64,000 nucleotides of DNA, taken from contig NC_010571.1 in NCBI RefSeq assembly GCF_000019965.1, positions 1,364,001 to 1,428,000 of the forward strand. The letters run 5' to 3'. Below, in pieces: positions 1-64,000 of this stretch. The translations under genes were made by a program, and so were the position numbers. Every line of letters starts with the position of its first letter. Position 1 is the stretch's first letter. This DNA is from Opitutus terrae PB90-1 (GTDB lineage: Bacteria > Verrucomicrobiota > Verrucomicrobiia > Opitutales > Opitutaceae). The notes below the pieces were generated by a model, which was not told where the DNA came from, did no database searches, and saw only the letters and a program-made list of their open reading frames with translations.

Positions 1-2604
1 TTGTTCGCCATCGATGGTCGGCGTGCCGCGGCCCACGGTGACAATGTTTTTCTCCGGCAGCAGCGTGAAGGCCCCGAAACCGGAGTTGTCGACGTCCTGC
101 GCGTGATGCGTGTCACTCCACGACTGCTGGCGTCCGGTGCTGCCGTCGGTGACGCGGAGGTCGAAGAGCACGTTGTCGCCGACGCTGAGCGCGGACGAAA
201 CGGGCACACTCGCCAGCAGCAGATAACCGTTGCGCGTCGGCGTGAGCAACCCCTCTGCGCCGGCCGGCCGCTGGATGCCGTAGCGGTTGAACGTGAACGT
301 CTGCCCGCCGAGGAAAATCTCGACGCGATCGCCGGCCTGCATCCGCGTGCGGTCGGTCACCTCGACGGAGAGGTGAATCGCGTTGGCGCTCCAGACGGCC
401 TTGAACTGGCCCCACGAAGCGGAGCCGTCGCCCGGGTCGAGTGGGACCGGTGCGAGCGCGACCCACGTCTTCAGGTTGCTGAGCAGCCCGGCCGGCTTCT
501 GCGTGACGTTGAGCTTCTTCGGCAGCACCGGCAGCTGCGAAGGATCGACGACGCCATAGTAGGCCGGCTTGGCCTGGAGCTGTTCGTCAAACAGCAGCGG
601 TTTGTCGTCGCGCCGGATCGGGAAGGTCTTCAGCCACGTGTTATCGTCAGCGAGACCCCAGAGTGTAACCGAGCTGATCTGGCTGCTCTTCGCGCGGAAA
701 AGGTCGAACAGGTCCCGATAACGATAGCCCTGCCGCACGAGTGTTTCCTGCGAGACAGGTGAGGTGTCGGTGTCGTTGGAATAGGCGCTGATGTCGAGCT
801 CGGTGATCTGGTTGTCGAGGCCCAGCGACGTGAACAAATCGATACTCTGCGCGATCCGTTCGAGCGGGGGATAGTCGATGCGGATGTGGGTCTGGTGTCC
901 GACGCCGTCGACGCGGATGCCGCGCGCGAGCAGGCCGCGCACGACGTTGGCGAGCGCATCGCGTTTGGCGGGGTCTTCCGTGTTGAAATCGTTGATGTAG
1001 AGCCCGCCGGTCGTGGTCGCAGCAGCGGCGAACTGGAATGCGAGATCGATGTAGTCGGGCCCGATGATCTGCAGCCAGGGCGTGTTGCGGAGCCCGTTGG
1101 GTTGCGAGGGATCGATCACTTCATTCACCACGTCCCAATCGGAAACGACGTCGTTGTAGCGACTCACGACCGCATTGAGGTGCGATTGCAGGCGCTGGAT
1201 GAGCAGCGCGCGATGCGCCGGGTTACCGGACTCGAGCGGATTGCCGACGGCGTCGCGGAACAGCCACGCCGGGTTCTGGTTGTGCCAAAGCAGCGTGTGA
1301 CCGCGCATCTTGAGCCCATTGGCGCGCGCGAAATTCGCGATCGCGTCCGCCGGGCCCCAGTTGAAATTGCCCTCCGTCGGCTCAATCGGGCCCCACTTCA
1401 TCGCGTTGCCCGCAACAATGCTGTTGAAGTGCTTCAGCAGGAGTTGCGCATGAGGGCCGCTGAGCTCCGGCGGCTCGACGGCCACGCCGATATCGAAATA
1501 GCTGGCGAGTACGCTCTTCACCGGAGTGATGTCCTGCACGGTTGGCGGCGCGATGTAGTCGAGGATGAAATCGTCGATGTAGAACGAGGCGGTGCCGGTG
1601 TCGGTCTCGACGTAGAGCTGGAGTTGCGTGGCATCGGCGCCGAAGTTGTAGACGGTCGCGAGGTCGACCCAGCCGGCGTCGGTGACGGGCGTGTTGCCGA
1701 TGACGGTGAGGAAGGACGTGGACCCGTTGTTGTCGGCCTGCAGGCTGACGCGGACATTGCTGGCGGGCTCGCCCGCGAGGAGTTTCACGCGCACGCCGAT
1801 CGCGTAGCGGGAGCCCTTGGAGAGCTTGCCGAGCACGTTGATCGTCGGTCCCTGCCACGACGCCGTGCGGCCAGTGACGCGCAAGCTGTAGCTGCCCGTG
1901 GCAGCGGTTTCGGTCGTGGGCGTCAGCGTGACGGGCCCGCGGGGACCCCAGCCTTCGCTCGTGCCGGTTTCAAAATCCGTCGCGAGCCCGCTGGTGTCAG
2001 GCGGGGGTCCGTCGGATCCGCCGGTGATCGTGAAGTCGTCGAGATAATAGGCGGAGGTGGCGTCGCTGCTCTCGAGGTAGAGCGTAAGATTATCGTTGCT
2101 CGCTGAGGTGAAGCTGAACGTGCCCTGCAGCTGCACCCACGCACCGTCGGTCACGGCCGTCGCGTTGTTCACCTGGACGTAGCTGTTGCTCGCCTCGCCG
2201 GCGGCACGCATCTCGACGGTGAACTTCAGATTGCTCGTGGGCTGGCCGGCGACGAGCCGCACCCAGCCGGAGATCGTGTAGGTGGTGTTGGCGGCGAGCA
2301 GCGGACGCAGGTCGAGCGCGGGGCCGTTCCACGCCGCGGTGCGGCCGGTGGTTTTCAAGCTGCGCGTGCCCGCATGCGCGACGTCGGTCGAGCTCGTCAG
2401 CGTGACCGGACCGCGTGCGGTCCAGCCCTGCGTCGTGCCGTCCTCAAAGGTGTTGGAAACGACTTGGGCGGTGGCGGGTAGCGCCGCGAAGCCGAGCGCC
2501 ACGCCGGCAAGCAGGCCGAGCCGGCGGACCAGCGGGAGCATCATCCAGCGACGGAGGACGCGCGTGTTCGCAGAGCGAACAGAGGTGTGGGGGATGGGTG
2601 TCAT
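1..2604 (-). CDS. Secreted multimodular GH10 endo-1,4-beta-xylanase (3' end outside window)
   Basis: The frame is open from the ATG at 2604 to the window edge (868 codons, no stop), so the C-terminus is missing. Residues 1-47 form a signal peptide ending ALPATA-Q; the Met pair at residues 21-22 is an alternative start. Two related modules follow at about 50-190 and 200-350, each with an NTFEDGTTQGW- or DFETGTSEGW-type opening and a YYLDDF- or FYIDDF-type end, as in CBM4/9 carbohydrate-binding modules. The GH10 barrel spans about 370-710. The expected acid/base glutamate is E495 in DVVNE and the nucleophile is E602 in ITELDIS, 107 residues apart as is usual in GH10. The segment after about 735 (VWSANAIHLSVEVTDRT) resembles a CBM9 module. 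Expected role: extracellular xylan hydrolysis. The family call is firm; substrate detail is inferred. Confidence 0.93.
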   Translation of the reverse strand, partial: MTPIPHTSVRSANTRVLRRWMMLPLVRRLGLLAGVALGFAALPATAQVVSNTFEDGTTQGWTARGPVTLTSSTDVAHAGTRSLKTTGRTAAWNGPALDLRPLLAANTTYTISGWVRLVAGQPTSNLKFTVEMRAAGEASNSYVQVNNATAVTDGAWVQLQGTFSFTSASNDNLTLYLESSDATSAYYLDDFTITGGSDGPPPDTSGLATDFETGTSEGWGPRGPVTLTPTTETAATGSYSLRVTGRTASWQGPTINVLGKLSKGSRYAIGVRVKLLAGEPASNVRVSLQADNNGSTSFLTVIGNTPVTDAGWVDLATVYNFGADATQLQLYVETDTGTASFYIDDFILDYIAPPTVQDITPVKSVLASYFDIGVAVEPPELSGPHAQLLLKHFNSIVAGNAMKWGPIEPTEGNFNWGPADAIANFARANGLKMRGHTLLWHNQNPAWLFRDAVGNPLESGNPAHRALLIQRLQSHLNAVVSRYNDVVSDWDVVNEVIDPSQPNGLRNTPWLQIIGPDYIDLAFQFAAAATTTGGLYINDFNTEDPAKRDALANVVRGLLARGIRVDGVGHQTHIRIDYPPLERIAQSIDLFTSLGLDNQITELDISAYSNDTDTSPVSQETLVRQGYRYRDLFDLFRAKSSQISSVTLWGLADDNTWLKTFPIRRDDKPLLFDEQLQAKPAYYGVVDPSQLPVLPKKLNVTQKPAGLLSNLKTWVALAPVPLDPGDGSASWGQFKAVWSANAIHLSVEVTDRTRMQAGDRVEIFLGGQTFTFNRYGIQRPAGAEGLLTPTRNGYLLLASVPVSSALSVGDNVLFDLRVTDGSTGRQQSWSDTHHAQDVDNSGFGAFTLLPEKNIVTVGRGTPTIDGEQ

Positions 2605-3037
2605 GGGGAGAACGAGGGGGCGCCACGCGGACGCGTGGAGTCATTCAAGGGATGCGCGAGGCGGCGCGGGGGTGACAGGCGCCGAAGGGGCAGCGCATTT
2701 CGGGGTGTTGGGGTAAGCCGAGGCGGCACCTTCGAACGGGCGGCGGCGCTCGCAAACGAGGGCGGGAGTCTAACGTTTGATCCCGATTTATGCTTCGCCA
2801 AACCGTCGGCGGAATCGGGTCGCTCTTTGCGCGGGCGGCGAATTCGCAAGAGCGGGCCGCGACGCCGATTGCGCTCGGATTCGGTCTCCAAGTGTTGCGA
2901 GCCGGCGCTCGCCCAACCTCGTATAGGGCGTCTGCCCGGTCCATAGTTCGGTAGGAGGCCCGAGACCGCTCCTATTCGCCGCGACAGAACTGAACACGAC
3001 GCTCCTCGCTCGCTCCGAAGCTTTCGGGACAACCGGC
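2605..3037. other. Divergent intergenic region, nothing identified
   Basis: This region lies between the divergently transcribed xylanase and KaiC-like genes. Short open frames on both strands have no recognisable product and no ribosome binding site. It must hold promoters for both sides, but I see no convincing -35/-10 pair. Confidence 0.5.
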
Positions 3038-4543
3038 TTGGCATCGGCGGTGTCGGTACTAAATTCCCCGCGCATGAACGGACCCCCTGCGCGTTCAACG
3101 ACCGGCATTGTTGGCTTGGACGACATCTTGAACGGTGGATTCACGGAAAATCGGATGTATCTCGTCGAGGGCGATCCGGGTTCCGGCAAGACGACGCTCG
3201 CGCTGCAGTATCTGCTGGAAGGAAGAAAGCTGGGCGAGCACGGGCTTTATCTCACGCTCTCGGAGAGCAAAGAGGAGTTGCTGGCGGGCGCGGCATCGCA
3301 TGGCTGGTCGCTCGAAGGCATCGAAATTGTGGAGCTGAACGCGGGCGAGAAGGGGCTCTCCGCCGACGAGAACCTGACGATGTATAATCCGTCCGAGGTG
3401 GAGCTCAGTGAAACGACGCGGGCCGTCCTCGAGAGCGTCGAGCGGACCCAACCCCGGCGCGTCGTTTTCGATTCGCTCTCCGAAATGCGGCTACTGGCGC
3501 AGAGCTCGCTTCGTTACCGGAGGCAGATCCTGGCGCTGAAGCAGTTTTTTGTGGGACGCCGATGCACCGTGTTGCTCCTCGACGACGGCACGAGCGAAGG
3601 CCCCGATCTGCAGCTGCAAAGCATCGCGCACGGTGTGGTCACGCTGGAGCAGCTGGCGCCGAGCTATGGCGCCGAGCGCCGCCGGCTGCGCGTGGTGAAA
3701 TTCCGCGGCAGCCCCTATCGCGGCGGCTACCATGATTTCGTGATCGCGGCAGGTGGGCTGCAGGTTTTCCCGCGGCTGATTGCGGCGGAGCATCGCTCGG
3801 ATTTCCCCTCGGCCCGGTTGAAAAGTGGCGTGGACCGCCTGGACCTGCTGCTCGGCGGCGGGCTCGATCGCGGCACCAGCAGCGTGTTCATGGGCCCGGC
3901 CGGCTCGGGCAAATCGACGGTCGCCTTGCGGTATGCGATCGCGGCCGCGGATCGCGGCGAACACGCCGTGATGTTCGTCTTTGATGAGAGCGCGCGGACC
4001 CTCAAGGCGCGCGGCAAGGCGCTGGGGATGAGCTTCCGTGAAGGTACGACTGCCGGGACGGTGTCCGTCCGCCAGATCGACCCGACCGAGCTCGCGCCCG
4101 GCGAGTTTGCTCATTTGGTGCGGGAGGCGGTGGCCCACGATCACGCGACGGTCGTCGTGATTGACAGCTTGAACGGCTACCTGAACGCGATGGCGGAGGA
4201 GCGTGATTTGACCGCGCAGCTGCACGAGCTGCTGATGTATCTTAGTGGGCAGGGCGTCTGCACGATCATGGTGGTGGCTCAACACGGATTGCTGGGTCAA
4301 ATCGCGGCACCGATCGACACGACCTATCTGGCCGATTCCGTGGTCCTCTTCTGCTATTTCGAGGACACGGGGAGGGTGCGAAAGGCCATTTCGGTGATCA
4401 AGAAGCGCAGCGGGCAACACGAGGAAACGATCCGTGAGCTGCGGATCTGCGCGAGCGGCATCGAGCTCAGCGATCCGCTGGCGGATTTCCAAGGCGTGTT
4501 GACCGGCGTGCCGGTGAAAACGCAGCCGGGTTCACCTGCGTAG
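3038..4543 (+). CDS. Two-domain KaiC-like RecA-fold ATPase
   Basis: 501 residues with two KaiC modules. Walker A motifs are GDPGSGKTT near residue 46 and GPAGSGKST near residue 286; Walker B-like strands end VVFDSLSE and VVVIDSLNG. At the catalytic Glu-Glu positions of cyanobacterial KaiC, the first domain has Ser-Glu (LTLSESKEE) and the second Asp-Glu (VFDES). By eye alignment, Thr429-Tyr430 occupy the places of the KaiC phosphosites Ser431-Thr432. No kaiA or kaiB is nearby. The hybrid kinase gene starts 5 bp downstream, so the two are probably co-transcribed and act as one signalling module. ATG at 3074 (MNGPPARST) is an alternative start. The output is unknown, and a clock role should not be assumed. 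Confidence 0.9.
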   Translation: MASAVSVLNSPRMNGPPARSTTGIVGLDDILNGGFTENRMYLVEGDPGSGKTTLALQYLLEGRKLGEHGLYLTLSESKEELLAGAASHGWSLEGIEIVELNAGEKGLSADENLTMYNPSEVELSETTRAVLESVERTQPRRVVFDSLSEMRLLAQSSLRYRRQILALKQFFVGRRCTVLLLDDGTSEGPDLQLQSIAHGVVTLEQLAPSYGAERRRLRVVKFRGSPYRGGYHDFVIAAGGLQVFPRLIAAEHRSDFPSARLKSGVDRLDLLLGGGLDRGTSSVFMGPAGSGKSTVALRYAIAAADRGEHAVMFVFDESARTLKARGKALGMSFREGTTAGTVSVRQIDPTELAPGEFAHLVREAVAHDHATVVVIDSLNGYLNAMAEERDLTAQLHELLMYLSGQGVCTIMVVAQHGLLGQIAAPIDTTYLADSVVLFCYFEDTGRVRKAISVIKKRSGQHEETIRELRICASGIELSDPLADFQGVLTGVPVKTQPGSPA

Positions 4544-4548
4544 CCCGC

Positions 4549-6144
4549 ATGACCTTGGCTCCTCCAGCCGGCGTGGAAAACCGGGTGCTGCTGTTTGTCC
4601 CCACGCGCAAGGATGCGGACGTGAGCCGGCGGCTGCTCGCGCAAGCGGGATTGCCGGCGACGGTCTGCGTCTCGATGGCGGAATTGACCGCTCGCATCGC
4701 GGAAGGCGCGGCCGCCGTGCTCGCCACGAGCGAAATGGTCGAAAGCAGCCAGGTCGATGAATTGCTCCGAGTGCTGGCGGCGCAGGAGCAATGGTCGGAC
4801 CTGCCGTTTGTTTTACTGATCAAGGGCGGCCCGCAGTCACCGCGGGCGAACGAGATTCTGCAAAAGCTCACGAACGTGACCCTGCTGGAGCGACCTGCGG
4901 GCATGCGCTCGGTACTCAGCGCGGTGCAGGCGGCGGTGCGGGCGCGGGTGCGGCAATACCAAGGGCGCTCACAGATTCAGGCGCTGCGGGAGGCGGAGGC
5001 GAAGGCGCGGCGCGCCGACCAGACCAAGGACCAGTTCCTCGCCGCGCTGTCGCATGAGTTGCGCACGCCGCTGACGCCGGTACTTCTTCTCGCCACGGAA
5101 GCCGCGGCCCAGCCGGCACTGGACGCGCGGGCCCGACAGGACTTCGAGATGATCGCGCGGAACGTGGCACTGGAGGCCCGGTTGATCGATGATCTGCTGG
5201 ATCTGACGCGGATCAGCCGCGGCAAGATGAAGCTGGAGAAACAGCCCCAAGACGTCCTCCACGTGTTGCGGGATGCGATGGAAAACGTGCGGCCGGATTT
5301 CGCCGAAAAACGACTCGAGCTGACGACGGTGCTGCCCGCGCTGTCGGCCGTGGTGAGCTGCGATGGCGCGCGGTTGCAGCAGGTTTTCTGGAATGTGCTC
5401 AAGAATGCGGCGAAATTCACGCCCGTCGGCGGCAAGGTGACGATCCAGGTGCGCTTCGCGCCCGACGGAGCGCAGGTGATCACGGAGATCACGGACAACG
5501 GGATGGGGATGACCGCGGCGGAATTGGGCCGCGTCTTCGAAGCGTTCGTGCAGGGCGATCATGCGAACGCGGGCGGCGCTCACCGCTTCGGCGGGCTCGG
5601 GCTGGGCCTGGCCATCTCGCGCTCGCTGGTGGTCCTGCACGATGGTTCGATCGAGGCGCAGAGCGATGGGCCCGGGCACGGCACGACGATCACGATCCGG
5701 CTGCCGCTCGCGCCCGCGGAGTCGGCCGGCGGGCCGGGAGGAGCGGATCCCGACACGGCGCGCGCCGGGGCGCCGTTGCGGATCCTGCTCGTCGAGGATC
5801 ACGAGCCGACCCGCAACGTGCTCAAGCGGCTTCTCGCCGCCCGAAAGCACGACGTGATCGCAGCCGCGACGCTCGCCGAGGCGCGTGTGATTGCGCAAAA
5901 CAACGTGCTCGACCTCCTCATCACCGACCTCGGGCTGCCGGATGGGAATGGGCTCGAGCTGATGCAGGAGCTCACCGCCCGCAGCGGTCTGACCGCGGTC
6001 GCACTCACCGGCTACGGAATGGATGACGATGTACAGCGGAGCAAGAGCACGGGGTTCTTCATGCATTTGACCAAACCACTGCGAATCGCGGAGCTCGACC
6101 GGATGCTGGCTGCCGTGGACGAGCAACGTTCGCGTGCGGGATAG
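4549..6144 (+). CDS. Hybrid histidine kinase with N-terminal receiver-like domain and C-terminal receiver
   Basis: 531 residues, no membrane segment, hence cytoplasmic. Residues about 10-125 resemble a degenerate receiver-like domain (VLLFVPTRKDADVSRRLL). HisKA carries the phospho-acceptor in [11 protein letters not shown] near residue 170. The ATPase domain shows NAAKFTP (N box), DNGMGM (G1) and GLGLGLAIS (G2). A C-terminal receiver (about 405-525) has ILLVEDHE, the Asp in LITDLGLPDGNG, and a TKPL lysine motif. It is translationally close to the KaiC-like gene (5-bp gap), so KaiC is the likely partner. The HisKA-ATPase-receiver core closely resembles that of the kinase at 49573-51723 (shared LIDDLLDLT and ALTGYG motifs), which points to paralogy. 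The signal sensed is unknown. Confidence 0.92.
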   Translation: MTLAPPAGVENRVLLFVPTRKDADVSRRLLAQAGLPATVCVSMAELTARIAEGAAAVLATSEMVESSQVDELLRVLAAQEQWSDLPFVLLIKGGPQSPRANEILQKLTNVTLLERPAGMRSVLSAVQAAVRARVRQYQGRSQIQALREAEAKARRADQTKDQFLAALSHELRTPLTPVLLLATEAAAQPALDARARQDFEMIARNVALEARLIDDLLDLTRISRGKMKLEKQPQDVLHVLRDAMENVRPDFAEKRLELTTVLPALSAVVSCDGARLQQVFWNVLKNAAKFTPVGGKVTIQVRFAPDGAQVITEITDNGMGMTAAELGRVFEAFVQGDHANAGGAHRFGGLGLGLAISRSLVVLHDGSIEAQSDGPGHGTTITIRLPLAPAESAGGPGGADPDTARAGAPLRILLVEDHEPTRNVLKRLLAARKHDVIAAATLAEARVIAQNNVLDLLITDLGLPDGNGLELMQELTARSGLTAVALTGYGMDDDVQRSKSTGFFMHLTKPLRIAELDRMLAAVDEQRSRAG

Positions 6145-6381
6145 TCCGCCGAATAAGGCGAGGAACTGCTGGGTTGTCAGGCCGCCCTTCGGCGCGTCGC
6201 GGTAGGGTCGATCGGCGGCGGATCACGCGGGCGTAGCCACGCGAAGCAACCGGAATTTACCGAACAAGCCGTCCGGAGTTTTCCAGCTTGTTTCTGCTGC
6301 GAGGGAAGGGAGGGTTCGACCCGAGGCAAACGGACCGCATCCGCTTCCGAACCGGCCGGATATCACGCTGTCGGTCGGCGC

Positions 6382-6852
6382 ATGATCAAGCGAACGATCA
6401 GCACCGCGACCCCGCGGACGGGAGAAGGACCGGGATGGCTGCGCCTCGACGACGCGGCCGAGGTGGAAATCAGCTCGGAAAGCGAAACGAATCCGATCGA
6501 AGCGGCGTTGCTGCTCGACGATGCGCGGGGCTGGCGGGCGGATGCGCCCGGCGAGCAGACGATCCGGCTGAAATTCCTGCGGCCGCATGCACTCCGGCGC
6601 GTGCGGGTCGTCTTCGAAGAGCACGAGCGCGAGCGCACGCAGCAATTCGCGCTGCGCGCCGCCATCGCGCCGGCCAACACGTGGACCGATATCGTCCGCC
6701 AGCAATTCAACTTCAGCCCGGTCGGCGCCACGCGCGAGGAGGAGGAGTATCGTGTCGACCTGCGCGAGGTGACGACGCTGGAACTGACGATCAAGCCGGA
6801 TCTGCGCGGCGGTGATGCGCGGGCTAGCCTGCAGGAGCTGCGGATCAGCTGA
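6382..6852 (+). CDS. Small beta-sandwich-like protein leading the alpha-glucan operon
   Basis: 156 residues, no signal peptide and no membrane segment. The alternating strands (QTIRLKFLRPHALRRVRVVFEE, TTLELTIKPDLRGG, ASLQELRIS) and the length suggest a discoidin or F5/8C-like jelly-roll fold, common in carbohydrate binding. I do not recognise a named family with certainty. It is the first gene of a run leading into glgE, with only 5 bp to the longest possible glgE frame, so a role linked to glucan or maltose-phosphate metabolism is plausible but inferred. The gap before it (6145-6381) holds no visible gene. Confidence 0.7.
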   Translation: MIKRTISTATPRTGEGPGWLRLDDAAEVEISSESETNPIEAALLLDDARGWRADAPGEQTIRLKFLRPHALRRVRVVFEEHERERTQQFALRAAIAPANTWTDIVRQQFNFSPVGATREEEEYRVDLREVTTLELTIKPDLRGGDARASLQELRIS

Positions 6853-6891
6853 TTGTCATGGCGCACGTGCCTGCCATCTTCGGCGAGAGCG

Positions 6892-6912
6892 GCCGGGGTC
6901 AGCGACCCCGGC
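6892..6912. repeat. GC palindrome of the CTAC-framed family near the glgE start
   Basis: GCCGGGGTC and GACCCCGGC form a perfect 9-bp stem around an AGC loop, followed by TACAA. The same GCCGGGGTC/GACCCCGGC stem recurs at 28262-28282 inside the RND pump gene. It sits upstream of the conserved part of GlgE, so the longer upstream frame would translate it. This is one reason the glgE start was placed at 6972. Confidence 0.75.
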
Positions 6913-6971
6913 TACAACCGCGGGATGCTCACCGGCCTGCCATCTCCGGCCACTACGACGGTCGGTGCCGC

Positions 6972-8975
6972 GTGATCATCGAAGGCGTGACGCCGCAGCT
7001 CGACGGCGGGCGCTATCCGATCAAGCGCGTGCTCGGCGAGGAAGTCGTCGTCGAAGCGGATATTTTCGCCGACGGACATGATTCACTGTCGGCGCGGCTG
7101 CTGTATCGAGTTGAGGGAGCGGGTGAGAGGGAAAACGAGAACGAGAACGAGAAAGAGAACGAGGATGAGTGGAAGGAGGTGGAGATGGTGGCGGTGGGCA
7201 ACGACCGCTGGCGGGCGGCGTTCCCGATCGAGCAACTCGGTCGCTACCGCTACACGGTCGAAGGCTGGGTCGACCACTTCAAGACCTGGACGCACGACTT
7301 CGAGAAGAAGGTTGCGGCCGCGCAGGACGTGCATGTGGACTTGCTGATCGGAGCCGAGCTCGCGCGGACGGCGGCGCGGAAGGCGAGCGGCGCGGATCGC
7401 GCGCTGTTGGAGCAATGGGCCGGCGAACTGGCCGGTGATCAGGATGCGGCGCGGCGGATCGCGCGGGCGCGTGATGCGGTCGCATTGGCGCTGATGCTGC
7501 GTTATCCGGATCGCTCACTCGCGACGCGCTACGATCAAGAACTCGTCGTCTGGGCCGAGCCGGTCCGCGCGCGCACCGGCGCTTGGTATGAACTGTTCCC
7601 CCGGTCGATGGGCGAGGGAGAGCGACACGGGACGCTGCGCGACGTGGAGGCCCAGTTGCCCCGGATCGCGGAAATGGGATTCGACGTGCTCTATCTGCCG
7701 CCGATCCATCCGATCGGTTATGCATTTCGGAAAGGCCGCAACAACTCGCCCGAGGCCGCCCCGGAGGATCCGGGCAGTCCATGGGGCATCGGCAGTCCGG
7801 AGGGCGGACACAAGTCGATCCACCCGCAGCTCGGGACGCTGGAGGATTTTCAGCGGCTGCTAACGCGCGCCCGTGAATTGCAGATCGAGATCGCGCTCGA
7901 TATCGCGCTGCAGTGTTCGCCGGACCATCCTTACGTGCGCGAGCATCCGGAGTGGTTCAAGCACCGGCCCGACGGCTCGATTCAATACGCCGAGAATCCG
8001 CCGAAGAAATACCAGGACATCTATCCCTTCGATTTCGAGACCAGCGCGTGGCGCGAGCTGTGGCAGGAGGCGAAGAGCGTCATCGAGCACTGGATCGAGC
8101 AGGGCGTGACGATTTTCCGGGTCGATAATCCGCACACGAAGGCGTTTCCCTTCTGGGAGTGGTGCATCGGCGAGCTGAAGCGCGCGCGGCCCGAGCTGAT
8201 CTTCCTGGCGGAGGCGTTCACGCGGCCGAAGGTGAAATACAACCTCGCGAAGCTCGGGTTCACGCAGTCCTACAATTATTTCCCCTGGCGCAATACGAGT
8301 GAGGAGTTGCGCGAGTATCTCACGCATCTCACGCGCACGACCGTGCGGGAATTTTTCCGGCCGAACCTGTGGCCGAATACGCCTGACATCCTGCCGCAGG
8401 CGCTGCAGTTCGGCGGCCGGCCGGCGTTCATGGCGCGACTCGTCCTGGCGGCAACGCTCGGCGCGAGCTACGGGATCTACGGGCCGGCTTACGAGATGTG
8501 CGTGAACGCGCCGCTGAAACCCGGCGGCGAGGAGTATCTCGATTCGGAAAAATACGAGATCAAGGTCTGGAACCTCAACGAACCCGACAGCCTGCAGCCG
8601 CTGATCACGCGGGTGAACGCGATCCGCCGCGAGAATCCGGCGCTGCACAGCAACGACCGGCTGGCGTTTCACGCGACCGACAACCCGCAGCTGCTCGCCT
8701 ACAGCAAGCGCACCGCGGACCGCGACAACGTGATCCTCACGGTCGTGAACCTCGATCCGCACAACACGCAGGAGGGACGCACCGCGCTCGATCTGGCCGA
8801 GCTCGGGGTCGAACCGAAGGACACGTTCCAGGTGCACGATCTGCTGACCGGCGCGCGCTACTTGTGGCGCGGCGCGGAGAACTTCGTCCGGCTCGATCCG
8901 CGGCACATTCCTGCGGCGGTCTACCGCGTGGCCCGCCACGTCCGCTCCGAATACGAATTCGATTACTTCATGTGA
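6972..8975 (+). CDS. glgE: Alpha-1,4-glucan:maltose-1-phosphate maltosyltransferase (GH13_3)
   Basis: GlgE moves maltosyl units from maltose-1-phosphate onto alpha-1,4-glucan in the cytoplasm. The N-domain opens VIIEGVTPQLDGGRYPIKR, the usual GlgE start. The GH13 barrel shows WYELFPRS, VLYLPPIHPIG, IALDIALQCSPDHPYV, the nucleophile Asp in IFRVDNPHTK, the acid Glu in IFLAEAFTRP, and TPDIL. I chose the GTG at 6972. The frame stays open to an ATG at 6858, but those 38 codons run through a palindromic repeat and have no GlgE-like sequence. An extra acidic stretch (GERENENENEKENEDE, 7125-7170) interrupts the N-domain loop between SARLLYRVEG and WKEVEM; its DNA belongs to a dispersed repeat. The TreS-maltokinase gene downstream supplies the substrate. 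Confidence 0.95.
   Translation: MIIEGVTPQLDGGRYPIKRVLGEEVVVEADIFADGHDSLSARLLYRVEGAGERENENENEKENEDEWKEVEMVAVGNDRWRAAFPIEQLGRYRYTVEGWVDHFKTWTHDFEKKVAAAQDVHVDLLIGAELARTAARKASGADRALLEQWAGELAGDQDAARRIARARDAVALALMLRYPDRSLATRYDQELVVWAEPVRARTGAWYELFPRSMGEGERHGTLRDVEAQLPRIAEMGFDVLYLPPIHPIGYAFRKGRNNSPEAAPEDPGSPWGIGSPEGGHKSIHPQLGTLEDFQRLLTRARELQIEIALDIALQCSPDHPYVREHPEWFKHRPDGSIQYAENPPKKYQDIYPFDFETSAWRELWQEAKSVIEHWIEQGVTIFRVDNPHTKAFPFWEWCIGELKRARPELIFLAEAFTRPKVKYNLAKLGFTQSYNYFPWRNTSEELREYLTHLTRTTVREFFRPNLWPNTPDILPQALQFGGRPAFMARLVLAATLGASYGIYGPAYEMCVNAPLKPGGEEYLDSEKYEIKVWNLNEPDSLQPLITRVNAIRRENPALHSNDRLAFHATDNPQLLAYSKRTADRDNVILTVVNLDPHNTQEGRTALDLAELGVEPKDTFQVHDLLTGARYLWRGAENFVRLDPRHIPAAVYRVARHVRSEYEFDYFM
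7125..7170 (+). repeat. GAGAAC/GAGAAA hexamer element, translated within glgE
   Basis: This purine-rich run of GAGAAC and GAGAAA-like hexamers is read in frame as an acidic, Glu/Asn-rich insert in GlgE. The same hexamers form inverted repeats between genes at 48385-48470, 49438-49530 and 51812-51893. Only one arm is present here, so no hairpin forms. Composition differs sharply from the surrounding GC-rich codons. Confidence 0.85.
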
Positions 8976-9029
8976 AAACACTCTCCGCATACTGCTAGGC
9001 AAACCGCCGCATTCCGCGCGCCCTCGCCC

Positions 9030-9102
9030 GTAGGGCCGGCGCTTGCCGCCGGCCGCGAACGCCACGGTTGGCAAACGGCTGCCGGCGAGCGGCAGCCCTA
9101 CA
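9030..9102. repeat. GTAGGG...CCCTAC-framed double palindrome between glgE and treS
   Basis: The outer ends are GTAGGGC and GCCCTAC. Two inner hairpins follow: a GGCCGGCG-type stem and a GGCTGCCG...CGGCAGCC stem. It lies in the 203-bp gap between glgE and the TreS-maltokinase gene. It would be translated as spurious N-terminal residues if the upstream in-frame ATG at 9068 were used. A related element is at 40272-40354. Confidence 0.8.
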
Positions 9103-9178
9103 ACCGAGATTTCGGATGCGAGGCCGACCTGCTCGCCCAACGGAGCCGCGCCGCCGAACCAACTTCCTCGCTCGTCGC

Positions 9179-12100
9179 ATGCCCCTGATCACCCCTGAAA
9201 ACGTCACTGCCCCGGAGCCGAAATCGGAGCCGTTGTGGTATCGCAACGCCGTCATTTACCAGGCGCACGTGCGCTCGTTCTACGACAGCGACGGCAACGG
9301 CATCGGCGATTTTCGCGGCGTCACCCAGAAGCTCGACTACCTGCAGGACCTCGGGATCTCGGCGCTCTGGCTGCTGCCGTTCTATCCCTCCCCGCTGCGC
9401 GACGACGGTTACGACATCGCCGACTACTACGCGATCAACCCGATCTACGGGACGCTCGACGATTTCAAGGAGTTCCTCGAGGAGGCGCATCGCCGCTCAC
9501 TGCGGGTGATCACCGAGTTGGTGATCAACCACACCTCCGACCAGCATCCCTGGTTCCAGCGCGCGCGGCGCGCACCGCCGGGTAGTCCCGAGCGCGCCTA
9601 TTACGTGTGGAGCGACACGATTGAACATTACCGTGACGCGCGAATCATTTTCCGGGATTTCGAGACCTCGAACTGGGCCTGGGATCCGGTGGCGCAGGCG
9701 TATTACTGGCACCGGTTTTACTCGCACCAGCCCGATCTCAACTTCGACAACCCTGTCGTGCACGAGGAGATCGTCCGCGTGCTCGACTTCTGGCTCAGGC
9801 TGGGCGTGGACGGGCTGCGGCTCGACGCGATCCCCTATCTCTACGAGCGCGAGGGGACCAACTGCGAAAACCTGCCGGAGACGCACGCCTACCTGAAGAC
9901 GCTGCGGAAGCATGTCGACGAGCACTACGGCGACCGGATGCTGCTGGCCGAGGCGAACCAGTGGCCGGAGGACGCGGTGAAGTATTTCGGTGAAGGCCGC
10001 GGCGACGAATGCCACATGGCGTTTCACTTTCCCCTCATGCCGCGGCTGTTCATGGCGGTGCGGATGGAGGACCGCACACCGATCATCGACATCCTGTCGC
10101 AGACGCCGCCGATTCCGGAGACGTGCCAGTGGGCGATGTTTTTGCGCAATCACGACGAGCTCACGCTCGAGATGGTGACCGAGGAGGAGCGTGACTACAT
10201 GTATCGGATGTATGCGGCCGACGCGCGCGCGCGGATCAATCTCGGCATTCGCCGCCGGCTCGCGCCGCTGTTGAACAACGACCGTCGCCGGATCGAGCTG
10301 CTCAACGCCCTGCTGCTCTCGATGCCCGGCACGCCGGTGATCTATTACGGCGACGAGATCGGGATGGGCGACAACATCTACCTCGGCGACCGGAACGGCG
10401 TGCGCACGCCGATGCACTGGAGCTCCGACAAGAACGCCGGCTTTTCACGCGCCAACCCGCAAAGCCTGTATCTCCCGATCATCCTCGACCCGGAGTATCA
10501 CTACGAGGCGGTGAACGTGGAGGCGCAGCAAAGCAATCCCAGCTCGCTGTTCTGGTGGACGAAACGGATCCTCGGGCTGCGCCAGCGCTGGCCCGCGCTC
10601 GGTCGCGGCACGATCAAGTTCCTGCAGCCGGATAATCGGAAAATCCTAATGTTCATCCGCGAGTACGAAGGCCAGCGCGTGCTGGTGGTGGCGAATCTCT
10701 CGCGCCACGCGCAGTCGATGGTGGCGGATCTTTCGGAGTACAAGGATCACGTGCTCGTCGAGATTTTCGGACGCACGCGGTTTCCGGTGATCCACGACGG
10801 GGCGTATGGACTCACGATCAGCCCGCACGCGTTCTTCTGGTTTGCGCTCGAGCCGGTGGCGCCGGCGGTGCATGGCGCGGTGGCGCTGCCGACGAAACTC
10901 GCGGACGTGCCGGAGCTCGCGGCCGAGAGCGGCTGGACGGCGCTGCTCCACGCGCAGACGCATCGTGCGCTCGACGACGTGCTCGCGTCGTATCTGCAGC
11001 AGCGGCGTTGGTACGGCGGCAAGGCGCGCGATCTGCGCAGCCTTGACCTCGTCGACGCGATCGACGTCGCGACTGCGCACGGCCCCGCCCATCTCCTGTT
11101 GCTCAATGCGGACTACGCGACGGGCGATTCGGAGGTCTACGTGCTGCCGGTCACCCATGCGCCGGTGGAGCAGGCCGAGCGGATCGTGCGCCATTATCCG
11201 AACGCCGCGATTGCGCGCGTGCGCGACGCCAGGGGAACCGATGGGTTGCTGTTCGACGCGATGGCCGACAAAGCGTTTCCGCGCGCGCTCCTCGATGCGA
11301 TGCAGACGAACGCCACGCTGAAGGGCACGCGCGGCGCGCTGGTGCTGCGCGCCACCGGCGCGTTCGAGGCGCTGTGCGGTCCCGACTGTGCGAAGATCGA
11401 GCCGTTTCTCTCCAAGGCGGAGCACAGCAACACGGCGGTGATCTTCGCCGATCGGTTTCTGCTCAAACTTTTCCGGCGGCCCGAGGCGGGGGTGAATCCG
11501 GACGTCGAAATCACCGGCTATTTGACCGAGCGGAAGTTTCCCAACGTGCCCGCGCTCGGCGGTACGATGGAGTACCGCAACGCCGGCCAGGTGCGCAGCG
11601 TCGGCATCCTCACGCAGTTCATCGCGGGCGCGCGCGATGACTGGGACTATGCGCTCGACGCGCTCGGCCGGTATTTCGATCGCGTGCTGCTCTACGTCGC
11701 GGAAGGCCGCGCGTGCGAGCGGCCGGCGGGTTCGCTGCTGGCGCTCTCCGAGCAGGAGGCGCCGAACCACGTGGTCGAGTCGATCGGCACCTTCCTCGAA
11801 TCGGTGCGGCTGCTCGGCGTGCGCACGGCGGAGCTGCACCTCGCGCTCGGCGCGAGCGGCGAGCCGGACTTCGCGCCCGAGCCGTTCTCGCCGCACTACC
11901 AGCGCTCGCTCTACCAATCGATGCGGAACCTGCTGATCGAAAACCTGGAGGTGCTGAAACGCCGTGCGCGGGGACTGCCCGAAACGCTGCGCGCCGACGC
12001 CGACCGGATCACCGGGGCGCAGGACGAATTGCTCGAACGTTACAAGCTGCTCTACACCGGCCGGCTGGACGCGATGCGAATCCGGGTGCACGGCGATTAC

Positions 12101-12550
12101 CACCTCGGCCAGGTGCTCTCGACGGGCACGGATTTCGTGATCCTGGATTTCGAAGGCGAGCCCGCGCGGGCGCTGAGCGCGCGGCGGTTGAAGCGCTCGC
12201 CGATCAGCGACGTCGCGGGCATGATCCGGTCATTCCACTACGCGCTGCATACCGCGGTGCTCGGGTTGGGCGAACGCGGACTCGTCACGCCGGAAAACCG
12301 CGAAGCAATCATGTGCTGGGGCCCGTATTGGCGGCAGTGGATCTGCGGCACCTTCCTCGGCGCGTATCGGCGCACGATGGGCGACTCACGGCTGCTTCCG
12401 CGCGACCGGGCGCAACTGGCGGTGCTGCTGGACGCGTATCTGATCGACAAAGCCGTTTACGAAATCGGCTACGAGCTCAACAACCGGCCTGATCGACTTG
12501 TGATTCCGTTCGACGGAATCCTGCATCTGCTCGACGAACCGGACCGGTGA
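9179..12550 (+). CDS. treS: Trehalose synthase/maltokinase fusion (TreS-Mak)
   Basis: About 1123 residues in two enzymes. The N-terminal GH13 domain (about 15-560) interconverts trehalose and maltose and shows [38 protein letters not shown], the nucleophile Asp in [16 protein letters not shown], the acid Glu in [11 protein letters not shown] and [12 protein letters not shown]. The C-terminal maltokinase (about 625-1123) phosphorylates maltose to maltose-1-phosphate and has [17 protein letters not shown]-like [11 protein letters not shown] and [11 protein letters not shown]. The fusion feeds GlgE directly. The ATG at 9179 (MPLITPENV) was chosen because the 37 codons upstream are repeat DNA. 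TreS-Pep2 fusions of this size are well known. Its 3' end faces the MerR-type regulator gene. Confidence 0.95.
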
Positions 12551-12561
12551 GCGGTGGTGAT

Positions 12562-12634
12562 GGAGCGGCAGGCCTCCTTGCCTGCCGGCTCCCGCCGTGC
12601 GCTGCGGCAGGCACTGGACGCCTGCCGCTACAGA
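12562..12634. repeat. Double GGCAGGC palindrome in a convergent gap
   Basis: Two hairpins with GGCAGG/CCTGCC stems, the second ending CTGCCGCTACA. They fill the 95-bp gap between the converging treS and MerR-type genes, so they could act as a two-way terminator. The same stem sequence recurs at 33207-33233. Confidence 0.75.
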
Positions 12635-12645
12635 GGCAAATTCGC

Positions 12646-13593
12646 TCAGGCCTGGACGCGCGTCGGCGACTGGCGCAACCGGTCCAGCGTGCCGCCGAGA
12701 TCGGTCAGTTCGTCCGCCGAGAAGGCGCCGATGCGATCAAGCACCGGTCGGTAGGCGGGCAGCGCGCGGCCACCGACGAGCACGGCGACTTCGGGCGGCA
12801 GCAGCTCGCGCAGCCGCACCAGCTCCGCGCCGAGCTTCGCGTCGTCCGCCGGGTAGACGAGACTCAAAGCGACCGCACGAGCGCGATTCTGCACCGCGGC
12901 GCCAGCGATTTCAGCCGCGGGCAAGCTCGCGCCGAGGTAGGTGACGCGCCAGCCGAGGTTCGCGGCGAGCGCGGCGACCAGCAGCGCGCCGAGCTCGTGC
13001 AATTGCCCGGCCGGCGTGGCGACCACGAGCAGCGGCGCGTCCGCTTCGGCGGCAAATCCGCGCGCCGCGTGGCCGAGGAACGTGCGCAGCACCGAGCTGG
13101 CGAAGTGTTCGTGCGCCGCCGTGATCGTGCCCTCGCGCCACAAGTCGCCCATCCGCTGCGCGAGCGGCGCGGCCACCCGCTGCAACATCCCCTGCGTGCC
13201 GAACGCCAGCTCGGCGCGGCGCAGCACGATCTCCAGCACGCGCGCATCCAGATTCTGAATCGCCGTGAACGCGTCGTCGACGATCGCCGCGGCCGAGGCC
13301 GGAGTGACGCGTGCGACCGGCTGCGGCCGGTCGCCGCCGCCACCGACCGATGCGGCGAGTCCACGCAGCTTCTCCGTCGGCAACCGCGCGATCGCGCCGA
13401 TGCTCTGACCAGAACGCGTCAGTTCGCGCAGCAGACTCAGCCGCTCGACATTTTCTTCGGAATATTGCCGCCGGTTGCTCGCCGTCCGCGCCGGTTCGAC
13501 CGCACGGTAGCGCTTCTCCCAGATCCGAATCACATGCGCGCTGAGTCCGGTGCGGCGGGCGACCGCGTCGATCGTGTGTAGCGGCGTGTCCAT
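12646..13593 (-). CDS. MerR-family regulator with cobalamin-binding domain (CarH/LitR-like)
   Basis: 315 residues. The MerR winged helix (1-75) starts TIDAVARRTGLSAHVIRIWEKRY. A helical bundle (about 100-180) carries the W-x9-EH signature as W152...E162-H163. A Rossmann-like B12 domain (185-300) carries QLHELG with His199 as the probable lower cobalt ligand. The usual Asp or Glu two residues before that His is Gln197. The residue after W152 is Arg153, where Thermus CarH has the His that captures cobalt after photolysis. CarH proteins repress light-induced genes while bound to adenosylcobalamin. Direct repeats stand 5 bp before its start codon and again in front of the divergent fasciclin gene, suggesting control of both. 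Whether this protein responds to light is open. Confidence 0.9.
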   Translation of the reverse strand: MDTPLHTIDAVARRTGLSAHVIRIWEKRYRAVEPARTASNRRQYSEENVERLSLLRELTRSGQSIGAIARLPTEKLRGLAASVGGGGDRPQPVARVTPASAAAIVDDAFTAIQNLDARVLEIVLRRAELAFGTQGMLQRVAAPLAQRMGDLWREGTITAAHEHFASSVLRTFLGHAARGFAAEADAPLLVVATPAGQLHELGALLVAALAANLGWRVTYLGASLPAAEIAGAAVQNRARAVALSLVYPADDAKLGAELVRLRELLPPEVAVLVGGRALPAYRPVLDRIGAFSADELTDLGGTLDRLRQSPTRVQA

Positions 13594-13597
13594 TGAT

Positions 13598-13615
13598 TTA
13601 GACGAAACTTAGACA
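13598..13615 (+). promoter_or_regulatory. Putative CarH-type operator in the regulator leader
   Basis: TTAGAC occurs at 13598-13603 and 13609-13614, an exact 11-bp period. The pair abuts the start codon of the MerR-type gene (13593, minus strand), overlapping its ribosome-binding region. This fits autorepression. The assignment rests on the shared motif with 13725-13763 and the known 11-bp repeat spacing of CarH operators. Confidence 0.6.
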
Positions 13616-13724
13616 CCTGACGGTGGATTCTGCAATGTTTGTTTCCACTCAACGGCTCGTGATACTAGTTAATCGATTGTTGATACCAAATCTTATGGGA
13701 TATTTTAGCCCCATTTCCATGATC

Positions 13725-13763
13725 CTAGACAGAGGCTTGACAATTTAGACACATCCTAGACAT
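13725..13763 (+). promoter_or_regulatory. Putative CarH-type operator overlapping a TTGACA promoter element
   Basis: Four GACA-ending units (CCTAGACA, CTTGACA, TTAGACA, CCTAGACA) end at 13732, 13743, 13752 and 13763, forming two pairs with an 11-bp period offset by 20 bp. The TTGACA at 13738-13743 is a perfect -35 hexamer, so bound repressor would block polymerase. The fasciclin ATG is 83 bp further on. The -10 is not clear (ACATTT at 13761-13766 is weak). Confidence 0.6.
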
Positions 13764-13846
13764 TTCGCCCATCAGAGACGAACCAGCCCGCGTCTCTGAG
13801 GCACTCCACCGGGCTCTCCACACGTTTCCTCCCAAACCAAACTGAC

Positions 13847-14347
13847 ATGAAACTCCCCCTGATCGCCAAACTCCTCGTTCCCGTTGCCGCCCTCGCCATC
13901 GTGGTCCCGGCACACGCCGGCGGCGGTGCTGTTCACGGCAGCAAAGACATCGTCGCCGTCGCTTCTTCCGCCGGCAACTTCAACACGCTCGTTGCCGCGG
14001 TGAAAGCCGCGGGCCTGGTCGAAACGCTGCAAGGCCCCGGCCCGTTCACCGTGTTCGCTCCGACCGATGAAGCGTTCGCGAAGCTGCCGGCCGGCACGCT
14101 CGACGAACTCCTGAAGCCGGAAAACAAAAAGAAGCTCGCCGGCATCCTGACGTATCACGTGGTGCCCGGCAAGGTCATGGCCGCCGACGTGAAGCCGATG
14201 CAGGCGAAGACCGTGAATGGCCAGACTCTCGCGATCAACGTCGCCGGCGGCGGAGTGACCGTCAACGGCGCGAAGGTCGTGGCGACCGACGTGGCCGCCA
14301 GCAACGGCGTGATCCACGTCATCGATTCAGTGGTGCTCCCGCAGTAG
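13847..14347 (+). CDS. Exported fasciclin (FAS1/beta-Ig-H3) domain protein
   Basis: 166 residues. Signal peptide 1-24 ends PAHA-GGGA. One complete FAS1 domain follows, with the H1 motif [17 protein letters not shown], the central [11 protein letters not shown] box and the H2 end [15 protein letters not shown]1 domains mediate adhesion or surface association, so a periplasmic or extracellular place is expected. It is divergent from the CarH-like regulator, has candidate operators upstream and a strong terminator after its stop, so it is probably a monocistronic, possibly light-controlled gene. Confidence 0.93.
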
Positions 14348-14375
14348 CTTGGGTGGCTGCTGCGTGAGTGTGTGT

Positions 14376-14408
14376 GGCGGAGGGCCTCGGGCCCTCCGCC
14401 TTTCCCTT
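14376..14408 (+). terminator. Rho-independent terminator after the fasciclin gene
   Basis: A perfect 11-bp stem, GGCGGAGGGCC/GGCCCTCCGCC around TCG, is followed by TTTCCCTTT. It begins 29 bp after the fasciclin stop and lies before the SRPBCC start. Confidence 0.8.
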
Positions 14409-14431
14409 TCCAACCTACCGTCGCGCGACTC

Positions 14432-14899
14432 ATGACGATCCACTCTTTGCAGACCGAGTTCTGGTTGCCGGAAAAGCGCGCGCAGGTGTTCGCGTTCTTC
14501 GGGGACGCGTTGAACTTGGAGGTGATCACGCCACCATGGCTGCGCTTCAACGTGCTCACGCCGGCGCCGATTGAGATGCGCCCCGGCACAACCATCGCCT
14601 ACCGGCTCCGGCTGCACGGCCTGCCGCTGCGTTGGTTGACCGAGATCACACATTGGGAGCCGCCGGTGCGGTTCGTCGATGAGCAGAGGCGCGGTCCCTA
14701 CCGGTTCTGGGTGCACACGCATACGTTCCGCGAACAGGGCGGCGGGACGCTGTGCCGCGACCAGGTCGACTACGCGGTGCCGGGCGGGGCATGGGTCGAC
14801 CGGCTCTTCGTGCGTCCGCAGCTCGAGTCGATTTTCGCCTATCGCGAACGCGCGCTGAAAATCCGGTTTCCCCAAACTTCTGCGACCGCCGGCCGATAA
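14432..14899 (+). CDS. SRPBCC-family (START-like) protein
   Basis: 155 residues from the ATG at 14432 (MTIHSLQTEFWLP); the upstream 20 codons run through the terminator and were rejected. The pattern FWLPEKRAQVFAFFGDALNLEVITPPWLRFNVL and the end VDRLFVRPQLESIFAYRERALKIRF are typical of the SRPBCC or cyclase/dehydrase-like proteins that often lie beside LitR/CarH regulators in other bacteria. It is probably cytoplasmic, with a hydrophobic ligand cavity; the ligand is unknown. It follows the fasciclin gene but lies past the terminator. Confidence 0.85.
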   Translation: MTIHSLQTEFWLPEKRAQVFAFFGDALNLEVITPPWLRFNVLTPAPIEMRPGTTIAYRLRLHGLPLRWLTEITHWEPPVRFVDEQRRGPYRFWVHTHTFREQGGGTLCRDQVDYAVPGGAWVDRLFVRPQLESIFAYRERALKIRFPQTSATAGR

Positions 14900-14987
14900 C
14901 GCGCGCTTTCGCCGGCCGGCAGCGGGCGACGCTGAATTTTCACCTGCCCAAACTCCTTCCTGCGCTGTCTCGGCAGTCTGTTCCTCA

Positions 14988-15878
14988 ATGAAACCACACC
15001 TTCCTCTGTTTCCACGATTCCTGTTCCTCATCCTGCTCGCGCTGCCGCTCATCAGTTCGGCCCAACCGCGCGGCTCCGGCGGCGGAGTCGAAGTGATCGT
15101 GCGCACGTCCTACACGGCGGAGTCCGATCTGGATCGGGCCGGCACCGCGGTGAGCGTGCAGTCCTGGCAGCTCGGCTTGGGCGGAAGCGTGTCGCTGAGC
15201 GAAGCGACCCGGCTGCGGTTGGGCGCCGAGTGGGCGCGGCACGAATTGGATGTTACGGGTCCGCGGTGGCTGCCGGAGCGACTGCAATCGGTGGCCATCC
15301 CGATCGGCCTGGTGCACCGTTGGGACGACGGTTGGTCGCTTCTCGCGACTTTACAGCCGCGGTTTGCTTCGGCGGGTTCGAGCTTTTCGTCTTCCGGCTT
15401 CGATATGCCGGTGCTGGCGCTGGCGAGCTATCGCGCGAGTCCTGAGCTGACGTGGAGTTTCGGGCTGCGCTACAGCGATCGATCGGACGTAAAGCTCCTT
15501 CCGCTCGCTGGCGTGATGTGGCGGTTCGCCCCGGGCTGGGAGGCCGGACTCGCATTTCCGGAGTCCGGGGTGAGCTATCGGGCGACGCCGCGGCTCACCT
15601 GGCGCGCGGTGGCGACGTTCCACGGAGGCGATTACCGGCTCGAGCGCGATCCGCGCCCACCGGCCGATCGCACGGGCGTGTCGCTGCGCGACGCTTGGCT
15701 GGAATATCGTGAGATTCGCACCGGGGTCGCGGTCGAAGTTGCGCTCAACGACACGATGAGCCTGCGGGCCGACGCGGGCGTGGTGGTGGATCAACGGTTC
15801 GACTATTTCACCCGCGGGGTGGAGCTCGAAGGCGAGTCGCCCGCGTATGTTGTACTCAGGTTCGTCGGCCGGTTCTAA
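14988..15878 (+). CDS. Outer-membrane beta-barrel protein, function unknown
   Basis: 296 residues. Signal peptide 1-25 ends SSAQP. The rest is alternating amphipathic strands with long loops (SWQLGLGGSVSLSEATRLRLGAEWARHEL, SVAIPIGLVHRWDDGWSLLATLQPRF, LTWSFGLRYSDRSDVKLLPLAGVMWRF) and ends in Phe (RFVGRF), the usual signal for the barrel assembly machinery. This resembles small DUF6268-type barrels, but the family call is tentative. It converges on the metallo-beta-lactamase gene. Confidence 0.75.
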   Translation: MKPHLPLFPRFLFLILLALPLISSAQPRGSGGGVEVIVRTSYTAESDLDRAGTAVSVQSWQLGLGGSVSLSEATRLRLGAEWARHELDVTGPRWLPERLQSVAIPIGLVHRWDDGWSLLATLQPRFASAGSSFSSSGFDMPVLALASYRASPELTWSFGLRYSDRSDVKLLPLAGVMWRFAPGWEAGLAFPESGVSYRATPRLTWRAVATFHGGDYRLERDPRPPADRTGVSLRDAWLEYREIRTGVAVEVALNDTMSLRADAGVVVDQRFDYFTRGVELEGESPAYVVLRFVGRF

Positions 15879-15907
15879 CCGGCTGCGCTCTGAGCGAAGA
15901 GCCCAAG

Positions 15908-15979
15908 GTAGGGCGCTCACTTCGTGAGCGCCGCAAACGCCCAGCGACTTCCCGGCGGGCAACGGAATGCTCGCCCTAC
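15908..15979. repeat. GTAGGGCG...CGCCCTAC-framed palindrome in a convergent gap
   Basis: The outer ends GTAGGGCG and CGCCCTAC frame an inner perfect 9-bp stem GGCGCTCAC/GTGAGCGCC with a TTC loop (15912-15932). It fills the gap between the converging barrel and beta-lactamase genes, as other family members do at convergent junctions. Confidence 0.8.
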
Positions 15980-16014
15980 CTCCGGAACGGCCACTTGAAA
16001 GTGCATGAGGCTCC

Positions 16015-16914
16015 CTACCTCTTGTTTCGCGCCTCAAGCGCGGCGGCTTGCTCCGCGTGCTGCTTGCGCAGCCGGGCTTCGGCGTCGTCGCAGAAGGCCC
16101 GGTAGCCGTCCGGATCGATGAACGGGTGGGTCTCCGGGTGTTCGGCGAGTCGCCGGGCCTTGTTGGTCAATCCGAAGACTTGGCCGTGCGGAGCGAGGAA
16201 CACGTCGCAGGGGAGAGCGCGGAGGGCGGCGATGGACGCCTGCAGATCGCGCCAGATGTCCGGATAGGCCGCGTTGTTCACGAGTTGGTAACCGGGCGCG
16301 GACACGCTGGCGGCGAACACGACATCCAGCTCGCGTCCGCCCGTCCTCACCCGGCAGGTCCACGTGGTGCTACCCGGCGTGTGGCCGGGCGTCAGGTGCG
16401 CCGTGAGCGTGACGCCCCCCAACGTGACGGTCCCGCCATCCGCGACAATCTCGTCGACGGTCACGGGTTCGAAGGCGAGTTGGTCGCCGTAGTGAAAGTC
16501 GCCGCGTCCGCCGCGCGCGAGCGCCGCGGCTTCCGGCGCGCTAGCAATCAGCCGCGCTCCGGTGAGCGCTTTCATCGCTTTCAACCCGCCGGCGTGATCG
16601 ATGTGCGCGTGGCTCGTGAGCAGGATCCGGATGTCGCGCGGCTCGATGCCGAGCTGGCGCAGGCTGGCGCGGACCAGTGGCACCGTTTCCGCAAACCCCG
16701 TTTCCAACAGGATGTGGCCGTCGGGTGTGGTGATCAGATAGGCGGCAATGTCGGAGGCGCCGACGTAGTAGACGTTCTCCACGATCCGGAACGGCGCGAC
16801 CGGCTGGTTCCAGGAGCGCCAGAGCTCGGTGGGCTGGGCCGACACCGCTGGGCCCACGAACGTGGCGAACCACACACAAAGATGAAAGAGGGGACCAAGG
16901 AAATTCCGGCACAT
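16015..16914 (-). CDS. Subclass B3-like metallo-beta-lactamase
   Basis: 299 residues from the ATG at 16914, with a signal peptide ending PAVSA-QPTE. Zinc ligands match subclass B3: HAHIDH (H116, H118, D120, H121 in BBL numbering), the His in LTPGHTPGSTTW (H196), and the His in LAPHGQVFG (H263). The AASVSAPGY segment supplies the Ser that replaces Cys221 in this subclass. The enzyme should act in the periplasm and hydrolyse the beta-lactam ring. Chromosomal B3-like enzymes are common in soil bacteria, and actual substrates may be wider or different. The start was chosen because the upstream frame runs into the divergent acyltransferase leader. Confidence 0.9.
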   Translation of the reverse strand: MCRNFLGPLFHLCVWFATFVGPAVSAQPTELWRSWNQPVAPFRIVENVYYVGASDIAAYLITTPDGHILLETGFAETVPLVRASLRQLGIEPRDIRILLTSHAHIDHAGGLKAMKALTGARLIASAPEAAALARGGRGDFHYGDQLAFEPVTVDEIVADGGTVTLGGVTLTAHLTPGHTPGSTTWTCRVRTGGRELDVVFAASVSAPGYQLVNNAAYPDIWRDLQASIAALRALPCDVFLAPHGQVFGLTNKARRLAEHPETHPFIDPDGYRAFCDDAEARLRKQHAEQAAALEARNKR

Positions 16915-16974
16915 GGCGAGGAGCGTGTTTCGAAAGGCGCCATCTGCACGGGCGAGGCAATCGAAAACTCCGCG

Positions 16975-18318
16975 ATGAATTGCGCGCCGGTGCAGGGAAA
17001 ACTCGCGCCGACCGTTCGGCCCAGCCGCGCTGCCGACAGACCCTGGTCGGAGCCGTTGCTGGATTCGCGCTCGGCACTCCATGCCGTCTCGTTAGAACAA
17101 GCGGCCGTGAGCGCCGTGGCCGAGCGAAACCATTCTCTGGATGCACTGCGGGCGAGCGCGTTGCTGGCCGGCGTCGTCCTGCACGCGGCGTTGGCCTACC
17201 TGCCGGGCGGGGCGCCGGCTTGGGCGGTGGTGGACCGCAACACGCACGTGGGCTTCGCGATCTTCGTGCTGGTGGTGCACTCGTTCCGGCTCGAGGTGTT
17301 TTTCCTGTTGGCGGGATTTTTCGGCCGACTGCTTTATCTGCGCCGCGGCGGTCCGGCCTTCTGGCAGAACCGGCTCAAGCGGATCCTGCTGCCCTTCGTG
17401 CTCGGCTGGATGCTGGTGTTTCCGTTGCTCGCCTTCTGCTGGATCTGGGCCTCGATGCAGGCGGCACGGGCCGCAATCGGCCCGGCGCTGGCGACCGGTT
17501 ACGGCCACGCACTACGGGAGCTGACGCGATTCGTCATCGGCGAGAAAGGCGCGGCGTTCCCGCTGACGCACCTCTGGTTCCTGTATTACCTGCTGCTCGT
17601 GTACGCCGTGTTCCTTGGCGCGCGCTGGCTCCTTGCGCGACAGGACGGGATCCGGGAGCGCTGGTGCCGCGTTGCCGACGCCGTCGGCCGGTGGGTGTTC
17701 GGTTCCGCCTGGGGACTGCCGCTGGCCGCGGGAGCAACGGGATTGGTGCTGCTGACGATGCGGGAGTGGGGCGTGGACACACCGGACAAAACGTTCCTGC
17801 CACACGTGCCCGCGCTACTGCTCTACTCGCTGGTGTTTGCGCTCGGCTGGCAACTGCACCGGCAGACGGAATTGCTCGAATCGCTCTGTCGCCGCTGGCA
17901 CTGGCACACGGGCGCGGCGGGGGCGGCCACATTGCTGGCATTGGTTGTGAGCGGTGGAATTCGCGCGAACCCGAGTCCGGTGCTTTGGCCGCTCTTTCAG
18001 TTTGCCTACGCCCTGATGATGTGGAGCTGCATATTCGCGAGCGTCGGGCTGTTCCTCCGCTGGCGACAGACGGAGAGCGCTCTCTGGAGGTATCTCGCCG
18101 ACTCGTCCTACTGGGTCTACGTGATCCACCTGCCCATCGTCGTGGCGTTGCAGGTGGCGCTCAGCCGCACGGACTGGTCCGCGGGGCTGAAGTTCGTCAC
18201 CGTCACCGCAGTGGCTACGCTCGTTGCACTTGCCACGTATCACCTGCTGGTGCGATCGACGCCTGTGGGCGTCCTGCTCAACGGCCGCCGCGTGCCGCTG
18301 AGGCTGGCGTGGCGCTGA
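16975..18318 (+). CDS. Membrane acyltransferase (acyltransferase-3 / OpgC-like family)
   Basis: About 447 residues. The conserved N-terminal motif RNHSLDALRASALLAGVVLHAAL carries the catalytic-type His of acyltransferase-3 proteins. About ten membrane helices follow, with HLWFLYYLLLVYAVFLGARWLLA and SYWVYVIHLPIVVAL as typical late motifs. The layout resembles MdoC/OpgC, which adds succinyl groups to periplasmic glucans, but substrate cannot be told from sequence. ATG 16975 gives a 44-residue hydrophilic extension; GTG 17107 (VSAVAERNHSLD) would start just before the family's core and may be the true start. It is divergent from the beta-lactamase gene. Confidence 0.87.
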   Translation: MNCAPVQGKLAPTVRPSRAADRPWSEPLLDSRSALHAVSLEQAAVSAVAERNHSLDALRASALLAGVVLHAALAYLPGGAPAWAVVDRNTHVGFAIFVLVVHSFRLEVFFLLAGFFGRLLYLRRGGPAFWQNRLKRILLPFVLGWMLVFPLLAFCWIWASMQAARAAIGPALATGYGHALRELTRFVIGEKGAAFPLTHLWFLYYLLLVYAVFLGARWLLARQDGIRERWCRVADAVGRWVFGSAWGLPLAAGATGLVLLTMREWGVDTPDKTFLPHVPALLLYSLVFALGWQLHRQTELLESLCRRWHWHTGAAGAATLLALVVSGGIRANPSPVLWPLFQFAYALMMWSCIFASVGLFLRWRQTESALWRYLADSSYWVYVIHLPIVVALQVALSRTDWSAGLKFVTVTAVATLVALATYHLLVRSTPVGVLLNGRRVPLRLAWR

Positions 18319-18601
18319 AGCGCGCGCGAGGCGTTCCCGATCCACTCCGGCTGCTCACTCAGCGGGCCGCTCGATTCTCCTGAGCCTGTGCGTTAACGCA
18401 GGGAAGGGCCGCGATAGAACATAGGTACGACTTGTGTTTGGATGCCGGAGACGCATGGTCTGCGCGCCGATGCCTTCCACCGAGCCCCCGATCGGTCGAA
18501 ACTCCGTGGTGTCGCGCGGAACTCGCGCGACCGGATGAATGCTGCCGCCACTCGTCTGGGCGCGTCGTCTCGCTCCGCGGCTACGGCCGCCGCCGGCCCG
18601 C
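18319..18601. other. Intergenic, no gene seen
   Basis: The stretch between the acyltransferase and the LytS-type kinase shows no coding pattern. An in-frame upstream extension of the kinase exists from 18442 but reads as low-quality sequence without family similarity. The candidate regulatory site begins at 18602. Confidence 0.5.
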
Positions 18602-18630
18602 TTCATCCCGGTTTCGGGCTGCTTCGTCAC
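18602..18630 (+). promoter_or_regulatory. Putative LytTR-type direct repeat upstream of the kinase gene
   Basis: TTCATCCC (18602) and TTCGTCAC (18623) are 21 bp apart, the same period as the two better pairs before the PEP-CTERM genes (20686, 21473). The first half is 6/8 identical to the second. It ends 66 bp before the kinase ATG and would give autoregulation. Confidence 0.5.
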
Positions 18631-18696
18631 CGAGTTGGCCGCCTGACGACCGCGAGCTTGCGGGCGCTCCGGCGATCACAACCCTGCGCCGCAGCC

Positions 18697-19809
18697 ATGA
18701 GCCAGTTCGCACGCGTCCCGCTTTTCTGGCGGATCCAACTCGCCGGCTGGGGTCTGCTCGCGGCCGCCACGTTCCCGCTGAAGCTGGCCGCTTACGACTC
18801 GGTGTTCATTGCGCTCGCGATCACCCTGACGCGCGAGCCGCTGGGGCTGCTGCTGTCGACCGCATTCGGCTGGTTCTACCGCCAGCTGCGCGAGCCGATC
18901 AGCCCGTTTCGGTTGGGAGCATGGATCACGCTCACGGCGGCACTTGCCGGGATGATCGACACGTTTGCGGGCCGCGTGGTCTTCGCGGCGCTCGGTTATC
19001 CCGAAGACCCGCTGGTCAGCTTTGGTATTTTTGGGTATCGCGGCATGCTCTATGTCGCCTGGAGCCTGCTTTATTTCTGGCTGAAAGCGCAGCGCGAAGC
19101 CCGCGAACGTGAGCTCAATCTCGCGCAGGCCGAAACCGTGCGCCGCGAAGCGGAACTCCAGCTCCTGCGCGCGCAGGTCAACCCGCACTTTCTCTTCAAC
19201 GCGCTCAACACCATCCTCGCCACGCTCGCGCCCGATCAGCCGGGGCCCAAACGCGTCGTCGAGGGGCTCGCGGCGTTTCTCCGCTATTCGCTCAGCCACC
19301 GGCACGATTCGACCGTGCCGCTCGGCACGGAATACGACGCCGCGATGCACTACCTGGCCGTCGAGCAGGAGCGGTTTCGTGGCGAGCTCCTCGCCGATTG
19401 CACGATCGACGACGAGGCGCGCGATCTCCCGGTGCCGGGTGTGCTGATCCAGCCGCTGATCGAGAACGCGGTGAAATACTCCCGCCAGACGTCCGAGCCG
19501 CCCTACCGCGTGCGGCTGCGCGTCACGTCGCCGCGCCGTGGCGAAGTGCAGATCGCGGTGACGAACACCGGCGATTGGGTGGAACCTTCAACGGCGCCGG
19601 GTCCGCACGGCACGGGTCTGGAAAATCTCCGCCGCCGGCTGGCCCTGCTGTATCCGGACGATCATCAGCTCGAGACCTTCTCGACCGAGGGCGAGGTGAC
19701 CGTACGGATTCGGCTGCAGAACGCGTTCGGAGCGCTCACCGCGACACCGCCGTCGTGGTTTCCCTCGGACGCGACGAGGGCGTCGCGTCTCCAGGAACCG
19801 CCGGGCTAG
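18697..19809 (+). CDS. LytS/YehU-type membrane sensor histidine kinase
   Basis: 370 residues from the ATG at 18697 (MSQFARVPLFWRIQLAGWG). Several membrane helices occupy about 10-135. The His-kinase domain has the family hallmark AQVNPHFLFNALNTI with the phospho-acceptor His near residue 165. The ATPase domain shows LIQPLIENAVKYS and GTGLENLRRRLALLYP. It has no large periplasmic sensor domain. The LytTR response regulator gene begins 59 bp downstream and is the obvious partner. A possible autoregulatory direct repeat lies at 18602-18630. Confidence 0.93.
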   Translation: MSQFARVPLFWRIQLAGWGLLAAATFPLKLAAYDSVFIALAITLTREPLGLLLSTAFGWFYRQLREPISPFRLGAWITLTAALAGMIDTFAGRVVFAALGYPEDPLVSFGIFGYRGMLYVAWSLLYFWLKAQREARERELNLAQAETVRREAELQLLRAQVNPHFLFNALNTILATLAPDQPGPKRVVEGLAAFLRYSLSHRHDSTVPLGTEYDAAMHYLAVEQERFRGELLADCTIDDEARDLPVPGVLIQPLIENAVKYSRQTSEPPYRVRLRVTSPRRGEVQIAVTNTGDWVEPSTAPGPHGTGLENLRRRLALLYPDDHQLETFSTEGEVTVRIRLQNAFGALTATPPSWFPSDATRASRLQEPPG

Positions 19810-19868
19810 CTCGGCCTTCCGGACTCCCCCGGGTCCACCTCCCTCGATCCACTTCACACTCCCTTTCC

Positions 19869-20618
19869 ATGCTTCGCGCTCTGATCGTTGATGATGAACC
19901 GCCCGCGCGCGACCTGCTGCGCCGACTGCTCGCGGTGCATGCGGACCACGTCGAGATCGTCGGCGAAGCCCGCAGCGTCGCCGACGCCGCGGAGAAGTAC
20001 CAGCGGCTTCGGCCGGACCTCGTGTTCCTCGACATCCAAATGCCGCGGGAAGACGGGTTCGCACTCCTGCCAAGACTCGGCGCGCCGGCACCCGCGGTGA
20101 TCTTCGTCACCGCTTACGACGCGTTTGCGGTGCGGGCGTTTGAAGTGAACGCCGTCGACTACCTGCTCAAACCGGTCGCGCCCGACCGGCTGGCGCGCGC
20201 GCTGGCGCGCGTCGCCGCACCCATCGCAACCGCCACGATCGCGCCTGCTCCCGCCATCGCGCCGTTGCACGCCACGGACACGGTTTTTCTCCAATCGGAC
20301 CGGGGCATTCGCACCGCGACGGTGGCGGCGATCACCCACATCGAGGCCGAGGAAAACTACACGCGCGTGCACTTGACCGATGGACCGCCGGTGCTGATCC
20401 GCCGCACGATGGCCGAGTGGGAGAGCGTGCTACCGGTCGATCTGTTCGTACGCGTTGAGCGTTCGCTGTTGCTCAACCGCGCGGCGATCCAGCGGGTCGA
20501 TCGGATCTCCCGCGATGTCGCGCACGCGCACGTCGCCGGCCGGGCCGGGCCGCTGGCGTTGGCTCGACGCGCGTCGCTGCGTTTGCGGCGAAGTTTACGG
20601 GTGAACCCGGCTAGCTAG
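19869..20618 (+). CDS. LytTR-family DNA-binding response regulator
   Basis: 249 residues. The receiver (1-120) starts MLRALIVDDEPPARDLL, has the phospho-acceptor Asp55 in VFLDIQMPREDG and the Lys in YLLKPV. An Ala/Pro-rich linker leads to a LytTR domain (about 140-245) with IHTHIEAEENYTRVH-like ITHIEAEENYTRVHL and FVRVERSLLLNRAAI. It is paired with the LytS-type kinase upstream. LytTR proteins bind two direct repeats about 21 bp apart; such repeats (TTCGTCAC) stand before this operon and before both following PEP-CTERM genes, its probable targets. Confidence 0.95.
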   Translation: MLRALIVDDEPPARDLLRRLLAVHADHVEIVGEARSVADAAEKYQRLRPDLVFLDIQMPREDGFALLPRLGAPAPAVIFVTAYDAFAVRAFEVNAVDYLLKPVAPDRLARALARVAAPIATATIAPAPAIAPLHATDTVFLQSDRGIRTATVAAITHIEAEENYTRVHLTDGPPVLIRRTMAEWESVLPVDLFVRVERSLLLNRAAIQRVDRISRDVAHAHVAGRAGPLALARRASLRLRRSLRVNPAS

Positions 20619-20685
20619 CTCCGGGCACCCGGATTGGCCGACGGGTTTTGCCTGCGTTCCGCTCCGCGCGTGCGGGCCTGGCCTC

Positions 20686-20714
20686 TTCGTCACGACGCAA
20701 GCCCGCTTGGTCAC
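20686..20714 (+). promoter_or_regulatory. Putative LytTR binding site before first PEP-CTERM gene
   Basis: TTCGTCAC (20686-20693) and TTGGTCAC (20707-20714), 7/8 identical and exactly 21 bp apart. The pair ends 41 bp before the ATG at 20756. This is the same geometry as 21473-21501. Confidence 0.65.
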
Positions 20715-20755
20715 CGGTTGCTGTTCATGAACTGCGGTCGGGGCACACTGAGGCC

Positions 20756-21403
20756 ATGACTCGCGCCCCCGCACGATTCTGCGTTCATGTCCTTTTCCTT
20801 CTGACGTTGATCTCAATGGCCTCCGCCGCGCATGCCCAGACGCTGCTCGGTCACGTGGCAATCGACCTGAGCGGCGGAAGCTTGGGGGCGTTCTCCGCGA
20901 CTCCGTTTACCCTGAGCGGCCATGCGGAGTTCACGGACCCGATCTTCGACCCGCCGCTGTTTTCGATCGCGCTCGCCGATGGCCGGCAATTCACCGCAGC
21001 CGACGCCGGGTTCACCTTTACGATGAACAGCAGCACGCCCGGATTCGCCGCGTTCGCAGGGCTGCTCAGCAATGGCGCGGACGACTCGCTCACGGTCGAG
21101 CATGCCGGCGGCGGACTCAGCGTGCCGGAGTCGTATTACACCTGGACGTATGCTGTCACACCGCAAGGCCTCGACTTTACCGGACACTCGATCTCGAGCC
21201 TGCGATTCACGATTGGCTCTCTGAGTTTCAGCTCTCCGATCGAGGACCCCAACTGGACGGACTACGAGTATCACTTCACGATTTCCGCCTACGAGGGCAG
21301 CGCGATTCCGGAGCCGTCGACCTATGCCGCGCTTTGCGGGGTGGCGGTGCTGGGCTTCGCCGTTTGGCGCCGGCGTGCGCGCACAGCCTGGCGTCGCACC
21401 TGA
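20756..21403 (+). CDS. PEP-CTERM sorting-domain exported protein
   Basis: 215 residues from the ATG at 20756. Signal peptide 1-27 ends SAAHA-Q. The body is Gly/Ser/Thr-rich beta-type sequence (VAIDLSGGSLGAFSATPFTLSGHAEF) without a known enzyme motif. The C-terminus is a complete PEP-CTERM anchor: IPEPSTYAAL, one membrane helix, then WRRRARTAWRR. Exosortase should cleave at the PEP motif and place it on the surface. Its promoter carries a LytTR-type direct repeat, and it lies directly after the LytTR gene. The binding or structural role is unknown. Confidence 0.9.
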   Translation: MTRAPARFCVHVLFLLTLISMASAAHAQTLLGHVAIDLSGGSLGAFSATPFTLSGHAEFTDPIFDPPLFSIALADGRQFTAADAGFTFTMNSSTPGFAAFAGLLSNGADDSLTVEHAGGGLSVPESYYTWTYAVTPQGLDFTGHSISSLRFTIGSLSFSSPIEDPNWTDYEYHFTISAYEGSAIPEPSTYAALCGVAVLGFAVWRRRARTAWRRT

Positions 21404-21472
21404 GGCCAGAGTGAGTCGCCGCTGCGAATCCAAATGGGCGTGACACTGTCTGACGTCGGCCCGTGTGGCTCC

Positions 21473-21501
21473 TTCGTCACTTTCGCGGACCGTTTCGTCA
21501 C
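21473..21501 (+). promoter_or_regulatory. Putative LytTR binding site before second PEP-CTERM gene
   Basis: Two identical TTCGTCAC boxes at 21473-21480 and 21494-21501, exactly 21 bp apart, end 42 bp before the ATG at 21544. The second box lies in ACCGTTTCGTCACC, close to the CCGTTCGTC consensus of the LytTR regulator AlgR. Confidence 0.7.
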
Positions 21502-21543
21502 CCCGGGCTCCCGCCGCGGGCTGCGGCGCGCCAGCGTGCGGCC

Positions 21544-22812
21544 ATGTCCCGATTTTGTCGCCTGATCTGCCCGTGTGTCCTGTTCGCCCTGGCCTGCGGG
21601 TATCCCGGTCGGGCAGCCACGGTAACATGGGGCGGGCCGCGCAGCGGAGACCTGAATGTGGGATCGAGCTGGAGTTCCGGCATTGCACCGCGGAGTGCCA
21701 GCACCACGGCACAGTTCGGCGGTGACTTTGGCTCGCTGACCTGCACGACCACGATCACCGCTGGCAGCTTCTATTTCACGTCCGGTTTTTCCAGTGGAAC
21801 CATCACAGTGCGTGAAACGGGCACGCTGAACCTGGGCAGCGTGGTGAATGATTCGTCCTTCACGCCTATTTTCCGCATCACGGGCGGACTCCTCCACATG
21901 AGCGCGGCCAGCGTCTCGCTCGGCAGCGCCCGCTACGAAGTCGAATCCGGCGGCACGCTGAAGCTGTTTCAACCCTCCAATCCCGACGGCAGCGCCGCCA
22001 CGATCGTGATGAACGGGGGCACCCTCACCACGACCAACTCGGTCGACAGCGGGACGATCAGCCTCGGATCGCTCGCGGGCACGGGAACGGTGAACACGGG
22101 GGCTGCCTCGCTGGTCCTCGGTGCGCTGGGCACGAGCACGACCTTCAGCGGCAGCATCGGGACCGCCGCCTCGGTGACGAAGGTTGGCGGCGGCACCTGG
22201 ACTCTGACCGGCGCGAGCACCTATGCCGGTGCGACGACGATCTCGGCTGGCACGGTGAAGATCAACAACGCCTCCGGTTCTGCTTTTGGCACGGGCAGCG
22301 TCACAGTGGCGGAGGGCGCGACGTTGACGGGCGCGGGCAAGTTCACCGGGGCGCTGTCGAATCTTGGCACCTACGCCCCGGGCAACAGTCCCGCGCTGAC
22401 CACGCTCAGTTCGTTCACGCAAGGCTCCACCGGCACGCTGGCGTTGGAGCTCGGCGGGCTTACGCGCGGGACCGGTTACGACGCGCTCGACATCACGGGC
22501 GCGGCGACGTTCGGCGGCACGCTGACGATTTCGCTGATCAACGATTTCAATCCGGCCACGGGCGCGACGTTCAACCTGTTCGATTGGGGCAGCGTCACCG
22601 GCACGTTCAACACGATCAATCTGCCGACCCTCGCCACCGGCCTGTCTTGGAACCTCGACGCGCTTTACACGGCGGGCGAGATCAGCGTCGGCGCCAGCGC
22701 CATCCCCGAACCGTCGACGTATGCGGCCGTGCTCGGCGCGGCGGCGTTGGGTTTTGGTCTCTGGCGGCGCGGGCGTCAGCGCCGGGCGGGCGCCAGTGGC
22801 CGATCGGTCTAG
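21544..22812 (+). CDS. PEP-CTERM protein with autotransporter-type beta-strand repeat
   Basis: 422 residues from the ATG at 21544 (MSRFCRLICPCVLFALACG), signal peptide about 1-27. The body is Gly/Thr/Ser-rich beta-helix-like sequence. It contains an autotransporter-associated repeat (VTKVGGGTWTLTGASTYAG, then GTVKINNASGSAFGTGSV and LGTYAPGNSPAL), typical of passenger-domain stalks. The end is a PEP-CTERM anchor (AIPEPSTYAA, helix, LWRRGRQRRAG) in place of a barrel. It is expected as a surface-attached, possibly adhesive protein. The promoter shares the LytTR-type repeat with its neighbour. Confidence 0.92.
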   Translation: MSRFCRLICPCVLFALACGYPGRAATVTWGGPRSGDLNVGSSWSSGIAPRSASTTAQFGGDFGSLTCTTTITAGSFYFTSGFSSGTITVRETGTLNLGSVVNDSSFTPIFRITGGLLHMSAASVSLGSARYEVESGGTLKLFQPSNPDGSAATIVMNGGTLTTTNSVDSGTISLGSLAGTGTVNTGAASLVLGALGTSTTFSGSIGTAASVTKVGGGTWTLTGASTYAGATTISAGTVKINNASGSAFGTGSVTVAEGATLTGAGKFTGALSNLGTYAPGNSPALTTLSSFTQGSTGTLALELGGLTRGTGYDALDITGAATFGGTLTISLINDFNPATGATFNLFDWGSVTGTFNTINLPTLATGLSWNLDALYTAGEISVGASAIPEPSTYAAVLGAAALGFGLWRRGRQRRAGASGRSV

Positions 22813-22950
22813 ACCAATCACGGTGCGGCGCACCGATTTGCCCGGCGCGCCGAGCCCGTGTGCTGCACGGGCAAGCGCGGCACTGTCGGAAGACCAGGCA
22901 TTCGGGCGTTGGCGAACGGAATCTCCGTCTTATGCCTGAGCCCACTCGTC

Positions 22951-23868
22951 ATGCCCGCCGCCACCTTGCCGTTCCGCCATCTGTTACTCGCGCTGCTGGT
23001 CGTCACGATCTGGGGCGCGAACTTTGTGGCGATCAAGGTGGCGTTGCGTGAGCTGCCGCCGCTGCTGCTGTGCACCGTGCGGTTCGTCGCCGTGGCGTTG
23101 CCCGTGGTGTTCTTCGTGCCGCGACCGAAGGTGCCGTGGCACCAGCTGGCGCTCTACGGGATGACGATGTTCGGGGTGCATTTCGGGCTGCTGTTCCTGG
23201 GGATGAAGCTCGGCATGTCGGCGGGACTCGCGTCGCTCACGCTGCAGTTCCAGGTGTTTGTCACGCTCGCGCTCGCGGCGATGATGCTGAAGGAGCGGAT
23301 CTCGGTCGTGCAGATCGCGGGCGCGCTGACCGCATTCGGCGGGTTCGGACTCGTGGCGGCGCACACGGGCGGCGATGTCACGATCGCCGGGCTCAGCTGT
23401 GTGCTGCTGGCCGCGTGCTCGTGGGGATTCGCCAATCTGGTTTCGAAACGGCTTGGCGCGGTCAATCCCCTCGCGCTCGTGGTGTGGGGCGGCGCGTTCG
23501 TGCCTGTCCCGATGGCGGTGGCGTCGCTCGTGTTCGAGGGCCCGACGCTGATCGCGCACAGTCTCACGCAGGCGGGATTCGCGACGATCGGCAGCGTGGC
23601 GTATATCGTCTACGGTTCGACGCTGCTGGCCTACTCGCTGTGGAGCTGGCTGCTCGCGCGGCATCCCGCGTCGACGATCGCGCCGTTCACGCTGCTCGTG
23701 CCCGTCTCCGGCATGCTCAGTTCCTCGCTGCTCTTGGGCGAGGCGTTGCCCGCGTGGAAACTGCAAGCCGCAGTACTCGTGATCGTCGGACTCGCGCTGA
23801 GCCTGTTCGGTCCGCGGTTCGCGCCCGCGCTGCTGCGAGCGATGCGACGCGCCCCAGCGCAAGGCTAG
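22951..23868 (+). CDS. EamA/DMT-family inner-membrane transporter
   Basis: 305 residues from the ATG at 22951 (MPAATLPFRHLLLALL). Ten membrane helices in two EamA repeats; the first opens VVTIWGANFVAIKVALRELPPLLLCTVRF, the second VLLAACSWGFANLVSKRLGAVNPLALVVWG. Members export amino acids or other small metabolites by exchange with protons; the substrate cannot be predicted. No partner gene is evident. It converges on the small membrane-protein gene at 24042. Confidence 0.92.
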   Translation: MPAATLPFRHLLLALLVVTIWGANFVAIKVALRELPPLLLCTVRFVAVALPVVFFVPRPKVPWHQLALYGMTMFGVHFGLLFLGMKLGMSAGLASLTLQFQVFVTLALAAMMLKERISVVQIAGALTAFGGFGLVAAHTGGDVTIAGLSCVLLAACSWGFANLVSKRLGAVNPLALVVWGGAFVPVPMAVASLVFEGPTLIAHSLTQAGFATIGSVAYIVYGSTLLAYSLWSWLLARHPASTIAPFTLLVPVSGMLSSSLLLGEALPAWKLQAAVLVIVGLALSLFGPRFAPALLRAMRRAPAQG

Positions 23869-24010
23869 CCCCGACAGAGCCGGCCGGAGGCTAGCGCGTG
23901 TTGAAAGAATCCGTGACCGTAGCGCGCCGGACGACGGGACCGCAGCCGCACCGAAATCCGAACCAAGGAAAGAGGCACGAAGAACGCGAAAACCCTGAGG
24001 GGCACCCGAA

Positions 24011-24040
24011 CGTTTTTGCGCTTTTTTGCGCCTCTTTGCG
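24011..24040. repeat. Three 10-bp tandem units (Tn-GCG)
   Basis: CGTTTTTGCG, CTTTTTTGCG and CCTCTTTGCG stand head to tail in the convergent gap after the EamA gene. The preceding bases (23970-24000) are A-rich and include GAAGAACGCGAAAA, so the whole block is much lower in GC than its surroundings. On the minus strand the poly-A/T runs could help end transcription. Confidence 0.55.
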
Positions 24041-24041
24041 G

Positions 24042-24356
24042 CTATGACTCTGTTTGCGGTGTTTGGCGCGACTGTCGTCGACGGCGCGCCACGAACAACG
24101 CGACCGCGGCAACGCAGAGCGCGAGCATCAGCCCGCTGATGCTCCAGACGTCGATCGTGGCCAGACGCGCCACGCCGCCGGGTGCTGAAGGACTCGCGCA
24201 AAATTCGGCGCCGAGCGTGCCCAGCCCGGTCGCGAGTGCGGCATACGCGGCGAGGCACACGAAGCATTTCGGCATCAACGCGACAGCGAGCAGCCCGGCG
24301 GTCCACCGCAGCGCGCGCCGACGCGGCCCGCTTGGAGGCGTGTGCGTTCGCGCCAT
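24042..24356 (-). CDS. Small cysteine-containing membrane protein, unknown function
   Basis: 104 residues with two membrane helices: ALMPKCFVCLAAYAALATGLGTL and TIDVWSISGLMLALCVAAVALFVA. The CxxC in the first helix (PKCFVC) and the overall layout recall MerC-like or other small metal- or thiol-linked membrane proteins, but the similarity is too slight to name it. The start is 18 bp after the DUF899 stop on the same strand, so the two are probably co-transcribed. A redox link with the thioredoxin-like neighbour is possible. Confidence 0.65.
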   Translation of the reverse strand: MARTHTPPSGPRRRALRWTAGLLAVALMPKCFVCLAAYAALATGLGTLGAEFCASPSAPGGVARLATIDVWSISGLMLALCVAAVALFVARRRRQSRQTPQTES

Positions 24357-24374
24357 CGCGTGTCTCCGCTCGGG

Positions 24375-25142
24375 TCAGGCTCGGACCGGCTCGTCAGCGA
24401 GCCCGATCGGCCGCTGCGGCCAGCCGGCGGGCGAGTCCTCCCATTCCTCCTGTCGGCCGTAAGGCGTCAGATCGAGGTAGTTGTACGGCGTGAAGAGCTG
24501 ATCCGAGCCCCGCTGGAACGTGGAGTAGGTGTGATAGACCGTGTCGCCGTCGCGCAGGAACACGCTTTGCACGGGAAAGTCGCCGGTCAGCTGGTCCTCG
24601 GTCATGCCGGCGGCGAGCAGCTCAGCTTTGTTGCGATAGTTCATCTCGATCGGTGCGCGGCGCTCGTCGAGCGTGACGTGAAAATCGTGGTTGAAGTCGG
24701 TCCCGGCCGACGAATACCACGGAAACGTCCAGCCTTTCTCGGCGCGTCGCGCTTCGATTTGAGCGAGCGGCGCGCGGGAGATGGCGACGAAGGTCACGTT
24801 GCGCGCGGCCAGGAACGCGCGGAGTTCGGGATTATCGAAGACGAGGTCGGCGGCTTTCGAGCAGCCTGGGCAGTGGGTCTGCGTTTCCTCGTTCCACATG
24901 AAGTGATGGACGTAGAGCTGGCTCCGGCCGGCGAAGAGTTCCGGGAGAGAGCGCGAACCGGCGGGCGTGGCGAAGACGTAATCCTTCTCAATCCGCACCA
25001 TCGGCAACCGTCGACGTTTTTCGGCGAGCGCGTCGCGGGCGCGCGTGAGGGCCTTTTCTTCAACGAGCAGTTGCTTGCGGGCGGCGAGCCATTCGGCGCG
25101 CGAGACGATCCTGGGTAGGGCGGGGGCGGTGGTCGTGGACAT
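24375..25142 (-). CDS. DUF899 thioredoxin-like protein
   Basis: 255 residues from the ATG at 25142 (MSTTTAPALPRIVSRAEW); longer in-frame starts lack family similarity. It matches the DUF899 pattern: ARKQLLVEEKALTRARDALAEKRRRLPMVRIEKDYVF, LYVHHFMWNEE, HCPGCSKAAD with a CxxC, GWTFPWYSSAGTDFNHDF and HTYSTFQRGSDQL. The fold is thioredoxin-like and cytoplasmic. The enzyme role is not established for the family. It is upstream of the small CxxC membrane protein. Confidence 0.9.
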   Translation of the reverse strand: MSTTTAPALPRIVSRAEWLAARKQLLVEEKALTRARDALAEKRRRLPMVRIEKDYVFATPAGSRSLPELFAGRSQLYVHHFMWNEETQTHCPGCSKAADLVFDNPELRAFLAARNVTFVAISRAPLAQIEARRAEKGWTFPWYSSAGTDFNHDFHVTLDERRAPIEMNYRNKAELLAAGMTEDQLTGDFPVQSVFLRDGDTVYHTYSTFQRGSDQLFTPYNYLDLTPYGRQEEWEDSPAGWPQRPIGLADEPVRA

Positions 25143-25278
25143 GGCGGTTGAGGATTTCCAACGACTCAACGACCGAACCTGGCGAATCCGGACACCGGTG
25201 GGCCGAATTGGCGACGCCACCAAGGACGCCAACCGGAGCTCACCCCTGAAGGGCGTTAGTTAACGTAAGCGCGCCGAC

Positions 25279-26280
25279 TCAGCGAGGCCGTCGCTTCCAA
25301 CCGACCCACGCTAGGAGCAGCAATCCAGCGGCCGCGCCGTAGGTCGACGGCTCGGGCGCGGCCGTGAAACGGAGCCCGCTCATGATGAAGCCCCGCGCTT
25401 CGGAACCGTCCATGTTCCAAGCCTGACCGACCATCACGCTGCCGTCGGCGGACATGTCCAGTACCTTGCCGAGGAACCAGCCTTCAGGCACGGGAAAGAG
25501 CGACGACAGCGGCACCGGCCCGGTTGCCGCGCTCCAATAAAATGCCTCCACGTCTGGCGAGCCGGCGAAGCCGCCTGCGATGATCCGGCCGTCAGCACTG
25601 ACCGCCGTGGGCTCGGCCCAATCGGATGTCGCCGTGGCCGGTGCGGAGATCTGGTGGAGCCCGCTCGCGTCGAGCCGGACGGCTCCCATTGTCGGACTGA
25701 GCCCGATGATCGTCGAGCCGTCGCCGCTGATTCCGCCGACCCAGGTGAGCCCCTGCGGCGCGAGATCGGTGAGCACACCCCCTTCGTAGCGGAAGCCACC
25801 GTCGGGCCCGAAACCCACCAGCACCGAGCCGTCGCTCGAGAGCCCGGTGGGTTCGCTGAAAGCCAGTCCGACCGAGTGGCTCGTGGTGCCGTCGTAGATG
25901 AAAGCGCCGCCGCTCGTAAACACCGGATACGACCCGAGTTGGTTCGCGTGGGAGGCGAGCACGGCGGTCCCGACGAGTTGAGGCACGCCGCTCACGAGTG
26001 AGCTAACGCCGCCGCTCCACTGGTAAAGCCGGTGCGTAGAAAAATCGACGCCCACCACGAACGACCCGTCATGGTTCACGTCGGACGCAGGAAATGGCAG
26101 ATCTTCATACGTGTCGGTCGTCCGCGTGTAGCGAAACCCGCCGCTCGCCGTGGTGCCGACGGCGACGCGGCCGTCCGCGGAAATGCCCGTGACGGTTTCG
26201 CCGACGAATTGGAGCGAGACTTGGGCCTGGCCAGCGACGGCAGTCGACAGGAGGGCCGCCAGCAACCACGTGAGTTTCAT
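25279..26280 (-). CDS. PEP-CTERM protein with HAF-type repeats
   Basis: 333 residues from the ATG at 26280 (MKLTWLLAALLSTAVAGQAQ), signal peptide about 1-20. At least five short repeats of the form S-A/S/G-D-G-x-x-x-x-G (ISADGRVAVG, LSSDGSVLVG, ISGDGSTIIG, VSADGRIIAG, MSADGSVMVG) mark HAF/propeller-like blades. The C-terminus has PEPSTYGAA, a helix and WKRRPR. It is a third exported, exosortase-processed protein. Unlike the two at 20.8-22.8 kb, no TTCGTCAC pair was found upstream, so it seems outside that regulon. Confidence 0.9.
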   Translation of the reverse strand: MKLTWLLAALLSTAVAGQAQVSLQFVGETVTGISADGRVAVGTTASGGFRYTRTTDTYEDLPFPASDVNHDGSFVVGVDFSTHRLYQWSGGVSSLVSGVPQLVGTAVLASHANQLGSYPVFTSGGAFIYDGTTSHSVGLAFSEPTGLSSDGSVLVGFGPDGGFRYEGGVLTDLAPQGLTWVGGISGDGSTIIGLSPTMGAVRLDASGLHQISAPATATSDWAEPTAVSADGRIIAGGFAGSPDVEAFYWSAATGPVPLSSLFPVPEGWFLGKVLDMSADGSVMVGQAWNMDGSEARGFIMSGLRFTAAPEPSTYGAAAGLLLLAWVGWKRRPR

Positions 26281-26598
26281 GCGCAAGAAAATAGCGCATC
26301 CGTGGGGCCGCGAATATCGGGCGCAACCCGAGCCGTGGGGAAATTCGCCCACTGCGGGCTCATCGGCGAATTGAGCAACCGTCCACGGCACCACCCGGTC
26401 CCGCCTCGACCAAAACCGTGCTACACCTGTAACACCGATTTGGCGGCTGGTCGCCGAGGTTCTGGCCAGCGCGGGGGGCCCGGTTTGGCGCCGCGACTGC
26501 CGGTTGCATCGACCGGGCCTGCCGCTCGCCGTTTGTGGCGCGCCCAGCGGTCGCGTTTCTGTTTGGAGCGCAGCGCGATTGAAAGCTGCGGGACTGGC
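26281..26598. other. Intergenic, no gene seen
   Basis: Upstream of the third PEP-CTERM gene and downstream of the RND operon, both on the minus strand. No coding pattern was identified and no strong hairpin with a T run was found. Confidence 0.5.
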
Positions 26599-29500
26599 TT
26601 ATGAACCGGTGACCGATGGCTCGGCGGCCGAGGCAGGGCGAATCGCGGCCGGCCGGGCGCGGAAGCGCGATCGGAAGGCATTGACCACCTTCACCCGGAG
26701 CCGGTCGAGCGCGAGGTAAATCACGGGCACGGTGAACAGCGTGAGCAGCTGGCTCACGACGAGCCCGCCGGCGATCGCCAGGCCCAGCGGCCGCCGCATT
26801 TCCACGCCTTCGCCGGTTGCGAACACCAACGGCAGCGAACCGAGCAGCGCGCAGAGATTGGTCATCAGGATCGGCCGCAACCGCAGCTGCGCGGCTTCGA
26901 AGATCGCCCGGCGCGGCGCCCAGCCGTGCTTCCGTTCGGCGGCGAGCGCAAAGTCGATCATCAGGATCGCGTTCTTCATCACGATTCCGATCAGGAGGAA
27001 CAGCCCGAGCAGCGCGATCAGCGTGAACTCCGTGCCCGTGAGCCGCAACGCGAGCAGCGCGCCGAGCCCGGCCGACGGTAGCGTCGAGAGGATCGTCAGC
27101 GGATGCACCGTGCTTTCGTAGAGGATGCCGAGCACCAGATAAACGGCGACGAGCACGACGAGGATGAGCAGCGGCTGGCGCTTCAGGCTTTGCTGGAACG
27201 TCTGTGCGTTGCCGGCCAGTGTGCCCTGGATTTCGTTGGGCAACATGATCTGCGCCATCGCGCGATCGATCGCGGCGAGGCCCTGCTCGAGTGACACGCC
27301 GGGCGCGAGCGAGAACCCGACGTTTTCCGAGGCGAACTGCTCGCGATGACCCACGCGATCGTTGACCAGCGAGAACTCGTAACGCGTGAACGCCGAGAGC
27401 GGCACGCGCTGGCCGTTGGTGCCGATGACCTGAACCTGATCGAGCACGACCGGATCCTCCGTGTAGATCGGATCGAGCTCCATCACGACGCGATATTGGT
27501 TCAGGTGATCGTAGATCGTGGAAATCTGCCGCTGGCTGAAGGAATTGTTCAGCACCTGGGTGACCATCTGCATGTCGACGCCCAGCCGCCGCGCCGCCTC
27601 GCGGTCGACGGTGAGCATTACCTGCTTCGCGCCTTCGTCGGTCGGGCCGTCCACATCGGTGAGCTCGGGCAGGCTCTGCATCGCCGTCGCGACCTTCGGC
27701 GCCCACTTGCGCAGCAGCGCGAGATCGTCCGAGAGCAGCGTGAAATCATAGGAACCGGCGTCGGACGTGCGCGGCATCTGGATATCTTGCGACACGCTGA
27801 GCCACATCATGCCGCCGGCGACGGGCGGTACTTTCAGTCGGAGACGATTGACGACCTCGCTCGCCGGCTCGCCGCGTTCTGAAAGCGGTTTGAGGCGGAT
27901 CATCATCCAGCCGTTGCTCGTGCCGCTGCCGCCGCCGCTCATGCCGACGACGTCCGCGACCGCGGGATCCTTGAGCAGCAGCTGCCGGAACGTCTCGATC
28001 TTCGGCTGCATGATCTGAAATGAGAAACCGTCGTCGCCGCGCACCCAGCCGTTGAGCTGGCCGGTGTCCTGTTCGGGCAGGAAGCCTTTCGGAATCGTGA
28101 TGTAGAGCGCGACGTTCAGCGCGATCGTGCCGCCGAAGATCAGCAGCATCAGCGTCGGATGGCGCAGCACCCACGTGAGCCCGCGGGCGTAGCCGCGACG
28201 AACCGCGTCGAAGGAGGCTTCGCTGTAATGGCGGAGGGAAAAGCGGTGGCGCGAGGTGTAGCCGGGGTCGCGGACCCCGGCCCCGGGCTCACCGAGCCCG
28301 GCTACACCGGGCGGACGGCTCGGCGCGCCGTCCCTACTGCCCGCGGCGTCCTTGGCCTTCAGCCACCGCGAGCACAGGCTCGGCGTGAGGGTGAGCGACA
28401 CGGCGAGCGAGACCAGCATGGCCGCGGCGAGCGTGATGGAGAATTCCCGGAACAGTCGCTCGACGAGCCCACCCATGAACAGGATCGAGACGAAGACCGT
28501 CACGAGCGAGAGCGTCATCGCGAGCAGCGTGAACCCGACCTCGCCGGCACCCTTGAGGGCGGCCCGCACCGGGGAGAGCCCGCGTTCGATGTGGCGCGAA
28601 ATGTTTTCCAGCACCACGATGGCATCGTCGACGACGAGGCCCGCGGCGACGATCAGCGCCATGAGCGAGAGGTTGTTCAGCGAGAATCCGTAAAGATACA
28701 TGATCGCGAACGTCGCGATCAGCGAAACGGGAATCGCGAGGCTGGGGATCAGCGCGGCGCGCGGACTCCCGAGGAAGGCGAGCACGACGAGCATCACCAG
28801 TGTGGCGGCGAGCATGAGCGTGAACCGCGCCTCGCGCAGCGTGGCGCGGATGCCTGGCGAGCGGTCCATGACGAGCGCGAGATCGGCATCGGCCGGCACG
28901 AGCGCGCGCAGCCCGGGCAGCTGCGCGTTGATGGCATCGATGGTGGCGGCGATGTTGGCGCCGGGCTGGCGGCGGACCATCAGCAGCACCGCCGCGCGGT
29001 CATTGTGGAATCCGCTCGCGTAGCGGTTCTCGACCGAGTCCGTGACGGCGGCCACATCGCTGAGCCGCACCGGCGCGCCGTCGCGGTAGCGGACGATGAG
29101 CGACCGGTATTCCGCGGCCTTGCGGAGCTGGCCACTGACCTGCACCTGCCAGTGGCGATCGCCGTGCTCGATCAGGCCGCGCGGCCGGAGCGAGTTGGTC
29201 TGGGCGATCGCCTGGCGCACCTCGTCGAGGGCGATGCCATAGTGGGCGAGCGCGTTCGGATTGAGCTGCACGCGCACGGCGGGGAGCGCGCTGCCCCAGA
29301 CCTGCACCTCGCCGACGCCGGTGACCTGGGAGAGTTTCTGCGCGAGCACGGTGGAGGCGACGTCGTAGAGCTCGCCGGGCGCCAGGTTGGGCGAACTCAG
29401 CGCCAGCGCCATGATTGGCGCCGACGAGGGGTTGACCTTCCGATAGCTCGGATTGCGCGGCATGCCGGAGGGCAGCTGGCCGCGCGCGGCGTTGATGGCA

Positions 29501-29835
29501 GCCTGCACGTCGCGCGCGGCGGCGTCGATGTCGCGGTCGAAGTCGAACTCGAGCGTGATGCCGGTGGAGCCCTGCGTGCTGTTGGAGCGGATCGCGGTGA
29601 CGCCGGCGATGCTGCCGAGCGCGCGCTCGAGTGGCGTGGCCACGCTCGACGCCATCGTCTCGGGGCTCGCACCGGGCAGCTGTGCGTAAACCTGAATTGT
29701 TGGGAAATCCACCTGCGGCAGCGGCGCGACCGGGAGCAGTCCGTAAGCGAGCGCGCCCAGCAGCACCACGCCGAGCGCGATCAGCGCGCTCGCGACGGGT
29801 CGGCGGATGAAGGGGCGGGAGAGGTTCAGGTTCAT
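26599..29835 (-). CDS. RND efflux transporter, second permease (MdtC-like)
   Basis: 1078 residues, the usual RND size. It starts [48 protein letters not shown]-like, with 12 membrane helices and two large periplasmic loops. The proton-relay motif GLVVDDAIVVLENI (helix 4) and the Lys in GIVMKNAILMIDFALAAER (helix 10) are intact. It pairs with the other permease at 30011-33136 and the adaptor at 33309-34535, as in MdtABC, and should form a heterotrimeric drug or metabolite pump. Oddity: residues about 500-530, in the cytoplasmic loop between helices 6 and 7, are encoded by an in-frame palindromic repeat (28257-28308). No outer-membrane TolC-like gene is next to it. Confidence 0.95.
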   Translation of the reverse strand: MNLNLSRPFIRRPVASALIALGVVLLGALAYGLLPVAPLPQVDFPTIQVYAQLPGASPETMASSVATPLERALGSIAGVTAIRSNSTQGSTGITLEFDFDRDIDAAARDVQAAINAARGQLPSGMPRNPSYRKVNPSSAPIMALALSSPNLAPGELYDVASTVLAQKLSQVTGVGEVQVWGSALPAVRVQLNPNALAHYGIALDEVRQAIAQTNSLRPRGLIEHGDRHWQVQVSGQLRKAAEYRSLIVRYRDGAPVRLSDVAAVTDSVENRYASGFHNDRAAVLLMVRRQPGANIAATIDAINAQLPGLRALVPADADLALVMDRSPGIRATLREARFTLMLAATLVMLVVLAFLGSPRAALIPSLAIPVSLIATFAIMYLYGFSLNNLSLMALIVAAGLVVDDAIVVLENISRHIERGLSPVRAALKGAGEVGFTLLAMTLSLVTVFVSILFMGGLVERLFREFSITLAAAMLVSLAVSLTLTPSLCSRWLKAKDAAGSRDGAPSRPPGVAGLGEPGAGVRDPGYTSRHRFSLRHYSEASFDAVRRGYARGLTWVLRHPTLMLLIFGGTIALNVALYITIPKGFLPEQDTGQLNGWVRGDDGFSFQIMQPKIETFRQLLLKDPAVADVVGMSGGGSGTSNGWMMIRLKPLSERGEPASEVVNRLRLKVPPVAGGMMWLSVSQDIQMPRTSDAGSYDFTLLSDDLALLRKWAPKVATAMQSLPELTDVDGPTDEGAKQVMLTVDREAARRLGVDMQMVTQVLNNSFSQRQISTIYDHLNQYRVVMELDPIYTEDPVVLDQVQVIGTNGQRVPLSAFTRYEFSLVNDRVGHREQFASENVGFSLAPGVSLEQGLAAIDRAMAQIMLPNEIQGTLAGNAQTFQQSLKRQPLLILVVLVAVYLVLGILYESTVHPLTILSTLPSAGLGALLALRLTGTEFTLIALLGLFLLIGIVMKNAILMIDFALAAERKHGWAPRRAIFEAAQLRLRPILMTNLCALLGSLPLVFATGEGVEMRRPLGLAIAGGLVVSQLLTLFTVPVIYLALDRLRVKVVNAFRSRFRARPAAIRPASAAEPSVTGS
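28257..28308. repeat. GTGTAGCCGGG...CCCGGCTACAC palindrome in frame inside an RND gene
   Basis: The outer inverted ends GTGTAGCCGGG and CCCGGCTACAC enclose two hairpins: GCCGGGGTC/GACCCCGGC and CGGGCTC/GAGCCCG. The 52 bp are translated on the minus strand as part of GVAGLGEPGAGVRDPGYT. The left hairpin stem is identical to that at 6892-6912. This is a copy of a mostly intergenic repeat inside coding sequence. Confidence 0.85.
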
Positions 29836-29865
29836 GGGCGGAGCCGAACGCCGCTAGAGATGGCG

Positions 29866-29987
29866 TGGCAGGGGCGTCCCGCCCGTGGACGGCGCTCCGC
29901 GCCGCAGCCACCGGCTAGACGACCATGGAGCGACACGGGCAAGATGCCCGTGCCACGAGAAGCCCGCCGGGGACGGCGGGCTCCACC
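29866..29987. repeat. Cluster of palindromes between the two RND genes
   Basis: At least three palindromes fill the 175-bp gap: GGCGCTCCGCGCC near 29891, CACGGGCAAGATGCCCGTG near 29933-29951, and GCCCGCCGGGGACGGCGGGC at 29962-29981 followed by TCCACC. The last type recurs twice near 59518-59589. A hairpin-rich spacer inside an operon may set the expression ratio of the two permeases. Confidence 0.75.
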
Positions 29988-30010
29988 CGCAGGAACCGGA
30001 CGAGAGAAGT

Positions 30011-33000
30011 TCATTTCGCCATCCCCTCCACGGGCAGCGGCTCGGCGAGAACGCCTCGCCCTACCGGCGATTCGGCGCCACGGCCGTTGCGCATCCGCCG
30101 CCCGAGCCGATCGAAGAAAAGATACACCACCGGCGTGGTGAACAGCGTGAGCACCTGGCTTACGAGCAACCCGCCCACCATCACGAGGCCCAACGGTTGG
30201 CGCAGTTCGGCGCCGGAGCCCGTCGACAACATCAAAGGCAGCGCGCCGAACAGCGCGGCGAGCGTTGTCATCAGGATCGGCCGGAACCGCAGCAGCGCGG
30301 CCTGGCGAATTGCGGCGACGGGCGAGAGCTTTTCCTTCCGCTCCGCCTCGAGTGCGAAGTCGATCATCATGATCCCGTTCTTTTTCACGAGACCGATGAG
30401 CAGGATGATGCCGATCACCACGATCATATCCAGCGGCCGGCCGGTAATCCACAGCGCGAGCAGCGCGCCGACGGTTGCCGAGGGCAGCGTCGAGAGAATC
30501 GTGATCGGATGGATGCTGCTCTCGTAGAGGACGCCGAGCACGATGTACATCGTGACGACGGCCGCGAGGATCAGCCACAGCGTGCTCGAGAGCGAGGAAC
30601 GGAACGCGTGCGCCGCGCCCTGGAAGCGGAGCTCGATCGCGGCCGGCAACTGCAGGTCGCGCGCGGCGCGTTCGATCGCCGCGACCGCCTCGCCGAGCGA
30701 CGCGTTGCCGCCGAGGTTGAACGAGATCGTCGCGGCGGGAAACTGGCCGACGTGATTGATCAGCAGCGGCGCGCGCCGTTCGCTCATGCGGCCGATGCTC
30801 GACAGCGGCACCGGCGGGCCGTTGTCCGGCTTCACGTAGACATGCTCCAGCGCCTCGGGCCCGGTGACCAGTCGCGGGTCCACCTCGAGGATCACGCGAT
30901 ACTGGCTCGCCTGCGTGAACAGCGTGGAAATCTGCCGCTGGCCGAACGCGCTGTAGAGCGCGTCGTCGATCTCCGCGACGCTGATGCCGAGCCGGCTGGC
31001 GGCATCGCGGTTGATGTCGAAGTACGCCTGCAGCCCCTGATTCTGGAGATCGGTGGCGACGTCGGCCAACTGGGGCTGTTGCCGCAGATGCGCGACGAAT
31101 TGCGGCACCCACTCGCCGAGCAGCTCCTCATCGGGACTCGTGAGCATGAACTGAAACTGCGTGCGGCTGACGCGATCCTCGATCGTCAGCTCCTGCACCG
31201 GTTGCAGATACAGCGAGATGCCCGGCACCTCGCGCGCGTGCGCCTGCAGCCGGGCGATGATTTCGGTGGCCGATTCGTCGCGCTCATCGTGCGACTTCAG
31301 GTTGATGAGCATCCGGCCGCTGTTGAGCGTGGCGTTGGTGCCATCGACGCCGATGAACGACGAGAGGCTGCGCACGGCCGGATCCTCGAGGATCTTCGCG
31401 CCGAGCGCCGCCTGCCGCTCGGCCATCGCGGCGAACGAGATCGACTGCGGAGCCTCGGTGACGGCTTGCAGCGCCGCATTGTCCTGCACCGGGAAAAAGC
31501 CTTTCGGCACGATCACGTAAAGCGCCGCGGTGAGCGCCAGCGTGCCGACCGTCACGCCGAGCGCGAACCGCTGGTGCGCGAGCACCCAGTCGAGCCATTC
31601 GCCGTATTTCGCGATCACGCGTTCGAGCAGGTCGGGCTTGGCCGCATCGTGGGCGTGCTGCGCGTGCAGCATCCGGCCGCACATCATCGGCGTGAGCGTG
31701 AGCGACACGACCAGGGAAATCAGGATCGAGACGGCGAGCGTGATCGCGAATTCGTGAAACAGCCGGCCGACGACGTCGCCCATGAACAGCAGCGGAATCA
31801 GCACCGCGATGAGCGAGAGCGTCAGTGAGACGAGCGTGAACCCGATCTGCGACGCGCCTTTCAACGCGGCTTCCATCGCGGAAAACCCCTGCTCGCGATA
31901 ACGCGCGATGTTTTCCATCATCACGATCGCGTCGTCGACGACGAAGCCGGTCGCGATCGTGAGCGCCATCAGCGTGAGAATGTTGAGCGAAAATCCGGCG
32001 AGATACATCACGCCGAACGTGCCGATGAGCGACAGCGGTACGGCGATGCTGGGGATGATCGTGGCGGAGACGTTGCGCAGAAAGAGGAACGTCACCAGCA
32101 CCACGAGTCCGACGGAGAAAACGAGTTCGTGCTGCACGGAGCGGACGGACGCGCGGATGCTCTGGGTGCGATCGGTGAGGACGGTGAGCTCGGCGGCGGC
32201 GGGCAGGGTCGCGGACAGCTGCGGCAGCAGCGCCCGCACGCGATCGACGACCTCGATGACGTTGGCGCCGGGCTGACGCTGCACGTTGACCAGCACCGCG
32301 GGCAGGGTGTCGGCCCACGCCGCGAGCCGGCGGTCCTCGGCGGCGTTGGTGATCCGTGCGACCTCGCCCAGCCGCAGCGGCGCGCCGTCGCGCCACGCGA
32401 TGATCAAGTCGCGATATTCCGCGGGCGAGCGGAGCTGGTCGTTCGCATCCATGAGGATGCTGCGGATCGGCCCGTCGAAACTGCCCTTGGGCTGGTTGAC
32501 GCTCGCGGCGGCGATCGCGGAGCGGATGGAGGCGAGGTTGAGTCCGCGCGCGGCGAGTTCGGCGGGGTTCACCTGCACGCGCACGGCCGGTCGCTGGCCG
32601 CCGGCGAGGCTGACCATGCCCACGCCGGGGATCTGCGCGAGTTTTTGGGCGATCCGCGTGTCGACCAAATCGTGCACCTGCGGCAACGGCAGCGTGGCCG
32701 AGGTGACGGCGAGCGTGAGGATGGGCGTGTCGGCCGGGTTGACCTTGCGATAAACGGGCGGAGCCGGCAGGTCGTTGGGCAGCAGGTTATCGGCGGCGGC
32801 GATCGCGGCCTGCACCTCCTGCTCGGCGACCCCCATCGAAATCTCCAGGGAGAACTGCAGCGTGACGACCGACGCGCCGCCCGAGCTGGAGGAGGACATC
32901 TGACTGAGGCCAGGGATTTGTCCGAACCTCCGCTCCAGCGGCGCGGTGATGGCGCTGGCGGTGACCTCCGGGCTCGCGCCGGGATAGAAGGTGAAGACCT

Positions 33001-33136
33001 GGATCGTCGGGAAGTCCACCTGCGGCAGTGCGGCGACCGGCAAGAGCCGATAGGCCATGATGCCGGACAGCAGCAACGCCACCATCAGCAGGGTGGTCGC
33101 CACCGGGCGCTGAATGAAAGGGCGGGAGAGACTCAT
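30011..33136 (-). CDS. RND efflux transporter, first permease (MdtB-like)
   Basis: 1041 residues. It starts [25 protein letters not shown] and keeps the RND signatures: [11 protein letters not shown], the helix-4 Asp pair in [21 protein letters not shown], and the helix-10 Lys in [19 protein letters not shown]. The two periplasmic porter/docking loops are at about 40-340 and 560-860. It is transcribed after the adaptor and before the second permease, with 172-174-bp repeat-filled gaps. MdtBC-type pumps work as B2C heterotrimers, so both permeases are probably needed. The substrate is unknown. Confidence 0.95.
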
Positions 33137-33206
33137 GCGAGACGGAGTCGAGAGACTGGAGCCGAGAGTCCAGCGCCGAGGGCTGAGAGGCTAAGAAGAC
33201 CATCTC

Positions 33207-33233
33207 GGCAGGCAGAGACGCCTGCCGCTACGA
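33207..33233. repeat. GGCAGGC palindrome between adaptor and permease genes
   Basis: CGGCAGGCAGAGACGCCTGCCG followed by CTACGAG: a CGGCAGGC/GCCTGCCG stem with AGAGAC as loop. It is the same family as 12562-12634, and here lies within the RND operon. Confidence 0.7.
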
Positions 33234-33308
33234 GAGAAAGCCCGCCCCACCGGTGACTGAATCGTGGCGGTGTGCCCCGCCTGGTCCGACCCCTGATCAT
33301 GCACGCTC

Positions 33309-34535
33309 TCATTTCCTGGCGGCTTTCGCGTTGCCGTTGCTGGCGGCGGCGGGAGCGGCCGGAGCCGCGGAAGCGGGGTCGTTGGTCACGATCACGCCGC
33401 GGCCCTCGCGGAGACGATCGAGTCCCTCGAGCACGACCTGATCGCCGGGCGCGAGCCCCTTGGTGATGGCCTGCTCGGAACCGTCGACAGGCCCGAGCAC
33501 GACGTCGCGGATCGCCGCCTTTTTGTCGGCATCGACGAGATAAACATACGTGCCGCGCGAGCCGAACTGCACCGCGGCCGCGGGAATGACGACAGCCTGC
33601 TCCAGCGTGCGGACGCGCAGCCGGACATTGACGAATTGGTTGGGAAACAGCCGCTCGTCCTCGTTCGCGAACTCGGCCTTGAGCTTCAGCGTGCCGGTGG
33701 CGGTATCGATCTGGTTGTCGAGCGTTTTGAGCACGCCGGTGGCGAGCACGGCGGTTTCGCGGCGGTCCCACGCCTCGACGACGAGTGACTCGCCGGCGCG
33801 GAAAGGATCGAGCACCGACTGGAGGTCGACCTCGGGAATGGTGAACGTCACGGTGATCGGCCGGGTCTGGGTGAGGACCACGAGACCGTTGGTGTCGCCT
33901 TCGCGGATCAGGTTGCCCACGTCGACGCGGCGGAGACCGGCGCGGCCGGCGATGGGCGCCTCGACGCGCGTGTAGCTGAGCTGGAGCCGCGCATCCTCGA
34001 CCTGCGCCTGCGCGGTGGCGACGGCGCCGGCGCGTTCGGCCACGAGGGCGTCCTGCAGTTGCAGCTGTTGGTCGGTGACCAGGTTTTGTCGGTGCAGGTT
34101 GGTGGTCCGTTCGAAATCGCTGCGGGCGCTTTCGAGCTGGGCCATCGCCTGTTGCAGCCGGCCTTCGGCCTGGGCGAGCACGATGCGGTAAGGCGCCGGA
34201 TCGATCTCGGCGAGCACCTGGCCGCGTTCGACGCGCTGGCCTTCCTCGAACGCGATGCGCAGCAGCTGACCGGGGACCCGCGCCTTCACCGTCACGGTGT
34301 TGAGCGGTGTCACCGTGCCGATCGCCTTCAAGTGCACCGGGAGATCGCGTTTTTCGGCGGTGACGGTGCGGACCGGGATCAGCGGGGGCCAGGTGTTGCC
34401 GGCCCACTCGGGTTGTGGGTAACGCGGGCGCTCAGGTTTCGAGCGCAACGCAAAATACCACGTGCCGAATCCCATCAGGAGCACGACGGCGACGTAGAGG
34501 AACCAGCGAAAACGCGGACGCGAAAAAAGAGACAT
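33309..34535 (-). CDS. RND efflux periplasmic adaptor (MdtA-like)
   Basis: 408 residues from the ATG at 34535 (MSLFSRPRFRWFLYVAVVLLMG). A single N-terminal membrane anchor lies at about 9-28, then the lipoyl half-motif VTPLNTVTVKARVPGQLLRIAFEEGQRVERGQVLAEIDPAPY, an alpha-hairpin (about 110-170), the second lipoyl half (LSYTRVEAPIAGRAGLRRVDVGNLI), a beta-barrel and a membrane-proximal domain. The C-terminal 25 residues are Ala-rich (ASAAPAAPAAASNGNAKAA) and probably flexible. It is the first gene of the adaptor-permease-permease operon and bridges the pump to an outer-membrane channel encoded elsewhere. Confidence 0.94.
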   Translation of the reverse strand: MSLFSRPRFRWFLYVAVVLLMGFGTWYFALRSKPERPRYPQPEWAGNTWPPLIPVRTVTAEKRDLPVHLKAIGTVTPLNTVTVKARVPGQLLRIAFEEGQRVERGQVLAEIDPAPYRIVLAQAEGRLQQAMAQLESARSDFERTTNLHRQNLVTDQQLQLQDALVAERAGAVATAQAQVEDARLQLSYTRVEAPIAGRAGLRRVDVGNLIREGDTNGLVVLTQTRPITVTFTIPEVDLQSVLDPFRAGESLVVEAWDRRETAVLATGVLKTLDNQIDTATGTLKLKAEFANEDERLFPNQFVNVRLRVRTLEQAVVIPAAAVQFGSRGTYVYLVDADKKAAIRDVVLGPVDGSEQAITKGLAPGDQVVLEGLDRLREGRGVIVTNDPASAAPAAPAAASNGNAKAARK

Positions 34536-35052
34536 GGCGGGATGACAGGGGAAATCGGCGACGGGGCCGGAGCTATACCGTCGAGGGGGAGCGCCTTGCA
34601 CTTAAGGCGCTGCTTTTCTGCGCACCAGGACGCGTAAGCGTTTCGGCGAAAGCTTTACGGCTTCGGCTACGAGCGCGTCGGGGGCAACGCGCTCCACCTT
34701 CAGCCACTCGGCTGGAAACAAAGGACGAACGGAAATGCATGGAGACCGCTAAGACGGACGTGCGGGCAAAAGGCTACGGCGCGAACGCATCTCCATGACT
34801 GTCCGAAAACAGGGCACCGGGGGAATGCGGCGCATCCTTTCGGAGGATCACCTACATACCTTTGCTTCTTCATGCGGTCGCTAGTCCGGCCATGCTGGTC
34901 GACGTCGCCCCGCCTAATCGTGCTGCCCGGATGGACGAGACTCTCGTCGGGCAGCCGCGTCGCGGCGCAGCTGCGCCTCCGCCCGACTAAGCTGGCGATC
35001 TGCGGCCGGACGACTTTCCGGCCTCGGCCACCTTAACCGAAACCGACAAGCC
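34536..35052. other. Divergent intergenic region with hairpins
   Basis: 517 bp between the adaptor and the TonB receptor genes. It holds AGCGCCTT/AAGGCGCT (34590-34611, followed by GCTTTTC), GAGCGCG/CGCGCTC near 34670-34693, and GCTGCCCG/CGGGCAGC near 34921-34957. None could be matched to a known riboswitch. No coding gene is apparent. Confidence 0.5.
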
Positions 35053-37956
35053 ATGAACACCCACACCCCTCGCAAGTTCCTGCCGGCGCTCTTCCTTGCA
35101 CCGGCGATTGCCCTGTCTCTATCCGCCCAGGAAGCCGCGCCCGCTCCGGGCGAGCCCGCTTCCGCGCAGGCCGTCGGCGCCGACCAACCCATCGTGCTCG
35201 AGCGCTTCACCGTCGATGTCACCCGTGACCAAGGTTACGTCGCGGTCGACTCGCTGGCGGGCGGCCGCACCAACACGCCGATCCGGTTGACGCCGGCGGC
35301 GATGTCGTCGGTCACCCGAGCGTTCATCGACGATCTCGGGATCCGCGACGTGCGCGAGGCATTGCGCTGGGCGCCGAACGTCCTGCCCGAGGATCCGCTC
35401 GCCGGCCGCGGTTTCGGCGGACAGGCGTTTCAGCCGTGGGCGTTCAACTTCCGCGGCGTCGGCGCGGGCCAGCAGGGCGGGGCGGGTCCGACGCGAAACT
35501 ACTTCACGTTTTTCGAGAACGCCGACGCCTACAACATCGAGCGCGTCGAGTTCACCCGCGGGCCCAACGGCATCCTGTTCGGGCTCGGCACCGTCGGCGG
35601 CACGCTGTCGACCTACACGAAAGTACCGCGACTCGACAAAACGTTCATCAGCCCGGCGGTGATCGCGGACGACAACGGCGGCTTGCGCTTCGAGTTGGAT
35701 TACAATCTCGCGGCGAACGACCAGCTGGCGATCCGGCTCAACGCGCTGCACGACGACGGCCGCGGCTGGCGCAACGGCGACGACAGTCAGAAGCGCGCGA
35801 TCGACCTCGCGTTTCTCTACAAGCTCAGTGATCGCACGACGCTGCGGCTCGAGATCGAGGGCTTCCGGTCCACGCAGACGCTCATCTCTTCGACCATTGG
35901 CGACAAGGCCTCCGGCTGGGACGGCCAGACGGCCTCGGAAACCTGGGGCGCGCTTCCGATCGGCAGCGCGCGCACGGTGAAGATTTCCGCGGCCGGCGGC
36001 TGGGGTGACTGGCTGAACGCGTTTCCCGTCTACACGCCCGGACTCGGCAAGGGCCTGATGTTGTGGGCGCCATGGACCAACGATCCCGATCCCGCCAACC
36101 CGGCCCAGACCGTGCGCACGTATCACGGCGGCTACGCGTCGACGAGCAGTCTGCTCGATCCCGGTCAGGCGCTGATCTGGGCGCCCTATAAGGGGTGGTA
36201 TCCCGACCAGATCAAGCTGCCGTGGGAAACGGCTTACTCCTCGACGGCGGCGATCCCGCTTCGGCCAAGCCGCGAATGGACCTACGGCCACGGGCGCGGC
36301 ACCAACGATTACGAGAACCTCACCGCCTTCATCGATCACAGCTTCAACGAGAGCTTAGATCTGCAGATCGGCTTTTTCACGTATGACACCTCGACCGTCG
36401 CGAAGGATTACGAAGGCACGGGCGGCGCCTCCGTCGACATCAACCGCCAGCTGCCCGACGGCACGAGCAACCCGAATTTCGGCAAGCCGTTCGCCGACTT
36501 TTTCCTGAGCAAGCAAACGCAGGATCGCTCCGTCGACGAGATCCGCGCCCAGCTGAACTACAACTATCGCGGCGAGCTCTTCGGCGCGGGATTCAACCAG
36601 CTGCTGGCGGTGTCGGCCTCCGAGCGGCGCACGAAAATCTCCGCGCGGCAATATCTGGGGCAGATCGCCAACAGCACCTGGGTCGACAACCCCCGCGACT
36701 GGGTGCACAACATGATCTTCGGCCGGATCTACCTCGATCGGCCGAATGACTTTCAGGACGTCCCGGACGTGATCAACGGCTACTCGGTCGCTTATCTGCC
36801 GAAGGCCGACGGCTACTGGTTCGACTTCGACGACAAGTTCGACCTGACGAGCTACGCGCTGTTTTCCAACAGCCGGTTCTTCGACGAAAAGCTCAGCGTG
36901 GTGCTGGGCGTGCGCTACGATTCCTACGACGAAGACCTGCGCGAGCTGCGCCGCGGCCCGGACCTGAGCGACCGGCTGGTGAGTGAGAGCGACTCCGGCA
37001 CGACCTACACCGCGGGTGCGATCTACTACTTCGGCTGGCTGGGCGTGTTTGCGAATTACTCGGAGAACATCCTGCCGCCGAGCGCCGGCTCGCAGCCCTA
37101 TCTCAGCGGTTCGCGGCCGGGCCCGGAGCAAAACCAGGGGTACGACTACGGCCTGCGCATCTCGACAAAGGACGGAAAGTATTACGCGAACATCAGCCGC
37201 TACGACTCGCAGTCGCAGAATCGCAACGTGGAGAACCCGGTCGATATTCGCGGCGTCTGGCAGGCGTACAATATCGCCCGCGGCGCGAACCGGGACGACG
37301 GCTTCGGCGCGGTGGCGTATTCGGACACCACGGCGATGGACGCGAGCGGCTACGAGTTCGAGGTGACGGCAAATCCGCTCTCGAACCTGCGGCTGCAGGC
37401 CTCCTACAGCCTGCCCGACACGGAGATCGTGGATTTTTATCCCATGACCCGCGCGCACGTGCAGGAGAACCTGCCAACGTGGCAGCAGCAGCTGGACGCA
37501 ACAACGGATCCGCTGCATGCGAGCGATCTGCGCAACGCGATTTCGCGGACGCAGGACAAGCTGGCGCAATCGGTCGCCGGCGCGCCGCAGCAGCGTTCGG
37601 TGGACTACACCGCGAGTTTTTTTGCGAATTACACGTTCACGAACGACATGCTCGACGGTTTCTCCTTCGGCGCGGGCGCGAGCTACACCGGCAAGCCCTA
37701 TGCCGCCACGTATGCCGGCGAGAAATATTACGGCTCGTCCGTCCACAGCGTCGACGCGGTGCTCGCGTATGAAACCACGATCGGCCGGGCGAAGGCGCGG
37801 TTTGCGATCAACGTGCAGAACGTCTTCGACTACGACGAGCCGCTGGTGCTCGACTATCACAACGATTACACCGACATGAGCGGCCGGCACATCCGCAACG
37901 GCTATTTCTACCAGACGCCGCGGACCTTCCGGTTCACGGCGCGGTTTACGTTCTAA
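35053..37956 (+). CDS. TonB-dependent outer-membrane receptor
   Basis: 967 residues. Signal peptide 1-25 ends LSLSA-Q. A segment VLERFTVDVTRDQGYVAVDSLAGGRTNTPIRLTPAAMS precedes the plug, as is usual for large Verrucomicrobial receptors. The plug (about 75-200) includes NIERVEFTRGPNGILFGLGTVGGTLSTYTK. The 22-strand barrel runs to the C-terminal RFTARFTF. It imports large substrates using TonB energy. The GH144-like glucanase gene follows on the same strand with a 93-bp gap holding a hairpin, which suggests a shared oligosaccharide target, though siderophore-type cargo cannot be excluded. Confidence 0.93.
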   Translation: MNTHTPRKFLPALFLAPAIALSLSAQEAAPAPGEPASAQAVGADQPIVLERFTVDVTRDQGYVAVDSLAGGRTNTPIRLTPAAMSSVTRAFIDDLGIRDVREALRWAPNVLPEDPLAGRGFGGQAFQPWAFNFRGVGAGQQGGAGPTRNYFTFFENADAYNIERVEFTRGPNGILFGLGTVGGTLSTYTKVPRLDKTFISPAVIADDNGGLRFELDYNLAANDQLAIRLNALHDDGRGWRNGDDSQKRAIDLAFLYKLSDRTTLRLEIEGFRSTQTLISSTIGDKASGWDGQTASETWGALPIGSARTVKISAAGGWGDWLNAFPVYTPGLGKGLMLWAPWTNDPDPANPAQTVRTYHGGYASTSSLLDPGQALIWAPYKGWYPDQIKLPWETAYSSTAAIPLRPSREWTYGHGRGTNDYENLTAFIDHSFNESLDLQIGFFTYDTSTVAKDYEGTGGASVDINRQLPDGTSNPNFGKPFADFFLSKQTQDRSVDEIRAQLNYNYRGELFGAGFNQLLAVSASERRTKISARQYLGQIANSTWVDNPRDWVHNMIFGRIYLDRPNDFQDVPDVINGYSVAYLPKADGYWFDFDDKFDLTSYALFSNSRFFDEKLSVVLGVRYDSYDEDLRELRRGPDLSDRLVSESDSGTTYTAGAIYYFGWLGVFANYSENILPPSAGSQPYLSGSRPGPEQNQGYDYGLRISTKDGKYYANISRYDSQSQNRNVENPVDIRGVWQAYNIARGANRDDGFGAVAYSDTTAMDASGYEFEVTANPLSNLRLQASYSLPDTEIVDFYPMTRAHVQENLPTWQQQLDATTDPLHASDLRNAISRTQDKLAQSVAGAPQQRSVDYTASFFANYTFTNDMLDGFSFGAGASYTGKPYAATYAGEKYYGSSVHSVDAVLAYETTIGRAKARFAINVQNVFDYDEPLVLDYHNDYTDMSGRHIRNGYFYQTPRTFRFTARFTF

Positions 37957-37971
37957 CGTGACCGGCTGCGT

Positions 37972-38001
37972 GTAGGGCGGGGTCTCCGGACCCCGCTCTA
38001 C
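37972..38001. repeat. GTAGGGCGGGG...CCCCGCTCTAC hairpin after the receptor gene
   Basis: GTAG-GGCGGGGTC/GACCCCGC-TCTAC around TCCG, followed by ATTTCCC, 16 bp after the receptor stop. It may act as a partial terminator between receptor and glucanase. It belongs to the GTAG/CTAC-framed palindrome family. Confidence 0.75.
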
Positions 38002-38049
38002 ATTTCCCGTTGCGAGGTGAATGCCTGCTGGGAGCGCGGGCGTCTTCTC

Positions 38050-40251
38050 ATGAAAAAAAACCATCTTCTGCTGCCGCTGTTGCTCGCGTTCACCCTGTCC
38101 GCTTCCGCCCAGCCGACGCGCTACGATCGGCACGTCATCTTCGACAACAGCCTCGCTGACGGCGGCTACGACGCGAGCAAGAGCTACCTCGTGGCACCAA
38201 GTCAGCTCGAGTTGTTTCATAACAAGTTTCCCGTCGAGCCGGACCACTGCGTGAGTCCACCGAACAGCCTGCGGCTGCGCTGGCGCTCGGCGCCAGGCGG
38301 CGACTGGCGGATGACGCTCGCGATTCCGCGGCGCTACGCGCGCACCTTCGCGTTCGAAGGCGACGCGGTCACGTTCTGGTGCTACGCCGATACGGAGATC
38401 ACGGAAGCGAACGCGCCGCGGGTTTTCCTGCAGGATCTCGATGAGCACGGCACGCCGGCGGTCGCGCTGGTGAGCGGGGACGAGAAAATCCCGGCGGGAC
38501 GCTGGGTGCAGGTGACGCTGCCCTTCGCGCGGTTTCAGGATCCGATCTACCACGGAACGGAGGACAGCAAGTTCGACTACCGAAAATTGTGGAACATCGC
38601 GTTCATGCAAGGGCTCGACGACGACCGCGAGCACGTGCTCTACCTCGACGATGTCCAAATCCGCGACACCACGAATGCAGACTCGACCCCGCCGTCGGCG
38701 CCGAACGCAGTCGCGGCGCGCGGCTATGAGCGGCACATCGATGTGACGTGGCAGGCGGAGGACTCTGGCGACCTGCTCGCGTTTCGGGTTTATCGCGCGG
38801 ACGACGGCACGACGTTCAAGCCGATCGGCACGGCGCAGGGCACACGGCGGCGTTTTTCTGATTTCATCGGTGAGCCGGGGCGCACCGCGCGCTACCGCGT
38901 GACCGCGCTCGACGTCGCGGGCAACGAGTCGCAGCCGTCCGCGGACGCGGTCGCCGGCACGCGGGCGTTTTCGGACGACGAGCTCGTCACCCTGGTGCAG
39001 GAGGCGTGCTTCCGGTACTACTGGGAAACGGCGCATCCGCAGGCGGGGCTCGCGCCCGAGGTGCTGCCGGGTGACGAGAACCTGCTCGCGCTCGGCGGCA
39101 GCGGATTCGGCGTGATGGCGATCCTCGTCGGCGCGGAACGCGGGTTCGTGCCGCGTGCCGCGGCGGCCGAGCGGTTGCGCACGATCGTGCGGTTTCTGGC
39201 CCGCGCCGATCGGTTTCACGGCGTGTGGCCGCATTTTCTCAACGGCGACACCGGCAAGGTAATCCCGTTTTTCGGCAAATACGACAATGGCGGCGATCTG
39301 GTCGAGACTGCGTTCATGATCCAAGGCCTCCTCGCCGCGCGGCAGTACTTCGATCGCGACGATCCGGTGGAGACCGAAGTGCGCGACACGATCACGCGGC
39401 TCTGGCGCGAGGTGGAGTGGAGCTGGTATCGGAAGGAGCCAAACAGCGATGTGCTTTACTGGCACTGGTCGCCCGATCACGCGTGGCATATCAGCCATCC
39501 GTTGATCGGCTGGAACGAGGCGATGATCATTTACCTGCTCGCGATCGCCTCGCCGACGCACTCCGTGCCGGCGGAGATGTATTACACCGGCTGGGCCGGC
39601 ACGTCCGAGCGACACCTCCGTTATCGGCGCGGCTGGAGTCGCACGACGCAGGGCGATCACTACGTGAACGGCAACACCTACTACGGCATCAAGCTGGAGG
39701 TGGGAGAGGGCAACGGCTCGGACCTGTTCTTCACGCATTTCTCGTTCATGGGCTTCGATCCGCGCGGGCGGCGCGACCGGTTCACCAATTACTTTTTCAA
39801 CAACCGGGCGATCGCCCGTATCAATCACGCCTACTGCGTCGAGAACCCGCGCGGGTTCGCGGGCTACGGCTACGACACGTGGGGATTGTCCGCCGGCATC
39901 GCGTCGGGCGGCGGCCGGCCGCTGCCGCGCGACGACAATGGCACGATCAACGTCATGGCCTCGCTCGCCTCGATGCCGTACACGCCGGAGGAATCGATGG
40001 CGGCGCTGAAGCATTTTTATCGGGACCTCGGCGCGAAGATTTGGGGGCCCTACGGTTTCTACGACGGGTTCAACCAAACCGAGAACTGGTTCGAGCCGGT
40101 TTACATGGCGCTGAACCAGGCGCCGATCACCGTGATGATCGAGAACCACCGCACCGGGCTGATCTGGAAATTGTTCATGCAAAATCCGGAGATCCAGCCC
40201 GCCCTCGACGCGATCGGGTTCACGCCGGACACGACGCCGGATGGCCGATAG
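38050..40251 (+). CDS. Secreted glucanase of the GH144-like (glucoamylase-annotated) family
   Basis: 733 residues from the ATG at 38050 ([20 protein letters not shown]), chosen for its Lys-rich signal peptide. Residues 25-210 form a jelly-roll-like domain ending [13 protein letters not shown]; 215-305 form a fibronectin type III-like domain. The (alpha/alpha)6 catalytic domain (about 310-730) shows [71 protein letters not shown]-like [23 protein letters not shown] and [15 protein letters not shown]144 members cleave beta-1,2-glucan; automated pipelines often call them glucoamylase. Neighbouring receptor and periplasmic or outer-membrane location fit glucan use. The precise substrate is inferred. 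Confidence 0.85.
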
Positions 40252-40271
40252 CCGCGTGGGTTCACCCCATT

Positions 40272-40396
40272 GTAGGGCCGGCGCTCGCCGCCGGCCGCGA
40301 GAGTGGACGAGGCGCCATGTGCCTCCTCGGCCGCCGGTGAACGGCGGCCCTACGAAGGGACACCGAAATGTAGGGCCGGTGAACGGCGGCCTTACG
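40272..40396. repeat. GTAGGGCCG palindromes in a convergent gap, overlapping a stop codon
   Basis: One element (40272-40353) has outer ends GTAGGGCCG and CGGCCCTAC and inner GCCGGCG stems. A second, shorter copy (40370-40396) has GTAGGGCCG and CGGCCTTAC. The second overlaps the stop codon (40392-40394) of the converging histidine kinase gene. The first copy resembles 9030-9102. Confidence 0.8.
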
Positions 40397-43300
40397 CACG
40401 GTTCGCAGAGCCAGTGCTCTCCGCCCGCTTCGCGGGCAACGCTTCCTCGACGATCTTGAGGAGCTTCTCGGGCGTGAAGGGCTTGGGCAGAAATCCGCTG
40501 AACGCTTCCTTGGGCGGCGCCGCCTGCACGAATCCGCTCGTCGCCAGAATTTTCGTGTCGGGGCTCAGCGTGTGAATCACGCGGCAGAGCGCGGCGCCAT
40601 CGAGCGTCGGCATGTCGAGGTCCGTGATCACGAGCGCGATGTCCGCGATCCGCGGGGCGAACTGCGCGATCGCTTCCGCGCCGTCCCGGGCCGTGAGCAC
40701 GCGGTAGCCGTGCCGGCTCAGCACGGCGGTCGCGAGCTCGCAAATGCTCGCTTCGTCGTCGACGAACAGCACCTGTTCACCGCGCGCGGCGGTCGCGGCA
40801 AAGGGGCTCGCCGTCCCGGTGCCGGTCACCGCCGTTTCCTCGACGGGCAGATACACGCTGAACGTCGTGCCGCGGTTCACTTCCGTCTTTACGGTCACCA
40901 AGCCCTGATGCTGCGCCACGATGCCGCGGACGGTGGAGAGTCCGAGGCCCGTGCCTTTGTCCGGCGCTTTCGTGGTGAACAGCGGCTCCCAAATCCGCGA
41001 GAGCACGTCGGCCGGAATGCCCGTGCCGGTGTCCTCGACCTGCAGCACCAGCCACGGACCGGGCCGCGCGCCTTCGATCGTACGCGCGGTCTCCTCGTCG
41101 AGCAGGCAGTTCTGCCCGCGCAGTCGCAGCGTGCCGCCTTCCGGCATCGCGTCGCGCGCGTTCACGCAGAGGTTGAGCACCACCTGGTGAATCTGGGTGG
41201 GGTTGCCGTTCACCGGCCAGAGATCCGCGGGAATTTCGTCCTCGAGCACGATCGATTTCGGGAACGATGCCGCGATGACGTCGGTGATGTCGCGCAAGAG
41301 ATGCTTCACCTGGACCACCCGGTGTTCGCCGGCGACGCCCTGGGCAAAACCGAGGATCTGGCGCACGAGACCGGCGCCGCGCGCGGCGCAGCTCTCGAGC
41401 GTGTCAAGCAGCCGCAAGTCGCGCGGCTCGCTCAACCGGTCGCGCAGCAGCGGACCGACCATGCGCATCGGCGCGAGAATGTTGTTCAGGTCATGCGAGA
41501 TGCCGGCGGCGAGCATGCCGAGATTTTCCATCCGCTGCACGCGCAGGAACTGCTCCTCGAGCGCCTTGCGATGCGTCACATCGGCGCTGATGCAGAGCCG
41601 GCCGGTGGGCTGGCCGTGATCGTCGCGCAGCATGGTGACGCTGGTCTCGATGATCATCGTTCGCCCGGCCTGGTTGCGGCTGCGCAGTTCGCCGCGCCAG
41701 TCGCGCGGCTCCGCGAGCGCGTCGTGAAACGCCGTGGGCCCCACGTCGCGATCGAGCGCGAACGCCTCCTCGAGCGTCCGGCCCAGCATCTCACGGGCAC
41801 TGGTACCGAAAAGCCGCTCGGCGCCGCGATTCCAAAACGAAACGCGATGGTTCAGATCCGCCACGACAATGGCGTCCGACGCCTGGTCCAGCAACGCCGC
41901 CTGCTCGCGCACCCGCCGCTCCGCGCCCTTGCGGCCCGTGATGTCCTGGCTAATCGCCACGAACTGCCGGATCGCGCCCGCGGCATTGCGCACCGGGATG
42001 ATCGTGAGATCTTCGACGTAAAGCTCGCCGTTCTTGCGGCGGTTCACGACCTCGCCATGCCAGGTCTGTCCGGCGAGGATCGTCCGCCACAGCTCGGTGT
42101 AAAATTCGGACCGATGGTGGCCGGACTTCAGCAGCCGGGGATTTTTGCCCACCAGCTCGTCGGCGGCATAACCGCTCGCGCGGACGAAGGCGGGGTTGGC
42201 CCATTCGATCGTGCCGTGCAGGTCGGTGATGAGAATGCCGTTGGGCGCGCCCTCGAGTGCGGTGCCGAGCAACACACTGCGGGCCTCGGCCTGTTCGCGC
42301 TTTTTTTCCTGCTCGAGCATGTCGAGGGCGAACGACAGATCGGCCGCGACCGGCTCGAGCAGGGCTGTCTCGTCCTCGCCAAAAAAGTTCGGGCTCGATG
42401 CATACACCGACAGGACCGCGCGGACCTGGCCGGCGACGCGCACCGGCAGCGCGATCGAGGAGCGCAGGCCGTGCTTCGCCGCCGCTTCGTGCCACGGACT
42501 GGTGTGCGCCGCCGCGAGGAAGTCGTTGCAGACGGAGATACGCGCTTCGCGAATCGCCGCGCCCACCGGGCCGCGGCCCTCGGCGCGGTCGTCGGCATAG
42601 ACGCTGATTTCGTCCAGATAACCGTGGTCGTCGCCCGCCGCGGCGGCGGGTCGGATCGCCGCGCTTTCCGGGTCGAGCCGACCGATCCACGCGAGCTTGA
42701 AGAGCCCGGTTTCCACCAGGATCTGACAGACCATCTCCTGGATCTGGTCGGCCGACTCGGCGCGGATGATCGCCTGGTTGACCTGGGCGAGCATCAGCTG
42801 CAGCTGGCGCGTGCGCTCGACCTTCCGCTGGGCCGCCTTGATCAGGGAAACATCATGAACGGTCGCGAGCAGGCAGGCTCCGCGGCGGGTGACGCAGGCC
42901 GCGCCGCTCAGCGTGGCGTCGAAGGTGGAGCCGTCCTTGCGCCGGTGCAGCGTCGCGATCACGCGGCCATCGTCGGCCTCGCGCAGCGTGCGCTGGTGGA
43001 TCAGTTCCTCCCCGCGATTGACGGCGAGGTGGCCCGGACCGAGCGCCTGCATTTCCGCGAGGGTGTAACCGTAGAGGGTGAGCGCGCGTTGGTTCGCATC
43101 GAGCACCCGTCCGTCCTCGTCGATCAACAACGCCGCATCGGCGGCGCGCTGCAACCAGTGGGGCAATCGGCCGGAGCCGTCGCCCTGCGGTGACGAGCGG
43201 CGACGCGAAAGCCACCACGCCCAACCCGCGCTGGCGACCGCCACGACGAGTACCGCGGGGATGATCCATAGCTCCCACGTACCGGCAGCCGTCAGGCTGC

Positions 43301-43421
43301 GGGTGGACGCCCCGCGCGATTCCGACGCCGCGACGGAGACCAGGAGCAGCGCAAGGCTCACGCGCGTCCGGAAACGCTCAGGATGACGCAGGCTTTGGGT
43401 TTGGAACAGAAGCGGCTTCAA
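40392..43421 (-). CDS. Membrane hybrid histidine kinase (PAS-GAF-PAS-PAS-kinase-receiver)
   Basis: 1009 residues. A possible signal segment (20-38) and a membrane helix (about 50-72, WIIPAVLVVAVASAGWAWWL) come first. Then a PAS domain (85-195, LPHWLQRAADAALLIDEDGRVLDAN), a GAF domain (215-365), two PAS domains (380-495 with ITDLHGTIEWANPAF; 505-620 with VADLNHRVSFWNRGAERLFG), HisKA with GMLAAGISHDLNNILAPM, an ATPase domain (NLCVNARDAMPEGG, DTGTGIP, GTGLGLSTV) and a receiver (880-990; VLFVDDEAS, ITDLDMPTLDG, LPKPF). The NtrB-like SHDLNN H box differs from the SHELRT type of the other hybrids here. The stop codon lies within a repeat element. The signal is unknown. Confidence 0.93.
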   Translation of the reverse strand: MKPLLFQTQSLRHPERFRTRVSLALLLVSVAASESRGASTRSLTAAGTWELWIIPAVLVVAVASAGWAWWLSRRRSSPQGDGSGRLPHWLQRAADAALLIDEDGRVLDANQRALTLYGYTLAEMQALGPGHLAVNRGEELIHQRTLREADDGRVIATLHRRKDGSTFDATLSGAACVTRRGACLLATVHDVSLIKAAQRKVERTRQLQLMLAQVNQAIIRAESADQIQEMVCQILVETGLFKLAWIGRLDPESAAIRPAAAAGDDHGYLDEISVYADDRAEGRGPVGAAIREARISVCNDFLAAAHTSPWHEAAAKHGLRSSIALPVRVAGQVRAVLSVYASSPNFFGEDETALLEPVAADLSFALDMLEQEKKREQAEARSVLLGTALEGAPNGILITDLHGTIEWANPAFVRASGYAADELVGKNPRLLKSGHHRSEFYTELWRTILAGQTWHGEVVNRRKNGELYVEDLTIIPVRNAAGAIRQFVAISQDITGRKGAERRVREQAALLDQASDAIVVADLNHRVSFWNRGAERLFGTSAREMLGRTLEEAFALDRDVGPTAFHDALAEPRDWRGELRSRNQAGRTMIIETSVTMLRDDHGQPTGRLCISADVTHRKALEEQFLRVQRMENLGMLAAGISHDLNNILAPMRMVGPLLRDRLSEPRDLRLLDTLESCAARGAGLVRQILGFAQGVAGEHRVVQVKHLLRDITDVIAASFPKSIVLEDEIPADLWPVNGNPTQIHQVVLNLCVNARDAMPEGGTLRLRGQNCLLDEETARTIEGARPGPWLVLQVEDTGTGIPADVLSRIWEPLFTTKAPDKGTGLGLSTVRGIVAQHQGLVTVKTEVNRGTTFSVYLPVEETAVTGTGTASPFAATAARGEQVLFVDDEASICELATAVLSRHGYRVLTARDGAEAIAQFAPRIADIALVITDLDMPTLDGAALCRVIHTLSPDTKILATSGFVQAAPPKEAFSGFLPKPFTPEKLLKIVEEALPAKRAESTGSANRA

Positions 43422-43701
43422 AAGGGGAGATCAGCTGGTCGGACCGTAGCGTCCTGCGGCGGGATGGCCAGCACTTGCCAAGGTCGACTCTACATCCAGC
43501 ACCTCCTCATCGGCACGAACTCGTGAGGCTCAAACGTCCCGGAGGGGGGTGGTGGCGAAGGTGCGTCCGCAGTGGTCGAACCCGCCGTCCCCGCAGGTTG
43601 ATTCCGAGCCTGCTGAGCGCCGCAGCTCACCGGCGGCGGTTCGCCCGACCGCCGAACCTCTGCGAAAAACTGGGATTTCGGATGGCCCCTAAAGCTCCGC
43701 G

Positions 43702-44871
43702 TTACTCGCCGACCGAACGAACGGTGAGCTCGTTGTCGACCTCCCACCCGAGAGCGAGTTCGGCGAGACGATCGCCAATCTGGCGCTTCGCCTGGGCGGA
43801 AGGAACTGTTCCCGTCACCACCAGCTTGTCTTTGCGCTGCTCGACCGACACGTCGCGGGCGGCCTCGCCGATCCGCTCGTCGCGCCGCAACGCGTCGCGG
43901 ATCACCTCGACCGACGGCCGGGCGTTCGCCTGGCCCGCGCGGCGTTCCTCGGCGGTGCCCATGGCTCGCTCGGCGCCCGTCACGGCTGCGGCGTACCCCG
44001 GGCCTCCGACCATGCTGTAGCCCGTCCAGATGTAAGGATAGCCGCTGGACATCATCCACCAGTCGTCCTGCATGGGCGTGGCGCGGGCAAAATCAGCTTT
44101 CGTCAGAACGGTCGTGAGTTTCTCCGGCACGTCGAGCGAGCGCGACAGCTGGCTGAAATCGACGATGAACTTCTGGTTGCTGCCGGTGTAGTCGTCGTTC
44201 GGATCCAGGAGCACGGAGGCACGGCGGCTTTCGAAATTCAGCACGATGTCCTCGATCTTGCCGACCTCCTGGCCGGCGTTGACGACGTCCTTGCCGGTGA
44301 GTTTGGCCACGCGCATGAGCTTGGGCGTGCTATCGGTATCGGCGCCGGCGGCTTTCGCGTCGCGCCGGAGCCGCTTCGTCTCGTCCTTCCACTCCAGCCC
44401 GAACTGCGAGAACAACGTGCTCGCGCGGGCTTCGCTCAGCAGCGTGTCGATTTCGGTTTCACGGATCGCGGCGAGGTTGTTCCATGCGGTCCGGTCGATC
44501 GGGAGGACGAGATCGCCGTCGGCGCGATAGGTGTCCTTGAACGCGGCGAACGGCACGGCGCGGATCCGCTCGCCGACGCCGAGCAGTCCGCCGGAGCTCA
44601 CCAGCGCATACACGAGCTGTCCGGCGCGGGCGTCGATGACGAGATCCTTCACCTGGCCGAGGCCTTCGCCGGCGGGGTTGCGCACGTCCTGCCCGATGAG
44701 CTTTTGCGCGCTTTGGCCGGCGAGTTGGTGCTGCGCGGCCGTAACCCCGTCGGTACCGGACTTTTTCTCGGCGGCGGCTGTGGCACCGGCCGCGAACGCA
44801 GGCGCCGCCGAGGCGACGCACAGGGCAACGGCGAACGAGAACGTAAGCGACGGGGGGATCTTCGTTTTCAT
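43702..44871 (-). CDS. Exported PRC-barrel and BON domain protein
   Basis: 389 residues. Signal peptide 1-27 ends PAFAA. The first PRC-barrel (about 55-125) has LIGQDVRNPAGEGLGQVKDLVIDARAGQLVYALVSSGG; the second (about 185-255) has LTGKDVVNAGQEVGKIEDIVLNFESRRASVLL. A C-terminal BON domain (about 315-385) has SVEVIRDALRRDERIGEAARDVSVEQRKDKLVVTGTV. Both domain types are common in periplasmic envelope-stress or membrane-associated proteins. The double PRC plus BON arrangement is seen in several soil bacteria. The precise role is unknown. The 171 bp between it and the PrcB-like gene hold no visible gene. Confidence 0.9.
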   Translation of the reverse strand: MKTKIPPSLTFSFAVALCVASAAPAFAAGATAAAEKKSGTDGVTAAQHQLAGQSAQKLIGQDVRNPAGEGLGQVKDLVIDARAGQLVYALVSSGGLLGVGERIRAVPFAAFKDTYRADGDLVLPIDRTAWNNLAAIRETEIDTLLSEARASTLFSQFGLEWKDETKRLRRDAKAAGADTDSTPKLMRVAKLTGKDVVNAGQEVGKIEDIVLNFESRRASVLLDPNDDYTGSNQKFIVDFSQLSRSLDVPEKLTTVLTKADFARATPMQDDWWMMSSGYPYIWTGYSMVGGPGYAAAVTGAERAMGTAEERRAGQANARPSVEVIRDALRRDERIGEAARDVSVEQRKDKLVVTGTVPSAQAKRQIGDRLAELALGWEVDNELTVRSVGE

Positions 44872-45042
44872 GGTTCCTCCTGCTGACAGGCCGACGACCC
44901 ATTCGTGGCCGGCTTAACCTAACTACCGATCGGGAGTTGGATATCGGGGAAATCTCGCAGCCGGGAGTCGGAGCAAGCCTGAGCGAGCGGCCGACGGAAC
45001 CCGCAAGCGATCCGCTCGACGGACTTCTGATCTGGCTGAACC

Positions 45043-45510
45043 TTACCTCTCGGCGGAAGTCACGGGCGGGTCCCCGGGCCGCACGCGCGCGACGACGGGC
45101 AGTGGCGACGCGGGCACTACGGCCACCGCCCACGGCGAGGTCAGCACCTGTGCGACGATTTTGCCGGGTGCGGGCTGTTGCTCGCGGACGGTGATGACGA
45201 GCTGTCCGCACTCCTCTCGCGTCGCGAGCACCTCGAGGCGGAAGCCGGCGCTACGACGCTGGCCGAGGAAAACCGCGACAGCCATGCGCGTGCTCCATGC
45301 CGGCGCTGGCGGAGCCTCACGATCGAGCTGCTGCCACAGTGCAGTCCACGCCGCCGGGTCACGGACCACGCGGGTGGAAGGCTCGGCCACGCCGCTGTGC
45401 GGTCCGGACCACTGTTGCGGCGCGGCCGTCGGCCGGGCGGTTAAGCCGGCAGCGGTGCCGCATCCGGCCAGGAGCAGTGCGAGCAGAGAAGCCAGTGCAA
45501 ATCGGGTCAT
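45043..45510 (-). CDS. PrcB-like lipoprotein
   Basis: 155 residues from the ATG at 45510 (MTRFALASLLALLLAGCGTAAG); the lipobox LAGC predicts lipidation. The C-terminal part (AVAVFLGQRRSAGFRLEVLATREECGQLVITVREQQPAPG, then TSPWAVAVVPAS) matches the PrcB C-terminal domain found in partners of the PrtP protease complex and in stand-alone lipoproteins. It is expected on the inner face of the outer membrane or the outer face of the inner membrane. No protease gene is adjacent. Divergent from the dnaJ-like gene. Confidence 0.8.
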   Translation of the reverse strand: MTRFALASLLALLLAGCGTAAGLTARPTAAPQQWSGPHSGVAEPSTRVVRDPAAWTALWQQLDREAPPAPAWSTRMAVAVFLGQRRSAGFRLEVLATREECGQLVITVREQQPAPGKIVAQVLTSPWAVAVVPASPLPVVARVRPGDPPVTSAER

Positions 45511-45649
45511 GGCGAAACGCAGCAGCGCACGCAGGGATTCTCGTCCCACTCGGCGGCGATGCAAACCGGCCGGGCCATCGGTTTCGCCGGTGACCAACGG
45601 ATCACGCCCTCTGCGTTGACCGAACCACAAACCCTCGCTCCTTTTCACC

Positions 45650-46705
45650 ATGCCCGTCGATTTCAAAGACTATTACGCCGTGCTCGGCGTCGCGCGGGAC
45701 GCCAGCGAAGCGGATATCAAGAAAGCCTTCCGCAACCTCGCGCGGAAATACCATCCCGACATCGCGAAGGACAAACGGACGGCCGAGGAAAAATTCAAGG
45801 AGATCAACGAAGCCTACGAAGTGCTCGGCGATCCGGCGAAGCGGAAGCGTTACGACGAACTCGGCGCGCGCTGGCAGGAGCAGGGTGCGGCGGACGGCGG
45901 CGGCGTGCCGCCGGATTGGGACGGTCGCGGGTTCTCGGCGCGCAGCGCGGACGGACAGGGCTTCGAATTTCATTTCGACGGCACCGGATTCAGCGACTTC
46001 TTCGAGCAATTCTTCGGCGGCGGTGGCGGCCGGCGTGGAGCGGCGGGCTTCAGTGGCATGCCCCAGGGCTTCGCGTTCGACACGGACGAGGAGACTGGCG
46101 GCCCGGCGGCCGGCCGCGCCGGATACGAGGATCGGCCGCGGCGGCGCGCGGGGGCGAATGTGGAGGGCGATCTGCTCGTGTCGCTCGAGGAGGTGCTGAA
46201 CGGCGGCACGCGTGAGGTCGGGGTCAAGTTCGCCGATCCCGCCACCGGCGAGGCGCGGACGAAATCCTATCGCGTGCGGATCCCGAAAGGCGTGCGTGAC
46301 GGGCAGACGATCCGGCTCGCGGGCGCCGGCGGACCGGGGCACGGCGGTGGGGCGGCGGGAGATTTGTATCTGCACGCGCGGCTCGCACGGCATCCGGATT
46401 TCCGCGTACGCGAAGCGGACCTCTTTCATGACTTGGACCTGGCGCCATGGGAGGCGGTGCTCGGCACGACGGTCACCGTGCGCACGCTCGGCAGCCGGGT
46501 GTCATTGCGGATTCCGCCCGGCACGACGAATGGGCAAACATTCCGTGTTCGCGGGCATGGGCTGCCCACGGGACCGGGCGACGAGCGTGGGGACTTTCAC
46601 GTGGTCGTGCGCATTCAAACCCCCACCGAGGTCACCGACGCGGAGCGCCGGCTCTGGGAAGAGCTGGCGCGAGTCTCCTCGTTCCACCCGCGGCAGGCGC
46701 ACTAG
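45650..46705 (+). CDS. cbpA: CbpA-type DnaJ co-chaperone
   Basis: 351 residues. J domain (1-70) with [37 protein letters not shown] motif intact. A Gly/Phe-rich region (110-165) includes [12 protein letters not shown]. No CxxCxGxG zinc fingers are present, so this is a CbpA/DnaJ2 type. Two C-terminal peptide-binding domains follow (170-340) with [36 protein letters not shown] and [13 protein letters not shown]. It stimulates DnaK in protein folding. No chaperone genes are adjacent. Confidence 0.94.
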
Positions 46706-46762
46706 CGGCGGAGGGCGCGGTAGTGGGCCTCGAGCCGATCGGTGTAGTCGGCCGTGACCGCG

Positions 46763-46987
46763 TCAGCCGGGCAACTGCTCCAGCCGGACGAATTTGTGGC
46801 TGGCGTCGAATTCCATCCGGAACCGGCCGTGCACGCCGTCGGCGGTCACATGCCGCTGCAGCACCGAAGCGGGAAACTGAACCGTCTGACCATTGGTTGC
46901 GCGGGCGACGATCGTGCGGACGGCACCGCGATAGTAACCGAGCATCTGGTCGGGCGTGAGGTGCAGCTCGAGAATCAGATCAGGCAT
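46763..46987 (-). CDS. DUF2835 family protein
   Basis: 74 residues. The whole protein matches the DUF2835 pattern: LELHLTPDQMLGYYRGAVRTIVARATNGQTVQFPASVLQRHVTADGVHGRF, then FDASHKFVRLEQL. It is a small cytoplasmic protein of unknown function. It starts 7 bp after the stop of the small membrane-protein gene on the same strand, so they are co-transcribed. Confidence 0.85.
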   Translation of the reverse strand: MPDLILELHLTPDQMLGYYRGAVRTIVARATNGQTVQFPASVLQRHVTADGVHGRFRMEFDASHKFVRLEQLPG

Positions 46988-46994
46988 GGCGGGT

Positions 46995-47327
46995 TCAGCC
47001 GGGCGCGGACGGGGCAGCGGACGGCGGCGGGCGGCGATCGCGCGCGTTGAGATACAGCAGCACGATCAACGTGATCGGCACGAACAACGCGCCGAGGATG
47101 AACCACAGCCAGGCGTTGCGCCGGGTGTTCTGCGCCCAGAGCGCGGCGATGACGCCGGCGAGAAACGCCGGCCCCGCGAGCGATTTGTAGCTGCGCTCGA
47201 GCCGGTGGACGCGGGATTCGAGCTGCGTCAGCCGATCCGGGCCGCGCACCGTGGTGCTGGGTTGAGCCAGAGCCAGCAACGGCATCAGTCCAAGGCACAA
47301 TGCCAGCATGTAGAGCGACAGCTTCAT
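46995..47327 (-). CDS. Small membrane protein with N-terminal signal, unknown function
   Basis: 110 residues from the ATG at 47327 (MKLSLYMLALCLGLMPLLALAQ). Signal peptide 1-22, then a short coiled segment (RLTQLESRVHRLERSYKSL) and two hydrophobic helices (AGPAFLAGVIAALWA and WLWFILGALFVPITLIVLLYL), ending in a Pro-rich tail. No family recognised. Upstream of the DUF2835 gene by 7 bp. Confidence 0.7.
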   Translation of the reverse strand: MKLSLYMLALCLGLMPLLALAQPSTTVRGPDRLTQLESRVHRLERSYKSLAGPAFLAGVIAALWAQNTRRNAWLWFILGALFVPITLIVLLYLNARDRRPPPSAAPSAPG

Positions 47328-47786
47328 GGGACGACGCACACTGCCGCGTGCACCGGCAGGCGGCAACGGATTTCCCAGCGCAGCGGGCTGGTGCGGCGGG
47401 GATCTGGGCGGGCCGCCTACCCCTAAGCGGCCCGCCCGTTGCTTTCTTGTGACCCCATCATTTCTCCCCGCTGAGCGGGCGAGATGAGTTGGTTTAGCAG
47501 GGTCCGGGCCAAGCTGCGGGCGGCTCGAAACAATTGTTTCATCGTCATTCGCGAGCGAAATGGCTCCGGCGGAGCAAAGGGTCCGCACGCGGTTGAAGAC
47601 GGATCCGGGGAGGGGCCGCCGGGACGGCTGGGACGGCCGAGATCTGTGTGGAGCACGCTTGTTCTGCCGGCCCGCCCGGCGGCAGGGCGCGACTCGTTTT
47701 TGCACCCTGTCAGAGGGCGGGCGCAGCGTCGTTCATTTTTTTTGCTAGTGAATATGGCCAAATTGCGGTCGATTCGACCGGCGCAT
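47328..47786. other. Divergent intergenic region
   Basis: 459 bp between the small membrane-protein gene and the D-lyxose isomerase gene. It contains a perfect GC hairpin (47406-47437) and an 8-T run at about 47734-47741 shortly before the isomerase. A 41-codon minus-strand frame (MTMKQLF..., ATG at 47548) has no ribosome binding site and no similarity. No convincing gene was found. Confidence 0.5.
47406..47437 (+). terminator. Strong GC hairpin with T-rich tail on the plus strand
   Basis: A perfect 11-bp stem GGGCGGGCCGC/GCGGCCCGCCC around CTACCCCTAA, followed by GTTGCTTTCTT. It looks like a plus-strand terminator, yet no plus-strand gene ends here; the closest is the dnaJ-like gene 700 bp upstream. 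It may end an unseen small or antisense transcript, or be another palindrome of the repeat superfamily. Confidence 0.45.
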
Positions 47787-48359
47787 ATGAAACGATCCGA
47801 GATCAATCGCGCGTTTCACGAAGCGAGCGACTGCTTCGCAAAGCAGGGTTGGGCCCTTCCGCCGCGTCCGCGGTGGGACATCACGGATTTCGGGCTCGGC
47901 GACTTTCGCCGGTGCGGGCTGACGCTGGTGAACCTGGCGACCGAGCCGGAATACTGCGAGAAGCTGATGTATGCGCGGCGCGGGCAGATCACGCCGTGCC
48001 ACGCCCACCAGAAGAAGAAGGAGGACATCATCTGTCGCGTGGGCGAACTCTCGCTCCGGCTCTGGCCGACGAAGCCGGCGAGCGCGGGCGAATCGACCGA
48101 GACGTTTCCCGTCCGGGTGGATGGCGAGGTCTACGCCGCGACCGCCGGCAAGCTGCTGGTGCTGTTCGCCGGCTCGCGCGTGACGCTGCCCCCGGGATTG
48201 TGGCACGAGTTTTTTCCGACGAGCGAGGAGTGCATCATCGGCGAGGTGTCCACCGCGAACGACGACCTGCGCGACAACTTTTTCCTCGATGCGGAAATCG
48301 GCCGGTTTTCGACGATCGAAGAGGACGCGCCCGCGCACGTGAGGCTGGTGTCGGAGTGA
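47787..48359 (+). CDS. D-lyxose isomerase (cupin, DUF1498)
   Basis: 190 residues from the ATG at 47787 (MKRSEINRAFHEASDCF), the usual start of the family; ATG 47754 adds 11 residues. It interconverts D-lyxose and D-xylulose and often D-mannose and D-fructose. The cupin metal site shows CHAHQKKKEDIICR (two His and Glu) and the later His in LPPGLWHEFFP. Cytoplasmic and manganese-dependent in known members. The beta-hydroxyacid dehydrogenase gene follows across a GAGAAC inverted repeat. Xylan-derived sugars are a likely source of substrate. Confidence 0.9.
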   Translation: MKRSEINRAFHEASDCFAKQGWALPPRPRWDITDFGLGDFRRCGLTLVNLATEPEYCEKLMYARRGQITPCHAHQKKKEDIICRVGELSLRLWPTKPASAGESTETFPVRVDGEVYAATAGKLLVLFAGSRVTLPPGLWHEFFPTSEECIIGEVSTANDDLRDNFFLDAEIGRFSTIEEDAPAHVRLVSE

Positions 48360-48384
48360 ACGCGCACCCGCCCGGCGCCTCCAA

Positions 48385-48470
48385 CTCGTTCTCGTTCTCT
48401 TTCTCTTTCTCGTTCTCCCGTTGCTCGAGCACAGCACCGAGTACGCTTGGGAGAACGAGAAAGAGAACGA
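48385..48470. repeat. GAGAAC-type inverted repeat between isomerase and dehydrogenase genes
   Basis: The left arm (48385-48419) is pyrimidine-rich CTCGTTCTC/CTTTCTC hexamers ending CGTTCTCCC; the right arm (48449-48470) begins GGGAGAACGAGAAAGAGAAC. About 21 of 22 bases pair across a 29-nt loop. The same unit occurs at 49438, 51812 and, single-armed, inside glgE at 7125. Confidence 0.88.
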
Positions 48471-48542
48471 TAAGAGAGTCGGGGATGAGATGCAGCGTGT
48501 GTCAGTGGCTCGCATCCGGACGCAAGGGTGCCATGGTGCACC

Positions 48543-49427
48543 ATGCTTCCCAAAATTGGTTTTGTCGGAGTCGGCCGGATGGGCGCCGCGATGGCGCGCC
48601 GGCTGCATGAATGCGGGTTGCCCGTGGCGGCGGTTTACGACGTGCGGCCGGACGCGGCGCGATCGCTCGCGGCGGAACTGGGCGCCACGGCCGCGGACAC
48701 GCTGGCCGCGGTGACCGCGGCAGCAGAGGTGATCATCACCGTCGTCAGCGACGACGCGGCGCAGCTGGGCGTGTTCGCCGAGACCGGCGACAGCCTGCTG
48801 GCGGGCGCCCGCGGCAAGGTGTTCGTGAACTGCGCGACGCTGTCGCCGTCGACGCACGTGGAGGTGGAGCGACGTGTGCGGGCGGCTGCGGGCGCTTCGC
48901 TCGAAGCCTGCATGGCCTCGTCGATCCCGCAGGCGCGCGCCGGCACGTTGTATTTGATGTGCGGCGGCAGCCGCGAGGTGTTCGAGCGCGTGAAGCCGGT
49001 GCTGGAAAAACTCAGCGCCGAGCCGCGCTACATCGGCGCGACGGGTCAGGCGGCGCAGGTGAAGGCGCTGGTGAACATGGTCATGAATATCAACACGGCG
49101 GCGCTGGCGGAAGGGCTCGGACTCGGCGCGGCGCTGGGCCTCGAGCTCACGCTGCTCCGCGAAGTTTTCGCACAGACGGGCGCCGCCTCGCAGGTGCTGA
49201 AGACCGACGGCGAGGATATGCAACAGCGCGCGCATGATTGCTTCTTTTCGGCGGCGCATGCGGCGAAGGATAGCGGGATCGCCTGGCGGCTTGGTTGCGA
49301 GGCCGGGCTGCACCTCCCGCTCGCGGCGGCGACAAAGCTGCAGTACGAGCGGATGATCGCGCTGGGACTCGGCGAACTCGACAAGAGCGGCGTGGCGGAG
49401 CTGACGTTCAAAGGCCGGCACGGGTGA
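48543..49427 (+). CDS. NAD(P)-dependent beta-hydroxyacid dehydrogenase
   Basis: 294 residues from the ATG at 48543 (MLPKIGFVGVGRMGAAMARRL). The Rossmann fold opens with GxGxxG in GFVGVGRMG; the substrate loop is NCATLSPSTHVEVE; the catalytic Lys lies in GATGQAAQVKALVNMVMN, matching GxxGxxxxxKxxxN of the 3-hydroxyisobutyrate/tartronate-semialdehyde reductase family. The C-terminal helical domain is complete. Substrate is unknown. It lies between two GAGAAC inverted repeats, one on each side, and converges on the hybrid kinase gene. Confidence 0.92.
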   Translation: MLPKIGFVGVGRMGAAMARRLHECGLPVAAVYDVRPDAARSLAAELGATAADTLAAVTAAAEVIITVVSDDAAQLGVFAETGDSLLAGARGKVFVNCATLSPSTHVEVERRVRAAAGASLEACMASSIPQARAGTLYLMCGGSREVFERVKPVLEKLSAEPRYIGATGQAAQVKALVNMVMNINTAALAEGLGLGAALGLELTLLREVFAQTGAASQVLKTDGEDMQQRAHDCFFSAAHAAKDSGIAWRLGCEAGLHLPLAAATKLQYERMIALGLGELDKSGVAELTFKGRHG

Positions 49428-49437
49428 GGGGGCGGGC

Positions 49438-49530
49438 TCCTCGTCCTCGTTCTCTTGATCGTTCTCCTTCTCCTCGCAGGAGCCGGGACGGAATGAATGG
49501 GGATGACGAGAAGGAGAAAGAGAACGGGAA
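49438..49530. repeat. GAGAAC-type inverted repeat in a convergent gap
   Basis: The left arm (49438-49477) is CTCCTCGTCCTCGTTCTC-like with CGTTCTCCTTCTCC; the right arm (49503-49530) is GATGACGAGAAGGAGAAAGA-like ending GAGAACGGGAA. Pairing is imperfect. It fills the gap between the dehydrogenase and the hybrid kinase genes. Confidence 0.82.
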
Positions 49531-49572
49531 TGGGCGAACGCGGCGGGACGGCAAACCCCTGCCCCGCGCCAC

Positions 49573-51723
49573 TCAATTCGCCGGCTCGAGCGAGGCGACG
49601 AGTTGCTGCAAGGCCTGGTCGAGCGCGCGGACGCTCACCGGTTTGGTGAGGTGCGTGACGAACCCCGCGGCATGGCTGCGGGCGACATCCTCGTCGCGAC
49701 CGTAGCCGGTCAAAGCCGCGCCGCGCAGTCCATAGCGTGCGCGCAGGTCGGCCATCAGTTCACAGCCGTTGCCGTCGGGCAAACCGACATCGGAGATGAC
49801 GAAGTCGAAACTTTCTCGGGCGGCCGCAGCATAGGCGTCAGCCACGGTATTCGCTGTGACGACACGATAGCGGCGGCGGGTGAGCAGTTCGCAGAGGGTA
49901 CGGCACGTGGGTTGGTGATCCTCGATCAGCAGAACGCGCAACGCCCGCGTTTCCGGGGGAGGCGTCGGCTCGCCGGGGCGCGCGAACGGCGTCGCGCTGC
50001 CGGCGGGCGGAGCGACGGGCATGGGCGCGTGGCTGAGGGGCAGCTCGATGGTGAACGTGGCGCCGAGATCACGCCCAAGACTCGTGGCGGAAATGGAGCC
50101 GGCATGCAGCTGCACGAGCATGCGCGAAATCGCGAGCCCCAGGCCCAGCCCGCCATAGCGGCCACCGCCGCTCAGCGCGTGATCGCCCTGCGTGAACGCC
50201 GTGAAGATGCGCGCGCATTCCTCGGCGGTCATGCCGATGCCAGTGTCGGTCACGGTGATCGCCATCCGGCCACCGTCGGGGCTCAGCCGCGTGCACAAGG
50301 TGATCTGGCCCGCCGGGGGCGTGAACTTCACGGCATTCTTGATCACGTTCCAGAAGATCTGCTTCAGCCGCATGTCGTCGCCGTCGACGAGATCCTTGGG
50401 CGCGTCGAATTGCCGCACCAGCCGCAGATTCTTTTGCGCGAGATCCTGGCGAACGAGCGCGAGCGCGTTCTCAAGCGTTTCATGCACCCGGACCGGTCGC
50501 AGCGCCAGCGCCAGCTTGCCGCGCGTGATGGCCGTGAGGTCGAGGAGGTCGTCGATCAGCCGTGCTTCGAGCGTGACGTTCTGCGCGATGCTTTCGAAAT
50601 CGGCGCGAACTTCCGGCGGCAGCGTCGGGTCGCCGGCGGCCTCGCTGGCGAGCAGGAGCACGGGGTTGAGCGGCGTGCGCAGCTCGTGCGAGAGTCGCGC
50701 GAGGAAGTCGTCCTTGGCCTTGGCGGCGATCAACGCCTGGTCGCGCGCGCGCGCGACTTCCTGCTCGGCCAGCTTGCGGTCGGTGATGTCGGTGACCACG
50801 GCGAGCAGTCCCACGATCTCGCCGCTGGCCGCGCGTTCCGGCTCGTGAATCACGTAGACCCAGCGCGGACCGAGCCCGGCGTAAGCGATCTCGGCCTCGA
50901 ACTCCACGCGCTCGCCGGCCAGCGCCGCCTCGAAATGCGGCCGCATGATCTGGTCGGCTTCCTCGCCCATGATTTCGACGAAGTGCTGGCCGATCACCTG
51001 CTGGGGCTCGAGCCCGAATCGCCGCGCGTAGGTGCGGTTGACGAACTTGAACCGGTGCTCGCGATCGAACTGGGTAATGAACGCCGGCGCGTAGTCGGTC
51101 ACGAAGCGGACCTGCGCCTCGCTGGCGCGCAGCGCGCGCTCGCGCTGCTGTAACTCCTGATTCAGCTGCACCAGTTCGGCGGTGCGCGCGGCGACGCGCG
51201 CTTCCAGCTCGTCATTGGCCTGACGCAGCGATTCCTCGGCCTGCTGCCGCTGCCGGATTTCCGCTTCGAGCGCGGCGTTGCTCGCGGCCAGCGCCTGCGT
51301 CTTGCGGAAGAGTTCGACGAACACCGCGATTTTTGAGCGGAGGATTTCGGGGTTAACCGGTTTCGTCAGGTAATCCACCGCGCCCGTGCCGTAGCCCTGC
51401 AGCACGTCCTTGTCCTCCTGAAAATACGCCGTGAGGAAAATGATCGGGATGTGCTGCGTGCGGCGGCGCTGCTTGATCAGCCCGGCGAGCTCGATGCCGC
51501 TCATGCCCGGCATGTTGATGTCGAGCACGATCACCGCGAAGACGCCTTCGAGCAGGAGCATCAGCGCGCGCTCCGCCGTCTGCGCCCGGACGAGACTGTA
51601 CTCCGCCGAGTGCAACAGGCTTTCCAATACATCCAGGTTCCGCGGCTCGTCGTCGACGAGCAGGATGTTCACCGGCGGCGTGCGTTCGGGGAGAGCGACG
51701 GAGTTGGCGGGGTCAGACGCCAT
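49573..51723 (-). CDS. Cytoplasmic hybrid kinase: receiver-PAS-kinase-receiver
   Basis: 716 residues. Receiver 1 (about 18-135) has NILLVDDEPRNLDVLE, IVLDINMPGMSG and LTKPVNPE. A coiled coil follows (135-205), then PAS (205-325, FVTDYAPAFITQFDREHRFKFVN), HisKA ([21 protein letters not shown]), ATPase (NVIKNAVKFTPPAG, DTGIGMT, GLGLGLAIS) and receiver 2 (590-710, VLLIEDHQPTCRTLC, ISDVGLPDGNG, THLTKPV). No membrane helix. The kinase and last receiver closely resemble those at 4549-6144. It is downstream of the giant HAMP kinase on the same strand, 195 bp away, with hairpins in between. They may form one relay. Confidence 0.93.
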   Translation of the reverse strand: MASDPANSVALPERTPPVNILLVDDEPRNLDVLESLLHSAEYSLVRAQTAERALMLLLEGVFAVIVLDINMPGMSGIELAGLIKQRRRTQHIPIIFLTAYFQEDKDVLQGYGTGAVDYLTKPVNPEILRSKIAVFVELFRKTQALAASNAALEAEIRQRQQAEESLRQANDELEARVAARTAELVQLNQELQQRERALRASEAQVRFVTDYAPAFITQFDREHRFKFVNRTYARRFGLEPQQVIGQHFVEIMGEEADQIMRPHFEAALAGERVEFEAEIAYAGLGPRWVYVIHEPERAASGEIVGLLAVVTDITDRKLAEQEVARARDQALIAAKAKDDFLARLSHELRTPLNPVLLLASEAAGDPTLPPEVRADFESIAQNVTLEARLIDDLLDLTAITRGKLALALRPVRVHETLENALALVRQDLAQKNLRLVRQFDAPKDLVDGDDMRLKQIFWNVIKNAVKFTPPAGQITLCTRLSPDGGRMAITVTDTGIGMTAEECARIFTAFTQGDHALSGGGRYGGLGLGLAISRMLVQLHAGSISATSLGRDLGATFTIELPLSHAPMPVAPPAGSATPFARPGEPTPPPETRALRVLLIEDHQPTCRTLCELLTRRRYRVVTANTVADAYAAAARESFDFVISDVGLPDGNGCELMADLRARYGLRGAALTGYGRDEDVARSHAAGFVTHLTKPVSVRALDQALQQLVASLEPAN

Positions 51724-51740
51724 GATGGTGAATGTCGTGA

Positions 51741-51893
51741 GGGCGCAGCAAGACTGCGCCCCTGCAGGATGGGCCTGCGCCGGGGATGGCAGGTCGCACG
51801 TAGGCGGCCAGGCTCGTTCTCGTGCTGCGTTCTCTTTCTCGTTCTCTCCAAACCCGGGAGAACGAGGAACGATGACGAGAACGAGAACGATCG
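51741..51893. repeat. GGGCGCAG hairpin plus GAGAAC inverted repeat between two kinase genes
   Basis: GGGCGCAG/CTGCGCCC around CAAGA (51741-51761) is followed by a GAGAAC-type inverted repeat: left arm 51812-51849 (CTCGTTCTC...TCGTTCTCTCC), right arm 51856-51893 (GGGAGAACGAGG...GAGAACGAGAACGA). Both element families occupy the 195-bp gap between the two hybrid kinases. Confidence 0.82.
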
Positions 51894-51918
51894 AACCGGA
51901 TCGTTGGGCGCACTGTGT

Positions 51919-57609
<5,691 letters not shown>

Positions 57610-58197
57610 GGGCAAATTTCGGATAAGCAATGGCACTCGCCCGATCCCGCAAGCGCCGCCGACCTAGTTAAGCCGGTGGAATAGAGGGAGTGCTGCGGGC
57701 CACCGTCGATTCCGTCAGCGAAGCCGCGCGACGTAGCGCGTCGGATGACGCGTACACGCGCAAGCACACCCGAGCCGCGCGCGGGCGGCGCGCAGTCGGG
57801 TGCACCCCTGGTTGAAGCTGAGGCTGGAGAACCGGCGAATGGACCGGGGCGAGTCACACGCGTCCCACAGAGTGCCGAGGCTAGGGTTGGTTCCCGGTCT
57901 GGACCGAAAAAACTCCCCGAACAACAACGTCCGCCGGCGAGTTGCAGGCCGGCTGCTTCAGGGCTGACCCTTCGAGGCAGCCACGCAACAGCGGTTCGCC
58001 CTCGTGCTGAAGCAGACCCTGTGTCGGACGATGCACCAGCCCGGCGGAGTAGACCCCGTCCAGCTTCATCCACTTCGCGTGGGCCGGCGCACCAAGCGCT
58101 GTGTCACGGCTGCGTCGGCGCACCGCGAACAAAACCACGTGCCCTTAATCGCAGCGTAAAGCGGTTCCTGCCGTGAAACGATGGCTGGCCTGTGGGT
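57610..58197. other. Intergenic region, no gene recognised
   Basis: 588 bp between the giant kinase and a glycosyltransferase gene, both on the minus strand. An 85-codon minus-strand frame at 57881-58138 has no family similarity, atypical codon use and no clear ribosome binding site. No strong terminator was found. Confidence 0.5.
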
Positions 58198-59367
58198 TCA
58201 GGCGGGTTGTCGCGAGGAACTCAGCGCGGCGTTCAGTGAAAGGCGCGGCGGCCGAGTGGTGGAATTGAACCGGCGGTCCGAATCGCGCTCGGGGAGAGGA
58301 GCGGAGTCAGCGCCTGCTTCCTGGAGATGACTCTCGAGCTCAGCTGCGCGGTGCGCCGCGGTGTGGGCGGCAAGCACGCGCTGGCGGGCGGCCTCACCGA
58401 TCGCACGCGCATCTGGCTCGGACATCCCGTGGAGAATTCGCACGACGTCGTTGCCGGTCGTCGCGAGCAGCACTTCACAGCCGGGGGTGAAGAACTGGTC
58501 GATGCCCGGCCAGCAGTCGGAGATGATCGGCGTGCCGCAGGCGGCGGCTTCGAAGAGCCGGACGCTGGGCGACCACCCGGCGGCGATCATGTCGGCGCGC
58601 GTGAGGTTGAGCGTGAATCGCTGCTGGTTGTAGAAGCGCCGGTGGCGATCTGGGGGCACATGTTCGACCCGCTCCACGTTTTCCGGCCACACGATGTCGT
58701 TGGGATATTGGGCGCCGGCGACAATGAACGTGTTCTCCCCGAGCCGTTCCGCGGGGCGCAGCATCAGCCGGTCGAGTGCCGGCTGGCGGTCCGCACTGTA
58801 GGTGCCGAGATAACCGAGGTCCCACAGCGGCGCATGTTTGTCCGGGAAGTAGGCCTGCGGATCCACGGCGCAATAGAGCGGCCGCGCCGCGGGCGAACCC
58901 CACAGGCGCTGCAGCTCGCCGAGCGTCGGTCCGCCGGTGAACGAGAGGTAGAGATCGTAGCGCGCGATCAGCTCCGCCGAAAGATAGTCGCAGCCATCGC
59001 GCCGCAGGTGCGCGAGCGTCACCGGCGTGTCGATGTCGTAAAACGCGGTGACCCCGTGCGCGTTGCGCAGCACCCAGTTGCCGATGGCGATCCCCTCCTG
59101 CACGTAGGAACCCACGATGACGGCGTCGGCTTCGCGGATCGTCGGCGTGTACTCGTGCTTCAGCTCGGAGAGGTTCGCGTAAAGCTGGACATCGATGCCG
59201 GGGAGTTCGGCCAAGTCGCGGTTGTCAGCGTACCACGGCACATCACGTTCGAGGAACAGCACCTCATGACCGCGGGCGGCGAACTCGCGCAGCAGACCGC
59301 GATAAGTCGTGGCGTGGCCGTTGCCCCATGAGGAGGTGATCGAAAGACCGAGAACAACAAGTTTCAT
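58198..59367 (-). CDS. CgeB-like glycosyltransferase
   Basis: 389 residues from the ATG at 59367 (MKLVVLGLSITSSWGNGHATTYRGLLREFAARGH); an in-frame extension to 59529 covers repeat DNA. A GT-B-type fold: the N-terminal Rossmann half ends in VTAFYDIDTPVTLAHL, and the C-terminal half holds RFTLNLTRADMIAAGWSPSVRLFEAAACGTPIISDCWPGIDQFFTPGCEVLL, matching the CgeB/GT4-like Glyco_trans_1_2 motif. It is paralogous to the next upstream gene and ends with a 30-residue low-complexity tail. Both probably decorate a surface glycan or small molecule; donor and acceptor are unknown. Confidence 0.87.
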   Translation of the reverse strand: MKLVVLGLSITSSWGNGHATTYRGLLREFAARGHEVLFLERDVPWYADNRDLAELPGIDVQLYANLSELKHEYTPTIREADAVIVGSYVQEGIAIGNWVLRNAHGVTAFYDIDTPVTLAHLRRDGCDYLSAELIARYDLYLSFTGGPTLGELQRLWGSPAARPLYCAVDPQAYFPDKHAPLWDLGYLGTYSADRQPALDRLMLRPAERLGENTFIVAGAQYPNDIVWPENVERVEHVPPDRHRRFYNQQRFTLNLTRADMIAAGWSPSVRLFEAAACGTPIISDCWPGIDQFFTPGCEVLLATTGNDVVRILHGMSEPDARAIGEAARQRVLAAHTAAHRAAELESHLQEAGADSAPLPERDSDRRFNSTTRPPRLSLNAALSSSRQPA

Positions 59368-59517
59368 GGCAGAAGCCGTGCGGCGAAGGATGGCGCCATA
59401 GAGGGCCAACGGCTCCGGCGGTGCCGCGTGGGATCGGCTTTCCTGGTGATTACGTGACAAACCCGGAGGAGTCCTTCGGGGCATCCGCGGGTCGGGGGCG
59501 ACGAGGCGGCCTCGGGA

Positions 59518-59589
59518 GGTGGAGCCCACCGTCGCCGGCGGGCTCGATCGAAGGCGGCGGGGTCAACCCTCGGGGACGGCGGGTTCCAT
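59518..59589. repeat. Palindrome pair (GAGCCC...GGGCTC type), one encoding a protein C-terminus
   Basis: GGTGGAGCCCACC...GGCGGGCTC (59518-59544) is followed by AACCCTCGGGGACGGCGGGTT (59565-59585). Both belong to the type at 29962-29987. The second copy encodes the last residues and stop (MEPAVPEG) of the upstream glycosyltransferase. Confidence 0.7.
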
Positions 59590-60861
59590 CTGGGCAACGA
59601 GGGGCGAAGGTCCGGTGGCGCGCAGCGTGCCGGCCGCGCTGAACGTCGCCGTGCGTGCGTGCGCCGGCGCGTCCGGTTCCGCCAGCGAAGGGGCTTTCAC
59701 AGCAGCGTCTCCAACGGCAGGCTCGAGACCGGCGGGGGCGAGCGGCGGCGGCGCCTCGATCGCGCGGCGACGGGACTCGGCCTGCGCATGACCCAGCACG
59801 GATTCCAGCTGCGCCACGCGATGCGCATACGTGTGCTCCGCGAGCACGCGCTGGCGGGCCGCGGCGCCGATGTGTTCGGCCCGAGCCCGATCGAGGGTGC
59901 GCACGTGCTCCGCCACTTCGCTACCGTCGTTCGCGACCAGCACTTCGCGGCCGGGCTCGAGAAACAGCTCCAGCCCGGTCCAGGCATCGGTGATCAGGCA
60001 CGCACCGGCGCCGGCGGCTTCGAACACGCGCGTCGGCGGCGAGAAGCCATAGCGTGCCATGCTCGCGCGGTTGATGTTGAGCACGGCCGTCGGCGTGACG
60101 TTGAACGCGTTGTGATCCGCCGTGTAGACGTGTCCGGCGTAAGTCACATTCGCCGGCAGGGGGCGATCGGGCCAGCCGCTGCCACCCAGCAGGAACCGCC
60201 GCTCGGGCAGCAGCTCGGCGGCGCGGAGGAAAAACTCCTCCACGCGGGCCTCGCGATCCGGCAGCCGATTGCCGAGGAAGGCCAGGTCGCTGGTGAACCT
60301 CGGATCCGGCGGCACCGGAAAATGCGTGTGGGGATCGAGCGCATTGTAGATCGGCACGCACAACCGCGCGCCAAGCGCCTCGTAGGCCGTCACGACCGGA
60401 TCGCCGCCGCCGTAGGTCAGGATGAGATCATAGCGCCGGATCAGCGGACGAAACGCGTCGTGCAGGTTGATCGTGACCCGGTCCAGCGTGGCCGGCGCAT
60501 CGACGTCCCAGAATGCCACGAGATTATGTGCGGTCTTCAGCTCCAGCACCGCGGCTTCGAGCAACTCGTCGAAGACGCCGACGCCGCTGGCCTTGACGAT
60601 CAGGTCGGCGTCGCGCGCTTGTTCGAGCGCGTGCAACGCGGCGACATGCGAGTCGCCGCGATACACCACGACTCGCGCCCAGTCCGGATCAGCGATGTCG
60701 CGATGCTGCTGTCGCTCGTAAGCGTCCGGTTCGTAGAAGGTGACGCGGTGCCCGCGGTCGGCCAGCGCACGGATGATCCCGCGATAGTAGGTCGCGGCTC
60801 CGTTCCAGAAGGCGGATACGAGGCTGGATCCAAAGAACGCGATGTTCAGTCGGTTTTTCAT
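59563..60861 (-). CDS. CgeB-like glycosyltransferase, paralogue of its neighbour
   Basis: 432 residues. It starts MKNRLNIAFFGSSLVSAFWNGAATYYRGIIRALADRGH, strikingly like the neighbour's N-terminus. The middle has AFWDVDAPATLDRV, and the C-terminal half has AVLNINRASMARYGFSPPTRVFEAAGAGACLITDAWTGLELFLEPGREVLVANDG. After about residue 355 a Pro/Ala-rich, probably disordered tail follows, whose final residues are encoded by a palindromic repeat. The tandem pair with the same order and strand suggests successive steps of one glycosylation. No polymerase or flippase gene is adjacent. Confidence 0.87.
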   Translation of the reverse strand: MKNRLNIAFFGSSLVSAFWNGAATYYRGIIRALADRGHRVTFYEPDAYERQQHRDIADPDWARVVVYRGDSHVAALHALEQARDADLIVKASGVGVFDELLEAAVLELKTAHNLVAFWDVDAPATLDRVTINLHDAFRPLIRRYDLILTYGGGDPVVTAYEALGARLCVPIYNALDPHTHFPVPPDPRFTSDLAFLGNRLPDREARVEEFFLRAAELLPERRFLLGGSGWPDRPLPANVTYAGHVYTADHNAFNVTPTAVLNINRASMARYGFSPPTRVFEAAGAGACLITDAWTGLELFLEPGREVLVANDGSEVAEHVRTLDRARAEHIGAAARQRVLAEHTYAHRVAQLESVLGHAQAESRRRAIEAPPPLAPAGLEPAVGDAAVKAPSLAEPDAPAHARTATFSAAGTLRATGPSPLVAQMEPAVPEG

Positions 60862-61501
60862 AAAAGCGGAGGTGGCGAGGGTGTCCGGCAGTTAGTTTTC
60901 GCGCCGGTTCGCGCCGCAAGTTGCGTGGGCGGCGCCCGAGAAAGCCGAGCCTCACCACGGCGAGGTGGTGAGGTGGCTGAATGTCGGAACGCTGAAACAC
61001 GTTCATCGCGCAGCCGAGCGCCTCGCCGGGAATCGGCTCGTCCGCGAGTGCATGAAACCTGCCCCGCTGGTGAGGAGAATTCGTTGGGACACGAGGATAG
61101 TGGGTTGAGGTATCCCCCGTCGAAACGCGGATTCGGAGCGATGTCAGGGCCGGGCACCTGGGGCGGCCCGGGGGGGAGTGGCTAAAGGCGCGCGTCAGTC
61201 AACGCAGCTCAAGGCGGCTTCCCGTGCGTCAACTCGAGTGAGCGGGCGTTCCGGTTCATGCGCTTTCAAAGTAGCGTCCGCGGCGAACTTCCGCCATCGG
61301 GCCGCGGCGGTGACGCAACTCAGGTTTTGCAGCGAGCAGCGACCGCCCAAGCCCCGCGCGAAACCGTGGGAGAGGTGCCGACCGACGTGAGTGGAGAATT
61401 CCCGATGTGGCGTCGCGCGGCGGCGTCATGCGATTCCGCACGCCGCGCCCCGGCGCTGGCCCGATGGCGAGGCATCGCGGCGCGGGGTAGGTTGGGCATA
61501 C
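60862..61501. other. Divergent intergenic region, nothing identified
   Basis: 640 bp between the glycosyltransferase and topoisomerase genes. An open frame continues upstream of the topoisomerase start to 61391 but shows no family similarity. It holds promoters for both sides, yet I could not pick convincing boxes. Confidence 0.5.
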
Positions 61502-62650
61502 GTGGAAAATCGTTCTTCGCCGGCTCCCGCTCCGGACGCCATCGCCTCCGCGCGCGAGGCGGGGTTGCGTTACGTCAGCGACGAGTCGCCGGGCATCACG
61601 CGCAAACTGGCCGGCAAACGCGCGCGGTACCTCGATCCGCAGGGACGCGCCATCAAGGATCCCGCCACGCTCGCGCGGATCAAGCGGCTGGCGATTCCGC
61701 CGGCATGGAGCGAGGTGTGGATTTGCCCGCTGGCGAACGGGCACATCCAGGCCACCGGCCGTGATGCGCGGCGTCGGAAGCAATACCGCTATCATCCCGA
61801 TTGGTCGTCGGTGCGCGATGGCGCGAAGTTCGAGCGCACGATCGCCTTCGGGCGGGCGCTGCCGAAAATCCGCCAGCACGTCGCCCGCGATCTCGCGCGG
61901 CGCCGCCTCGACCGCCGCAAGGTGCTCGCGGCGATGGTGCGATTGCTCGAGTCGACCTTGGTGAGAATCGGCAACGAGGAATATGCGAAACAGAATCGCT
62001 CCTTCGGGCTGAGCACGATGCGCGATCGGCACGTGCGGATCGGACGGGGAACGCTGCACTTCGAGTTTCGCGGCAAGAGCGGCAAGAACCACCAGATCGA
62101 CCTGCACGATCCGCGACTCGCCGAGATCGTGCGACGCACGCAGGAACTGCCGGGCCAGGATCTCTTTCAATATGTGGACGACGACGGCGAGCCGCAAAAG
62201 ATCGGGTCCGCCGACGTGAACGAGTATTTGCGCGAGATTGCGGGCGAGGAGTTTTCGGCGAAGGATTTCCGCACGTGGGCGGGCACGGTGCTCGCCGCGC
62301 TGGCGTTGCGGGAATTGGGCCCGTTCGCGACCAAGGCGGAGGCGAAGCGGAATCTTGTGCAGGCGATCGAGCGCGTGTCGGGCCGGCTGGGCAATACTCC
62401 GGCGGTCTGCAAGAAATGCTACGTGCACCCCGTCGTGCTGCAGAGCTACCTCGACGGCGTCACGCTGGAGCAGGTGAAAGCCAAAGCGGGCGCGGTGCTG
62501 GCTTCCGCCGGGCGGAACGGCAACGCAGGGTTGAGCGCGGAGGAGAAGGCGGTGCTGGCGTTCCTGCAGCGCAAGTTGCCGACCACGGCGGAGCGCCTAG
62601 CGAAGTCGATCCGGCAGGAAGCACGCAAACGCGGGCGCGGGTCCCGCTGA
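61502..62650 (+). CDS. DNA topoisomerase IB (poxvirus-type)
   Basis: About 382 residues from the GTG at 61502 (VENRSSPAPAPDAIASAREAGLRYVSDESPGITRK). The N-terminal domain has ITRKLAGKRARYLDPQGRAIKDPATLARIKRLAIPPAW; the catalytic domain has VRIGNEEYAKQNRSFGLSTMRDRHV, FEFRGKSGKNHQIDL, AKDFRTWAGTVLAAL and the nucleophile Tyr307 in CKKCYVHPVVLQSYLDG. It relaxes supercoils by single-strand nicking without ATP. Such short enzymes are widespread in soil bacteria. The ATG at 61391 is possible but would add residues unlike the family. Confidence 0.93.
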   Translation: MENRSSPAPAPDAIASAREAGLRYVSDESPGITRKLAGKRARYLDPQGRAIKDPATLARIKRLAIPPAWSEVWICPLANGHIQATGRDARRRKQYRYHPDWSSVRDGAKFERTIAFGRALPKIRQHVARDLARRRLDRRKVLAAMVRLLESTLVRIGNEEYAKQNRSFGLSTMRDRHVRIGRGTLHFEFRGKSGKNHQIDLHDPRLAEIVRRTQELPGQDLFQYVDDDGEPQKIGSADVNEYLREIAGEEFSAKDFRTWAGTVLAALALRELGPFATKAEAKRNLVQAIERVSGRLGNTPAVCKKCYVHPVVLQSYLDGVTLEQVKAKAGAVLASAGRNGNAGLSAEEKAVLAFLQRKLPTTAERLAKSIRQEARKRGRGSR

Positions 62651-62668
62651 GTTTGGCGCCGTCCCATG

Positions 62669-62691
62669 GGTCCTATAGGTCGCATAGGACC
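62669..62691. repeat. AT-richer GGTCCTAT/ATAGGACC palindrome
   Basis: GGTCCTAT (62669-62676) and ATAGGACC (62684-62691) are perfect inverted copies around AGGTCGC, within GGGTCCTATAGGT...CCTATAAGTC. Its lower GC makes it stand out. It lies in the 58-bp convergent gap after the topoisomerase gene. Confidence 0.7.
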
Positions 62692-62708
62692 TATAAGTCT
62701 CATCCGCC

Positions 62709-62945
62709 TTACAGCGTCGCGATCTGGTCGAGTTGGTCCGCCACGCGTCCGATGATGCGATGCGCGACAAACAGCTGCCCGTGCTCCTGCGAGCGTTGCG
62801 TCAGCGCCGGATCTTCCGCGACCGGAGCAAACGCCAGCACTTGGGCCGCCTCTTCTGCGGCCGCAGCCTCGCGCTGCTCGACGCGCTGCGTCACGGGCGA
62901 AGCCATGACGGGGAAGCGAATCATGTTGTCAGCCGAGATCTGCAT
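62709..62945 (-). CDS. Small hypothetical protein
   Basis: 78 residues, start MQISADNMIRFPVMASPVTQ; the Met at residue 8 or 14 could also be the start. It is predicted helical and acidic in the middle (VEQREAAAAEEAAQVLAF), with a hydrophilic end (VAHRIIGRVADQLDQIATL). No family recognised. It converges on the topoisomerase gene and is divergent from the GNAT gene. Coding status is likely but not certain. Confidence 0.5.
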   Translation of the reverse strand: MQISADNMIRFPVMASPVTQRVEQREAAAAEEAAQVLAFAPVAEDPALTQRSQEHGQLFVAHRIIGRVADQLDQIATL

Positions 62946-63040
62946 TTGGGGCGGGCCGGGAGAACAAGGGAACTGGCGGCCGAAGTCAAACCTCGCCCGG
63001 ACCTGGCCCGGAAAATGCGGTAAACACCTTAACTGCTCTC

Positions 63041-63502
63041 ATGAAAATCGAGGCGCTTTCGGCCGAAACTGCAACCGGGCTGCTGCCAGATTTGGCGGTG
63101 GTGCTCATGGATGCCGTCCGGAACGGCGCGTCCGTCGGTTTTCTGGAACCGCTGGGCATGGAGGAGGCGAGCGCCTATTGGCGGAGGGTGATCGCGGAAA
63201 TCCCAGCGGGATTGCGCGTCCTGTTCGGCGCTTTCGACGGAGACGGGCGGCTGGTCGGCACCGCGCAGCTTGCGCTGGACGGCCGCGCGAACGGCCGCCA
63301 TCGCGCCGAGGTGCAGAAGGTACTCGTGCGTTCGTCCGCCCGGCGCCACGGCGTCGGCGCGCAGCTCATGTCGCGGATCGAAGCTGAGGCCGTTCACCGT
63401 GGCCGCCGGCTGCTGTTTCTCGATACGAGCACCGGCCCGGGTGGCGCGACCGACTTTTACGCGGCGTTGGGTTACACCTTCGTGGGTGGCATCCCGGAGT
63501 AG
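63041..63502 (+). CDS. GNAT-family N-acetyltransferase, cut short by an in-frame TAG
   Basis: 153 residues up to the TAG at 63500-63502. GNAT motif A is present (VQKVLVRSSARRHGVGAQLMSRIEAEAVHRGRRLLFLDT), as is the C-terminal GGATDFYAALGYTFVGGIPE. The reading frame goes on past the stop as AADPDGRLVGNAIFYKQLGPRL, the usual last strand of this GNAT group, where a Tyr is normally found at the stop position. TAG is one base from TAC and TAT. So the gene is probably a recent nonsense mutant, a sequencing error, or is read through. Acetyl-CoA binding residues are intact. Confidence 0.85.
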   Translation: MKIEALSAETATGLLPDLAVVLMDAVRNGASVGFLEPLGMEEASAYWRRVIAEIPAGLRVLFGAFDGDGRLVGTAQLALDGRANGRHRAEVQKVLVRSSARRHGVGAQLMSRIEAEAVHRGRRLLFLDTSTGPGGATDFYAALGYTFVGGIPE

Positions 63503-63625
63503 GCGGCCGATCCCGACGGACGGCTCGTGGGGAACGCGATCTTCTACAAACAGCTCGGCCCGCGGCTCACGGCGCTGGCCGCGTCGCTCGAACCGGAGCC
63601 CGCGGCAGCGTCGGGGAACAGCTGA
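63503..63625 (+). pseudogene. Severed C-terminal tail of the GNAT gene
   Basis: In-frame codons after the TAG at 63500 read AADPDGRLVGNAIFYKQL and continue to a TGA at 63623-63625. The NAIFYKQL strand is typical for the end of this GNAT family, so these 123 bp belong to the gene at 63041. Confidence 0.75.
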
Positions 63626-63639
63626 GTCAAGTGTCGCGC

Positions 63640-64000
63640 TCAGATCAGCGCGGCTTCCGTCGTCGGATCGAAAAGATGCGCGTGGTCGAGGTCGAAGGTG
63701 ACTTTGACCTTTTGGTTGGCCTCGAAACGATCCGTCGGCCGCACGCGCGCGATGAACGGCGTCACGCCCGTGTTCAAATAGAGATACGTTTCGGCTCCCA
63801 TCGGCTCCGACACCTCCACCTTCACCTCCGCCGTGCGCGCCGGGTCCGCGTCCGGCAGCGTGAGCGCATCGTGCACGTTTTCCGGCCTAAGACCGAAGAC
63901 GACCGGCTGATCGACGCGGTCTGAGACCCGGCGGGCGAGGGTCTCGTTCAGCACGAGCGAGAGGGGCGCGCCGGTGGTGTTGGTCTCGACGAACGAGAGC
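63640..64000 (-). CDS. ABC transporter ATP-binding protein, UgpC/MalK type (C-terminal part)
   Basis: Only the last 120 codons are in the window; the N-terminal ATPase core lies beyond 64000. The visible part is the regulatory TOBE/OB-fold domain: LSFVETNTTGAPLSLVL, FGLRPENVHDALTL (the MalK-type GLRPE motif), EVSEPMGAETYLYLNTGV, FIARVRPTDRFEANQKVKVTFDLDHAHLFDPTTEAAL. It should energise a carbohydrate ABC importer. It converges on the GNAT gene with only 14 bp between. Confidence 0.9.
   Translation of the reverse strand, partial: LSFVETNTTGAPLSLVLNETLARRVSDRVDQPVVFGLRPENVHDALTLPDADPARTAEVKVEVSEPMGAETYLYLNTGVTPFIARVRPTDRFEANQKVKVTFDLDHAHLFDPTTEAALI

Follow-up and report, generated by a model that had tools for sequence, protein, structure and literature searches.

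In-frame GTAG REP hairpins in an MdtC-like RND efflux pump gene of Opitutus terrae

What is a 52-bp palindrome doing within the reading frame of an RND efflux pump gene, and how did it come to be there? The locus lies in a 64,000-nucleotide stretch of the Opitutus terrae PB90-1 chromosome (the window), and an earlier note on this DNA had described the palindrome as a mostly intergenic element translated as part of the pump. We analyzed the insert, its copies in the rest of the genome, the homologues of the host gene and the putative mobiliser. The features of the window on which the argument rests are listed below.

26599..29835, minus strand: host gene, MdtC-like RND multidrug efflux permease, 1078 aa, frame intact
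30011..33136, minus strand: partner RND permease gene, upstream of the host gene, without the insert
28237..28350, minus strand: linker of 38 codons (aa 496-533) containing the entire REP cluster; 8 codons in the same-genus orthologue
28256..28307: 52-bp palindrome, a head-to-head dimer of two GTAG REPs with a 2-bp spacer
28258..28280, plus strand: REP unit of the GGTC type, hairpin GTAGCCGGGGTC-GCG-GACCCCGG
28283..28305, minus strand: REP unit of the GCTC type, hairpin GTAGCCGGGCTC-GGT-GAGCCCGG
28313..28337, minus strand: third GTAG hairpin, of a different family, GTAGGGACGGC..GCCGTCC, within the same insert
6893..6915, minus strand: further GGTC-type REP copy, at residues 12-19 of the called ORF 6858-8975

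The insert in the pump gene

The host gene certainly belongs to the RND family. It scored 1318.5 bits against the NCBIfam MdtC model NF007905 and 1154.5 bits against the general RND permease 2 model NF033617, under the respective cut-offs of 1774 and 1250, and because the first of these is the MdtC equivalog cut-off, the MdtC name is approximate and we call the product, an RND permease close to MdtB/MdtC, 'MdtC-like' only. The reading frame is open across the REP site. The matches to both models were split in two, with the better stretch stopping at residue 497-498, and the best solved relative, MdtB (PDB 9lyq), aligned with residues 6-494 and 529-1052. Therefore, the insert sits between TM6 and the helix preceding TM7, in the loop to which the earlier note had assigned it; we assume the TM numbering and the cytoplasmic side of this loop from AcrB-type/RND pump topology. 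The order of the partner gene and the host gene was also found in 4 other genomes (G001, G007, G013, and G018). Two GTGG-tagged hairpins (29934-29956 and 29961-29986) are located between the 2 RND genes; GTGG is given as the tag of most O. terrae GTAG-20 elements in the report of Di Nocera, De Gregorio and Rocco 2013 (PMC3733652).

The palindrome, which reads GVAGLGEPGAGVRDPGYT on the coding strand, had been placed at 28257-28308; its length of 52 bp was right, but it begins and ends one base to the left. Each unit of the dimer consists of an 8-bp stem and a 3-base loop, with the GTAG tags facing outward. The insert had been taken for this single element, and a mobile palindrome in frame is indeed present, but the cluster comprises 3 REPs of 2 families, and the third hairpin had been missed. 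This hairpin (stem 7, loop 7) starts 5 bases past the dimer and encodes SRDGAPSRP in phase 1 of the translated ORF. The 3 hairpins and the bases between them occupy 82 nt (28256-28337), and all are read in frame within the predicted protein, for which the tryptic peptides DGAPSRPPGVAGLGEPGAGVR and DPGYTSR are predicted from the insert. All 3 units have an unpaired GTAG at the base of a short stem-loop, as in the GTAG REP superfamily, for which Table 1 of PMC3733652 gives stems of 5-13 bp and loops of 2-20. The further copy in the window had been reported as an identical stem at 6892-6912; it lies at 6893-6915 on the minus strand, and the loop is the sole difference from the unit at 28258-28280. 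The true start of the ORF in which it was called may be downstream of this copy.

The homologue search covered 38 genomes including that of O. terrae, gave matches in all of them, and returned 29 non-self loci, 19 of which were used for the linker alignment (L052, L055, L056, and L058-L064 were left out). With 31 to 80% identity to the host protein, the 19 homologues include several paralogues or distant relatives. Between two fixed columns, the linker following TM6 has 60 residues in the window protein and 29-37 in the homologues, and none of the 19 carries the insert, so that the case raised in the earlier note against a mobile element, orthologues having the insert at the protein level without the palindrome, did not occur. 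The same-genus orthologue (G001, 80% identity over the aligned part) has the linker CSRWLKAK-PVQPRRGG-LRY, and the host gene exceeds it by exactly 90 nt, that is 30 residues (38 against 8), which bears out the in-frame insert of roughly 30 residues proposed earlier. The difference from the 3 next orthologues (L039-L041) is 31 residues. An apparent frameshift near residue 130, far from the insert, divides the G001 orthologue into open frames of 158 and 970 aa, and the loop is too diverged at the nucleotide level to read a target-site duplication or an empty site. Among 100 genomes of the family, the exact REP was found in 20 and was absent from the same-genus genome. Because the insert is absent from the homologues and the REP from this relative, the insertion probably came after the 2 species split.

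REP copies across the genome and in other genes

The genome was scanned as one contig of 5,957,605 bases (5.96 Mb). Allowing up to 1 mismatch, we found 79 GGTC-type and 81 GCTC-type matches (160 in total), and none with the reversed-pattern control; the matches correspond to 156 sites, as 4 perfect palindromes were matched on both strands. A looser pattern gave 70 and 95 matches versus 3 and 2 in the control, and the family of the third hairpin has 8 strict copies, again with none in the reversed-pattern control. In the window alone, an 11-base arm with up to 1 mismatch gave 5 matches versus 1.09 expected, a number reached by 2 of 100 shuffles. Thus, the window speaks only modestly against a chance origin of the palindrome, while the genome-wide evidence against it is clear, and with reversed-pattern controls of 0 a chance palindrome is ruled out.

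Grouping the 160 matches with the 8 third-family copies gave 123 clusters. A head-to-head GCTC/GGTC pair occurs in 37 of them and a head-to-tail pair in one; 4 apparent pairs of like units (spacer -19) are each one palindrome matched on both strands. Genes were called by codon usage, which is not an annotation, on 96 stretches around all 123 clusters. By these calls, 86 clusters are intergenic, in agreement with the mostly intergenic location claimed before, 32 lie inside a called ORF, and 5 cross an ORF edge. Since 80% of the 96 stretches is called coding, REP clusters are strongly depleted in coding DNA (clusters treated as independent). Many dispersed and chiefly intergenic copies, and pairs in opposite orientation, are further traits of the GTAG REP superfamily, and both were found here. 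Other hairpins were observed as well. Another GTAG hairpin, GTAGGGCCGGCGCT.. with its near variants, forms inverted pairs in the window at 9030-9054, 9077-9101, 40272-40296, and 40329-40353, and 2 copies of a GTAGCGGCAGGCGTC.. hairpin (12605-12631 and 33206-33231) represent a further possible REP family.

A listing of the in-frame copies in the genome, which the earlier note had suggested, gave 19 interior clusters in 17 genes, the pump gene of the window included. Clusters were regarded as interior when the coding score was above 20 on both sides. By this measure, 13 of the 32 intra-ORF clusters drop out, and 11 of those fall in the first 60 codons. Family searches of the 16 other genes and of one doubtful WD40 gene indicated as hosts UvrA, SucB, LpdA, FtsY, CysJ, RecD2, NAD(P)H-hydrate dehydratase, a CobW-type GTPase, a GldG-like protein, 2 FG-GAP/ASPIC proteins, a TPR protein, and a DUF4450 protein; one REP-bearing host gene had no family match in these searches. 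The 2 remaining hosts each carry 2 in-frame clusters:

L145:2-4186 = G000:C1:4821378-4825562: PurL (FGAM synthase), two separate in-frame clusters, 5' end cut by the stretch
L131:1408-4506 = G000:C1:4091265-4094363: fused exonuclease-DNA ligase, two in-frame clusters

Several of the 17 host genes are housekeeping genes. For two of the hosts, LpdA and FtsY, the best alignment to a solved relative has gaps that overlap with the REP-encoded residues. uvrA matches were found near 3.47 and 4.12 Mb; the ratio of these positions (0.84) comes close to that of the O. terrae uvrA ORF numbers 2709 and 3168 in PMC3733652 (0.86), and the order agrees. The uvrA at 4.12 Mb carries one REP dimer at up to 1 mismatch, and no GGTC- or GCTC-type copy was detected at this threshold in the other. 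A 2007-residue open frame with 2 tandem UvrA copies was observed at G000:C1:3465854-3471709.

Within the 19 interior clusters, every one of the 17 sense copies is read in phase 0, as VAG[VL]x[DE]PG with small variants; this phase avoids the TAG of the tag and the TGA created by most loops. Among the 14 antisense copies, phase 0 (PGSxSPAT) is used by 12 and phase 1 by 2, including the window copy. A dimer with its open sense frame, usually the only one, and a spacer of 1 mod 3 reads VAGVxDPGPGSxSPAT, which is rich in Gly, Pro, Ser, and Ala. It is conceivable, although we consider it unlikely, that the REP dimer is a coding-compatible mobile linker: the RAYT described below would go on placing peptides that housekeeping proteins can tolerate, and some of these might acquire a function. 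Spacers of 1 mod 3 were found in 10 of 12 interior and 10 of 21 intergenic dimers (p = 0.07, not significant; the 4 intergenic pairs with spacer -19 had been dropped beforehand), a bias that is only suggestive as support for such a linker, and the window dimer, with its spacer of 2, belongs to the minority class among interior dimers.

A putative mobiliser

Four Y1-transposase matches were found in the genome, 3 of them above the Pfam cut-off, and one is a RAYT gene:

G000:C1:2530363-2530881: RAYT gene (L033), NF047646, 100.6 bits against a cut-off of 80

A head-to-head dimer of the GGTC/GCTC REP is located just upstream of this gene and one unit just downstream, so that the RAYT gene is flanked by the same REP as is present in the pump gene, the arrangement of a REPtron. 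Its closest relatives include members of the Opitutaceae and Opitutia. We inspected the flanks at 18 homologous loci (9 of 38 from one search and 9 of 11 non-own from another), which are 15 distinct loci, as 3 were seen twice, judged by spacing (L161/L219, L168/L225, and L173/L227). A GGTC-type unit is present on both sides in 5 of the 15 (L161, L162, L163, L164, and L220; 60-67% identity). Different REPs were found at 8: GTAGGCCAGSTC units at L221 and L222 (59-60%), GTAGGGCGGG-type units at L168, L173, L176, L179, and L228 (50-55%; on one side only at L173), and another unit, on the visible side, at L171 (58%). No clear flanking pair was seen at L223 and L224. These flanks suggest that RAYT and REP tend to vary together among relatives, as is expected for a transposase and its substrate. 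REP number did not track the presence of a close RAYT across the 100 family genomes, a looser link than expected: G106 and G017 have 132 and 21 REP copies, respectively, and neither has a RAYT match at 1e-10, the best RAYT of G020 (59 copies) is 46% identical, and G074 has a 67% identical RAYT and only 4 copies (G091 was excluded from these exceptions as its RAYT carries another REP). Judging from its flanks, this RAYT is likely the mobiliser of the REPs in the pump gene. As to the GTAG hairpin that forms inverted pairs at 9030-9101 and 40272-40353, the unit GTAGGGCCGGCGCTCGCCGCCGGCC is present elsewhere in the genome in 3 copies around a second Y1-transposase gene (L032), and because it surrounds this gene, the two likely form a second REP-RAYT pair.

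Origin of the insert and its meaning

Altogether, we hold with high confidence that 3 GTAG REPs, a head-to-head dimer and one unit of a second family, were inserted in frame in the MdtC-like RND gene, most likely as a near-neutral insertion. The REPs would be non-autonomous mobile elements, most likely copied by the RAYT encoded elsewhere in the genome, and the cluster would have entered the pump gene after the split within the genus. Its persistence would be owed to three things: the net gain is divisible by three, the sense REP keeps to its usual stop-free frame, and the peptide is placed in a variable loop. A tolerated insertion is the default here and would require no new pump function. 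The mismatch between REP number and RAYT, the frameshifted G001 orthologue, and the divergence of the loop are reservations on this explanation.

The length and sequence of the linker vary among homologues, and one could suppose that it is an ordinary, fast-evolving pump loop that became palindromic by accident. But these hairpins have 160 matches across the genome, most of them outside genes, and none of the 19 homologues has the insert, which refutes this idea, and we give it practically no weight. The insert might instead have been retained because it is useful: an mRNA hairpin could tune how the pump operon is translated or decays, or the peptide could alter the pump. The RNA hairpins are strong (-63.9 kcal/mol, z = -3.13, with 0 of 200 shuffles equally stable), and PMC3733652 speculates in its text on altered activity of repair proteins. 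However, the hosts are as unrelated as FtsY, SucB, LpdA, UvrA, PurL, RecD2, and the TPR and FG-GAP proteins, and the depletion of clusters in genes is as expected of tolerated survivors, which makes usefulness improbable.

The earlier note had likened the element to the palindromic elements of Rickettsia (RPE). The two are alike in effect, as both are palindromes in frame in protein genes, and this resemblance is what could speak for MITE-like or Rickettsia-type elements instead of GTAG REPs. According to PMC3733652, however, RPE-1 is longer, and the intragenic RPE-4 and RPE-6 are CGTC repeats without an associated transposase gene, whereas the pump REPs are short stem-loops with a GTAG tag, form head-to-head dimers, and have a RAYT with a matching flanking REP. 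Their kin is thus the GTAG/RAYT REP superfamily described in that report, and a MITE-like or Rickettsia-type origin is very improbable. The short GTAG hairpins, the inverted pairs, and the RAYT flanked by the same REP are as in the REP/REPtron and RAYT systems of E. coli and Pseudomonas, which belong to another sequence family and another phylum.

The earlier note knew of no such description for this phylum, a claim that does not hold, since Di Nocera, De Gregorio and Rocco 2013 (PMC3733652) report intragenic GTAG REPs in O. terrae. As its text states, O. terrae has the highest number of intragenic GTAG repeats, with REP-bearing ORFs that include uvrA (ORFs 2709 and 3168), DNA ligase, and RNA helicase, and double insertions are reported in uvrA; counted over every species in its list, dimers or groups that encode 20-30 residues make up more than half of the intragenic inserts, and the authors propose neutrality for inserts that fall in flexible linkers or loops. 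The GTAG-17 elements described there for O. terrae have, as in the pump insert, the GTAG tag and head-to-head dimers 1-2 bp apart; from this textual description, rather than a consensus sequence, the pump-gene dimer would be GTAG-17. The pump gene is unnamed in the main text, where 'efflux' and 'transporter' have no match, and the pump ORF may be among the ORFs with intragenic REPs listed in Additional file 3. In the open-licence literature, searches on in-frame REPs of Verrucomicrobia and on intragenic REPIN/RAYT found this report alone. The kind of finding has thus been described already for the phylum and very probably for this genome, and our result adds detail to the 2013 report, as far as its text goes, rather than a new kind.

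The pump insert is a clean example of a REP cluster in a conserved gene, with the frame kept and an insertion whose timing can be set against the split within the genus, and it is accompanied by a RAYT/REP pair that appears to vary together across related bacteria. It could help to decide if the peptides encoded by REPs are only tolerated or have a function, a question that the 17 host genes make testable.
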